DNA of 45,213 nucleotides from a virus, in IMG/VR virus record IMGVR_UViG_3300029319_000026, positions 23,523 through 68,735 of that record; one strand, given 5' to 3'. The notes beneath the pieces were generated by a model that saw nothing but the letters and a program-made list of their open reading frames with translations, searched no databases and was not told where the DNA came from. The position numbers and the translations under genes were made by a program. Position 1 is the first letter of the stretch, and the number at the start of each line of letters is the position of its first letter. Shown here piece by piece: positions 1 to 45,213 of the stretch.

Positions 1-66
1 CTCATTGGTGGATGGGACTACGATCGTCGTGAAACCAAGTGGAGAAGGGTTGACACTGAACCATGA
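1..66 (+). CDS. C-terminal end of an unidentified protein (5' truncated)
   Basis: An open frame runs from the first base to a TGA at 64-66 and encodes 21 residues ending DTEP, rich in Trp, Arg and Asp. The start lies outside the window. The fragment is too short to identify. A consensus promoter for the next gene (50-78) overlaps its last codons, so this gene and the next are probably transcribed separately. The only support is the open frame and the tight packing with the promoter. Confidence 0.5.
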   Translation, partial: LIGGWDYDRRETKWRRVDTEP

Positions 67-78
67 TTGTCCTATAAT
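50..78 (+). promoter_or_regulatory. Sigma-70-type promoter TTGACA-17-TATAAT
   Basis: TTGACA at 50-55 and TATAAT at 73-78 are separated by exactly 17 nt, a perfect bacterial housekeeping promoter. The predicted start near 85 would give a leader of about 17 nt for the 65-aa gene at 102. In T4-like cyanophages such promoters are used early by unmodified host RNA polymerase. Confidence 0.85.
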
Positions 79-101
79 AAGCAGGTAATCAAACGAACCC
101 C

Positions 102-299
102 ATGCAAGACGAGTACCTCACACGATGCGTTGTGGATCCCGTGTCCCGTAAGTTCTTTCTCTATTCTAATGAAGGTGAAGAACGTGTCGTGGATTGCGAT
201 ACCGTGGATCAGTTCATGGCCGTGCTTGAACTGTGTCGTGATAACCTGGACGAGGACACACTTGCGTATGCTGACCCCCGTACCAAAAACGACTTTTAA
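102..299 (+). CDS. Small acidic hypothetical protein, early-type gene
   Basis: The gene encodes 65 residues starting MQDEYLTRCVVD. It is acidic and has no membrane segment or motif I recognise. The reading frame was chosen over a longer overlapping frame (67-339) because its ATG lies about 17 nt after the predicted transcription start of a consensus promoter. Its composition also looks like a real soluble protein, with a pattern suggesting a small alpha/beta fold (FFLYSNEGEERVVDC, then a helix FMAVLELCRDNL). It is the first gene of the early-type block. Function is unknown; small host-takeover proteins are typical at such positions in T4-like cyanophages, but that is inference. Confidence 0.75.
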   Translation: MQDEYLTRCVVDPVSRKFFLYSNEGEERVVDCDTVDQFMAVLELCRDNLDEDTLAYADPRTKNDF

Positions 300-410
300 T
301 TCCATTTTTGGTCGAAAAAAAATTCCGGTAAAAAATTGACCTGTAGGGTTTTTTGAAAATGATCAACCACCGACCATCCCTTTACAAAGAAATTCTAACG
401 TGCTACGATT

Positions 411-566
411 ATGAGACCAGAAACTCGACAATCTATGGAAATGTTATTTTGTGCGAAATGGAATTTACCCAAAGCAGCAAGAAATGCAGGTCTGACCAAC
501 AAGGAGATGAAAATCACCTTTAACGAATATTGCACGTTTCATCCCCCTACCTATGAGACTGAATAA
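411..566 (+). CDS. Small hypothetical protein of 51 aa
   Basis: An ATG at 411 opens a 51-codon frame beginning MRPETRQSMEML and ending PPTYETE, closed by TAA at 564-566. It overlaps the next gene's ATG (553) by 14 nt, a common arrangement of coupled phage genes. The segment KWNLPKAARNAGLTNKEMK reads like a compact helix-turn-helix (small residues, then a second polar helix), so a small DNA-binding role is possible but unproven. No clear Shine-Dalgarno sequence precedes 411, so an internal Met (426 or 432) could be the true start. Reality is supported by the overlap and protein-like composition. Confidence 0.6.
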   Translation: MRPETRQSMEMLFCAKWNLPKAARNAGLTNKEMKITFNEYCTFHPPTYETE

Positions 567-843
567 TCTTAAAATCTACTGTCAGACCGAAGAAGACCAA
601 TCTAACGTATTTGACTTCCTCTTTTGCGAATATCAAAATGATATCAAATACTGCACTTGGGAACCTGATGGTGATGATGAGAATCCTGGAACTTGGGGAA
701 TGTTTATCGATGACTTCCCACCTGAACTTTGGGACAAAATGATTAATTACCTAGAAAGTGAAGATTCTTGGGTTCTTGAGGAAACAGTAGAGATGGCATT
801 AGACGATGACGACAATAATGTCTACAAGGAGTATTATCCTTGA
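553..843 (+). CDS. Acidic hypothetical protein, 96 aa
   Basis: The gene encodes 96 residues starting MRLNNLKIYCQTEED. It is strongly acidic and Trp-rich, with clusters such as EPDGDDENPGTWG and a tail with a run of Asp (ALDDDDNN). No membrane segment or catalytic motif is visible. The pattern of an initial beta strand (LKIYC), a helix (QSNVFDFLF), then EWDKMINYLES suggests a small soluble alpha/beta fold. It overlaps the preceding 51-aa gene and ends 6 nt before tRNA-Leu. Highly acidic small proteins in phages are sometimes DNA mimics or inhibitors, but nothing here proves that. Confidence 0.75.
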   Translation: MRLNNLKIYCQTEEDQSNVFDFLFCEYQNDIKYCTWEPDGDDENPGTWGMFIDDFPPELWDKMINYLESEDSWVLEETVEMALDDDDNNVYKEYYP

Positions 844-849
844 TTTTTT

Positions 850-934
850 GCGAGTGTGGCGGAATCGGTAGACGCACCAGACTTAAAATCTGTTGACCGT
901 TAAGGTCGTGGGGGTTCAAGTCCCCCCACTCGCA
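850..934 (+). tRNA. trnL: tRNA-Leu (anticodon UAA)
   Basis: The 85-nt sequence folds as a class II tRNA. A 7-bp acceptor stem pairs GCGAGTG with CACTCGC, followed by an A discriminator. The anticodon arm CCAGA-CTTAAAA-TCTG carries TAA at positions 34-36. A long variable arm and a T arm with GGTTCAAGTCC follow. The 3' CCA is not encoded. It would read UUA, a codon common in the AT-rich phage genes here. Confidence 0.95.
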
Positions 935-970
935 TTACCCTAAATATTTTGGGGTAAACTATGGGAACCC

Positions 971-1240
971 ATGAAATACCGTATAGATACGCAGTATTGT
1001 TGGTACAACAGAAAAAAATTTATTGTATTAATGTATTTCATACAAAATGTTCCTTTCACCTTTGACGAACTTCCTGATTTTGCTGTTCACGATGCAGAAG
1101 TTGTTGAAATAGCAAATAATTGTAAGTCATGGGAACCAGAGGAACTATATAGAGCATCGTTTTATTTGATGGATGAGTTATGTCATCCTTTGATGTTTGA
1201 GGTAGAGTTAGAAAATCCCGAACTGCTGCCTGTAGATTGA
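971..1240 (+). CDS. Hypothetical protein, 89 aa, between two tRNAs
   Basis: The gene encodes 89 residues starting MKYRIDTQYCWYNRKKF and ending ELLPVD. An N-terminal strand-rich basic section is followed by a hydrophobic stretch (IVLMYFIQNVPF) and an acidic helical second half (HDAEVVEIANN, ELYRASFYLMDEL). The hydrophobic stretch is too short and too polar at its ends for a confident membrane helix. The gene sits 36 nt after tRNA-Leu and 2 nt before tRNA-Thr, so all three may be on one transcript and processed. No function is recognised. Confidence 0.7.
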   Translation: MKYRIDTQYCWYNRKKFIVLMYFIQNVPFTFDELPDFAVHDAEVVEIANNCKSWEPEELYRASFYLMDELCHPLMFEVELENPELLPVD

Positions 1241-1242
1241 CT

Positions 1243-1316
1243 GCCAACTTAGCTCAGCTGGATAGAGCAGGGTTTTTGTAAAGCTCAGGTCAACGGTTCA
1301 AGTCCGTTAGTTGGCT
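1243..1316 (+). tRNA. trnT: tRNA-Thr (anticodon UGU)
   Basis: The 74-nt cloverleaf has acceptor stem GCCAACT/AGTTGGC, D arm TAGCTCAGCTGGATAGAGC and T arm with GGTTCAAGTCC. The anticodon stem GGGTT/AGCTC includes two G-U pairs and encloses the loop TTTGTAA, giving anticodon TGT. CCA is not encoded. It decodes ACA, frequent in the Thr-rich fibre genes downstream. Confidence 0.94.
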
Positions 1317-1331
1317 TATTATAGAGGTATT

Positions 1332-1514
1332 ATGAAGATTAACCTTTGGTATTCTAAAAGTATGCAACAGTGGAGATGGACTCTTTGTGAAGAGTTTAAA
1401 AATGGAGTGACAAAACTTGAACAGCACTCAGGTCAACAAGAAGACCTAAGACATGCTATGGATGATGTGGCAAATACAGTAGAATACATACTTGACAAAC
1501 CAAAAGAGAAGTAA
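1332..1514 (+). CDS. Hypothetical protein, 60 aa
   Basis: The gene encodes 60 residues starting MKINLWYSKSMQQWRW and ending DKPKEK. The ATG at 1332 is chosen because AGAGG at 1323-1327 sits just upstream; the longer frame from 1311 would start inside tRNA-Thr. The sequence reads as a small antiparallel sheet (INLWYSKSMQQWRWTLCEEF) followed by a helix (QEDLRHAMDDVANTVEYIL). A consensus promoter at 1492-1520 overlaps its last codons and points to a separate downstream transcript. Function is unknown. Confidence 0.7.
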   Translation: MKINLWYSKSMQQWRWTLCEEFKNGVTKLEQHSGQQEDLRHAMDDVANTVEYILDKPKEK

Positions 1515-1520
1515 TATAAT
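1492..1520 (+). promoter_or_regulatory. Sigma-70-type promoter TTGACA-17-TATAAT, likely drives a small RNA
   Basis: TTGACA at 1492-1497 and TATAAT at 1515-1520 have a 17-nt spacer. The only sequence between the predicted start (about 1527) and the terminator at 1563-1585 is non-coding. Read-through into the late gene at 1627 is the alternative target. Confidence 0.8.
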
Positions 1521-1526
1521 ATAAGT

Positions 1527-1585
1527 TCCTTCCGTGTGAATAGTGGCACATTGTGCATCCTGACCTCCCATTGGGAGGTTTTTTT
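1527..1585 (+). ncRNA. Candidate small non-coding RNA of about 59 nt
   Basis: The interval is bracketed by a perfect sigma-70 promoter and a strong intrinsic terminator and holds no start codon with a useful frame. It contains a first small hairpin (GCACA-T-TGTGC, 1546-1556) and then the terminator hairpin. The 5' end is predicted from the -10 box and is not observed. It could act as a trans-acting RNA or simply be a short attenuated leader. Confidence 0.5.
1563..1585 (+). terminator. Intrinsic terminator closing the early-type block
   Basis: A perfect 7-bp stem ACCTCCC/GGGAGGT with a 3-nt loop is followed directly by a run of six T. It separates the early-type genes from the late promoter that begins 4 nt later. 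Confidence 0.9.
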
Positions 1586-1588
1586 ATG

Positions 1589-1596
1589 GATAAATA
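1589..1596 (+). promoter_or_regulatory. Late promoter GATAAATA for the 1957-aa gene
   Basis: The octamer matches the T4-type late consensus (TATAAATA, N at position 1 in cyanophages) and lies 30 nt before the ATG, immediately after a terminator. Confidence 0.75.
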
Positions 1597-1626
1597 ATCC
1601 ATAACGGAACTATAAGTACGAATAAG

Positions 1627-4600
1627 ATGGGTCTTTCCAGATTAGATAATTTTCTGAAATCATCGCGTGGCACTATCATTTATGTGGATCCAAGTAGTCT
1701 GGATTCAACTGATAGTATCGAAAATAGGGGCAATTCTCTGACTCGTCCTTTTAAGACAATCCAGCGTGCTTTAATTGAAGCAGCAAGATTTTCGTATCAG
1801 AGAGGTTTGAATAATGATAGATTTGGAAAAACTACTATTCTCTTATATCCAGGAGAGCATATAGTAGATAATAGACCCGGATACATTCCAGATGGAATCA
1901 ATAACTATAGACGCAGAGATGGAACTCAGTCAAATGACTTGCCTGCATTTGACTTAACAACAAATTTTAGTTTAGAGTCTCCTAATAATGATCTGTATAA
2001 ACTTAATAGTGTTCATGGTGGAGTAATTCTTCCCAGAGGAACTTCTATTGTTGGTCTTGACCTTAGAAAGACTAAAATTCGTCCTAAGTATGTTCCTGAC
2101 CCAGAAAATGATGATATTGCAAGAAGTGCTATTTTCCGTGTAACTGGTGGATCTTACATTTGGCAATTCAGTCTGTTTGATGCAGATCCAAATGGTTTGT
2201 GTTATAAAGATTATACATCAAATACCTTTGTTCCAAACTTCTCACACCATAAACTCACCTGCTTTGAATATGCAGATGGTATAAATGGTGTAAACATTAG
2301 TGATATTTTCCAGACGTATTCTACAACAAGAACTGACCTGGAAATGTATTATGAAAAAGTAGGTCTTGTTTATGGACAATCTTCTGGTCGTGCAATTGAA
2401 CCAGATTACCCGTCTAGTAGTCTTGATATCCAACCTAAGATTGATGAATATCGTATTGTTGGATCAACTGGTGGTAGTGTAGGAATTTCTAGTATTAAAG
2501 CAGGTGATGGTATTGTTTCAACAAATACCATCACAGTAACAACTGATTCTGCAGTTGCTGGTTTAGAGGTAGATAGTCCATTCAGAGTTGAAGGTATTAG
2601 TGTTGCTGGATATAATGGGGAGTTTGTTGTATCTGATAAGCCAAGCAATAATCAGATTCAATATAAGGTTCAGAATGCTCCAACAATTCCACTTCCAGCA
2701 CCTACAGGAGCAACATTAGCACTTTCATCCGATACTGTTACGTCAGCATCTCCATATATCTTCAACATCTCCTTGAGATCTGTTTTTGGTATGTGTGGTA
2801 TGGAAGCAGATGGTAATAAAGCCACTGGATTTAAGTCAATGGTCGTGGCACAGTTCACGGGCATTGGTCTACAGAAGGATAATAATGCATTTGTTAGGTA
2901 TAATCAAGAATCACCTTCAACAGGAAACTACGATGATAGCACCGTCGTAGATAATCTTAGTAATGATTCTAAAGCAAGATATAAACCAAATTATAGAAGT
3001 TTCCATATAAAGGTATCAAATAACTCCTTTATTCAGGCAGTTTCTATCTTTGCTATTGGATTTGCTGAGCACTTTGTAACTGAAAATGGTGGTGATATTT
3101 CACTGACCAACTCTAACTCTAACTTCGGTGCAAATGCATTGACATCTGTTGGATTTAGAACAGATGCATTTGTTCAGGATAATCAAGGTTATATTACTCA
3201 TATCATTCCACCAAAAAGAGTTCCTCTTGCAGAAACTTCTATTGAATTTGATTCAATTGATGTTGCTAAGACTGATGTTGTTGCTGGTGTTGGTAAAACA
3301 GGAAATCTTTACTTACTTGGTAAAACTAATGTTGATTCTCCACCAGAAAATGTCATTGAAGGATATAGACTCGGTGCAAGAGAAAATGATGCATTAAAAG
3401 TTCTTATTTCTCAGTCCGGAACTGTAAATGAATATAGTGCTCGTATTGTTATGCCAGACAATACAGACAATCCGACTATCAGTGGAGAAAAGTCTTTTAA
3501 AGTAAACAGAAGTGTTGCTGGAATTAACAGTATTGGTGCATATAGTGATGGAAGTGGTACTAATGTCATTACACTCACTGCTAATCACAAATTTATAAAT
3601 GGAGAATCAGTTAGAGTTCTTAGTAGCACTGGTCAACTCCCTGACGGATTAACTCCAGGTGCTGTTGCTTTTGCAATTACTACTGGTCTTTCTGCTAATA
3701 ATATCAAACTTGCAAAAACCCGTAATGATGCAATTAACGGTACTGCACTGGCAATCAATGAAAAGGGTGGAGAACTGACTGTTGTAAGTAGAGTATCGGA
3801 TAAGAACTCTGGTGATATTGGACACCCAATTCAATTTGACACTGCAAATTCTCAGTGGTATGTTAATGTTTCCACTGATCCAACTGAAAATACAATTTAT
3901 TCTACTATTGTTGGTCTTGGAACTACATCTCTTGGAACTGCAACTCCAAGAACATTCATTAAGAGAAGAACTGATACAAGATCTTCCCTTGATAAAACAT
4001 ATAGAATGAGATATGTTATTCCTGCAGGTTCAGGTGTTAATGCAAGACCACCTGTTGAAGGATTTATTATTCAAGAATCTGGAACTACTATTGCACCTAA
4101 TAATGCAGAAATTCAGACTTACTTTGGAACTGGTTCACTTAACAATCTGAATGAGCAGAGAAACTTCAGATTTATTGCAGGTGCATCTTGGAGTCTGGGT
4201 GTAGCAACTATTGATACAGAACTTCCACATAATTTGGATCCAGGATGTTTTGTAGAAATTAATAATGTTCTGAGTGCTAACAACGCTTCAGGTGCTATGA
4301 ATGCTGGATTTAACGGTCAATATGAGGTAACTGGTGTTACTAATTCTAAGCAGTTTACAGTTAATATTACTACAAATCCTGGTGCATTCTCAAATGACAC
4401 TAGTAACAGAAATACTTCATTACCGTATTTCAAACGCAAGAGATATCACAATACTTACTACGTTTATAGACTTTCTGAAGCACAGAAGTATATCTCCGGT
4501 GAGCAAGATGGAATTTACTATCTGAATGTTCTTAATGCATCCGTTCAACCAACAGTTGCACCTTTTACTGGAGACAAGTATTCTCAACCTGTTAAAGAAC

Positions 4601-7500
4601 TCTTCCCACAGATAAGCAGAGATAATGTTGTTTCTGACCCAGAACCATCAGAATGTTTTGCTGCATCAAGTCTGATTGGACTAGTTGATATTAATGATTC
4701 TAGAAAGAGTATTACTAGAGAAACTCTTAATAAAATGGTTGCTGATAACAATACTGGTGTTAGCATAAGCAATATAAATTCTCACTCTGGATCTGGTATT
4801 GGTCACACAATTCACACCTCATATGATCATGGTCTGAATAGAATTACAAAAGTTCAGAGAACAAATGATGGTAGTGGATATACTGATGGAACATATTATA
4901 ATGTAAAATTAATCGCAGCAACTGGAACAACAGTATCTGGTAGTCATGCAACAGCAAAAGTTGTTGTCAATTCTGGTCAGATTAGTGGTGTTACCATCAT
5001 GGACGGTGGTTCTGCATATTCAGTTGGTGATAGATTGACATTTAATGGGTTAACTTCAAGTGGAACTGAAGCTACAGTTGATGTGTCTAATGTTTATAAT
5101 AATGTTGGAGATGTTGTTAGAGTTACTGGAATCAGTTCTGAATCATATAATGGTTATAATTCTCTTTACAGAATTACAAGTGTAAACAATACAACTTCAA
5201 TTAATGTTTCTTCTGCATCTTCAATTTCTTCCGATAATAGAGCAGTTGATAGTGGTGGTATTGGTGCAAATAATGCATCAAGTGCATACGTATCATTGAT
5301 TGGAGAATCAATTAGTATTTTCTCATTATCCTATGATCATACGTCAGGTATTGCGACAGTCGTTACTAATACAAAGCATGGATTTAATGTTGATAGATCT
5401 ATCACAATTACTGGTGCAGATCAATCTCAATATAATGGATCTTTTGTTGTTACGAAAGTCAATTCTGTAACTACTTTTGAAGCACAACTTCCTGTTGGAA
5501 CATCATCACCAATTGCAACAGGAACTATGTTTGCATTACCTGAAGGATTTGCATCCAATAGTGGAAATATTACAATTGAGAACGAAAATCTTAATGGTAG
5601 AATGGTTCCAACTTATGCTGGGATCACAACTACACTTTCAAATACTATTTCCAATGCATCTACATCTAACGTCAATATTCAAGGTGTAGGTAATCTTGAT
5701 CTTAAGATTGGTGATTATCTGATGGTCAATAGTGAACTTATGAGAATTAAGGATACTCCTACGGGTACTAATCCTATCAAAGTCTTCCGTGGAATTCTTG
5801 GCACTAAGGCAACAACTCATAACATTGATTCAACCATTAGAAGAGTCAAAGTCAATCCAATTGAACTTAGAAGACACTCTATCATTCGTGCTTCTGGTCA
5901 TACCTTTGAATATGTTGGTTTTGGTCCTGGTAATTACTCAACTGCATTCCCTGATAAGCATGATAGAGCAATCAGTGTTGATGAAGAATTAGTTGCACAG
6001 TCTGTTAAGAGAGAAGGTGGAATTAACTTCTACACTGGAATGAATGACAGAGGTATTTCATACTCTGGTAACAAACGTCTCAGTACTATTACTGGTAGAG
6101 AAGAAATCTTTGATACCCCGGTTGATAGTGTAGAGGGTGAGGATGTCAAAACTGTTCCAAACCTTAATGTTACCACTCCAGTTGAAGTTGTTGCAAGTCG
6201 TTCAATTACCGTTGAAGGTGGTCCTGATCAAAAAGTTATTTCAAAATTCAATGGTCCACTTATTGTCAATAACAAACTGACAGTCAATTCACCAAAGGGG
6301 TTAGAAGCAAATAACATTTTCATTCAAGGTGATGCAACAGTTTCAAGAAAATATACTGTTGGTATTGCAACACCTGCTCTTGCAGGTAACCCTGGAGACG
6401 TTGTTTATAATGCAAACCCAAGTGAAGCAGGATATGTTGGTTGGATTTATACTGTAGATAATGCTTGGAGAAGATTTGGTGCTATAAGTTTTGATTCCGA
6501 TACCCTTGATGTTGTATTTGATAGTGTTGGTATTGGAACCACTAATTCTGGTGATGGATTATTGAGAGTTGGTGCAGGAACTTCATTATTTGCTGTTGAT
6601 AATGATGGTGTTGGTATTGGAACAACTGCCAATGGAATTAAACTTCGTGTTAATGGAGACACCAATATTGACGGTACAGTAACTGCACTGCAGTTTATTG
6701 GAGATGGTTCTAATCTCTTTAACCTTGATAATGACACTAGATGGGGTGCAGTTTCCACTGGATTATATCCCAATGATCTTCTCAATGTAGGTATTGGAAC
6801 TTCAGTACCACTTAGTGATGTTAATTTGACTGTTGGATATGTTGGTTCTTCTGGAACCTCTATGCATGTCTATTCGGAAGCTAAGTTTGACGGAATTATC
6901 AATACAAACGACCTGATAGTTTCTGGATTTAGTACTGTCACAGGCAATTTTGATATTCAGAATTCTTCTGGACAAGTTACTGCTGGAGTTATCACTGCAA
7001 CCACACTGAATGTAGGTGCTGGTGGAACTATCATCACAACTGAAGTCGGAACAGGTTCTGTTGGTATCGGTTCTGAAACACCAACTGCGATGTTAGATGT
7101 TGGTGGTCATACAAAACTGAAGACATATTCTGAAAATGTCACTGCTGCATCAATTAATGATGCAAACGAAGTTAGGATTGATCTTTCTGTTGCACAATCA
7201 TTTACGATTACTGCATCAGACAACATTGATTCCTTTATACTTGCCAATCCACCTTCAGGTTCAACTTCATTCACTCTTAAGATTGTTCAAGATTCAACAG
7301 GTGGTCGTTCTGTTGGTATAGATACATTTAAGACTACTGGTGGCCAAGTAATCCCGGTCTATTGGCCAGGTGGTGGAGTCCTACCGATTGTTACTACAAC
7401 TGCAAATAGGACTGACATCTATTCGTTCAAGACATTTGATGGTGATAATGTTGCAACTGCTGGTCTGTATGGTGTCGTAGGAGGTCAGAACTTCGCATAA
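1627..7500 (+). CDS. Giant virion structural protein with beta-helix-like start and fibre-repeat C-terminus (1957 aa)
   Basis: This is a long virion protein of a kind common in T4-like cyanophages, probably baseplate- or fibre-associated. Residues 14-80 (GTIIYVDPSS, FKTIQRALIEAA, TTILLYPGEHIVDNRPG) resemble the start of pectate-lyase-type right-handed beta-helices. The middle carries at least four divergent beta units built around a His-Gly-Phe or Asn turn and a YNG/FNG-x-(F/Y)-x-V strand. Examples lie near residues 316-339, 868-900, 1165-1190 and 1249-1280. From about 1635 come fibre repeats (VGIGTTxxGxxLRV). The last 120 residues (VRIDLS, FTITASDNID, DIYSFKTFDGD, final GGQNF) form a typical fibre end domain. 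It is the first gene after a late promoter and its stop overlaps the next ATG (TAATG), so the two are translationally coupled. Confidence 0.85.
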   Translation: MGLSRLDNFLKSSRGTIIYVDPSSLDSTDSIENRGNSLTRPFKTIQRALIEAARFSYQRGLNNDRFGKTTILLYPGEHIVDNRPGYIPDGINNYRRRDGTQSNDLPAFDLTTNFSLESPNNDLYKLNSVHGGVILPRGTSIVGLDLRKTKIRPKYVPDPENDDIARSAIFRVTGGSYIWQFSLFDADPNGLCYKDYTSNTFVPNFSHHKLTCFEYADGINGVNISDIFQTYSTTRTDLEMYYEKVGLVYGQSSGRAIEPDYPSSSLDIQPKIDEYRIVGSTGGSVGISSIKAGDGIVSTNTITVTTDSAVAGLEVDSPFRVEGISVAGYNGEFVVSDKPSNNQIQYKVQNAPTIPLPAPTGATLALSSDTVTSASPYIFNISLRSVFGMCGMEADGNKATGFKSMVVAQFTGIGLQKDNNAFVRYNQESPSTGNYDDSTVVDNLSNDSKARYKPNYRSFHIKVSNNSFIQAVSIFAIGFAEHFVTENGGDISLTNSNSNFGANALTSVGFRTDAFVQDNQGYITHIIPPKRVPLAETSIEFDSIDVAKTDVVAGVGKTGNLYLLGKTNVDSPPENVIEGYRLGARENDALKVLISQSGTVNEYSARIVMPDNTDNPTISGEKSFKVNRSVAGINSIGAYSDGSGTNVITLTANHKFINGESVRVLSSTGQLPDGLTPGAVAFAITTGLSANNIKLAKTRNDAINGTALAINEKGGELTVVSRVSDKNSGDIGHPIQFDTANSQWYVNVSTDPTENTIYSTIVGLGTTSLGTATPRTFIKRRTDTRSSLDKTYRMRYVIPAGSGVNARPPVEGFIIQESGTTIAPNNAEIQTYFGTGSLNNLNEQRNFRFIAGASWSLGVATIDTELPHNLDPGCFVEINNVLSANNASGAMNAGFNGQYEVTGVTNSKQFTVNITTNPGAFSNDTSNRNTSLPYFKRKRYHNTYYVYRLSEAQKYISGEQDGIYYLNVLNASVQPTVAPFTGDKYSQPVKELFPQISRDNVVSDPEPSECFAASSLIGLVDINDSRKSITRETLNKMVADNNTGVSISNINSHSGSGIGHTIHTSYDHGLNRITKVQRTNDGSGYTDGTYYNVKLIAATGTTVSGSHATAKVVVNSGQISGVTIMDGGSAYSVGDRLTFNGLTSSGTEATVDVSNVYNNVGDVVRVTGISSESYNGYNSLYRITSVNNTTSINVSSASSISSDNRAVDSGGIGANNASSAYVSLIGESISIFSLSYDHTSGIATVVTNTKHGFNVDRSITITGADQSQYNGSFVVTKVNSVTTFEAQLPVGTSSPIATGTMFALPEGFASNSGNITIENENLNGRMVPTYAGITTTLSNTISNASTSNVNIQGVGNLDLKIGDYLMVNSELMRIKDTPTGTNPIKVFRGILGTKATTHNIDSTIRRVKVNPIELRRHSIIRASGHTFEYVGFGPGNYSTAFPDKHDRAISVDEELVAQSVKREGGINFYTGMNDRGISYSGNKRLSTITGREEIFDTPVDSVEGEDVKTVPNLNVTTPVEVVASRSITVEGGPDQKVISKFNGPLIVNNKLTVNSPKGLEANNIFIQGDATVSRKYTVGIATPALAGNPGDVVYNANPSEAGYVGWIYTVDNAWRRFGAISFDSDTLDVVFDSVGIGTTNSGDGLLRVGAGTSLFAVDNDGVGIGTTANGIKLRVNGDTNIDGTVTALQFIGDGSNLFNLDNDTRWGAVSTGLYPNDLLNVGIGTSVPLSDVNLTVGYVGSSGTSMHVYSEAKFDGIINTNDLIVSGFSTVTGNFDIQNSSGQVTAGVITATTLNVGAGGTIITTEVGTGSVGIGSETPTAMLDVGGHTKLKTYSENVTAASINDANEVRIDLSVAQSFTITASDNIDSFILANPPSGSTSFTLKIVQDSTGGRSVGIDTFKTTGGQVIPVYWPGGGVLPIVTTTANRTDIYSFKTFDGDNVATAGLYGVVGGQNFA

Positions 7501-9512
7501 TGGAAAATAACAACTTCAGAGGGATTCCAACATCCCTCTTCCTTAATGGACCAGAACTGGAGATTGTAACTAATCCACAAAATATTTCAGATATTACAGG
7601 TATTGCAACATTTACAGGAATTGCAACAGCAACAGGTCAAATAGATGGTGGATCTATTGCATTTCAATGGTATTATGATGGTAGTTTAGTAAGTAATTCA
7701 GACAATATTAATATTGTCAATTTTGATTCTGCAACAGGAACTGGGTCTTCTATTACTATTAGTAATATAAGTACTGAAAACGATGATGGAAAGTCTGTTT
7801 ATTTTGTGGTAGATTACATTCCATCTGCATATTTTGAAGCAGGAATTGCAAAGTCTACTGCAAATGCTTTTAATGAACCATTGACTTCATCGGTTGCATC
7901 AATTGGAGTTTTACCTCAGATTAGCATTAACACTCAACCGACTGCTGCTACTGTAGCAACAGATAATTCTGCAACTTTTTCTATTGAAGGATCAATTTTA
8001 CCCAATACATATTCATTGAGTTATCAATGGCAACTTGATGGCCAAGATTTGCCAGATTCTGGTAATTTTACTTCAGGTGGAAATACATTTGTTGTTGGTG
8101 GAGGACTTGGAGATACATTAACGATATCCTCCACAGCAATAACAACTGGGACTATTAGATGTAAATTAACACCTGTTGGTAGAAGTTTACCAGAAGTTAT
8201 TTCAAATGAAGTTACTCTAACAATTACCTCACCTAGAAATATACTGAATATCGAGCAATATGACTATGGAAACTCAAGTGCAACTCTAACCAGTCATAAT
8301 TTAGCAAATGGAACATTAACCGTGGATTATGCATCGTATCCAGGTAATGCTATTTGCCTCTATGCGCCAGAAAAGGACATTGAAGTTGAGATTGATATGC
8401 ATGGTGGAAAAGGTACAACTCAAAGTGGTGTAGGTGGTGATGGTGGATATTCTAGAGTTAGATTTACGATGGATAAGAATGAAGAATATATTCTTACAGG
8501 ATTATTCTCTTCAATAAATGCTCCATTCCTTTATAGAAAAGCAACTTTAATTGCTGTTGTTGGTGAAGGAGGTGCTGGTTCTAATGGTGGTTCAGAAAAA
8601 GGTGGTGATGGTGGCGGAATAAATCTTGCAGGTGAAGATGGTGGCAGCAGTGGTGGACCATTATTTGAAGCAGGAACTCTTCCATCCAATGGAATTTTTG
8701 GTGATAGAAATACTTTAACTCCTGTTACCCCTGATACTAAACGAACAGGATTAGTTAATGGAGAATATTTGGGGGGAAGAACTTTACCTTGTTCAAGAGG
8801 AGTTTATTGGAGAACTCAAGGAAAGGCACCTTGTGAAGATCTTGGAACAATTAAATTTAGAATTCCAGATGGAACTGAATTAACAAATACTGCGGAGATT
8901 GATCGTGGATATAAATCTGGATATAATATTATTCAAACATCATCTGGTAGTTTAGGAAGTGGATCAGTAAATAGTGGATCTGGTGCGACTGGTGGTGCTT
9001 CTGGTCAAAATGGTGTTTCTGGTGGTGGAGGATCGGGTTACACTGATGGATCTGTTGAAGTTCTTACTACTCAACTTGGTGGAAGTCAACATAACAATGC
9101 AACAATCGTAATAAGTCAACTTACTCCAGTAAGCATAACTCAAGATATTGTTGATAACCAAGGAACAACAAATGAAATTAATCCATTCAGTATAACAAGA
9201 TATATTACTCCTGGACTGAGTGGAACTGAGGGTCATCCTGTTGGATCTATTTTATATACAGTTAATATATTGGATTATACCAATCCAACTCTAACAGCAA
9301 GAGTACTTAATACTTCTCTTAGAGGAAGTGGTCTTCAAGATCCTAATAATTCAATTGCTGTTTCTGGAGGATATCCAAGAATGATTTCTGCAAATACATT
9401 TGAAGTTGCTTTTGATATGATTAGTAGTCAGAATGCTAATGAAAGACAAGCAACATTCGTAAGAAATTTTGAACTTACAATGACTGCCAATGTATCTAAT
9501 TTTGGAAACTAG
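7500..9512 (+). CDS. Virion structural protein with Ig-like and Gly-rich regions (670 aa)
   Basis: The ATG overlaps the stop of the 1957-aa gene. Residues about 20-135 and 138-245 look like two Ig-like beta-sandwich domains, each with a FQWYYDG or YQWQLDG strand and an ISNIS or ISSTAI turn. Ig-like domains are frequent on phage virions, where they are thought to give weak surface binding. Gly-rich stretches follow at about 299-325, 353-385 and 487-515. The final 110 residues (GHPVGSILYTVNI onward) form another beta-rich domain. It has no own promoter and presumably is made with, and attached to, the preceding protein. Its exact place in the virion is not evident. Confidence 0.8.
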   Translation: MENNNFRGIPTSLFLNGPELEIVTNPQNISDITGIATFTGIATATGQIDGGSIAFQWYYDGSLVSNSDNINIVNFDSATGTGSSITISNISTENDDGKSVYFVVDYIPSAYFEAGIAKSTANAFNEPLTSSVASIGVLPQISINTQPTAATVATDNSATFSIEGSILPNTYSLSYQWQLDGQDLPDSGNFTSGGNTFVVGGGLGDTLTISSTAITTGTIRCKLTPVGRSLPEVISNEVTLTITSPRNILNIEQYDYGNSSATLTSHNLANGTLTVDYASYPGNAICLYAPEKDIEVEIDMHGGKGTTQSGVGGDGGYSRVRFTMDKNEEYILTGLFSSINAPFLYRKATLIAVVGEGGAGSNGGSEKGGDGGGINLAGEDGGSSGGPLFEAGTLPSNGIFGDRNTLTPVTPDTKRTGLVNGEYLGGRTLPCSRGVYWRTQGKAPCEDLGTIKFRIPDGTELTNTAEIDRGYKSGYNIIQTSSGSLGSGSVNSGSGATGGASGQNGVSGGGGSGYTDGSVEVLTTQLGGSQHNNATIVISQLTPVSITQDIVDNQGTTNEINPFSITRYITPGLSGTEGHPVGSILYTVNILDYTNPTLTARVLNTSLRGSGLQDPNNSIAVSGGYPRMISANTFEVAFDMISSQNANERQATFVRNFELTMTANVSNFGN

Positions 9513-9516
9513 AAAG

Positions 9517-9524
9517 TATAAATA
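9517..9524 (+). promoter_or_regulatory. Late promoter TATAAATA for the 218-aa fibre gene
   Basis: An exact T4 late consensus octamer begins 5 nt after the previous stop and ends 31 nt before the ATG. It is one of only two perfect TATAAATA copies in this array. Confidence 0.8.
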
Positions 9525-9555
9525 GTAAAAAATACGCGGGGGAGAGTGAACCCGA

Positions 9556-10212
9556 ATGGCAGTAAACAAGAATTTTGTCGTTAAGAACGGGTTAGAAGTA
9601 GCAGTTGATGCTTTAACTGTTGAAGCTTCTACTAAAAAAGTTGGTCTTGGAACAATAAATCCAACCGATACTTTAGATGTACGAGGTGGAATTGACGCAA
9701 CTAACATTGAAGTCAAAGAGACTGTTCATGTTGGTTCTTCTGGAGATGTTTTTTATGCAAGTGATGCCACAAATAGAGTTGGTGTTGGAACTGCTTCCCC
9801 ACAGTATACTTTAGATGTAAGGAGTGCTGCTAGTACAGGCATTACTGCATTATATGTTTATGGTGACATGGAAGTCACTGGTGATATTAATTTAGATGAT
9901 ATTACAGTAGATCGTGCAACAATAGCAGATCTATATGTTAGTGGAATTACTACCACTGTTGGACCTACCACTCTTGCCAGTAACGGTGGAATTACTACCA
10001 CTGGTGGTGATTTATATGTTGGTGGTCTTTTGCATAATGCAATCAGTGGTCTTTCTTCTGAAGGAACTTTTGTTGGCACTGGAGCAACTGTTTTAGATTT
10101 TAAATCTACAAGTGGAAATAACATTACTGACCTGACTATAGGTTCAGGTATCGCTACTGTAACTATCGCACCAGGTGTATCACTTGGACTCGCAATCGCA
10201 CTCGGCGGTTAA
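9556..10212 (+). CDS. Fibre-repeat anchor protein (218 aa)
   Basis: The N-terminus MAVNKNFVVKNGLEV is a recurrent start of cyanophage fibre proteins. It is followed by repeats VGLGTINPTDTLDVRGG (about residue 35) and VGVGTASPQYTLDVRS (about 76), then strands of the VTGDI and YVSGITTT type. This is the pattern of intertwined trimeric beta fibres. The C-terminus is short and hydrophobic (SLGLAIALGG). It is preceded by GGGGGAG-like purine-rich DNA at 9538-9546 that may act in ribosome binding. The next gene is a small beta-rich protein, the first instance of the anchor-plus-small-protein arrangement seen four times here. Probable role: tail-fibre or fibre-base subunit (inference). Confidence 0.8.
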   Translation: MAVNKNFVVKNGLEVAVDALTVEASTKKVGLGTINPTDTLDVRGGIDATNIEVKETVHVGSSGDVFYASDATNRVGVGTASPQYTLDVRSAASTGITALYVYGDMEVTGDINLDDITVDRATIADLYVSGITTTVGPTTLASNGGITTTGGDLYVGGLLHNAISGLSSEGTFVGTGATVLDFKSTSGNNITDLTIGSGIATVTIAPGVSLGLAIALGG

Positions 10213-10218
10213 TAAATA
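10211..10218 (+). promoter_or_regulatory. Late promoter AATAAATA overlapping a stop codon
   Basis: The octamer overlaps the TAA (10210-10212) of the previous gene and ends 19 nt before the ATG at 10238. It would drive 10238, 10777 and 12329, which are tightly coupled. Confidence 0.65.
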
Positions 10219-10237
10219 CTCTTAACGAACTAAAACA

Positions 10238-10777
10238 ATGGCAGAAGCATTTTCAAATTCTATAGTTAGAGCAGCTGGAAGTGTAACCAGTTATTCGGGA
10301 AGCACGGTTGCTGCGGGAAGTACAGAAATTACAGTAACTGCAAACACTGGTATTAGTGTTTCGGACCTGGTTGATAATGGAAACTTTATTGCTGGAACAA
10401 AAGTTACTCAGATTGATGGAACGACAATCTACACTGATCGCACATCAACAAATAGTGCAACTGCAACCAGTCAGGTTGTAAAGTTCCTTGGACCCACTAC
10501 GTCATATACATCTCCGAATAGTGTTAAGAGTATCATTATTGGAGGAACTTTTGCTAACAATACAAACAATCAAGTTAATCTGACCGTAGAAGTTCTTGAT
10601 AGTAGTGTTGGAGTTACTGCTGCAATTGCAAGTAAGATTCCTATTCCTGCAGGTAGTTCGTTCGTCATCTCAGACACAGGAAAGACATTATTAGAGTCTG
10701 GTGATGAAGTAAGAGTTTATTGTGATGTTGATGATGCAGTGGATGTAAATCTTAGCATTCTGACAGGAGTTAACTGA
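10238..10777 (+). CDS. Small beta-rich virion protein (179 aa)
   Basis: The protein starts MAEAFSNSIVRAAGS. The second half follows the pattern KSIIIGGTFANNTNNQVNL, VEVLDSSVG, IPIPAGSSFVISDTGKTLLESGDEVRVYCD. This is the same strand order as the 133-aa proteins at 18011 and 34835 and the 122-aa protein at 41753: a strand, N, a strand with a short loop, 'P.gsslvl.....l.L..GD.I.v'. I infer a shared small beta-sandwich, about 60 residues longer here at the N-terminus. The stop overlaps the next ATG (TGATG). Similar proteins in marine phages are called structural; whether it is a fibre collar, cap or chaperone-like part is unknown. Confidence 0.75.
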   Translation: MAEAFSNSIVRAAGSVTSYSGSTVAAGSTEITVTANTGISVSDLVDNGNFIAGTKVTQIDGTTIYTDRTSTNSATATSQVVKFLGPTTSYTSPNSVKSIIIGGTFANNTNNQVNLTVEVLDSSVGVTAAIASKIPIPAGSSFVISDTGKTLLESGDEVRVYCDVDDAVDVNLSILTGVN

Positions 10778-12318
10778 TGGTAGCACAAGGATATATCGGT
10801 AGACATCCTGGAGATTCTTCAGTAGTAATTTCCAGACAATCATTCACTGCATCTGGAATCACAACAGATTTTACATTTGCTTCTGGTTACACCGTTGGTT
10901 ATTTTGATCTGTATATAAACGGTGTTAGATTAATAGAAGGAACAGATTACACTGCTTCAGATTCTGCTACCTTCGCCGTTTTAAATGGTGGAGCACAGGA
11001 TGGAGATGTCCTTGAAGGTGTTGCATATAAAGCATTTAATTTAGGTGATACTTATACAAGTAGAGTTGGTATTCAATCTGCTGGAATTGCAATTGGTAAT
11101 GCAGAAACGTTAAACTTTGTTGGAACTGGAAATACTTTTAGGGTTAATGGTACAACAATTGATGTAAGTATCTCTGGTGGTGCTGGTGCTGGTGGAACAT
11201 GGACAACATATGATTCCAACACAGGTATTACTACCACTAAGAAAGTTAAGATTGATAATAACTTAGAAGTCACTGGTGTTTCCACCTTTACTGGTATTGC
11301 AACCTTTGCCAGTAGTATTGACGCTAATGGTGGAATCACAGCAACAACTGGAACATTTGAAGATTTAACTGGTGCTGGTGCAATTGTATTCAGCACTGGT
11401 GATGGAGTATTAGACGATAGCGCCAGTCTTTCATGGACAAGTGGAACTAATACTTTAAATGCTACGAATATTGATTCTAATGGGCATACTGAACTTGATC
11501 AGTTAAATGTCTCTGGTATCACTACATTAGGTGTTACTAGTATTTCTCAACTTAGTGTTTCTGGTATTTCCACATTCAACAACGTTAAAATTGTTGGTTC
11601 TGGTTCTAATATTGAGTTTACACCAGGTTCTTGGAGTGGAAGTTCTGATTATATGAAGTTTTGGGTTGGTAATAATAATGGAGCACACTATGCAGAAATT
11701 GATGCTAGTGGCGGAGCTTTCCAAATTCTTAATACCTCTCATCCATCTGGAACTCTTGACTTCCGTGCGAAGGAAGATTATTCATTTCAAGTTAATGGAT
11801 ATTATTCAATCTTGAATCAAAGTAGTGGTGGAGTAAAACTTTTCCATCCTGCTTCTCAAGGTGATATATTAAGTTATAAACTTGAAACCACTGCTGATGG
11901 TATAGCAGTTGCTGGTGTTGTTACTGCAACTTCAGGTATCGTAACTTACTATGGTGATGGATCAAATCTCACTGGTATTTCAGTAGGAATTACTACGACA
12001 GCATCATCACCAACAGCAAATAGTGTTGTTACATTGAACTTAAGTTCAGCACAACATCATGAACTTAATTTATCGGCAGGTATTACTACAATCACTTGTT
12101 CTGGTGGATCAATAGGAGATTCTCATTCAGTTCTATTAATTCAACCAACTTCTGGTATCGCAACAGTTGGATTCAGTACATATTTCTTATTCCCATCAGG
12201 TGCTACTCCAGCAATGTCAGAAGGTGGTGGAAAGATAGATTTACTTTCATTTGTTGCAAAACAAGTAGGAGCAGGGGGTACACAATTACTGGCATCTGCT
12301 GGTCTTAACTATCAGTGA
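10777..12318 (+). CDS. Tail-fibre-like protein with conserved C-terminal module (513 aa)
   Basis: Residues about 19-87 (F-TASGITTDFTFASGY, FDLYINGVRL, DYTASDSATFAVL, GDVLEGVAYKAF) form a module also found at the start of the 255-aa protein at 27648. Fibre repeats with VTGVSTFTGIATF and GDGSNLTGI follow. The last 115 residues (VVTLNLSSAQHHELNLSAGITTI, then FSTYFLFPSG, ending LNYQ) match the C-terminus of the protein at 21045. A 35-nt block of DNA (12166-12200) is identical to 21771-21805. Each copy is followed by a giant LamG gene. The start overlaps the previous stop. Role: probably the fibre or adaptor that carries the adjacent LamG protein (inference). Confidence 0.8.
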   Translation: MVAQGYIGRHPGDSSVVISRQSFTASGITTDFTFASGYTVGYFDLYINGVRLIEGTDYTASDSATFAVLNGGAQDGDVLEGVAYKAFNLGDTYTSRVGIQSAGIAIGNAETLNFVGTGNTFRVNGTTIDVSISGGAGAGGTWTTYDSNTGITTTKKVKIDNNLEVTGVSTFTGIATFASSIDANGGITATTGTFEDLTGAGAIVFSTGDGVLDDSASLSWTSGTNTLNATNIDSNGHTELDQLNVSGITTLGVTSISQLSVSGISTFNNVKIVGSGSNIEFTPGSWSGSSDYMKFWVGNNNGAHYAEIDASGGAFQILNTSHPSGTLDFRAKEDYSFQVNGYYSILNQSSGGVKLFHPASQGDILSYKLETTADGIAVAGVVTATSGIVTYYGDGSNLTGISVGITTTASSPTANSVVTLNLSSAQHHELNLSAGITTITCSGGSIGDSHSVLLIQPTSGIATVGFSTYFLFPSGATPAMSEGGGKIDLLSFVAKQVGAGGTQLLASAGLNYQ

Positions 12319-12328
12319 GGGTAGATAA

Positions 12329-15300
12329 ATGGGAGCATTAAGAGCGGGATTTCACGGCACTGTAGGACAACCTAGTGCTCAGGTTATTGATGGTAGTTTA
12401 AAGTTTGATGGTACATCAACATATCTTAAGAAAACACCAATATTTACAGGAAATAGAAGAAAATTTACTTTTTCTTGTTGGGCAAAACGTAGTAAACTTG
12501 CAGTATATCCTGTATTGTTTAGTGCAGGAGCATCAAGTGGCGACCCAGGATATTTGCAATTATCGTTTGAAATTAATCCTTTATCCGTATATATTAGGCA
12601 CAATACAGGTGGAACCCCTGGAACTTGGACAATTTCAACAAGTGCATCTTTCAGGGATACTTCCTGGTATCATATTGTTATGGCAGTAGACACTACTGCT
12701 GCTGCTTCTGATAGAGTTAAATTATATGTCAATGGAGCAGAACAATTAATATCCAATCTTCCTACAATTACAGAAAACTTTGAGTTTCTGGTCAACAATA
12801 ATGGTGTATTGCATCAAGTAGGTGCAGGTAGAAATCAAGCAGGTGCTACTAGTGTTTGGTATGATGGACATCTTTCCAATGTATATTTCATAGATGGGCA
12901 AGTACTCGGACCAGAATATTTTGGATTTACTGACCCACTTACAAATACTTGGAGACCTAAAAAGTTTGAAGGACCAACATCACCTAATAATGGAACAACT
13001 TGGAGTAATAGTTTATCTGGAACAACTAATAATACAATAGGTAATCCTACAAATCTTTTTAATAATGATATCACAAGTTATGCAGATAGGAGCATTGGAT
13101 CTTCTGATCCAATGGATTATACATTTACTCCACCATCAACAATAAGAGCAAATTCTTCAATTAGAATATATGCATTTGCTGCAAATGGACATTCTAATAA
13201 TCATATTAAAATAACTTACAATAATGGGGTAGAGGCAACAAAGACTGCAGCTGATCTGGGATTAGGAAATCCAGGCGATCTTGCTTGGTTTGATTTAAGT
13301 TCATATATCAATTTCCCAGCTGATATTAGTTCTATTGAATATAGATCTATCAGTGGTGGTGGTCAATTTGGTGCCATTGAGATTGATGGTATTTTATTGA
13401 TAGATGGATTAAATGATCCAAAAGGTTTTGGAACAAATGGTTTCTACCTTCCCTTTGATGGAAACTCACCAATTGGTCAGGACAAATCCAGTAGAGGAAA
13501 TGACTGGACTCCATGGTACTTTGGTGGTTCTAATAGTATTGAAAAAGCAACAGGGGCACTACCTATTCTTAATACCACTAATGGTGGTAATACTGCTACT
13601 GTTGGTGTAAGAACTGATGCAACTGTTGCTGCTGGTGTAGGAACTTGTGCCCTTGCACTTCCATTAGTTGGTATTGCTACTGATGTAAGTAATCAAATTG
13701 ATAGTAAAAGTTCTCAGAAGAATATTATCTTAAATGGAGATCCAACTGGAATTACTACTGTAAGTAATTTTTACGGTGGAAGTTATTACTTTGACGGAGC
13801 TGGTGATTACTTAAATACAACATCAGTTTATTCAGATTTAAATTTTAAGACAGGAGATTTCACCATAGAAGCATGGTGTTATGCAAGTTCTAATGCAAGA
13901 GCTGGATTGTGGCAGTTATCTTATACATCTGGTGGACTTAGACCAGATGATCTTCAATTATCTTGTCATTACCAAAATGATAAGTTTAATTTTGGTTCGG
14001 CAGGAGGATCAAGAATTAATGGAAAAGAATATTCTACTAATAGATGGCATCATGTAGCAGAAGTAAGAAAAGATGGTGTAATTTCTACTTATATTAATGG
14101 TGTCTTAGATCAAAGTTGGACTGATACTAGCACTTATTGGGAAGGTGATACATATGTAGCTGTTGGTGGTTATTGGAATACATCATATCTTTGGAATGGA
14201 TATATACAAGACTTCCGTATTTACAATGGAGTAGCAAAATATACTGAGAACTTTATTCCTGCTTCTACCAATCCAGATATTCTCCCAGACACACCATCAG
14301 GTGTAAGTGGTGGTTCTGAACTTGATAAGATTACTAGTGGTTCTGTTTATTTTGATGGTAATGGTGATAGTTTAAGATTAGAACATCATACTGACTTTGA
14401 TTTTTCTGAGTCGGATTATACCATGGAAGCATTTGTTTATGTTGATAGTAGCAGTACTGGATATAATGCATTGGTAACGAAGTACTCTACTAACACTCAA
14501 TCTGATCGATCTTGGTGGTGGGGACTGAATAATAATGGAAGACAAGAATTTTATCATCATTATAATAATGGTTTAAGTGTTATATACGCAACCTCACCCA
14601 AAGTTATTTACGATAAATGGACACACTGTGCAGTTGCAAGAGAAGGTAATACAATTAGAATATTTGATGATGGTCAATTAAGCACTACAATAGATTTAAG
14701 TTCAGTCCCCGCTTCGCAGACGATGACTGTTGGTTCTGGTCCAGTAGTTATTGGTCAGGATGCTGATAGTAATACTTATGATATGGATGGTTTTATCTCA
14801 AATGTAAGAGTAATTAATGGAACCGCACTTTACACATCAAACTTCACACCACCAACAGCACCACTGACTAATGTAACCAACACTAAACTTCTTTGTTGTC
14901 AGTCCACTACTGATGTTACAGAAGGTGCTGTTAAACCTGCTGATGTATCTTGGGTGCCAACAGGGTATACCTATTGGAGTGGTATGAATGATAATTGGGA
15001 TGTTAGTGGAACTACTACATCTGATATTTCAGCAACAGGAGATGGTGATTGGATTGCTACTTCTCTACCTACCTCTGGAAAGTATTACTTTGAGACAATT
15101 GTCAATAACCCAGGTCAATACAGAGTAATAGGTTTTGCTATAGGACAATCTGGAGCAGGAGCAAATTATCTTAACAATATGTTTGGATACTATTTTAATG
15201 GTACTGGAACTCCACCCAAATTCCTGACAAGAAATTCTAGTGGTGCTACCAGAGCTGCTACTGGTGTTGTTCACGGCCAGGATGCTGATCTAGAATTCTA

Positions 15301-17716
15301 TGATGGTGATATTTTAATGTGGGCATGGGATGCTGATGATGATAAGATCTATTTTGGTCATAATGGGAATTGGTTTAATGATGGTGATCCTGCAGCAGGA
15401 ACAGGGCACATTATTGAAAATGAAGATTTATCCGCATCTAGTTTTTATTTGAAGGTTGGATACATGAACTCTGGAGGACACTCACTTAATAAATTAAGTC
15501 TTACTAATGTGCCTTCTAGTGAATCAGGTTCTAGTTCATCAATTGTATCAAGTAGAGAAATATCTAATTTCAATTTGCATAATAAAGCATCCAACTTTAA
15601 TCCATTCAACACTGACATCAATACAGTTCGTGGACAAGAGACTGGTTATCCAACTTGGAATCCACTAAGAGTGTCTGGTCAAACACTTTCAAATAACAAC
15701 ATGACTACTACTGGAACCAGTAACAATGTTCTTGGTTCGATGTTTACTCCTACTTCTGGAAAATTTTATTGGGAAGTAATTGCTGGATCTGACTATACCA
15801 TGACAGGTATTCAGAGAGAAGATAATTATCACATGGGATATCCTGGACATACTAATGGGCAAATTGCTCTTTACTTAAATGCTGCCATGGGTAGTGGACA
15901 ATTATATGAAGCTGGAAGCATCACTTCCAATTGGGGTGGAGGTGTTGCTGGTGATGTAATTGGTGTTGCTCTTGATATGGATAATAATAAAGTATACTTC
16001 TACAATAATGGTAGAGGATTAGGTCCGGGTGGAATCACAGGAACTCCAATAGCAGTTGATGTTCCCACTGGTGGAGGATATACTGCAAATTGTAGATCTG
16101 GTAGTGGTTCATCTGATGGACCATCTACAATTAATTTTGGACAAACACCCTTTAAGTTCCCACCACCTGACGGATTCCAACCACTGAATAGTGCCAATAT
16201 TCGTCCAGAAACTGTGATTGCTCGTCCCGATCAGTATGTTGGAGTGACGACTTATACTGGTACGCAGCTAACGCAAAGTATTGATCATTTTAATTTTAAA
16301 CCTGATTTGGTATGGATAAAAGTAACTGATAATCAACGATCAAACTTTCTATTTGATAGTGTAAGAGGTGCTGAAAACTATCTAATTTTAAATACTGCTG
16401 GAACACAAGTTAATGATAGTACGTATCTAACATCTTTTGACTTAAATGGATTCACTGTCAGTACAAGTCCAGATGTTAATCGAGATACATCAGAAATTGT
16501 TGCCTGGGCATGGAAAGCAGGTGGAGATTCAGACACTTACAATGTTGATAATGTAGGATATTCGACTTCTACTGATATTAATATGAGTGTTGGTGCTCTG
16601 ACTAGTGTTTCTTATGACCAAAGTCAGACATGGAGTAATTTAGATACATATCCCAATTCATATAGTCCTACTACTCCAGCTAATTTATTTAATGGAGTGG
16701 TATCAACAGCAGAGGCAGATTTTTGGTATTCAGCTGGAGCTAGCACAGTTAGATTTGATAACTTAGTTGATCAACTTCCAGAAATAGTGAATACCATAGA
16801 ATTATATGTTTATGATAGAAATGGTACTATGACAGTTACTGTTAATGGTAGAGGATCTAATAACTATACCAATACTGGCACTTACAAGTGGATTAAACTG
16901 ACTCCTAATCAGAAGATAGTTACTTTAACTGTTTCTGGTACAGATTCAGTTTATTGGGGAATAGGAGCTATTAAAATAAATGGAGTAATGTTAGCCAATG
17001 CAGGTGTTACTCCTGCTAGTGTTCCATCAATTGCTCCTACTGGTTGTTCTGTTGGAACCAAGCAAGGTTTTAGTATTGTTGATTATGAAGGAACTAGTGT
17101 TAATAATTCAACCATTCCGCATGGATTAACGAAAAAACCTCAATTCATTCTTGTAAAAAATAGAACTGGTGGTTTCTACTGGCATGTGTATCATGCTGGT
17201 ATGGGCATAAAGTATGCTGAAATAATTAATACTAGCACTTTTACTGATAATGCAAATTATTGGACAGCAGAACCAACAGATAATGTATTTACTGTAGGAA
17301 TAGCAAACGGTATTAATGCTAATGGACATCAACACATCGCATATCTGTGGCACGATGTCCCCGGACTACAAAAATTTGGTATATATGAAGGAAATGCAGA
17401 TTCTAATGGTGATGGACCGCATATAGAACTAGGATTTAAACCTGCAATTCTCATGTTGAAAAACGCAGATGATACTGAACATTGGTATATTTACGATTCT
17501 GAACGATCATCATATAACCCTGCATATCAATCTCTTATGATGAGTAGTAATGCAGTTGAAGAATCTGGTGCTTCTAATACTAGAGTTGATCTTCTTTCAA
17601 GTGGATTTAAATTAAGACAATCCAATGGTCCTAATAATTCCAATACTTACGTCTATGCTGCATGGGCAGAAGCACCATCAATCAACTTGTATGGTGGACA
17701 ATCTACCGCAAGATAA
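12329..17716 (+). CDS. Giant LamG/SPRY/DUF7483-type adhesin candidate (1795 aa)
   Basis: Three concanavalin A/LamG-like domains are visible at about residues 23-186, 481-640 and 671-840. Each starts with a F-DG-x-Y-L strand and contains W-H-(H/I)-V, a YxNG turn and a closing DGxxSNV(Y/R)(F/V)I-G strand. Two SPRY-like domains follow (about 917-1067 and 1144-1290), with GK(Y/F)Y(F/W)E, D.DNNKVYFYNNG and a closing NFGQTPFKFPPPDGF. The C-terminal 500 residues carry DUF7483-like units (IPHGLTKKPQFILVKN, WHDVPGLQKFGIYEGN). Both LamG and SPRY folds bind glycans or proteins, so this is a likely host-binding or virion-decorating protein. GAGGG lies 7 nt before the ATG. It is paralogous to the gene at 21937. 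Confidence 0.82.
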   Translation: MGALRAGFHGTVGQPSAQVIDGSLKFDGTSTYLKKTPIFTGNRRKFTFSCWAKRSKLAVYPVLFSAGASSGDPGYLQLSFEINPLSVYIRHNTGGTPGTWTISTSASFRDTSWYHIVMAVDTTAAASDRVKLYVNGAEQLISNLPTITENFEFLVNNNGVLHQVGAGRNQAGATSVWYDGHLSNVYFIDGQVLGPEYFGFTDPLTNTWRPKKFEGPTSPNNGTTWSNSLSGTTNNTIGNPTNLFNNDITSYADRSIGSSDPMDYTFTPPSTIRANSSIRIYAFAANGHSNNHIKITYNNGVEATKTAADLGLGNPGDLAWFDLSSYINFPADISSIEYRSISGGGQFGAIEIDGILLIDGLNDPKGFGTNGFYLPFDGNSPIGQDKSSRGNDWTPWYFGGSNSIEKATGALPILNTTNGGNTATVGVRTDATVAAGVGTCALALPLVGIATDVSNQIDSKSSQKNIILNGDPTGITTVSNFYGGSYYFDGAGDYLNTTSVYSDLNFKTGDFTIEAWCYASSNARAGLWQLSYTSGGLRPDDLQLSCHYQNDKFNFGSAGGSRINGKEYSTNRWHHVAEVRKDGVISTYINGVLDQSWTDTSTYWEGDTYVAVGGYWNTSYLWNGYIQDFRIYNGVAKYTENFIPASTNPDILPDTPSGVSGGSELDKITSGSVYFDGNGDSLRLEHHTDFDFSESDYTMEAFVYVDSSSTGYNALVTKYSTNTQSDRSWWWGLNNNGRQEFYHHYNNGLSVIYATSPKVIYDKWTHCAVAREGNTIRIFDDGQLSTTIDLSSVPASQTMTVGSGPVVIGQDADSNTYDMDGFISNVRVINGTALYTSNFTPPTAPLTNVTNTKLLCCQSTTDVTEGAVKPADVSWVPTGYTYWSGMNDNWDVSGTTTSDISATGDGDWIATSLPTSGKYYFETIVNNPGQYRVIGFAIGQSGAGANYLNNMFGYYFNGTGTPPKFLTRNSSGATRAATGVVHGQDADLEFYDGDILMWAWDADDDKIYFGHNGNWFNDGDPAAGTGHIIENEDLSASSFYLKVGYMNSGGHSLNKLSLTNVPSSESGSSSSIVSSREISNFNLHNKASNFNPFNTDINTVRGQETGYPTWNPLRVSGQTLSNNNMTTTGTSNNVLGSMFTPTSGKFYWEVIAGSDYTMTGIQREDNYHMGYPGHTNGQIALYLNAAMGSGQLYEAGSITSNWGGGVAGDVIGVALDMDNNKVYFYNNGRGLGPGGITGTPIAVDVPTGGGYTANCRSGSGSSDGPSTINFGQTPFKFPPPDGFQPLNSANIRPETVIARPDQYVGVTTYTGTQLTQSIDHFNFKPDLVWIKVTDNQRSNFLFDSVRGAENYLILNTAGTQVNDSTYLTSFDLNGFTVSTSPDVNRDTSEIVAWAWKAGGDSDTYNVDNVGYSTSTDINMSVGALTSVSYDQSQTWSNLDTYPNSYSPTTPANLFNGVVSTAEADFWYSAGASTVRFDNLVDQLPEIVNTIELYVYDRNGTMTVTVNGRGSNNYTNTGTYKWIKLTPNQKIVTLTVSGTDSVYWGIGAIKINGVMLANAGVTPASVPSIAPTGCSVGTKQGFSIVDYEGTSVNNSTIPHGLTKKPQFILVKNRTGGFYWHVYHAGMGIKYAEIINTSTFTDNANYWTAEPTDNVFTVGIANGINANGHQHIAYLWHDVPGLQKFGIYEGNADSNGDGPHIELGFKPAILMLKNADDTEHWYIYDSERSSYNPAYQSLMMSSNAVEESGASNTRVDLLSSGFKLRQSNGPNNSNTYVYAAWAEAPSINLYGGQSTAR

Positions 17717-17719
17717 ATA
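17712..17719 (+). promoter_or_regulatory. Late promoter GATAAATA containing the upstream stop codon
   Basis: The TAA stop (17714-17716) of the LamG gene lies inside the octamer, which ends 16 nt before the next ATG and is followed by the common ACTAAAAA leader. Confidence 0.75.
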
Positions 17720-17735
17720 ACTAAAAAATAAACTC

Positions 17736-17990
17736 ATGTCAAAGCTACAAGTTAATGATATTGTAAATAAGGACGACGACGGTAGTGTTGGGTTTTCTAA
17801 AGGTATCGTCGTAACTGGTGTTGCTACTGCCACTACTTTTGATGGAAACCTTAATGCAACTCAGTTAGCATCAGGGACAATTCCGGATGCAAGATTTCCA
17901 GCAGCATTACCTGCACTTGATGGTTCTGCACTAACAAACCTAAATATTCCTGCAGGTTTTGACGAACTTGATGCTGCACTGTTTAACTAA
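17736..17990 (+). CDS. Short anchor protein with TGVATATTF module (84 aa)
   Basis: The start MSKLQVNDIVNKDDDG is followed by IVVTGVATATTFDGN, the shared anchor module of this array (also at 28415, 32838 and inside 29205). The tail LPALDGSALTNLNIPAG ends in the short hydrophobic FDELDAALFN. The DNA encoding the module (17808-17845) is identical over 38 nt to 28487-28524. At 84 residues it is little more than the module itself, so it may be a minimal connector between the virion and the small beta protein encoded next. A degenerate late box (ACTAAATA, 17986-17993) spans its stop. A remnant of a longer fibre is the alternative. Confidence 0.78.
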   Translation: MSKLQVNDIVNKDDDGSVGFSKGIVVTGVATATTFDGNLNATQLASGTIPDARFPAALPALDGSALTNLNIPAGFDELDAALFN

Positions 17991-18010
17991 ATAACTAAAA
18001 ACATATACCA

Positions 18011-18412
18011 ATGGGACTCAAAAGAACTAAATTACTGGGAATACAGTCAGTAACGGGAATTAATACCGTTGGTATTCTGACAGTTGGAGTTACTCAAACT
18101 GCTGGTGGTGTTGGTATTGCATCAACCACATATCTTCGTGGTGTTGTAATGCATAATACTGGATCTGCAACGGCAACATCATCACTTTACATCTATCCAA
18201 ATGGAGCAAATGATGTATCTGTTGGACAGACTGCATATAGACTAGCAAGAGTTGACCTTGATTCAAACGAAACTTTCTTCTACGAGATGAATTACCCTTT
18301 GGTATTGGTTGACGGAGAAAAAATTGTTGTAGAAGTTACTGCACCTGCATCTGGAGGAACAGGTATTGGTAGTGCTATCAACTACCAAATCCTTGGTGAT
18401 ACTGCTATTTGA
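18011..18412 (+). CDS. Small beta-rich virion protein, paralog of the 34835 product (133 aa)
   Basis: The sequence MGLKRTKLLGIQSVTGINTVGILTV aligns along its whole length with the 133-aa product at 34835. Shared segments are GILTVGVT.TA.GVG(I/V)AST, the Met-His-Asn-Thr-Gly strand, N-E-T-.F-(Y/F)-E, YPLV and (T/P)-SGGTGIGSA-NF/Y. The length is the same and residues are conserved throughout. The strand pattern suggests a beta-sandwich. In both places it follows a short anchor protein ending in a hydrophobic tail and precedes a large adhesin-type gene (here Gly-rich). No enzymatic motif is present. It may form a joint or collar in the fibre (inference). Confidence 0.8.
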   Translation: MGLKRTKLLGIQSVTGINTVGILTVGVTQTAGGVGIASTTYLRGVVMHNTGSATATSSLYIYPNGANDVSVGQTAYRLARVDLDSNETFFYEMNYPLVLVDGEKIVVEVTAPASGGTGIGSAINYQILGDTAI

Positions 18413-18423
18413 GGTAAGTAGAT

Positions 18424-20541
18424 ATGGGATCAAAAAGTACGAACAACAATAAACCAAATATTACCAAGACAGACGGACATCTTATTGAGTATTTTTCTGA
18501 TACTTTTTCAAGAGGTAGTCATGCTGGACAACCAACTGTGACTGAATCTCAAGGTATAGATGCAACGGGTGGTTTTATAAGTGTGTATGAGGATCCGACA
18601 ACTTCGGGAGTTTATTACAAATCTCATACATTTACAGGTTCTGGCACATTTACCGTTAATAGTCTTAACGACGGTTCTAACCAAATTGAGTATGTTGTCG
18701 TCGGAGGTGGCGGTGGTGGTGGTGGATATAATGTTTCTTCTCCTAATCCCAGTTATTGGGTTGGCAACAAAGGAACTGCCAGTAATTTTGATGATGGTGG
18801 TCCAAATCCAATACAAAGTGCTGGTGGTGGAGGCGGTGGTGTCTATTCTAGACCCATATCTGCTTCAGGAAACACTGGAGATTTTGGACCTATAGCACCA
18901 GGTGGTTCTGGTGGAGGTGGTGCAGGACAACCACCAAACCTTGATGACGATGGTGGTACTGGAACTGCTAATCAAGGTTATAATGGTGGTAGAGGATATT
19001 ATGATCCTACAAATATGTGGAGAGGTGCTGGTGGTGGAGGAGCTGGTGGTGTTGGTGAAAATGGTGGTCCACAATCTACTACTGGTTGGTCTCTACCTGC
19101 TAATAATGGTGTCGGCGGAAATGGAGTATATACAAGAATAATAAATGGTGGATTAACTGGTCTTGCTGGTGGTGGATCTGCTGGTGGTAGAAGCGCTGCA
19201 GAAGGTGCTGGTTTAGAGAATGATCGGCTACCAGGCGGAACTTTTGGTGGTGGATATGGAGGTTCTAATATAAGAGGTGGTGATGCTTCTGCACACTCAG
19301 GTAGTGGTGGTGGAGGAGGAGATAGTGGTGGAGCAGGTTCTGGAGGCGGAGGTGCTGGTGGATATAGAAGTTCTGTTGTAGGAGAATCCAGTGGTGGAGG
19401 AGGATCTGCAGAATCTAAATTTACAGTTGCTGCAAATACTTCATATAATATAATTATTGGTAGTGGTGGATCTGGAACTCTTGGATATAACAGTCCCAGT
19501 ACACATCTTCAACCAAGGAACTCAGCGTCAGTTCCTGGAGATTATGCTGGAGGAGGAGGAAATGGTGCTAGTGGTGTTGTTGTCGTTAGATACCCAGTAC
19601 CATCATTAACAAGTAACAATTCATATAAAGCATCTGGAGGTCAAGTTTATCAATGGGTTGCTCCCAATGCTAGTGCTATTGGTGATGGAACTCAGTCAAT
19701 AACTGTTCATGTTTTTACTGAGACAGGAGGTAGTTTTGTCACTCCAGGAACTTTTAATGAAACCATAGAATACTTGATTATCGGTGGCGGTGGTGGAGGT
19801 GGAGTTGGTGGCAGTGCTGAAGGTTCTGGGGGTGGAGGTGCTGGTGGTTTCTTAACTGGAACACTACCTGTAGTTGGATCTCAAAATTTTACTATTAATG
19901 TTGGTGGTGGTGGTCTTGGAGGAACTCCTACTGTTAAAGCTACAAATGGCGGATATTCTGCTGTGGGAAGTGCTCTGACTGCTTGGGGTGGTGGTCGTGG
20001 TGGTTCTGGGTTCGATCAAACAGATAGTGCTGGATCTCCCGGTGGATCTGGTGGTGGGCAAGGATATTCCCCAAATCCAGGAGTTGTAACAGCTCCACTT
20101 GATACAAATCAAGGAAATCCTGGTGGACTTTATGATCCCTCCACTTATATGGGAGGTGGTGGTGGAGGTGCTGGAGGTGCTGGTGGTAATAATGGTCATG
20201 GTGGAACTGCTAAACAATTCCCAGTAACTTTCCAAAACCCAAATGCTATGGAGTTTGCAAAGGGATATCCTGGACCAGGTGGAACAGATTTTTGGGTTTG
20301 TGGTGGTGGAGGCGGTGGTGCATATAATCAAACATATACCTCTGAATTAGGTCGTGGTGGTGGACCCGGTGGTCCTTTTGGTGGTGCTGGGGATGGAGGT
20401 TTATCTGGAGGAACAACTTTGCATGTTAGCAATTGCACTCCAGGTAGAAGATACAGTGGAAGTGGTGGAGGAGGATCTTCATATAATGTTCCAGGAATGA
20501 CTGGTGGTTCTGGTATTGTTCTTATAGCTTATCCAAGTTAA
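18424..20541 (+). CDS. Gly-rich adhesin candidate with two Gly-rich domains (705 aa)
   Basis: The N-terminal 80 residues (MGSKSTNNNKPN..., FSDTFSRG) are non-repetitive. Two copies of a Gly-rich fibre domain follow. The first begins near residue 70 with GSGTFTVNSLNDGSNQIEYVVVGGGGGGGG and the second near residue 435 with TPGTFNETIEYLIIGGGGGGG. Each ends in a strand such as GASGVVVVRYP or GSGIVLIAYP. Long runs of Gly alternating with Ser, Ala and Asn suit polyglycine-II-type packing, as known for the gp38 adhesin of Salmonella phage S16. It has no own late promoter and sits behind the 84-aa and 133-aa genes. Likely a receptor-binding tip, with no chemistry assigned. Confidence 0.8.
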   Translation: MGSKSTNNNKPNITKTDGHLIEYFSDTFSRGSHAGQPTVTESQGIDATGGFISVYEDPTTSGVYYKSHTFTGSGTFTVNSLNDGSNQIEYVVVGGGGGGGGYNVSSPNPSYWVGNKGTASNFDDGGPNPIQSAGGGGGGVYSRPISASGNTGDFGPIAPGGSGGGGAGQPPNLDDDGGTGTANQGYNGGRGYYDPTNMWRGAGGGGAGGVGENGGPQSTTGWSLPANNGVGGNGVYTRIINGGLTGLAGGGSAGGRSAAEGAGLENDRLPGGTFGGGYGGSNIRGGDASAHSGSGGGGGDSGGAGSGGGGAGGYRSSVVGESSGGGGSAESKFTVAANTSYNIIIGSGGSGTLGYNSPSTHLQPRNSASVPGDYAGGGGNGASGVVVVRYPVPSLTSNNSYKASGGQVYQWVAPNASAIGDGTQSITVHVFTETGGSFVTPGTFNETIEYLIIGGGGGGGVGGSAEGSGGGGAGGFLTGTLPVVGSQNFTINVGGGGLGGTPTVKATNGGYSAVGSALTAWGGGRGGSGFDQTDSAGSPGGSGGGQGYSPNPGVVTAPLDTNQGNPGGLYDPSTYMGGGGGGAGGAGGNNGHGGTAKQFPVTFQNPNAMEFAKGYPGPGGTDFWVCGGGGGGAYNQTYTSELGRGGGPGGPFGGAGDGGLSGGTTLHVSNCTPGRRYSGSGGGGSSYNVPGMTGGSGIVLIAYPS

Positions 20542-20547
20542 TAAATA
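20540..20547 (+). promoter_or_regulatory. Late promoter AATAAATA overlapping a stop codon
   Basis: It overlaps the TAA (20539-20541) of the Gly-rich gene and ends 28 nt before the 148-aa gene. Confidence 0.65.
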
Positions 20548-20575
20548 ATAAAATATCAGAGGTATATAATTATCG

Positions 20576-21022
20576 ATGGCTCATTTTGCTAAACTGGATG
20601 AAAATAATATTGTTACCCAAGTCATTGTCGTTGGTAACTCAGATATTATTGATGCTCATGGAGTAGAAACAGAAAGTATTGGAGTTGCTTTTTGTCAAAG
20701 ACTCGTCGGTGCTGATACCAACTGGAAACAGACCTCATATAATAGCAATATGAGAGGCAACTATGCAGGTATTGGTTTTACTTACATGGAGAATGTTGCT
20801 ACTCTGGGTGTTGGTTCTACTGACATCTTTATCAGTCAGCAACCATATGCTTCTTGGACGATTAGCACTGCAGTAGCACACTGGGAAGCACCTATCGTTC
20901 AACCTACACTGACTGATGAGCAGATTGAATCGGGTTGTTATTATTCTTGGGATGAAGATGCATATCAAGAAGATAGTTCAGATCCTAAAACTGTTGGTTG
21001 GGTTCTAATTAATCCCGAATAA
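20576..21022 (+). CDS. Conserved marine-phage protein starting MAHFAKLD (148 aa)
   Basis: The start MAHFAKLDENNIVTQVIVV, the central WKQTSYNSNMRGNYAGIGFTY and the closing WEAPI...YYSWDED are, from memory, the signature of a widespread small protein of T4-like cyanophages and pelagiphages found among tail-fibre genes. The order is a beta hairpin, a FC-containing strand, the invariant WKQTSYN, then a Trp-rich C-terminus. The function is not established; a fibre cap or attachment-related protein is often assumed from context. It has its own late promoter and is followed by another, so it forms a single-gene unit between two adhesin cassettes. Confidence 0.8.
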   Translation: MAHFAKLDENNIVTQVIVVGNSDIIDAHGVETESIGVAFCQRLVGADTNWKQTSYNSNMRGNYAGIGFTYMENVATLGVGSTDIFISQQPYASWTISTAVAHWEAPIVQPTLTDEQIESGCYYSWDEDAYQEDSSDPKTVGWVLINPE

Positions 21023-21025
21023 ATA
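21018..21025 (+). promoter_or_regulatory. Late promoter AATAAATA containing the upstream stop codon
   Basis: The TAA (21020-21022) of the 148-aa gene lies inside the octamer; the ATG of the next gene is 19 nt downstream, after the leader ACTAGAAAG. Confidence 0.75.
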
Positions 21026-21044
21026 ACTAGAAAGTAGTATAAAG

Positions 21045-21923
21045 ATGTCCCAGTTATACGTTGATAACATCAAAAACAGGACAGGGGGTGCTATTGGTGC
21101 CCCTAGTGGTGCCGTTGTAACTGGTATTCTAACCGCAACTAATGTATCGGTATCTAATTCTATCACTGCGGGTGGAGAAGTAAAAGTTGGTGACGATGAT
21201 GGAACTAAAGCAAAAAGTATAAAACTAGGTGATGACGATGATCTAACTCTTTATTATGATGGAAGACAAGGTTATGTAACTTCATATATTGAGTCTGATC
21301 AGATGATTATCAGACCAAAGTCTACCCCAAGTGATACATATATTGATATGATTCATGGTGGATCTGTCAGACTTTTCCATGGAAGCAATACCAGACTTTC
21401 AACCTCTGCCACTGGTGTGGGTATTAGTGGAGAATTTTCTGTTAGTGGAAATACAGAACTCACTGGTACTGGATCTCTGAAAGTTCCTGTTGGTACAACA
21501 GCACAGAGACCAACTCCTACTGCTGGTATGTTCAGATACAACAGCACCGAAGGAAAGTTTGAAGGATATACCACAGAGTGGGGAGAGATTGGTGGTGGAG
21601 GGGGTCTTACAACAGCAGCACACGTTGCTAACAATGCTGTTGTAACATTAGACCTCACCGCAGCACAAGATCATAAAGTAACAGCAACTGGTATTTGTAC
21701 GATTACAGTAACTGGAGGAACTGAAGCAGATTCTCATACTGTAAGACTCATTAACTCTGGTATTGCAACTGTTGGATTCAGTACATATTTCTTATTCCCA
21801 TCAGGATCTACACCAAGTTTACCAGAAGCAGATGGTTCAATTAGTCTTCTTTCATTCACGGTAAATAGAGTAGGGGCAGCAGGAACGCAACTCCTGACAG
21901 GTGCTTCACTGAACTATAGCTGA
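21045..21923 (+). CDS. Tail-fibre-like protein (292 aa), partner of the second LamG gene
   Basis: The N-terminus MSQLYVDNIKNRTGG with GAVVTGILTATN is a variant of the anchor module. Residues about 65-120 (SIKLGDDDDLTLYYDGRQG, MIIRPKS) and 160-195 (PTAGMFRYNSTEGKFEGYTTEWGEIGGG) are frequent cyanophage fibre units. The C-terminal 100 residues (VVTLDLTAAQDHKVTATGICTIT, FSTYFLFPSG, LNYS) are homologous to the end of the protein at 10777, including a 35-nt identical DNA block. As there, a giant LamG gene follows within 14 nt. I infer that the C-terminal module is the docking point for the LamG protein. Confidence 0.82.
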   Translation: MSQLYVDNIKNRTGGAIGAPSGAVVTGILTATNVSVSNSITAGGEVKVGDDDGTKAKSIKLGDDDDLTLYYDGRQGYVTSYIESDQMIIRPKSTPSDTYIDMIHGGSVRLFHGSNTRLSTSATGVGISGEFSVSGNTELTGTGSLKVPVGTTAQRPTPTAGMFRYNSTEGKFEGYTTEWGEIGGGGGLTTAAHVANNAVVTLDLTAAQDHKVTATGICTITVTGGTEADSHTVRLINSGIATVGFSTYFLFPSGSTPSLPEADGSISLLSFTVNRVGAAGTQLLTGASLNYS

Positions 21924-21936
21924 GGAGATTAGGTAA

Positions 21937-24900
21937 ATGGGAGTAGCAATTCCTCAGGTTATTGCAGAAGATAGAGCATCTGGTGCTCAGATTATTGATG
22001 GTAGTTTGAAGTTTGATAATATTAAATTTCAACATCTTACAAAAACATTTAGTAATGAGGGTAATAGACAATCTTGGACTTGGAGTGGTTGGGTTAAACA
22101 AAGTTCATTAAGTCAATCTCGTCAAGTTTTATTCGGTGCTTCTGGTGGCAATAATGATACAGATTTACTTGAATTTGGATTTGACACCAACGGACTTTAC
22201 GCTACAGTATATACTAGTGCGACTCTTACTACTACACGTTTTAGAGATCCAAGTGCATGGATGCACTACTTTGTAAAGTATGATGGCACAGAAATTAAAT
22301 GGTTTGTTAATGGAGTTGAAGCTCATACTTGGTCGCAGTATAGTGGAAATTTAGGCATTAATGGTATTTGGATACATGATATTGGTAAAGGTACTGCTAC
22401 TGGTGCTAGGCATTTTGATGGGAGTCTATCCAATGTATATTTCATAGATGGTCATGCACTTGGTCCAGAATATTTTGGATTCACTGACCCACTCACAAAT
22501 ACTTGGAGACCTAAAAAACTAGAATTTCCTAAGAGATCTTTCACTAATCCAAGATGGTATTCTTCTGCAACTTTATATAATAGTGTTGCTGATGTAGTTG
22601 CTAACGCTACAGATCGTGGAAATGGTGGTGTAACTGTAACTAATGAGTATTGCTATCTAGTATTCAATGATGGTGGATATGCTCATAATGGTGGTGAGGT
22701 ACAATCACCCGATTATCCAGTATGGTCTGATGTTCCATCTTTTTCTGGAACAACTAGAGTTTTTTACTATGATAGCAATGATGCCGATAATTGGGTTAAC
22801 GCCTCATCATATAGTTCAGCTGCTACTGAATGGAATAAATGGAGATATTCAAATTCAGCTACAAAACCTGATTTTCTAGCATACAGAATATCTCCATATA
22901 TGGGTATTGAAAATGGAAACATGTTGGTATTCTGTGCTAATGCCTCCATTGATAATCCCACACTTGCTGGAACATTAGCATCAATAACTCTTCCAACATT
23001 TGATACAAACTCTTTCCACTTTCAAAATGCTGCAGTAGATACTTGGTATACTGGTGGTAATTCATTCTATCTTCCTTTTGATGGAAACTCACCCGTTGGA
23101 GAAGATAAGTTTAATAACGGAAATGACTGGACACCAGTAAACTTTGGTGGTTCTAATACTATTGAAAAAGCAACAGGGGCACTACCTATTCTTAACACTA
23201 TTAGTGGTGGTAAGATTGCTACTGTTGGAGTAAGAACTGATGCAACTGTTGCTGCTGGTGTAGGAACTTGTGTTCTTGCAGTTCCAATGGCTGGACCAAT
23301 GCCAGGTAATTACACTGATGTAAGCAATCAAATTGATAGTAGGAGTTCAGTAAAAACTGTTACCGCAGACGATAATGCTGATTTCTCAACAGATACTAGT
23401 GTTTTCTACAGTGGTAGTTTTAAATTTGATGGAACAAGTGATAAAGTATCAATAGTTGATCATGATGAATTAGATGGATTTGGAGACTTTACCATTGAAA
23501 TGTGGTGGTATTGTAGCACCCTTAATAGTGGAGAGTATTTGTTAGCTAAAGGTAATTCATATATGCCTTATATGATCTACAATAGTGGATTAGATGTATT
23601 AGAATTTTTTGCTTCATCTGATGGATCTCCTACTACCGGATGGGATATTGCAAATGGTGCTAGTTTTGGTAGTAGCATCCCTATGCTTAATAAGTGGAAT
23701 CATATTGCTGTTACTAGAGAGGGAAGCACTGGTAGGTTATTTTTGAATGGAGTTCAAACTGATACCTTTACTAGTTCATTACCATTAATGACTAGTGGAG
23801 ATAATGTTACTGTATTTGCAGATAGTACTGGAGGTGCTGCACCAATTGGATATGCTCAGGATCTTAGAATTTATAATGGAGTAGCAAAATACACCAGTGA
23901 CTTCATCCCTGCTTCTACTAATCCGGATATTCTCCCAGATACTCCATCAGGTGTAAGTGGTGGTTCTAAACTTGCTAAGATTACTGATGGTGCTGTGAGT
24001 TTTGGTGGAACTACATCACTTGATTATTTGACCATTCCTTGGTCTTCTGATTTTAATTTAGGAACATCTGAATTCACTATTGAATTTTTTGTTAATTTCC
24101 AAGATGATGCAACTACATCAACATTACTATCTTGGGGTACAGACATTGATAATAGATTTGATATAGGATGCCAATCTGCAAATCAACTCCGCTTGCTTGC
24201 TAGATCTAGTGGAAATACCCTTATTTTTGGTAGTACACCAATAGGTCCTAAAAAATGGTATCATGTTGCTGTAGTTGGATATTCTGACATAGGTGGCGGA
24301 TCAACTGCTATTGCTTTATATGTAAATGGAGAAAGAAGATTTATAGCCACTGGTGCATTAGATACATATGCAATGCCAACTGATACTAGTGGTTATGGTA
24401 TAGAAATTGGAAGAAGAAGATATGCATCATCAGTAACTGATTATTTTGGAGGATTTATAAGCAACCTAAGAATTGTAAAAGGATCTGCAATTTATCCATA
24501 TCAAATGAATATAACAGTTCCAACAGAATCACTTACAAATGTAACCAATACAAAACTTCTGTGTTGTCAGTCAGTTGATGAGCAACAGAACAATTTCATT
24601 AGAATGTTTAGATCTGACAATCTCTACACTACAAGAGCAGATATTCTTTCTAATGCAACTGAGATTTTTGGTGGTGAAACTTTAACTGATGAATATTGGT
24701 ATATTGTCCCACATGGAACAGAACCAATTGAAGGAACCAGTGGACCCAATATGGTATTCAGCACTGATGCAGGATGGACTACAAATAGTAGATTTTACTG
24801 GCGTGATGGTTTATCATGGACTCAAACTGCAGGTGGATATGGCAATCAAGATTATTCAACTGCAGGAGGTGCTGGCACTGGATTTAGTTATCAAAATGGT

Positions 24901-27621
24901 GATATGGGTGGAACTACATACTCAATTTATCCAGAAAGAAGTTTTCTTGTAGGAAGTCAGAATACTGGTTCATCACCATCAACTTTGAGTGGAAATGTTC
25001 CCAATGTAATTAAATATTATAAATTTAATGGTGCAGTAAGACCTTCTTCTGAAACTGATAGTAACTTTAATGATGGAAGAACTTGGAGTGCTGCCTCTCA
25101 AACTAATTTTGTTTCATCATCTCTTCCTAATGCATTTAATAATGATACTAGTGCAAATTCTTATGCAGAAACTACTGGAACTGATCAAGAACTAATTGGA
25201 TCCATTACTTTTGATCCAGCAATACCAATCAGTTCTATTACAACCTTTAAAGTAAGTGCAGTCGCAAATGGATCTAATAGTCAGAATTGGGGATTTAATG
25301 GTGGTTCTATGACTGCCAGAGTATGTAATGGCATTACAGATTTGTCAGATCTTTTACCAAGTAGTGGCAATCTTACTTCATTTGAGGTTCAAAAAACTGG
25401 GACTGGGGTTGCTGTAATTAATGAAATAGAAATTAATGGTGACAGATTGATTGACGGATATGATGGATTTCCACTTGTTGGTAATGAAAATCAACCAGCA
25501 ACTAACTTTAACCCATTCAATACTGACATCAACACAGTTCGTGGACAAGAGACTAATCATTGTACTTTAAATCCACTTTCTTCCAATAACACAAACATAG
25601 CACTCAGTGAAGGTAATCTTCATTTTGAAAAAATCAGTACAGCAGGTTCTTGGGGATCTGTTTATGGAACAATTGGTATGACAACAGGCAAGTGGTACTG
25701 GGAAGCAGAGGTGACGGATGTGGTGGATGAAAACCTTGATTTTGGGGTGACTACTCCAGACATTACAACTGGAGGATGGTTTAATGGATCTTTTTCTGTA
25801 AACGTAACTTATGCTGTTCTGACCAGTGGTAGCAATGGTGATCATTGGGGATTTGCGATTGATATGGACAACCGCACGGTTCAAATGTATAAAAATGGTA
25901 TTGAATATCAAACCAGTACTGGGATCCCTAATACTGTAGAGACTTTGTTCCCATGTGTTGCATCATATGGACAGTATCAAACTTCACCTGCTGGAAGAGC
26001 TCGCGTAAACTTCGGGCAAAAACCCTTTAAGTTCCCACCACCTGATGGTTTTCAACCACTAAATGGTGCTAATGTTCGTCCAGAAACTGTGATTGCTCGT
26101 CCCGATCAGTATGTTGGAGTGACGACTTATTCTGGTAATGTTTCTAGCGGAACAGGAACACAACAAATTAAAGTGGGTACGCAACCAGATTTAGTTTGGA
26201 TTAAAAAAAGATTTAGTACTAATGCACAACACAGACTTGTTGACTCGGTTAGAGGTCCTAATGAAGAATTATACTCAGACACCGATCAAGACTCCGGATC
26301 AAATAATGGATTAAACTCTTTTGATTCTGATGGTTTTACTGTTTGGACAAGTAATGCTGGATATAATGAACTGGGTCAAGACTATGTTGCGTGGTGTTGG
26401 AAAGCTGGTGGAGACAAAAATACGTTTAATGTCGATGATGTAGGTTATGCGAATGCTTCTGATGTCAATATGAATGCTGGTGCTCTGAATAGTACTATTT
26501 ACGATCAAAGTGCTACATGGAGCACCAACTCAACTATGACATTGGCTTCAGGTGCTTTTGACGGTACGGATGTTGGTAGTTCAGGAAATGCTAATTACTC
26601 AAGTAGTGGAGAGGTACTGACTTCTTCTTCAATAACGATCAATAATAAATTAGAAATTTACACCAATAGAACACACACTGGTACTACAGATGGTACAAAA
26701 ATAACTATCAACGGTACGGATTATTATGACAAACCACTTGCTTCAACTGGTTGGTCTGAAGTTGTTATACCCCGTGAAACTCTTCCACTGACTTCAACTG
26801 GAAACATTACTATTACAGATACACAAGGTACTTCTGGTTTATGGTCAGTTCGTGTAGATGGTAAACGACTGGTTGATTCTAACGCTACTCCTCCCAACTT
26901 TCCAGCAATCTCTGCAACTGGTTGTTCTATTGGAACCAAACAAGGGTTTAGTATTGTAAAATATACTGGATCTGGTACTGATAATGATGAAGTCCCTCAT
27001 GGTCTTTCACAAAAACCAGATTTAGTAATTGTTAAAAATATAGATAGATCTAGTACTGAATGGCGTGTTTGGCATTCTGGATTTGGGGATAATAGAAACT
27101 TAAAACTAGGATCTGATGGGGCACAGGATAAAAACTATTGGGGAGATGGAAACGTTTATGGATATACAAGTTCCGACACCTCCATAATATTATCTGGCCC
27201 ACCAAGTACAACCACTGCAGAAGATGTTAATCTCAGTGGTGACAATTATATAATGTATTCGTGGCACGATGTACCTGGACTACAGAAATTTGGTACTTTT
27301 GTTGGAGTTAATGATCCAGATGGTCCTTTTATTGAACTAGGTTTCCGTCCTGCAATAATATGGGTGAAAAGAATTTCTGGTTCTGGAAATAATTGGGTTG
27401 TACAAGATTCTGAAAGACAAAAATATAATCCAGTTAGTGATTACTTATTATTAAATTCATCGGGTAATACTGCGTCAGGACTTGATACAGACTTCTTAAG
27501 TAATGGTTTCAAAATAAGAAATACTAATGGAAATATGAATGCATCAAGTACTTACATATATTGTGCTTGGGCAGAATCACCAGCAGTCAACTTGTATGGT
27601 GGTACTTCCAATGCCCGATAA
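21937..27621 (+). CDS. Giant LamG/SPRY/DUF7483-type adhesin candidate, paralog of the 12329 product (1894 aa)
   Basis: LamG-like domains lie at about residues 22-185, 490-655 and 685-855. One SPRY-like domain lies at about 1251-1385 (GKWYWEAEV, GFAIDMDNRTVQMYKNG, VNFGQKPFKFPPPDGF). The rest of the C-terminus has DUF7483-like units (VPHGLSQKPDLVIVKN, WHDVPGLQKFGTFVG) ending NLYGGTSNAR, close to the NLYGGQSTAR of the paralog. Two further domains of the 'TWS...N.FN/FDG...I.ING.RL(I/V)D' type occur at about 1050-1175 and 1525-1650. The first SPRY copy present in the paralog is absent. GAGGAG precedes the ATG. Several DNA blocks are near identical to the paralog, for example 56 of 56 nt at 26075-26130. 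Likely receptor binding, inferred from the folds. Confidence 0.82.
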   Translation: MGVAIPQVIAEDRASGAQIIDGSLKFDNIKFQHLTKTFSNEGNRQSWTWSGWVKQSSLSQSRQVLFGASGGNNDTDLLEFGFDTNGLYATVYTSATLTTTRFRDPSAWMHYFVKYDGTEIKWFVNGVEAHTWSQYSGNLGINGIWIHDIGKGTATGARHFDGSLSNVYFIDGHALGPEYFGFTDPLTNTWRPKKLEFPKRSFTNPRWYSSATLYNSVADVVANATDRGNGGVTVTNEYCYLVFNDGGYAHNGGEVQSPDYPVWSDVPSFSGTTRVFYYDSNDADNWVNASSYSSAATEWNKWRYSNSATKPDFLAYRISPYMGIENGNMLVFCANASIDNPTLAGTLASITLPTFDTNSFHFQNAAVDTWYTGGNSFYLPFDGNSPVGEDKFNNGNDWTPVNFGGSNTIEKATGALPILNTISGGKIATVGVRTDATVAAGVGTCVLAVPMAGPMPGNYTDVSNQIDSRSSVKTVTADDNADFSTDTSVFYSGSFKFDGTSDKVSIVDHDELDGFGDFTIEMWWYCSTLNSGEYLLAKGNSYMPYMIYNSGLDVLEFFASSDGSPTTGWDIANGASFGSSIPMLNKWNHIAVTREGSTGRLFLNGVQTDTFTSSLPLMTSGDNVTVFADSTGGAAPIGYAQDLRIYNGVAKYTSDFIPASTNPDILPDTPSGVSGGSKLAKITDGAVSFGGTTSLDYLTIPWSSDFNLGTSEFTIEFFVNFQDDATTSTLLSWGTDIDNRFDIGCQSANQLRLLARSSGNTLIFGSTPIGPKKWYHVAVVGYSDIGGGSTAIALYVNGERRFIATGALDTYAMPTDTSGYGIEIGRRRYASSVTDYFGGFISNLRIVKGSAIYPYQMNITVPTESLTNVTNTKLLCCQSVDEQQNNFIRMFRSDNLYTTRADILSNATEIFGGETLTDEYWYIVPHGTEPIEGTSGPNMVFSTDAGWTTNSRFYWRDGLSWTQTAGGYGNQDYSTAGGAGTGFSYQNGDMGGTTYSIYPERSFLVGSQNTGSSPSTLSGNVPNVIKYYKFNGAVRPSSETDSNFNDGRTWSAASQTNFVSSSLPNAFNNDTSANSYAETTGTDQELIGSITFDPAIPISSITTFKVSAVANGSNSQNWGFNGGSMTARVCNGITDLSDLLPSSGNLTSFEVQKTGTGVAVINEIEINGDRLIDGYDGFPLVGNENQPATNFNPFNTDINTVRGQETNHCTLNPLSSNNTNIALSEGNLHFEKISTAGSWGSVYGTIGMTTGKWYWEAEVTDVVDENLDFGVTTPDITTGGWFNGSFSVNVTYAVLTSGSNGDHWGFAIDMDNRTVQMYKNGIEYQTSTGIPNTVETLFPCVASYGQYQTSPAGRARVNFGQKPFKFPPPDGFQPLNGANVRPETVIARPDQYVGVTTYSGNVSSGTGTQQIKVGTQPDLVWIKKRFSTNAQHRLVDSVRGPNEELYSDTDQDSGSNNGLNSFDSDGFTVWTSNAGYNELGQDYVAWCWKAGGDKNTFNVDDVGYANASDVNMNAGALNSTIYDQSATWSTNSTMTLASGAFDGTDVGSSGNANYSSSGEVLTSSSITINNKLEIYTNRTHTGTTDGTKITINGTDYYDKPLASTGWSEVVIPRETLPLTSTGNITITDTQGTSGLWSVRVDGKRLVDSNATPPNFPAISATGCSIGTKQGFSIVKYTGSGTDNDEVPHGLSQKPDLVIVKNIDRSSTEWRVWHSGFGDNRNLKLGSDGAQDKNYWGDGNVYGYTSSDTSIILSGPPSTTTAEDVNLSGDNYIMYSWHDVPGLQKFGTFVGVNDPDGPFIELGFRPAIIWVKRISGSGNNWVVQDSERQKYNPVSDYLLLNSSGNTASGLDTDFLSNGFKIRNTNGNMNASSTYIYCAWAESPAVNLYGGTSNAR

Positions 27622-27629
27622 CATAAATA
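27622..27629 (+). promoter_or_regulatory. Late promoter CATAAATA for 27648-29173
   Basis: The octamer starts on the base after the TAA of the LamG gene and ends 18 nt before the ATG. The ACTAAAAA leader follows. Confidence 0.7.
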
Positions 27630-27647
27630 ACTAAAAATAATAATGCG

Positions 27648-28415
27648 ATGGCAATAGGAAGACCAGTATCATTAACTAATAATGTAGCGTCTAAAACCAT
27701 CAGTGTAACTGCAACAGCAGGTCAAACCCTGTTTACAGTCGCTGGTGGTTATCGCATCAACCAACTTTTAGTTTATCGTAATGGTGTAAAGTTAGCACAA
27801 AGTAATGACTTTATTGCCAGTGATGGAGCAACGGTTACGTTAGTAACACCTGCCAATGCAGGAGATAATGTTGACTTCCAAGTATTTGATGACTTTAAAG
27901 TTGCTGATGCAATCGTTTCTGCTGCATCATCACAGACAATTCAAGGTGATTTAGCAGTAAATGGAAACTTATATTTTAATAATAATGATTTAGATCTTAA
28001 TAATATTAATGCTAGTGGTATTGTTACTGCAGTAGGTGGTTTTAATATTGGTATTCAATCTGCAGGGGTTGATGTTGCGACTGGTGTTGTTACTGCACTG
28101 AACTTTGTTGGTGCTGGTAATACCTTTGCATATGATTCAACATCTAAGACTGTTGACATCAGTATTGCTGGTGGAGGTGGTGGTGGATTAGGAACCGCAA
28201 TTAATTATGAAAGTGGAGAGAAAACTCCTTTCAGTTATATTGATAGAACTGCTGAAATTAATGAAAATCTATTAATAGATGCTTCAAATGCAGGAGAATC
28301 TGATTCAATTATCATTAGTATCATACCAAACATTGAGGTTAATGCTGGTGTTGCTCTTACCGTTGGAGCAGGTAAGACTATGGTTATTGATGCACTTCAA
28401 ATAGGAGATCTCTGA
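27648..28415 (+). CDS. Tail-fibre-like protein (255 aa)
   Basis: Residues about 15-85 (TATAGQTLFTVAGGY, LLVYRNGVKLA, DFIASDGATVTLV, GDNVDFQVFDDFKV) are the same module as the start of the 513-aa protein at 10777. It is widespread in phage fibre proteins as an N-terminal head. A GDLAVNGNLYFNNND fibre stretch, an INASGIVTAVGGFNIGIQSAG repeat and a C-terminal beta domain (NLLIDASNAGESDSIIISIIPNIEVNAG, VTVGAGKTMVID-like ending) follow. The stop overlaps the next ATG (TGATG). It probably forms the shaft for, or a complex with, the next protein. Confidence 0.78.
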   Translation: MAIGRPVSLTNNVASKTISVTATAGQTLFTVAGGYRINQLLVYRNGVKLAQSNDFIASDGATVTLVTPANAGDNVDFQVFDDFKVADAIVSAASSQTIQGDLAVNGNLYFNNNDLDLNNINASGIVTAVGGFNIGIQSAGVDVATGVVTALNFVGAGNTFAYDSTSKTVDISIAGGGGGGLGTAINYESGEKTPFSYIDRTAEINENLLIDASNAGESDSIIISIIPNIEVNAGVALTVGAGKTMVIDALQIGDL

Positions 28416-29173
28416 TGTCAGATTTAAGAGTAAATAGTTTAAGAGGAAGAACTCCAGGATCTGCTCCAAATTTACCCGATGGTGTTGTCGTAACTGGTGT
28501 TGCTACTGCCACTACTTTTGATGGTTCTGGTGCAAATTTAACAAGTCTGCCTGCTGCACAATTAACCGGTGCTTTGCCAGCAATTGATGGATCAAATCTG
28601 ACCGGTATTCAATCTGGTGTATGGACACAAATCGATTCTCAACAGATTTCATCATCAACATCTCTAGTTGATGTTATTTTTGGAGCTAACTCAGGTATTA
28701 CCACTGCATATGCTCAAATTAAAGTGTATTATGATGTATGGCTCAATTCTGCTGATAAACTTTATGTTAGGGGTGCTCACGGTTTCAGTGGCACTTTTGC
28801 TAATGATATAAAAACTACTAACTATTATTGGTCTGGTTTTTGGCATAGGGCAGGAGAAACTAATATGAATTTTCCCACACAAGGAGAAAACGCAGCTAGT
28901 GGATTAATTTCTGCAAATACTAATAAGGAGCATCATAATGGGGAAATGATTATTAGTAATGCAGCTGGAAGACTTCATACAACTACTGGCGTAAATTGGC
29001 CTGCTTTGGTATATAATACTCAAGGATATGTTGGAGGTGATACTGATGCTCACAACTTTACTATTTCAGGACATTTGAAGGGTGGTGATAACAGTCCACT
29101 TCAAGGTATTAGAATTTACAGTGGACAAAATATCATTGCCGGTGAAGTGAGGACATATGGTTTAACCGCATAA
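28415..29173 (+). CDS. Fibre protein with anchor module and jelly-roll-type C-terminus (252 aa)
   Basis: MSDLRVNSLRGRTPGSAPN leads into VVVTGVATATTFDGS, the array's anchor module. The connector LPAIDGSNLTGIQSG follows. The last 180 residues (WTQIDSQQISSSTSLVDVIFG through GIRIYSGQNIIAGEVRTYGL) form a single beta-rich domain. Its final motif, GI(R)-SG-N-I-AG-x-YG(L/I), recurs at the end of many phage fibre tips. By analogy, this end domain is a candidate receptor-binding head. The anchor DNA is identical over 38 nt with 17808-17845. It is coupled to the preceding gene by a one-base overlap. Confidence 0.78.
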   Translation: MSDLRVNSLRGRTPGSAPNLPDGVVVTGVATATTFDGSGANLTSLPAAQLTGALPAIDGSNLTGIQSGVWTQIDSQQISSSTSLVDVIFGANSGITTAYAQIKVYYDVWLNSADKLYVRGAHGFSGTFANDIKTTNYYWSGFWHRAGETNMNFPTQGENAASGLISANTNKEHHNGEMIISNAAGRLHTTTGVNWPALVYNTQGYVGGDTDAHNFTISGHLKGGDNSPLQGIRIYSGQNIIAGEVRTYGLTA

Positions 29174-29180
29174 TATTAAT

Positions 29181-29188
29181 CATAAATA
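29181..29188 (+). promoter_or_regulatory. Late promoter CATAAATA for 29205-31359
   Basis: It lies 7 nt after the previous stop and 16 nt before the ATG. The 5' leader after it (ACTAGAAAGTCATAAG) differs at a single base from the one before 34442. Confidence 0.75.
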
Positions 29189-29204
29189 ACTAGAAAGTCA
29201 TAAG

Positions 29205-30476
29205 ATGTCTAGAGCACGCGACCTATCAAAATTAGGAAATCCTGGTGTATTTTCAGTTAGTGCTGATAATAATGTCGGTGTTAACTCAACTGCACCAGTT
29301 GAAAAACTAAATGTCGTTGGAGTTGTTTCTGCTACGTCATTTTATGGTGATGGTTCTCAACTTGAAGGAGTTGCAAGTGCAGGATTAGGAACTGCTGTTA
29401 TTGATGATTCTCCCTATGGTGGCGAGCAGATTTATTATACTAATAAAGAATTAAGAATTAGTGGCAATTTAACTGTAGATGTACCTGATTCTGCAGAGGT
29501 TGCATATACTCAGTATCAAGAGATTGTAGTTGATTCTGGTGCTGACTTTATTGTTGGTGACGGTGATGACTTTATCCCAGATATTCTTGGGATTGGTACT
29601 GAGGTTCAACAACCTGGATTGCTTTCAGGTGGTGGAGGAAGAGTAAGAGCAGATAATTTTTCAGATAAGTCTGGTACTGGAGCACCTACATTTTCATCTG
29701 GTGTAGTTATTACTGGAGTTGCTACTGCAACAACATTCAGTGGCAATGTAACTGGCAATGTAACTGGCAATGTAACTGGCAATGCAACAGGTCTTACAGG
29801 AACACCTGATATTACTGTAGGTGATATTACTGCCAACAATATTTCTATTGGTGGAACATTAACTTATGAAGATGTCACTAATGTTGATTCTGTAGGTCTT
29901 ATTACTGCAAGATCTGGTATTGAAGTTGCTGGTATTATTACTGCAAAAGCAGGAGCAGCACTCACTTATTATGGTGATGGTTCAAATCTAACTGGTATAG
30001 CATCAACTGATAATATAAATGCAGGAAGTTTAACTGTTGCTGGTATTTCAACTTTCAATGGTGATGCAGAATTTAAAAAATTACTTCAAGAACCTTGTAA
30101 TATAGTTGCTAGTAATCTTACAACTTCTCCAAATATTGATTTGGAAAATGGAATGTTCTATTACTTCAGCACCAACGAAACTGGTGTTGGAAAAGCAAAT
30201 ATTAGATATAGTTCTACAGAAGCATTGATGTCTAAGATGGAAATTGGTGATACTGTATGTGTTACTATAATGACAAGACCAAATAATGCAGGATATAATC
30301 AAGGTTTGGATATTGATGGTCAAAATGTAAATGTATCTTGGTTGGGTGGTGCTCAACCAACATCAGCAAATAGTGCTGGATGGGATTTATATACTTACCA
30401 AATAATCAAACATTCTGCTACAGGAACTTACGCAAACGACACTCATGTTCTAGCTCATATCACAAACTATCAGTGA
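29205..30476 (+). CDS. Tail-fibre protein with internal second anchor module (423 aa)
   Basis: Residues 1-60 are a fibre start (MSRARDLSKLGNPGVFSV, VGVNSTAPVEKLNVVGVVSATSFYGDGSQL). At about 146-185 a second start-like module appears (GRVRADNFSDKSGTGAPTFS, VVITGVATATTF) that elsewhere in the array is N-terminal. This suggests fusion of two fibre genes. Four tandem GN(V/A)TG units follow, then TLTYEDVTNVDSVGLITA. The last 130 residues (NIDLENGMFYYFSTNETG, IDGQNVNVSWLGGAQPTSANSAGWDLYTYQIIK) are, from memory, a very common C-terminal domain of cyanophage fibre proteins. It precedes a Gly-rich gene through a 25-nt junction identical to that at 12307-12331. Confidence 0.82.
   Translation: MSRARDLSKLGNPGVFSVSADNNVGVNSTAPVEKLNVVGVVSATSFYGDGSQLEGVASAGLGTAVIDDSPYGGEQIYYTNKELRISGNLTVDVPDSAEVAYTQYQEIVVDSGADFIVGDGDDFIPDILGIGTEVQQPGLLSGGGGRVRADNFSDKSGTGAPTFSSGVVITGVATATTFSGNVTGNVTGNVTGNATGLTGTPDITVGDITANNISIGGTLTYEDVTNVDSVGLITARSGIEVAGIITAKAGAALTYYGDGSNLTGIASTDNINAGSLTVAGISTFNGDAEFKKLLQEPCNIVASNLTTSPNIDLENGMFYYFSTNETGVGKANIRYSSTEALMSKMEIGDTVCVTIMTRPNNAGYNQGLDIDGQNVNVSWLGGAQPTSANSAGWDLYTYQIIKHSATGTYANDTHVLAHITNYQ
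29742..29789 (+). repeat. Four tandem 12-nt units encoding GNVT
   Basis: Three exact copies of GGCAATGTAACT and a fourth with two changes lie in frame inside the 423-aa fibre gene. Slippage here would lengthen or shorten the fibre by four residues per unit. Confidence 0.9.
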
Positions 30477-30486
30477 GGGTAGATAA

Positions 30487-31359
30487 ATGATGAATAACTG
30501 GCATAGAAAAGAAAAACCACATCTGAGTTCAATTGGATTAGGTGGGGGTATTGGAAGAAACTTAATTCGCAAGGGTTTTGAACCAGGTGAAGTAGAATTT
30601 ACAACTGCAGGATCATATAACTGGACAGCTCCTGTTGATGCAGCACATTTTGGTGTCTGTGTTGTTTGTGTTGGTGCCGGTGGTAATGGAGAATCTTCAC
30701 TTGCTAGAGGATTTGCTGGTGCAGGCGGTGGACTCGGATGGAAAAATAATATTCCTGTAGTAGCAGGACAATCTTATACAGTTGTTGTTGGTGGTGCAGG
30801 TGGTGCTAATGGAGACCCTTCATATTTCATAAATTCATCAACTGTAAGAGGTGGAGGTGGAACCGGTAATAGTGGAAGTAATGGTGGAGGAGATTATACT
30901 GGAGATGGTGGTGGAAATGGTGGTGCTGGTGGATCAGGTGGAAGTTTATCTTCGGGTGGTGATGGTGCTGGTGGAGGTGGTGCTGGTGGATATACTGGTA
31001 ATGGTGGAAATGGTGCTTCTTTCTCAGGTGGAACTGGATCGTCAGGTGCTGGCGGAGGAGGAGGTGGTGGTGGATGCCAAGCTATAAACAGCTCTGGATA
31101 CACATATGGTGGTAATGGTGGTGGTGTAGGTATCTACGGTGAAGGTTCAAGTGGTGCAGGTGGGCCACAGTCTTCTGATACCAGTACAAATCCTGGTGAT
31201 GCTGGATCTGGTGGATCTGGTACACTTTATGGTGGTGGAGGAGGAGGCAGCAATGGTTCAAGAGTTGGTGGACCAGGTGCTGTAAGAATTATTTGGGGCA
31301 CCGGAAGAGGTTTCCCAAGCACTTTAACTGGAGATAATGCAACTCCGGCTCCAGCATAA
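30487..31359 (+). CDS. Gly-rich adhesin candidate (290 aa)
   Basis: A basic N-terminus (MMNNWHRKEKPHLSSIGLGGGIGRNLIRKG) leads to EFTTAGSYNWTAPVDAAHFGVCVVCVGAGG, the opening strands of a Gly-rich fibre domain. About 170 residues follow, rich in GG(N/S/A)GG and with many GGGG runs, closed by the strand PGAVRIIWG. This matches the single-domain Gly-rich proteins at 33517, 42124 and 43196. The ATG at 30487 (rather than 30490) is chosen because the junction is identical to that of the LamG gene start at 12329. It ends 1 nt before a sigma-70-type promoter that begins a separate unit. Confidence 0.8.
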   Translation: MMNNWHRKEKPHLSSIGLGGGIGRNLIRKGFEPGEVEFTTAGSYNWTAPVDAAHFGVCVVCVGAGGNGESSLARGFAGAGGGLGWKNNIPVVAGQSYTVVVGGAGGANGDPSYFINSSTVRGGGGTGNSGSNGGGDYTGDGGGNGGAGGSGGSLSSGGDGAGGGGAGGYTGNGGNGASFSGGTGSSGAGGGGGGGGCQAINSSGYTYGGNGGGVGIYGEGSSGAGGPQSSDTSTNPGDAGSGGSGTLYGGGGGGSNGSRVGGPGAVRIIWGTGRGFPSTLTGDNATPAPA

Positions 31360-31360
31360 A

Positions 31361-31389
31361 TTGACATTTTCAAGCAACTCATATATAAT
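31361..31389 (+). promoter_or_regulatory. Sigma-70-type promoter TTGACA-17-TATAAT for the oxygenase pair
   Basis: TTGACA at 31361-31366 and TATAAT at 31384-31389 with a 17-nt spacer form a perfect match. It starts one base after the stop of the late Gly-rich gene. No NATAAATA octamer is present before 31413. The predicted start near 31396 leaves a leader of about 17 nt. Confidence 0.87.
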
Positions 31390-31412
31390 AGACCTGAATA
31401 CATTAAACTTGA

Positions 31413-32033
31413 ATGGCATATCAATCAATTTGGTATTTTACTAATATCCCTGAGGATGTTGTTAAACTTATTGAGAAGGATCTGACTGAAACTTTTGATC
31501 CTCAAATGGCAGACTCCAAATTGTATGGAGATGCTCTCAATAAAGAGAAAAGGAACTCACAAAATGCATGGATTCCTACTCAACACTGGGTTGGTGGTTT
31601 CTTGTGGCACTATATTGAACGAGCAAACCGTGAGAACTTCTTGTATGACCTGCGGTGTATTGATGGAGAATCAATGCAATATACCAGGTATCAAGAAGGT
31701 CAGTTCTATGGATGGCACAATGATGCAGGACTTGCTACACAGTACAAACCTGTAGCAGTTGGTAATCGAGTCGAAGGTTTGGGTCAAGACTTTGTGAATG
31801 AAAACATTGAGCAGGTTCGTAAGTTGTCCTTTGTGATGCAACTTTCAGACCCTGATGATTATGAAGGTGGTAACTTGCAGTTGTTGGACGAAGCAGGTAA
31901 GAGTTATATTGCACCTCGTCAACGTGGAACAGTTATCTTGTTTGACTCCCGCACACAACACCGAGTTCTGAAAGTTACAAAAGGAACTCGTAAGTCTATC
32001 GTTGGATGGACTGTTGGACCCCGTTGGAAGTGA
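31413..32033 (+). CDS. 2-oxoglutarate/Fe(II)-dependent oxygenase, prolyl-4-hydroxylase-like (206 aa)
   Basis: The fold signature is clear. The metal triad is H102-x-D104 (WHNDAG) and H183 (RTQHRVLKV), with R193 ten residues later (GTRKSIVGW) as the expected 2-oxoglutarate anchor. YEGGNLQL (about 150-157) and GTVILFDS are the usual core strands. The length fits small bacterial and phage P4H-type enzymes. Such enzymes couple decarboxylation of 2-oxoglutarate to hydroxylation of a protein, peptide or other substrate; the substrate here is unknown. It forms a two-gene unit with the next oxygenase under a sigma-70-type promoter, so it is likely expressed before the surrounding fibre genes. Hydroxylation of host proteins or of phage fibres are both possible. 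Confidence 0.9.
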   Translation: MAYQSIWYFTNIPEDVVKLIEKDLTETFDPQMADSKLYGDALNKEKRNSQNAWIPTQHWVGGFLWHYIERANRENFLYDLRCIDGESMQYTRYQEGQFYGWHNDAGLATQYKPVAVGNRVEGLGQDFVNENIEQVRKLSFVMQLSDPDDYEGGNLQLLDEAGKSYIAPRQRGTVILFDSRTQHRVLKVTKGTRKSIVGWTVGPRWK

Positions 32034-32041
32034 GGTAGAAT

Positions 32042-32776
32042 ATGGCAGAAGGAATGACACAAGAGCAAGTTGCTTTTCAAGAAAGAGTAAACTCTGGAAC
32101 AGCATGGACTCGTAATGAAAGTTTTGAGAAGAATGGATATCTAGTAATTAAAGATCTTTGGGATCCTAAAGAACTTTATTCAGAAGTTCCAGAACAAAAA
32201 GGTCAATATAACTATTGGGATAAGAACCCAGAACATTTCAATCATGTTCCTGTAGAGAATCAAGTTGAAGGATCTACTTCACGTTATTGGCACCCACAAT
32301 ATCGTGAGATTCACTCTGGTATTCGTATGAAACTGGAGAAACATCTTGGTCGTAAGTTGTATAATACTTACTACTATGATCGGTTTTATAACCCAGGACA
32401 AGCACTGACAATACATGCTGATCGTGATGCATGTGAGATTTCAGTAACAGTTCATATCAGTACTAATCTTGAAGGAGATGCTGCTGATTGGCCTATCTGG
32501 ATTAAAACACCAGATACATATGCTGATAAAACTAAAATGGTTATCACTGAAACTGGAGAGAACCGATCTGTAGTTCTCCAAGCAGGTGATGGTATGGTTT
32601 ACAAAGGTTGTGAACGTCCACACTGGAGAGATCCAATGCCTACTCAATATGAGAAGAAAGGTTTGTTTGGAAGAAAGCAAGTTGAGAAAGAAGGATTGTA
32701 TTATCATCAAATCTTCTTCCATTATGTTTTACAGGATGGACAAAGAGCACAATGTGCATGGGATAGTGCAAAATAA
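32042..32776 (+). CDS. Second 2OG/Fe(II) oxygenase-like protein (244 aa)
   Basis: Residues about 27-45 (ESFEKNGYLVIKDLWDP) resemble the start of phytanoyl-CoA/2OG oxygenase-like folds. H125-x-D127 (TIHADRDACEISVTVHIS) is the first metal pair. The most likely distal ligand is H194 in GDGMVYKGCERPHWRDP, with R196 close by. A second His-rich strand (YYHQIFFHYVLQDG, 220-233) follows. It is clearly different from the neighbour at 31413 and is not a recent duplicate. GAGGT lies 6 nt before the ATG and the gap from the previous stop is 8 nt, so the two are co-translated. Substrate unknown; a protein- or small-molecule-hydroxylating role is inferred only from the fold. Confidence 0.8.
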   Translation: MAEGMTQEQVAFQERVNSGTAWTRNESFEKNGYLVIKDLWDPKELYSEVPEQKGQYNYWDKNPEHFNHVPVENQVEGSTSRYWHPQYREIHSGIRMKLEKHLGRKLYNTYYYDRFYNPGQALTIHADRDACEISVTVHISTNLEGDAADWPIWIKTPDTYADKTKMVITETGENRSVVLQAGDGMVYKGCERPHWRDPMPTQYEKKGLFGRKQVEKEGLYYHQIFFHYVLQDGQRAQCAWDSAK

Positions 32777-32781
32777 TTTAC

Positions 32782-32808
32782 AGACCACCAATATGGTGGT
32801 CTTTTTTT
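32782..32808 (+). terminator. Strong intrinsic terminator after the oxygenase pair
   Basis: A perfect 9-bp stem AGACCACCA/TGGTGGTCT with a 3-nt loop is followed by seven T. It closes the sigma-70-driven unit directly before a late promoter. Confidence 0.95.
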
Positions 32809-32810
32809 AT

Positions 32811-32818
32811 GATAAATA
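32811..32818 (+). promoter_or_regulatory. Late promoter GATAAATA for 32838-34419
   Basis: It lies 2 nt after the terminator T-run and 19 nt before the ATG, restarting the late fibre array. Confidence 0.78.
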
Positions 32819-32837
32819 ACTAAAAAATTACTATAAA

Positions 32838-33515
32838 ATGTCAAGAGTAAGAGCCGACCAATATACAAATAATGCTGGAACTGGTTCCCCTTTGTTTACT
32901 CATGGTGTTAGGGTAACTGGGGTTGCTACTGCCACTACTTTTGATGGAAATTTAACTGGTAATGTTACAGGTATTGCTGATACAGCAACTAATGCTGAAG
33001 GTTTAATTGGAGTTCCAAATGTAATTGTTGGTGTTGCAAGTGCATCGCAGTTTAAAGGACCAGATGGTAATACTGCATTCTTTTATGGTGATGGATCTGG
33101 ATTGATTAATGTTTCATCAAGTTCCATTACTGGAATTAATATTAAAAATGATGGCAATGTAATTGGTGTTGCTGCAACAATCAATTTTGGTGCAAACTTA
33201 GATGTAAGTCCTGCTAGTGCTGGTATTGTTACGGTCACAGAAGCACCATACACAACAACAGCAACTGCAACTGGTAAGACATTGATAAATAGAGAATATT
33301 GCACTGTTACTGCAGCAGGGCAAACTATTACATTACCAGCAACTCCTAATGAAGGAGATGAAGTTGGTATTCAAGTTGGTAATTTTACTGACACAGTAGT
33401 TGCACGTAATGGTTCAAACATTATGGCACTTGCAGAAGATTTTACTATGGATATTGCATACTTAGCAGTTCAGTTAGTTTACATAGACGCAACACAAGGA
33501 TGGAGGTTTGTCTGA
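32838..33515 (+). CDS. Fibre protein with anchor module (225 aa)
   Basis: MSRVRADQYTNNAGTGSPLF followed by VRVTGVATATTFDGNLTGN is a clear copy of the array's anchor module. 26 nt of its DNA (32922-32947) are identical to the 84-aa gene. The connector GDGSGLINVSSSS leads to a beta domain from about residue 95 (INIKNDGNVIGVAATINFG). The end domain is REYCTVTAAGQTITLPATPNEGDEVGIQVG...WRFV, a terminal domain that I recall from other phage fibres. It ends 1 nt before the ATG of a Gly-rich gene, whose SD lies inside this gene. Probably the fibre partner of that Gly-rich protein. Confidence 0.8.
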   Translation: MSRVRADQYTNNAGTGSPLFTHGVRVTGVATATTFDGNLTGNVTGIADTATNAEGLIGVPNVIVGVASASQFKGPDGNTAFFYGDGSGLINVSSSSITGINIKNDGNVIGVAATINFGANLDVSPASAGIVTVTEAPYTTTATATGKTLINREYCTVTAAGQTITLPATPNEGDEVGIQVGNFTDTVVARNGSNIMALAEDFTMDIAYLAVQLVYIDATQGWRFV

Positions 33516-33516
33516 T

Positions 33517-34419
33517 ATGAGCGCAGCAACTCAGTTTTTTGGTGGAGGTGGAGATCCAGCACCAGCAAATGGAACAGATATTCGCATTCATCTAGTTGGT
33601 ATGGGTGCTGGCGGTGGTGGCGGCCAGGGTGGTGGCGGTGGTGGCGCAGGCAGACTATTAGACATGACAAATGCTATTGTTTCTACCGGATCTACTATCA
33701 ATATAACTATTGGGAATGGTGGCACTTCACCAGGAGCTGATGGAGTTCCTGGGGGAAATACAACTATTACATATATAACTCCTGGTCCAACTAGATATGG
33801 TTATTTTCCTAATTCTTCTAGTGGAATGGTCTTAGAAGGAGGTGGTGGTGGATCAAATTCACTTAGTCAGAATTCCAACCATGGACGAGGATTTGATGGT
33901 GGATCTGGTGGGGGAGCAATGGGATGCCCACCATCATATACTGGTAATTTAAGAAACGATGGTGGTTTAACCACAAAAGCAACACAAGAGTCCATTGGAA
34001 ATCAAGGTGGAAAATATTTGTACAGCACAACATCTAGTGGACATCCTGGCGGTGGAATGGATTTTCCTAGCAGCAACGGTGGAGGTGGAGGTGGAGCAGG
34101 ATCTGCTTCAGTATTCAATAGTGGTGTTGGTGGAAGTGGTGTCTTTTATGATTTCACTGGTTCTAATATTGAATATGCTTCAGGTGGTGACTGGGTTAAT
34201 AATGTTGCTCCTGGTGATGAATATGGAAGAGGAGCAAATTCTGGGCCGACTCAGCAGGCACAGGCAAATCCAGGAGCAGTATTCATTAGATACCCAACAG
34301 TATATGCAGAAGCATCTGCAGTAAGTGGACATGATACTGGTATTAGTACATCAGTTACTCCAGGATACCATACTTATGTATGGCATGATTCGAACACACC
34401 TGGTTCCATCACATTCTAA
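33517..34419 (+). CDS. Gly-rich adhesin candidate (300 aa)
   Basis: Start ATG at 33517 (MSAATQFFGGGGD) is favoured because GGAGG at 33502-33506 sits 10 nt upstream; the TTG at 33508 would be too close to it. The opening strand IRIHLVGMGAGGGGGQGG, a central series of GGG(S/G) runs and SNGGGGGGAGSAS make a single Gly-rich domain. It is closed by PGAVFIRYP, the same closing strand type as in the 290-aa and 705-aa proteins. The last 40 residues (GHDTGISTSVTPGYHTYVWHDSNTPGSITF) form a short beta extension. Likely a fibre-tip adhesin by analogy with Gly-rich gp38-type adhesins. Confidence 0.8.
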   Translation: MSAATQFFGGGGDPAPANGTDIRIHLVGMGAGGGGGQGGGGGGAGRLLDMTNAIVSTGSTINITIGNGGTSPGADGVPGGNTTITYITPGPTRYGYFPNSSSGMVLEGGGGGSNSLSQNSNHGRGFDGGSGGGAMGCPPSYTGNLRNDGGLTTKATQESIGNQGGKYLYSTTSSGHPGGGMDFPSSNGGGGGGAGSASVFNSGVGGSGVFYDFTGSNIEYASGGDWVNNVAPGDEYGRGANSGPTQQAQANPGAVFIRYPTVYAEASAVSGHDTGISTSVTPGYHTYVWHDSNTPGSITF

Positions 34420-34425
34420 TAAATA
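34418..34425 (+). promoter_or_regulatory. Late promoter AATAAATA overlapping a stop codon
   Basis: It overlaps the TAA (34417-34419) of the Gly-rich gene and ends 16 nt before the next ATG. Confidence 0.75.
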
Positions 34426-34441
34426 ACTAAAAAGTCATAAG

Positions 34442-34813
34442 ATGTCAAAAGTAAGATCTGATAATATATCCAACAGGGCAGACGATGGAGCACCAAAGTT
34501 AACTTATGGTGTTGAAGTTCCTGTTGGATACGGTATTACTGGTGCGGGTGGTATTAACATAACTGGTGTAGTTACTGCTTCTTCTGCTAATTTCACTGGT
34601 AATGTTTCTATTGGTGGCACTCTGACATATGAAGATGTAACCAATATTGATTCTGTTGGTATTGTTACTGCAAGAGATGGTATTAGAGTTGGTGCAGGAG
34701 AGAGTATTGGTCCTATAAGTGGAACAATTACTTATTATGGTGATGGTTCAAACCTAACTAATCTTCCTGCAAGTGGTGACTCAAATGACATCACTGCATG
34801 TCTGTTCCTCTGA
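34442..34813 (+). CDS. Short anchor protein (123 aa)
   Basis: MSKVRSDNISNRADDGAPKLTYG is the anchor start. It is followed by ITGVVTASSANFTGNVSIGG and TLTYEDVTNIDSVGIVTARDGIRVG, the latter shared almost word for word with the fibre genes at 29205 and 40854. GDGSNLTNLPASGDSND ends in the short hydrophobic tail ITACLFL. As with the 84-aa gene at 17736, the next gene is a 133-aa beta-rich protein and then a large adhesin-type gene. It is probably a connector whose C-terminal tail contacts the small protein (inference). Confidence 0.8.
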   Translation: MSKVRSDNISNRADDGAPKLTYGVEVPVGYGITGAGGINITGVVTASSANFTGNVSIGGTLTYEDVTNIDSVGIVTARDGIRVGAGESIGPISGTITYYGDGSNLTNLPASGDSNDITACLFL

Positions 34814-34819
34814 TAAATA
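34812..34819 (+). promoter_or_regulatory. Late promoter GATAAATA overlapping a TGA stop
   Basis: It overlaps the TGA (34811-34813) of the 123-aa gene and ends 15 nt before the ATG at 34835. AGGAAAAAAG follows as a possible weak SD. Confidence 0.72.
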
Positions 34820-34834
34820 AAGGAAAAAAGTAAA

Positions 34835-35236
34835 ATGGCGCTCAAAAAGACTCAGTTATTAGATATTGTATCAGTCAGTGGTATTGCTACGGTTGGTATT
34901 CTGACTGTTGGGGTGACTCCTACTGCAAGTGGTGTTGGTGTTGCGTCTACCTCTTATATCAAAAACATCATTATGCACAACACTGGATTGGGAACTGCAA
35001 GGGTTTCACTCTACATTAACCCAGATACCACTCCAGTCTTAGGTTATGGAGTCACTGCAAATAGATTCCTTAGACTTGATCTTGCACCAAACGAAACAAC
35101 ATTCTTTGAATCAACATATCCACTTGTAATGACTCACCATGATAGTCTTACAGTAGAAGTCACACCACCAGATTCAGGTGGAACAGGTATTGGTTCTGCA
35201 GTTAATTTCCTTGTTAATGGCGACACGGATGTTTGA
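34835..35236 (+). CDS. Small beta-rich virion protein, paralog of the 18011 product (133 aa)
   Basis: The sequence MALKKTQLLDIVSVSGIATVGILTVGVTPTASG aligns with the equally long product at 18011 over its full length. Shared features are IMHNTG, the Leu-rich strand before NETTFFESTYPLV, and SGGTGIGSAVNF. Divergence is spread evenly, so the duplication is not recent, unlike some DNA blocks elsewhere in the array. It ends 2 nt before the ATG of the 702-aa DUF7483-like gene and probably shares its transcript. No catalytic motif is seen. Structural joint, or adaptor to the adhesin, is the inferred role. Confidence 0.8.
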   Translation: MALKKTQLLDIVSVSGIATVGILTVGVTPTASGVGVASTSYIKNIIMHNTGLGTARVSLYINPDTTPVLGYGVTANRFLRLDLAPNETTFFESTYPLVMTHHDSLTVEVTPPDSGGTGIGSAVNFLVNGDTDV

Positions 35237-35238
35237 TT

Positions 35239-37347
35239 ATGCCACCAGTAAAGTCTTTAGGAAACAGTCGCGCTCAGTATAACTATAAGTTTGGATTAAC
35301 TGGTTTTGAGGCAGCACTGCCACCACCAGGACCAGTTTATAGTGATGATGTATTCAGTACTTATTTGTATGAGGGCACGGGTAGTGCTCAAAAAATCACG
35401 AATGGGATTAATCTGAGTGGTGAAGGTGGTCTAGTGTGGTTGAAGGGTAGAGAATCTCTAAGCGCACCTTACACAAACTTAGAGCTCCACTGTTTATTTG
35501 ATAATGTGCGAACAGGAGCAACTGGGGGATCTGCGGGTGGAGGAGGTCGTTTAAGAACAGACTCTGATCAAATACAGCAACCTGATACATATTTAGATTC
35601 GTATAACTCAGACGGGTTTACATTAACGAGTACATCTTCTGTTAATGAAGCAAGTATTGTTAATGAAAATGGAAAAGATTTTGTTTCTTGGTCATTCCGC
35701 AAACAACCAGGATTTTTTGATATCGTAACTTACGAAGGTGATGGAAATAATGGAAAAACAATTCCCCATTCGTTGGGCAGCACACCTGGGTTTGTGATGA
35801 TTAAAAGACTTGATGTTCAGGGTTCTAGGTGGATATGTTGGCATAGATCTACTGGTACTGCTCATCTTGTCCTTAGTGCTTCTGAATATGCAGGAGAATC
35901 ATACAACAATTATTTTACTGTAGACGCATCAAATATTACTATTAACAGTAGTAATGCTACTACAAACATTGATGGATCTAATTATATTGCCTACATCTTT
36001 GCACATGATGATCAAAGATTTGGAACAAATGAAGACGAAAGTATTATTAAGTGTGGGAGTTACAACGGGATCTCTTCTGGAGGTATTCAGGTAAATTTAG
36101 GATTTGAACCGCAATGGGTAATGATTAAAAGATCCTCCGGTACTGCCACATCCTGGACTAACTGGGTTATATTTGACAATATGCGTGGAGTACTTGTTGA
36201 TGGTGCTGAATCACCTCTGGCTGCAAATTTAGGCGCCGAAGAAAACAGCACTAATTTGTATGGATCGGACAATCTTATTGAATTTAACCCAACTGGTATC
36301 AAAATTGATCCAACTGGACAAGAGTTTACGAGTGTAAACACAAACGGTGAAACTTTTGTATACATAGCAATTCGTCGTCCACATAAACCAATCACTGATC
36401 CAACGAAGTTGTTTGCTGTGGGTGGAAATACTTCATCTGAACCTGAGTATGTTTCTAACTTTGTTGTTGATATGGCCTTCCATAGAAATCTTGGAACTAA
36501 TTTAACAGACGACACTGCTATCTTCTCTAGATTAACAGGATCAAAAGCATTAGTTACAAATTCAACTGCTTCTGAAACTACATCCACCATAGATCAATTT
36601 GACTTTATGGATGGTTGGGGTGATAATCAAGCAAATGATAGTAATTATAAGTCTTGGATGTTCCGTCGTGCTCCAGGTTTCTTTGATGTAGTTGCTTATG
36701 ATGGCGACAGTGATGCTGCAAGACAAATCCCTCACAATCTTGAGGTTAAACCTGAGATGATTATTATAAAAAATAGATCGTATACTTCTGGGTCAAACTG
36801 GACAGTTTGGCATAAAGACATTTACGATACAACAATGGTGTTAAATGGCAACGATGGATGGGTTAATGGTGGACCATCTTCTACTTACGGTGGCGGAGGT
36901 GTTGGATCTACCACTGGTACTGCCTTACTTTCATCAACCAGCACATACTTTAAACCTGCTAGTGGGTTTCTTGAAAATAGTACTGGTGAAACTTACATTA
37001 GCTACCATTTCGCCAGTCTTCCCGGTGTAAGTAAAATTGGAACCTATACAGGTACAGGTGGTGCTTTCAATGTTGATTGTGGATTTTCTAGTAGTGCTCG
37101 GTTTGTCTTGATTAAACGTGCTGACGAAATTGCCCCAGGAAATGCTGGTAATTGGCGTGTTTATGACACATCTCAGGGAATTGTTGATGGTGGCAATGAT
37201 CCGTATTTTGAATTAAATACACAAGATGCTCAAATTACTAACAACGACGGTATAGATTCTTACCAAAACGGTTTTGCCCTTACTGGTTCAGGTAATTTTG
37301 AGATAAATGCCGATGGAGGCACCTATATTTACCTTGCTATAGCATAA
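35239..37347 (+). CDS. DUF7483-type adhesin candidate with two repeat units (702 aa)
   Basis: ATG at 35239 (MPPVKSLGNSRAQYNY) is preferred to the in-frame TTG at 35233. The first 30 residues resemble the starts of the next two large genes (a SLGN/N-T-x-S start, then a DFY or Y-x-F and an aromatic/Gly stretch), a likely short attachment peptide. Two large repeats follow: GGLVWLKGR, FVSWSFRKQPGFFDIVTYEGDG, IPHSLGSTPGFVMIKR, WICWHRSTG; and later MFRRAPGFFDVVAYDGDS, IPHNLEVKPEMIIIKN, WTVWHKDI. The protein closes with the Ala-rich strand TYIYLAIA. I know this repeat from marine phage fibre proteins as DUF7483; its fold and ligand are not established. Confidence 0.8.
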   Translation: MPPVKSLGNSRAQYNYKFGLTGFEAALPPPGPVYSDDVFSTYLYEGTGSAQKITNGINLSGEGGLVWLKGRESLSAPYTNLELHCLFDNVRTGATGGSAGGGGRLRTDSDQIQQPDTYLDSYNSDGFTLTSTSSVNEASIVNENGKDFVSWSFRKQPGFFDIVTYEGDGNNGKTIPHSLGSTPGFVMIKRLDVQGSRWICWHRSTGTAHLVLSASEYAGESYNNYFTVDASNITINSSNATTNIDGSNYIAYIFAHDDQRFGTNEDESIIKCGSYNGISSGGIQVNLGFEPQWVMIKRSSGTATSWTNWVIFDNMRGVLVDGAESPLAANLGAEENSTNLYGSDNLIEFNPTGIKIDPTGQEFTSVNTNGETFVYIAIRRPHKPITDPTKLFAVGGNTSSEPEYVSNFVVDMAFHRNLGTNLTDDTAIFSRLTGSKALVTNSTASETTSTIDQFDFMDGWGDNQANDSNYKSWMFRRAPGFFDVVAYDGDSDAARQIPHNLEVKPEMIIIKNRSYTSGSNWTVWHKDIYDTTMVLNGNDGWVNGGPSSTYGGGGVGSTTGTALLSSTSTYFKPASGFLENSTGETYISYHFASLPGVSKIGTYTGTGGAFNVDCGFSSSARFVLIKRADEIAPGNAGNWRVYDTSQGIVDGGNDPYFELNTQDAQITNNDGIDSYQNGFALTGSGNFEINADGGTYIYLAIA

Positions 37348-37350
37348 ATA
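37343..37350 (+). promoter_or_regulatory. Late promoter CATAAATA containing the upstream stop codon
   Basis: The TAA (37345-37347) lies inside the octamer; the next ATG is 14 nt downstream, the shortest distance in the array. Confidence 0.75.
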
Positions 37351-37364
37351 TCTAAAAAAGTCAT

Positions 37365-38708
37365 ATGGCACCACTTCGTTCTTTAGGAAATACTGCATCA
37401 ATATTTGATGACTTTTATGGTAGAACAGGAAAAGATGCTGCAACTAACCCTTTTGTGCATAGTTATTGGTTTGCTACTTTAAGTGGCAACGGATCGGATG
37501 ATGACGAACCATATGGAATTGCTGTTGATAGTGAGAATAGTGTTTATGTAACTGGATTCTCCGAATCACATGGTTTTGGTGATAAGGATGCTCTAATTGC
37601 CAAATTTGATTCATTGGGAACTCTTCAATGGCAAACTACTTTAGGTGGATCTGCTGGTGATAGAGGACGTGGAATTGCTGTAGATAGCTCAGACAACATT
37701 TACATTACTGGAGAAAGCAGTACTAATGGTTTAATTGCCAAATATAGTTCATCTGGATCTCTTCTATGGCAACGTGTTTTAATTGGAGGAACTACTGCTG
37801 GATATTCAGTTGCTGTAGATAGTTCGGATAATGTTTATATATGTGGAAGAACTACTTCTGGTGCAGGAGCTCCACTTTTTATTGCCAAATATGATTCATC
37901 TGGAACTCTTCAAGGTCAACGTTTTTTAGGTGTTAATACTGCTACTAATGGATATGGTGTTGCTATAGATGGTTCAGACAACGTTTACGTATTTGGAGAT
38001 ACCGATGGAGATGGTGCTGGAGATTTAGATATGTTGATTGCTAAATATAATTCTTCTTTATCTATTCAATGGCAACGTACTTTAGGTGATTCTGTTAAAG
38101 AAGAAGGATATGGATGTGATGTAGATAGTTCAGGTAATGTCTATGTAACTGGTTTCACACAAACTGACAGTAATACGACTACTGCAATACTTGCCAAATA
38201 CAACACATCTGGAGATATCCAATGGCAACGTAGTCTTTCTACGACTAATAAATATGCTATTGGATATGCAATTGCTGTAGATGATACAGGTAATAACGTT
38301 TATGTGGGTGGAGTGACCAATAAACTTGACTCTGGGAATAGTTATGATGTGCTTATTGCCAAATATAATTCATCTGGAACTCTTCAATGGCAACGTACTT
38401 TTGGTACTAATTCTTCTGAGAGACTAGAAGGCATATTTGTAAAGGATAATGTTGTTTATGCATGTGCAAGAACTGGAATACCTGCAAAATATTTAATTAT
38501 CAAAATTCCTGCTGATGGATCTTTAACTGGCACATACGATGGCGGAAATTATGTTTATCAATCATCATCACTCACTAGTGCTACATCAGGACTCACTAAT
38601 GATGAATCAACATTGACTGATGGTGCAGGTGGTTTTACCTCTGATAGTAACACCAACTGCACCAATCAAGCATCAACCTTCTCTTCATCCTCCGATCCGA
38701 TAGAGTAA
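37365..38708 (+). CDS. Seven-bladed beta-propeller virion protein, SBBP-type repeats (447 aa)
   Basis: After an attachment-like start (MAPLRSLGNTASIFDDFYGRTG) come seven repeats of the form (Y/R)G(I/V)AVDSSDN(V/I)Y(V/I)TG ... LIAKYxSSGTLQWQRTLG, between about residues 48 and 400. The blades vary in loop length; the second is short and the seventh is degenerate (EGIFVKDNVVYACAR). This is the SBBP/NHL-like propeller repeat, common in bacterial surface proteins. The last 45 residues are Ser/Thr/Asn-rich and end SSDPIE. Seven blades would close one propeller with a binding face, so a receptor-binding role is plausible. It lies between two DUF7483-type paralogs and has its own late promoter. Confidence 0.85.
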   Translation: MAPLRSLGNTASIFDDFYGRTGKDAATNPFVHSYWFATLSGNGSDDDEPYGIAVDSENSVYVTGFSESHGFGDKDALIAKFDSLGTLQWQTTLGGSAGDRGRGIAVDSSDNIYITGESSTNGLIAKYSSSGSLLWQRVLIGGTTAGYSVAVDSSDNVYICGRTTSGAGAPLFIAKYDSSGTLQGQRFLGVNTATNGYGVAIDGSDNVYVFGDTDGDGAGDLDMLIAKYNSSLSIQWQRTLGDSVKEEGYGCDVDSSGNVYVTGFTQTDSNTTTAILAKYNTSGDIQWQRSLSTTNKYAIGYAIAVDDTGNNVYVGGVTNKLDSGNSYDVLIAKYNSSGTLQWQRTFGTNSSERLEGIFVKDNVVYACARTGIPAKYLIIKIPADGSLTGTYDGGNYVYQSSSLTSATSGLTNDESTLTDGAGGFTSDSNTNCTNQASTFSSSSDPIE

Positions 38709-38726
38709 AATAATTATACATCTAAC

Positions 38727-38734
38727 TATAAATA
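38727..38734 (+). promoter_or_regulatory. Late promoter TATAAATA (CTATAAATA context)
   Basis: A perfect consensus lies 18 nt after the previous stop and 17 nt before the ATG, with the leader TCTAAAAAGG. Confidence 0.8.
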
Positions 38735-38751
38735 TCTAAAAAGGTTATAAA

Positions 38752-40818
38752 ATGGGCGTCAGATCTACAAATACCACACAATCTTTTGGCAGCGACTTTT
38801 ATCGTAGTGGTTCTGATGTAACAAGAGCCTATGTTAACCAAGTATATACTGAAGATGTGTTTCACACACAAATATATGATGGAATTACTAATGGTGGACA
38901 AACTATAACAACCAATATTGATTTAGCAAATAGAGGTGGATTAGTTTGGATTAAAAAGACAGATGGATCACAAAACCATACTCTTTCAGACACCGAACAG
39001 GGTTTAGAATATCATGGAACTACTGCAGCAGCAGCTGCGTTCGGAACATCTAATACCAGAGTATCATCACCAACATCAACAGGATTTAATCTTGGTAGTG
39101 ATACTGATGTTAATGAAGCTGGTAAAAAATATGTTTCATGGACTTTTCGTAAAGAACCAGGATTTTTTGACATCGTAACATGGGACGGCGATCCTGGTAC
39201 AGGTGGCAGGACACTTGAGCATTCACTTGGAAGTACCCCTGGATTTATCATAGTTAAGCAGACAACAGGAACATCTAAGAACTGGGCTGTTTGGCACCGT
39301 AGTTTGCCTACTAGTCCAGCAGGCAGTCACATGTACCTCAACACTCCAGGTGGTGTTGTTTCAAATACTGTTGTGTTCCCGTCAACTTCACCAACTAGCA
39401 CTCAATTCGGTGTTGGTGAGTTCTCAAATGTAGATGGTGAAAGTTATGTAGCATATCTTTTTGCACATGATGATCATAGATTTGGTGATTATGAAGATCA
39501 AGATATTATCAAGTGTGGAAAGGAAACAATGCCCCCATCAGGAGATTGGCATGATGTAGATCTTGGATGGGAACCACAATGGATATTAGTAAAACCAGAT
39601 GCAACTACAACAAATTGGCAGATATTTGATAGTAGACGAGGTATTGTAACAACTGGAGACTCAGGTGCAGCTACTGGAAATGAACGAGAATTAAATCCTA
39701 ATACACCTAACGGTGAAGACCCTGCTGGAGCAGAAATGCTAGAACTAACTGGAAATGGTTTTAGGATAAAAGTTGGACAATATGGAACAAATAATGACGT
39801 ATATTATGTTGCAATAAGAAAGGGTATAAAGAAACCAACTGATGCAACAAAGGTATTCAATCCAGTAGTATACACTGGTGAAACTGATGCTGATGGAAAT
39901 GCATTAGCGCAAGATTTTGCACCAGTAGATCTTTATGATGGTGGTCGTTTATTTTGGGCAAAAATATATACAGGATCAGGAAACGGTACAGGTCATGTTC
40001 TTGCAACGAACAAAACTGGACTAGTATCTGTAACTAGTTCTTCATCTGGAAGTGAAACATCATTTGCAAACATAGTTTGGGACGATCCAGAGTTTGTTCA
40101 ATTAAATTCCCAGTATATGAACTTAGAGACTAATACACACATATCTTGGAATTTTAAGACTGCTGCAGGATTTTTTGATATTGTCACATGGCAGGGAAAT
40201 GATGCAGCAAATAGAGCACTTACCCATAATCTTGGAGTACAACCAGAACTTTTGATTACGAAACGGAGAACTGCTAATGATAACTGGAATATTTCTACTC
40301 CAGATTTAGTTACCAGTGGTGAAGGTTTCTTCTTTAACACTCAAGGCAAACAAACAGGAGTGAGTGCTTTTGGTGTTAATGGTGTTCCTGCACCCACTTC
40401 TTCAGTTTTTTATGTTGGGAGTGATACTATTATTAATGGAAGTTCTGATAATTATATTGCACTATTATTCGCAAGTTGTCCTGGAGTATCAAAAGTTGGA
40501 ACATATTCAGGAAACACTGGTAATAATGTTGATGTTGATTGTGGATTTACTAGTAATGCAAGATTTGTGATGATTAAACGCACTGATACTCAAATTACTG
40601 GAACATCAAATGAAGAAACAAACTGGTGGATATTTGGTGAAAATCTTGGAATAACCTCTGGTAATGACTATGTTATGCAAGCAAATACTTCAGACGCAAG
40701 AGTTACTGCAAATTGGTTAAGTCCGCATCCAGACAATAAAGGATTTAGAGTTAATAGTGGTGCTATTGCAGCATTAAATGCAACTGGTGGAACATATCTC
40801 TATCTTGCTATTGCATAA
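38752..40818 (+). CDS. DUF7483-type adhesin candidate, paralog of the 35239 product (688 aa)
   Basis: An attachment-like start (MGVRSTNTTQSFGSDFYRSG) is followed by YTEDVFHTQIYDG, which parallels YSDDVFSTYLYEG in the 702-aa paralog. The same two units occur: GGLVWIKKTDG, YVSWTFRKEPGFFDIVTWDGD, LEHSLGSTPGFIIVKQ, WAVWHRS; then WNFKTAAGFFDIVTWQGND, LTHNLGVQPELLITKRR. It also ends GGTYLYLAIA. Similarity extends from end to end with changed surface loops, as expected for duplicated adhesins that diverged in specificity. The propeller gene between the two paralogs may have been inserted or may be an alternative tip. Confidence 0.8.
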   Translation: MGVRSTNTTQSFGSDFYRSGSDVTRAYVNQVYTEDVFHTQIYDGITNGGQTITTNIDLANRGGLVWIKKTDGSQNHTLSDTEQGLEYHGTTAAAAAFGTSNTRVSSPTSTGFNLGSDTDVNEAGKKYVSWTFRKEPGFFDIVTWDGDPGTGGRTLEHSLGSTPGFIIVKQTTGTSKNWAVWHRSLPTSPAGSHMYLNTPGGVVSNTVVFPSTSPTSTQFGVGEFSNVDGESYVAYLFAHDDHRFGDYEDQDIIKCGKETMPPSGDWHDVDLGWEPQWILVKPDATTTNWQIFDSRRGIVTTGDSGAATGNERELNPNTPNGEDPAGAEMLELTGNGFRIKVGQYGTNNDVYYVAIRKGIKKPTDATKVFNPVVYTGETDADGNALAQDFAPVDLYDGGRLFWAKIYTGSGNGTGHVLATNKTGLVSVTSSSSGSETSFANIVWDDPEFVQLNSQYMNLETNTHISWNFKTAAGFFDIVTWQGNDAANRALTHNLGVQPELLITKRRTANDNWNISTPDLVTSGEGFFFNTQGKQTGVSAFGVNGVPAPTSSVFYVGSDTIINGSSDNYIALLFASCPGVSKVGTYSGNTGNNVDVDCGFTSNARFVMIKRTDTQITGTSNEETNWWIFGENLGITSGNDYVMQANTSDARVTANWLSPHPDNKGFRVNSGAIAALNATGGTYLYLAIA

Positions 40819-40827
40819 TTTCTCATA

Positions 40828-40835
40828 GATAAATA
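40828..40835 (+). promoter_or_regulatory. Late promoter GATAAATA for the 290-aa fibre gene
   Basis: It lies 9 nt after the previous stop and 18 nt before the ATG at 40854. Confidence 0.72.
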
Positions 40836-40853
40836 GAAAAAAGTCTTGGGATA

Positions 40854-41726
40854 ATGACTAAAGCAGTAACACTTGCTGAATTAGCAGATCAAAATGTATT
40901 AACAGCACTTGATAATAAAGTCGGTATTGCAACTACCAACCCCCAATCTACATTGCAGGTTGGAACTGGTATTACGATGGATGGTAATGCTGGTGTTATT
41001 ACTGCACAATCATTTGTTGGTGACGGTTCTGGTCTTATTGGTGTTGCATCTACTGATAATATTATCACTGGAACAGCTGCTACATTCAACAATGTAGTTA
41101 AAGTTGGAACTGGTATTACGATAGATGCTGCTAACAATGTAGTTAAAGTTGGAACTGGTATTACGATAGATGCTGCCAGTGGTATTATATCTGCAACTGG
41201 TATTGATGTTACCGGCAATTTATCCGTCGATAGTAATATATCCGTCGATGGTAATATATCTGTCGATGGTAATATATCTGTCGCTGGAACTATGACATAT
41301 GATGATGTCACTAATGTGGACTCTATTGGTATTGTTACTGCACGATCTGGTATTGTTGTTGTTGGTGGTGGTGTAACAGTTACTGGAGTATCAACATTCT
41401 ATAGTGCTGTAAAGGTTGGAACTGGTATCACTATAGATCCTACCAGTGGTGTTATCACTGCAACAAAATTCTCTGGTGATGGTTCTGGTCTGATTGGTGT
41501 TGCATCCACTGATAACATTATCACTGGAACAGCTGCTACATTTAACAATGTAGTTAAAGTTGGAACTGGTATCACTATGGATTCCGCTAGTGGTATTATT
41601 ACTGCAACATCTTTTGTCAAATCCGGTGGAACACCGGCACAGTATTTGATGGCAGATGGAACAACAACTGAAGGTGATTCATTAACTAAAGGGTATATTG
41701 CTGGTCTAAGTGCCTTCCTCAATTAA
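40854..41726 (+). CDS. Repetitive fibre anchor protein (290 aa)
   Basis: MTKAVTLAELADQNVLTALDNKVGIATTNPQSTLQVGTG starts a repeat-built protein. The unit SFVGDGSGLIGVASTDNIITGTAATFNNVVKVGTGIT appears near residue 53 and again near 207. NNVVKVGTGITIDAA is tandemly duplicated at about 79-108, and (N/D)(S/G)NISVD repeats run at about 122-145. TMTYDDVTNVDSIGIVTARSG matches the fibre genes at 29205 and 34442. The C-terminus is short and hydrophobic (LTKGYIAGLSAFLN), like those of the other anchor proteins. The next gene is a small beta-rich protein. Probably an intertwined trimeric beta shaft (inference). Confidence 0.8.
   Translation: MTKAVTLAELADQNVLTALDNKVGIATTNPQSTLQVGTGITMDGNAGVITAQSFVGDGSGLIGVASTDNIITGTAATFNNVVKVGTGITIDAANNVVKVGTGITIDAASGIISATGIDVTGNLSVDSNISVDGNISVDGNISVAGTMTYDDVTNVDSIGIVTARSGIVVVGGGVTVTGVSTFYSAVKVGTGITIDPTSGVITATKFSGDGSGLIGVASTDNIITGTAATFNNVVKVGTGITMDSASGIITATSFVKSGGTPAQYLMADGTTTEGDSLTKGYIAGLSAFLN
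41088..41177 (+). repeat. 45-nt tandem duplication in the fibre gene
   Basis: Two adjacent 45-nt copies (41088-41132 and 41133-41177) differ only at the last base and encode NNVVKVGTGITIDAA twice. A more diverged third copy begins near 41549. Confidence 0.9.
41221..41286 (+). repeat. 18-nt tandem repeats encoding SVD(S/G)NI
   Basis: Three full in-frame copies of the 18-nt unit TATCCGTCGATGGTAATA with one or two changes are followed by a partial fourth (TATCTGTCGCTGG). They are within the coding frame and preserve it. Confidence 0.9.
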
Positions 41727-41732
41727 TAAATA
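41725..41732 (+). promoter_or_regulatory. Late promoter AATAAATA overlapping a stop codon
   Basis: It overlaps the TAA (41724-41726) and ends 20 nt before the ATG at 41753. Three genes follow without another octamer. Confidence 0.7.
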
Positions 41733-41752
41733 AATCACAAAGGGTTTAAGAA

Positions 41753-42121
41753 ATGGCTGCACCAAACATACTGAATGCAACATCAATTTATGGTAAGTCT
41801 ATGGGAGCTGCTCTCAGCACCACTGACACTACAGATATTTTGACATGTGCTTCTGATAAAGTTCTTAAGATTAAAAGTATTTTAGTTTCTAATGTTGATG
41901 GAACTAGTAATGCTGCAGCAACAGTATATTTTTACGATAGTAGTGCAACAACTAGATATGCATTAGTAAAAACTGTTAATGTGCCAGCAGATGCATCTTT
42001 AGTTGTGTTAGGAGATAGTTCAATATTATATTTGGAAGAAGGTGATCAAATTGAAGCAGGTGCAAGTGCAGCATCAGATTTAGAAATAGTTATTGCATAC
42101 GAAGAACTTGATGATGCCTGA
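41753..42121 (+). CDS. Small beta-rich virion protein (122 aa)
   Basis: The sequence MAAPNILNATSIYGKSMGAALSTTDTTDIL is followed by LKIKSILVSNVDGTSNAAATVYFYDSS, VNVPADASLVVLGDSSILYLEEGDQIEAGASAASDLEIVIAYEEL. The order (strand ending in SN, strand with VYFYD, 'P.d.sl', L.(L/E)EGD.I.(A/V).A) mirrors the second half of the 179-aa protein and, more loosely, the 133-aa pair. It sits, like them, directly behind a repeat-anchor gene and before a Gly-rich gene. From memory, similar short proteins are common in T4-like cyanophage fibre clusters. Function not established; a fibre joint or cap is inferred. Confidence 0.78.
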   Translation: MAAPNILNATSIYGKSMGAALSTTDTTDILTCASDKVLKIKSILVSNVDGTSNAAATVYFYDSSATTRYALVKTVNVPADASLVVLGDSSILYLEEGDQIEAGASAASDLEIVIAYEELDDA

Positions 42122-42123
42122 TT

Positions 42124-43194
42124 ATGAGATACAACGGTTCTATCAATGGAGTTCAAAATAACTCTTCACCCACATCATCACCTGGAATGTGGTCAATTAA
42201 TGATGTGCAAGAAAATTTAGTTGATGCAAACTGGCCAGGAGACGGCACAGCTTCTTTTGAATACCTTCTAGTCGGTGGAGGTGGTGGTGGAGGAGGAGGC
42301 GTCACTACCGATGCTTGTGGTGGTGGAGGTGGTGGAGGACAAGTTTTAAGTGGAACTGGTCCTATAGATTTGCTTACTTATTATGCTATAACTGTTGGTC
42401 AGGGAGGATCTAGTGGAAATGGTTTTTCTTCTGGATATGATGGTAGTACAACTAGTTTTTCTCAATCGGGTGGAGGCGGAGGAAATTTTTCTGCAGAAGC
42501 AATAGGTGGTGGAGCAGGACAAGGAGTTAATGCCCCCAGTTCAAACACTCCCTTTGCTAATGGTGGCGGTGGATGCAATAAAAGTAATACCACTGGTAGA
42601 GCAGGAATTAATTATACTGGTGGAGATGGTCAAAATACGAATGCAAAAGGTGGTGCTGGTGGCGGAGCAGGAGCAGGTGGAAATGGTAGTGACGGAACAG
42701 CTGGTGGAAATGGTGGAAATGGTGGAAATGGATTTCTTTCCACTATAACTGGAGCAAACGTTTATTATGGAGCAGGTGGTGGAGGAGGAAGTAATGCTGG
42801 TTCAGGAGGAGCAGGAGGAGCTGTTGGTGGTGGACCTGGAGGATCTGCTCCAGATGGTGGTACAACATCAACTGAAGATACAGGAGAACGAGCTACTGTT
42901 AGAAGCACTGGTTGTGGTGGTGGTGGTGCCGCTGTTTGGGGCGGTTCACCATCTAAATATGCGAATGGTGCTCCTGGAGAAAATGGGTGTGTTATATTAA
43001 AATATCCAAATGTATATGATATTTCTATAAATGCTTATGGACACGGACAAGGTAATGGTGGTCCAAATTCTCCAGTTGGGGTTACTGTAAAGAATCATCC
43101 TGATGGTGTTCATAAAGTAGCAACATTTATATCGGGAAATCAACCTAGTTTTTATTGGGTAAAGTCCGCATCTATATCTACAAGGGAGATTTAA
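42124..43194 (+). CDS. Gly-rich adhesin candidate (356 aa)
   Basis: The N-terminus MRYNGSINGVQNNSSPTSSPGMWSINDVQENL carries the GMWSINDVQ motif that precedes Gly-rich tips in many marine phage fibres. FEYLLVGGGGGGGGG opens the Gly-rich domain, which has long runs of G with A, N and S and a loop ending GCVILKYPNVYDISI. A beta tail (HPDGVHKVATFISGNQPSFYWVKSASI) follows. It is paralogous to the next gene (IQYLLVGGGGGGG, GIVILRYPNS). Two bases separate it from the preceding stop (TGATTATG), so translation is coupled. Confidence 0.8.
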   Translation: MRYNGSINGVQNNSSPTSSPGMWSINDVQENLVDANWPGDGTASFEYLLVGGGGGGGGGVTTDACGGGGGGGQVLSGTGPIDLLTYYAITVGQGGSSGNGFSSGYDGSTTSFSQSGGGGGNFSAEAIGGGAGQGVNAPSSNTPFANGGGGCNKSNTTGRAGINYTGGDGQNTNAKGGAGGGAGAGGNGSDGTAGGNGGNGGNGFLSTITGANVYYGAGGGGGSNAGSGGAGGAVGGGPGGSAPDGGTTSTEDTGERATVRSTGCGGGGAAVWGGSPSKYANGAPGENGCVILKYPNVYDISINAYGHGQGNGGPNSPVGVTVKNHPDGVHKVATFISGNQPSFYWVKSASISTREI

Positions 43195-43195
43195 A

Positions 43196-44242
43196 GTGGG
43201 AAAAAGAAATGGTTCTTTAATAGGCAAAAAAAATGTTGGAGCAGCAACCACTGCTACTTATAATGCGTCTGGTGTCTGGGGATTAAACGATACTCAACGT
43301 GTGATGGGTGAAGATAATTCATCTACACTAAAATCTAAGATACAAATTCAGTATCTTTTGGTTGGTGGTGGTGGAGGTGGCGGTGGATCAAAGATTCCCA
43401 ATATTCGAGGTGGAGGTGGCGGTGGTGGAGGTATGAAAGAAGGTACTTTAATTCTTGATAGTGGAACTCAACTATACGTTAAAGTAGGAGAAGGTGGTAG
43501 TGGTGGAAATAATCAATATCCAGGAGGTACTGGACAATATAGTAGGTTAGCAACTCCTCAAGTTGAAATTAATGGATGGGGTGGTGGACATGGAAATGGA
43601 TATAATTCCGCCCCAGATAATGATAAATGGGGAGCATCTGGTGGTGGACTAAACAACTATGCAGGTGCCGGGGCTCAGGCACACATTGGATATGTGAATC
43701 AAGGAAATCCAGGTGGACAACTATTTACTGGCAATCAGACCGATTATCCATCATCAAATCAATCGGCAGCTGGTGGAGGTGGTGCTGGAGATAAAGGAGA
43801 AGATGCTGGTAGTGCTTATGGTGGAAATGGTGGTATAGGTAAACAGAGTTATATCACTGGTACTGGAGTGTACTATGCAGGTGGAGGTGGTGGAGGTGCC
43901 CGTGATGGGCATAATAGAGGAATGGGTGGAGCTGGTGGTGGAGGTAATGGTGGTGTTGCACCACCAGGTTCATCACCAGGTTTTGAAGATGGATATAATG
44001 GGCAAGTAAATACTGGTGGAGGTGGTGGAGGTGCTGCAACTGGATCTAATGGTCAGAACTCTTCCTCTGGAACTGGTGGAGATGGTGGAAGAGGAATTGT
44101 TATTTTAAGATACCCTAATTCAATAGTTTGGTCGGGAGGATTAGGATTAACATATGGTAGTCATACTCCGATTCCTGGCACAGATGAACGATATATTCAA
44201 TTTACACAGGGAACTGGTAACATAACAATAGTCACTCAATAA
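43196..44242 (+). CDS. Gly-rich adhesin candidate, GTG start (348 aa)
   Basis: A GTG start at 43196 is supported by AGGGAG at 43183-43188, 7 nt upstream, and by the immediate junction with the previous stop. The N-terminus (MGKRNGSLIGKKNVGAATTATYNASGVWGLNDTQ) has the SGVWGLND motif matching PGMWSINDVQ of the gene before it. The Gly-rich domain begins IQYLLVGGGGGGGG and ends GIVILRYPNSIVW; a short beta tail follows (YIQFTQGTGNITIVTQ). This is the last gene of the late array and a hairpin terminator follows. Two adjacent Gly-rich paralogs may be alternative or paired tips. Confidence 0.8.
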   Translation: MGKRNGSLIGKKNVGAATTATYNASGVWGLNDTQRVMGEDNSSTLKSKIQIQYLLVGGGGGGGGSKIPNIRGGGGGGGGMKEGTLILDSGTQLYVKVGEGGSGGNNQYPGGTGQYSRLATPQVEINGWGGGHGNGYNSAPDNDKWGASGGGLNNYAGAGAQAHIGYVNQGNPGGQLFTGNQTDYPSSNQSAAGGGGAGDKGEDAGSAYGGNGGIGKQSYITGTGVYYAGGGGGGARDGHNRGMGGAGGGGNGGVAPPGSSPGFEDGYNGQVNTGGGGGGAATGSNGQNSSSGTGGDGGRGIVILRYPNSIVWSGGLGLTYGSHTPIPGTDERYIQFTQGTGNITIVTQ

Positions 44243-44251
44243 ACCGTCCAC

Positions 44252-44280
44252 AGACCCTCTGAGATACCCTCAGGGGGTCT
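44252..44280 (+). terminator. Hairpin terminator at the end of the late array
   Basis: A 12-bp stem (44252-44263 with 44269-44280, one G-T pair) with a 5-nt loop is followed by only a weak T-rich stretch (TATAG). The stem is strong; the poor T-run makes efficiency uncertain, and it could instead be a processing or 3'-protection hairpin. Confidence 0.65.
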
Positions 44281-44310
44281 TATAGTAGGTGCATACAGCA
44301 CTTAGGGGGT

Positions 44311-44406
44311 ATGACTACCACTCACAAGTTAATCTTCATTGCATCGTTCTTCTGGTTGATGAACTGGGGAACCCGTGTAACTGCATTGCTACTTGACAAG
44401 TTCTGA
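44311..44406 (+). CDS. Small single-span membrane protein (31 aa)
   Basis: An ATG at 44311 opens a 31-codon frame starting MTTTHKL and closed by TGA at 44404-44406. AGGGGG lies just upstream (44304-44309), an unusually strong but close SD. Residues about 7-28 (LIFIASFFWLMNWGTRVTALLL) form a hydrophobic segment with a Trp and an Arg, consistent with one membrane helix or an amphipathic one. It sits between the late terminator and an early-type promoter that overlaps its 3' end. Function unknown; small phage membrane proteins often target host envelope processes, which is inference. Confidence 0.6.
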   Translation: MTTTHKLIFIASFFWLMNWGTRVTALLLDKF

Positions 44407-44420
44407 AATCCCTGTAAAAT
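44393..44420 (+). promoter_or_regulatory. Sigma-70-type promoter TTGACA-16-TAAAAT
   Basis: TTGACA at 44393-44398 is followed by TGTAAAAT, with the -10 hexamer TAAAAT at 44415-44420 and a 16-nt spacer. It would start transcription near 44427, just before the SD (GGAGG, 44429-44433) of the 64-aa gene. Confidence 0.7.
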
Positions 44421-44444
44421 AACTCTGTGGAGGTTAATCAAAGT

Positions 44445-44639
44445 ATGAAGACTGAGTTTCTCTGTGTCCAACCTAAGAGCTCTAAGGCAAAGAATCGTTT
44501 TGCCAATCTAATGGACAACTTGCATTCTTGTCGTGTAGAGAAGAGATTGGATGGCAAAGTATTCCTTGCATCTATCTCTGGTAAATACTTCTTTTGGATG
44601 AGTGAATCATCCGATGACCACTGGGAGGTTATTAAATGA
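44445..44639 (+). CDS. Small hypothetical protein (64 aa), early-type
   Basis: ATG at 44445 (MKTEFLCVQPKSSKAKNRFANLMDNL) is chosen over the in-frame GTG at 44427, because the GGAGG lies at 44429-44433 and the predicted transcript starts at about 44427. The protein is basic at first, then has GKVFLASISGKYFFWMSES, a hairpin-like pair of strands. The stop overlaps the next ATG (ATGA). It heads a run of at least three overlapping small genes. Function unknown; similar short proteins occur in T4-like cyanophages. Confidence 0.75.
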   Translation: MKTEFLCVQPKSSKAKNRFANLMDNLHSCRVEKRLDGKVFLASISGKYFFWMSESSDDHWEVIK

Positions 44640-44833
44640 AAGATCAGTACACAATCAATGACGGTGAATCTAAACAAGACAAATGGAATCGTGGTCTTGA
44701 CATTTTTATTGAGTCGGTGATTAAACCTGACCCAGCACTCCGTCAATGTGCTCACAATCAAAGGTGTTATCATGAATTGATGGATATCCGTGGCGATGTT
44801 CTTCAGTATTTGAAGTCTAAACGATGGAACTAA
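44636..44833 (+). CDS. Small hypothetical protein (65 aa)
   Basis: The gene encodes 65 residues starting MKDQYTINDGESKQDKW. It overlaps the previous gene by 4 nt (ATGA), and GGGAGG at 44622-44627 sits upstream as SD. The sequence is charged and mostly helical by appearance (KWNRGLDIFIESVIK, CYHELMDIRGDVLQYLKSK) with two Cys separated by seven residues. No membrane segment or known motif. It is translated as part of a coupled small-gene operon. Confidence 0.72.
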   Translation: MKDQYTINDGESKQDKWNRGLDIFIESVIKPDPALRQCAHNQRCYHELMDIRGDVLQYLKSKRWN

Positions 44834-45042
44834 TTAAACCAGAAGATCCACAGTATTTCTCATTTTCTTCCGACGAACTTTATGATCGTCATCACTATAA
44901 AGTAATCAGTAAATCTGGTGAATCTATTACTGTGGATAACTGGGAAGATTTGAGGAACATCTGGTGGAATAGAAAACAATTTCTTTCACATGTAGAAGTC
45001 ATTGACAAACCAAAAGCAAGACAATCCAGAGGATTTCAATAG
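44824..45042 (+). CDS. Small hypothetical protein (72 aa)
   Basis: The gene encodes 72 residues starting MELIKPEDPQYFSFSSDELYDRHHYKV. It overlaps the previous gene by 10 nt. It has an aromatic-rich first half, then a strand-turn-strand (YKVISKSGESITVDNW) and a helix with Trp pairs (WEDLRNIWWNRKQFLSHVEVID). The C-terminus is basic (KPKARQSRGFQ). Nothing in it identifies a function. It belongs to the same coupled run as the two preceding genes. Confidence 0.72.
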   Translation: MELIKPEDPQYFSFSSDELYDRHHYKVISKSGESITVDNWEDLRNIWWNRKQFLSHVEVIDKPKARQSRGFQ

Positions 45043-45058
45043 AGTTCCTCACGTTTTA

Positions 45059-45163
45059 ATGTTCTTAGGTGTTATCTTTGCCACTCTTTGTGTCATTGTG
45101 GCAGGATACATACATGGAAACATGCACCTTCTTACTACACTGAAAAATGCTGCCAATCCTTAA
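45059..45163 (+). CDS. Small single-span membrane protein (34 aa)
   Basis: An ATG at 45059 opens 34 codons starting MFLGVIFATLCVIVAGYIHG and ending KNAANP, closed by TAA at 45161-45163. Residues 1-18 form a hydrophobic segment typical of a single membrane helix; the remainder is polar. No good SD is seen, and translation may depend on coupling from upstream, with a gap of 16 nt. It overlaps the start of the next frame by 17 nt. The short length makes the call uncertain; composition and packing favour a real gene. Confidence 0.5.
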   Translation: MFLGVIFATLCVIVAGYIHGNMHLLTTLKNAANP

Positions 45164-45213
45164 CTTTTTCTTTGCTGCATTATTATGGGTTCAGGTTCCA
45201 CAATGGTCCGATG
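45147..45213 (+). CDS. N-terminal end of a hydrophobic protein (3' truncated)
   Basis: A frame from ATG 45147 runs off the end of the window and encodes MLPILNFFFAALLWVQVPQWSD. The first 15 residues are hydrophobic and resemble a membrane helix. It overlaps the preceding small membrane-protein gene by 17 nt, in the style of the other genes here. The rest of the gene is outside the window, so length and function cannot be judged. Confidence 0.45.
   Translation, partial: MLPILNFFFAALLWVQVPQWSD

Follow-up and report, generated by a model that had tools for sequence, protein, structure and literature searches.

Two predicted 2OG/Fe(II) oxygenase genes behind a conserved host-type promoter in the tail-fibre region of a T4-like cyanophage

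The stretch of DNA analysed here (the window; 45,213 nucleotides, positions 23,523 to 68,735 of the 68.7-kb virus record IMGVR_UViG_3300029319_000026) is a fragment of a T4-like cyanophage (Kyanoviridae). Among its tail-fibre genes lie two co-oriented genes, OX1 and OX2, separated by 8 nt. For this region, the closest named relatives are S-SM2 and Bellamy, two Synechococcus phages with 80% DNA identity. The pair and the elements associated with it are as follows.

29181..29188, + strand: CATAAATA, late promoter serving fibre genes 29205 and 30487, from which late read-through is likely to start
31361..31389, + strand: host-type sigma-70 promoter TTGACA-17-TATAAT, conserved in relatives (-35 box TTGACA at 31361-31366, 17-nt spacer, -10 box TATAAT at 31384-31389)
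31390..31412, + strand: 5' leader with a conserved TGAATACATTAT-like element (window form CTGAATACATTAAACTTGA), ending at the start codon
31413..32033, + strand: OX1, 206 aa, predicted 2OG-Fe(II) oxygenase of the PiuC / prolyl-4-hydroxylase fold; T4-GC 412, phrog_61
32042..32776, + strand: OX2, 244 aa, second protein with a predicted 2OG-Fe(II) oxygenase fold; T4-GC 615, phrog_2954, public label 'ferrochelatase'
32782..32808, + strand: intrinsic terminator with a 9-bp stem, a 3-nt loop and seven T
32811..32818, + strand: GATAAATA, late promoter of fibre gene 32838, outside the unit and forming its right border

A glycine-rich gene (30487-31359) lies directly upstream, and its stop codon ends 1 nt before the -35 box. 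The terminator reads AGACCACCA-ATA-TGGTGGTCT, forming nine pairs followed by the T run. The initial annotation had described a perfect promoter, two 2OG/Fe(II) oxygenase genes and a 9-bp terminator with seven T at this place, and every coordinate that was checked proved correct. The gene pair itself is already known as T4-GC 412 and 615 (PMC3037559), and cyanophages are reported to carry many 2OG oxygenases (PMC9602691).

OX1 is a predicted 2OG/Fe(II) oxygenase with the fold and catalytic residues of PiuC and the prolyl-4-hydroxylases. It matches the Pfam family 2OG-FeII_Oxy_3 (PF13640; 7.3e-16, 59.4 bits against a cut-off of 27), and the residues of the putative HxD...H iron triad (H102, D104 and H183), along with the putative 2OG-binding R193, are invariant in 31 sequences. 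The structures of OX1 and OX2 were modelled from alignments of the window protein with relatives translated directly from the fetched loci. The AlphaFold2 model of OX1 (pLDDT 77, pTM 0.77) adopts a double-stranded beta-helix fold with matches to P4H, PiuC and PHD2. Its best PDB fold matches are the Pseudomonas putida prolyl-4-hydroxylase and PiuC, and PiuC-type chains are also found by profile search.

OX2 carries a different label in public resources. It matches the phrog_2954 profile at 5e-59, and the label 'ferrochelatase' is attached to the gene and its relatives both in PHROGs and in GenBank. According to this annotation and to two papers, in which the co-occurrence of 'ferrochelatase' and 2OG oxygenases is discussed (PMC9599517, in pelagiphages; PMC11561400), the pair would consist of a hydroxylase and a ferrochelatase partner acting in iron or haem metabolism. 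The protein evidence makes this reading very improbable. No ferrochelatase Pfam match was obtained for 32 OX2 members at E values up to 1, but nine of the 32 weakly match 2OG-FeII_Oxy_2 (best 7e-4); the window protein gave no Pfam match at 0.01 and no NCBIfam match. H125, D127 and H194, the putative HxD...H iron triad, are invariant in the 32 sequences, and the AlphaFold2 model (pLDDT 86.5, pTM 0.85) adopts a double-stranded beta-helix fold. A fold search returned 470 PDB matches at E<=0.001; the 50 matches listed contain no ferrochelatase and consist almost entirely of 2OG-type oxygenases. OX2 as a ferrochelatase was rejected on these grounds, and the label of phrog_2954 / T4-GC 615 is not supported by the profile comparisons and the model. 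The Pfam match of OX1 and the structural model of OX2 agree with the initial assignment of both proteins as 2OG/Fe(II) oxygenases. OX2 is thus best described as a predicted 2OG/Fe(II) oxygenase of the double-stranded beta-helix type whose activity is uncertain, because a clear 2OG-binding Arg/Lys is lacking, the fold matches are remote (TM 0.3-0.6, 10-15% identity) and a profile comparison found no homology to OX1, a weak result given that both alignments are shallow. No Arg/Lys is conserved at the usual spacing of about 10 residues past the distal His; the invariant R196 and R128 are candidates. Taken from the models and the conserved residues, both proteins would be active enzymes. One pattern-based, non-exhaustive scan of a genome collection yielded no cyanobacterial homologue of OX2. 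The closest match of that scan, at 69% identity, is encoded on a contig of 5.8 kb from a genome bin of Anaerolineales; this contig is probably phage DNA binned with the bacterium. If phrog_2954 is relabelled, the reported co-occurrence of an oxygenase with a ferrochelatase would be one of two oxygenases, and the oxygenase fold of this family bears on ecological interpretations already in print for phage 'ferrochelatases' (PMC9599517, PMC11561400).

The promoter in front of the pair was compared with chance expectation and with relatives. Perfect TTGACA-17-TATAAT sites occur three times on the two strands of the window (at 50, 1492 and 31361), against about 0.03 expected for perfect 17-spaced sites on both strands under a first-order random model of the window, and the site at 31361 is the sole 12/12 match within 26-38 kb. 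Among representatives sharing less than 85% identity, 21 of 28 score at least 10/12; the same scoring gave this result for 1.8% of random positions and for 3.2% of upstream sequences after shuffling. A chance origin of the 31361 promoter was rejected on the basis of these two comparisons. The perfect site at 1492 is probably coincidental, judging from its context. It overlaps the end of a small ORF and is followed, within 1480-1600, by a terminator, GATAAATA and a giant fibre gene. A small-RNA unit made of this promoter and terminator was considered and dropped because of this overlap with a coding end and because the terminator and late motif, but not the TATAAT, are retained in S-SM2 and Bellamy.

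OX2 was located at 80 loci in an IMG/VR scan, almost always preceded by OX1, and 68 distinct loci were left after removal of near-duplicates. The -10 box matches at least 5/6 positions in 66 of the 68, a count somewhat favoured by construction, as the loci were aligned by their best -10. Within these 66 loci, the -35 box matches at least 5/6 in 46 and is poor in about 20, and the complete promoter is 12/12 in 29. Mean conservation amounts to 0.06 bits per column upstream of the -35 box, 0.92 within it, 1.3 around the -10 box and 0.53 in the leader; conservation thus has a sharp left edge at the -35 box. More distant pairs vary: the promoter scores 11/12 in S-RIM50 and ACG-2014g and 9/12 in ACG-2014b, and no consensus promoter was found before the pair of the distant relatives S-SSM5, S-CAM8 and S-MS29. 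The genome of S-SM2 contains eight perfect sites in 190 kb, one of them before the pair; the five others whose annotation was read lie in small-gene, tRNA or hli blocks.

The conserved sequence extends into the leader, with a relative entropy of about 0.5-1.2 bits per column at +11 to +22. The TGAATACATTAT-like pattern is matched in 38 of 68 loci, the consensus across loci is CTGAATACATTAT, and 12 of the 68 contain the perfect dyad TGAATA-n3-TATTCA. In the S-SM2 and Bellamy genomes, the leader motif stands behind a promoter only at the oxygenase unit. In the window the conserved element occupies 31396-31408, just past the -10 box; an initial transcribed sequence, an operator or a translational element are candidates for its nature. 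In the literature searched, which included few subscription papers, neither the conserved promoter with its leader nor a relabelling of OX2 was found to be described. The main text of the P-HM2 transcriptome paper does not mention 2OG genes.

The sigma-70-type sites of cyanomyoviruses are presumed to be early promoters, and their late promoter is NATAAATA (PMC2984593; see also PMC3037559). The window contains 17 matches to NATAAATA, all on the + strand; as 16 are expected from shuffles, the count is not above chance, and the late-promoter signal rests on strand and position. The motif stands 22-39 nt upstream of 15 ORF starts, including 29205 and 32838, and at the 15 intergenic sites it is often followed, ahead of the start codon, by a NATAAATAACTAAAAA-like extension. 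No late motif precedes 31413 in the window, and one lies within 120 nt of the pair in only four of 68 loci. The pair's own host-type promoter, of a class unlike that of its neighbours, was proposed in the initial annotation and is borne out by the relatives. Since this promoter is conserved with a sharp left boundary, transcription of the pair independently of the late fibre genes would be the best reading.

The borders of the unit are less clear-cut. The flanking fibre genes had each been placed under a late promoter, which holds for 32838 with its own motif but not for 30487, which has none and would be co-transcribed with 29205. The unit is self-contained at its 3' end, where the terminator lies, but not at its 5' end, where no terminator parts it from the upstream fibre genes. 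The + strand from 28673 to 32782 holds no terminator-like site, so the late promoter at 29181 is expected to give read-through into the pair. The terminator itself is not a conserved feature of the family, being present after the pair in about a fifth of relatives; in many others a further gene follows directly, often a third 2OG oxygenase (PF13759).

The arrangement can be explained by a module of two predicted 2OG/Fe(II) oxygenases under its own sigma-70 promoter that is conserved within a hypervariable tail-fibre region and transcribed early, and we consider this explanation likely. On entry of the phage, the unmodified host RNA polymerase would transcribe the pair at once, while the neighbouring fibre genes would stay silent until the late sigma factor of the phage acts at NATAAATA. 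In the window phage, the terminator would end the transcript just ahead of the next late promoter, and late read-through from the upstream fibre genes would probably add to expression of the pair. The early timing is probable, judging from the class of promoter. OX1 and OX2 would then have a target that is available early; a host protein or surface component is the simplest candidate. That they hydroxylate such a target during takeover, rather than fibres, is our guess.

Two other accounts give more weight to the late promoters. One supposes that the sigma-70-like site is not the driver, that the pair is expressed late from the upstream fibre promoters and that the conserved stretch serves, for instance, as a translational leader. 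It agrees with the missing terminator between the upstream late promoter and the pair and with the lack of a good -35 box in some relatives. A leader alone does not explain why the hexamers and their spacing are kept beside unrelated upstream genes (42 sequence clusters among 66 loci) or why the promoter is 12/12 in 29 of the 66, which renders this account very unlikely. The other account is that the oxygenases hydroxylate tail-fibre proteins, as prolyl hydroxylases do with collagen, so that read-through expression together with the fibres would matter. The pair stands in a fibre array in the window, in Bellamy, in S-SM2 and at three further loci (L112-L114), OX1 is similar to prolyl-4-hydroxylases, among them the collagen hydroxylase of the virus PBCV-1, and late read-through into the pair is possible. 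The fibre ORFs of the window, however, have no collagen-like repeats; the longest Gly-X-Y run is 21 aa, glycine-rich rather than proline-rich, and collagen-like fibre substrates were rejected for lack of such repeats. The absence of a late motif at the pair in 64 of 68 loci also speaks against fibre substrates. Moreover, in S-SSM5, S-CAM8, ACG-2014b/g, S-RIM50 and S-MS29, the pair does not stand among fibres but heads a small-gene block divergent from minus-strand genes. Fibre modification is consequently an unlikely function. If the early-transcribed module is the right explanation, its conserved early-type promoter points to the host rather than the virion as the site of action and narrows the search for substrates of 2OG oxygenases, which are among the most widespread unexplained accessory genes in marine phages.

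The origin of the module is a separate question. Its neighbours vary: upstream neighbours fall into 42 sequence clusters among the 66 loci and downstream neighbours into 29, and they comprise fibre and glycine-rich proteins, other 2OG oxygenases (PF13640, PF13759), tryptophan halogenase and endonucleases. In phage Sf-CH11 (3139-7002), three annotated 2OG oxygenases, a tryptophan 7-halogenase and an OX2 homologue form one run. The initial annotation had interpreted the unit as a moron-type insertion, for which relatives lacking it should show the flanking genes joined. One distant case of this kind was found. In locus L112, homologues of 29205 and of the glycine-rich gene are followed by OX1-OX2 and then a fibre gene. 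L111 has no oxygenases: behind a 29205 homologue (49% over its length) come a glycine-rich gene whose N-terminus is similar, a short ORF (about 31 codons), then a terminator, TATAAATA and a fibre gene. The two loci are distant, and their glycine-rich genes align by eye only, at the N-terminus. At 8455-8480 of L111, TTAGACACTCCACAAACCGTCC resembles the -35 regions of the cassettes and may be a relic or a chance likeness. No close collinear pair of genomes with and without the unit was found, and fibre gene 32838, used as a probe for an empty site, had no relatives. GC3 is 0.35 in OX1 and 0.22 in OX2, against 0.14-0.19 in the adjacent fibre genes and 0.26 in gene 35233. The window unit has its own promoter and terminator, as a moron would, but the module appears old and widespread and the terminator occurs in a minority of relatives. 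From its distribution, the pair would be an old, widespread module rather than clearly a recent moron, and a stable module in a shuffling fibre region would fit as well as a moron insertion.

Two more specific histories can be formulated. In one, which is compatible with the early-transcribed module and to which we give slightly less than an even chance, the pair has long been established at the margin of the structural region, and it is the surrounding fibre genes that have been reshuffled. In many reference phages the record position of the pair is indeed about 32-48 kb, close to where the structural region ends; gene 2 is found in 139 phage records, with divergent copies, and the fibre neighbours in the window share little with relatives. 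Against a fixed position stand the homologous upstream genes with the pair in L112 and without it in L111, and the gene 2 relatives of S-RSM4, S-T4 and Syn30, which lie elsewhere on the record and on the other strand. The second history regards the promoter, leader and pair as a portable cassette for early expression whose left border is fixed at the -35 box, and the leader as a dedicated regulatory element. It is suggested by the joining of the unit to unrelated upstream genes and by the stop codon of the upstream ORF, which is the TGA within the -35 box in 20 of 66 loci; that fraction is, in our interpretation, near the one in three expected for random-frame junctions just upstream of the -35 box. 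We put this forward tentatively, as rather doubtful; if true, it would mean that phages run host-directed hydroxylases from inside the late structural region.

Several known systems resemble the unit in part. OX1 belongs to PHROG 61, whose prolyl-hydroxylase-like fold in marine phages has been noted in passages of PMC12774648 that treat neither the promoter nor the gene pair; a text search of that paper for ferrochelatase gave no mention. With the PiuC / PKHD-type hydroxylases and the P. putida prolyl-4-hydroxylase (PDB 9ghl, 4j25, 4iw3), OX1 shares the predicted fold (TM ~0.55-0.7) and the HxD...H...R residues, but it differs in sequence (~19% identity) and falls below the NCBIfam cut-offs for the group (56 vs 143 bits). 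The two genes (T4-GC 412 + T4-GC 615) also occur in this order in S-SM2 (SSM2_035/036) and Bellamy (genes 46/47), with the same perfect promoter 52 nt before the start codon and a similar leader. Unlike in the window, a third gene, annotated in RefSeq as a 2OG-Fe(II) oxygenase, starts within the end of gene 2 in both phages, and no terminator is present there. Like the morons of lambdoid phages, the window unit brings a promoter and a terminator of its own into a set of genes expressed in a different class, but it differs in that it belongs to a T4-like phage, its terminator is not conserved and the module appears to be old and widespread.
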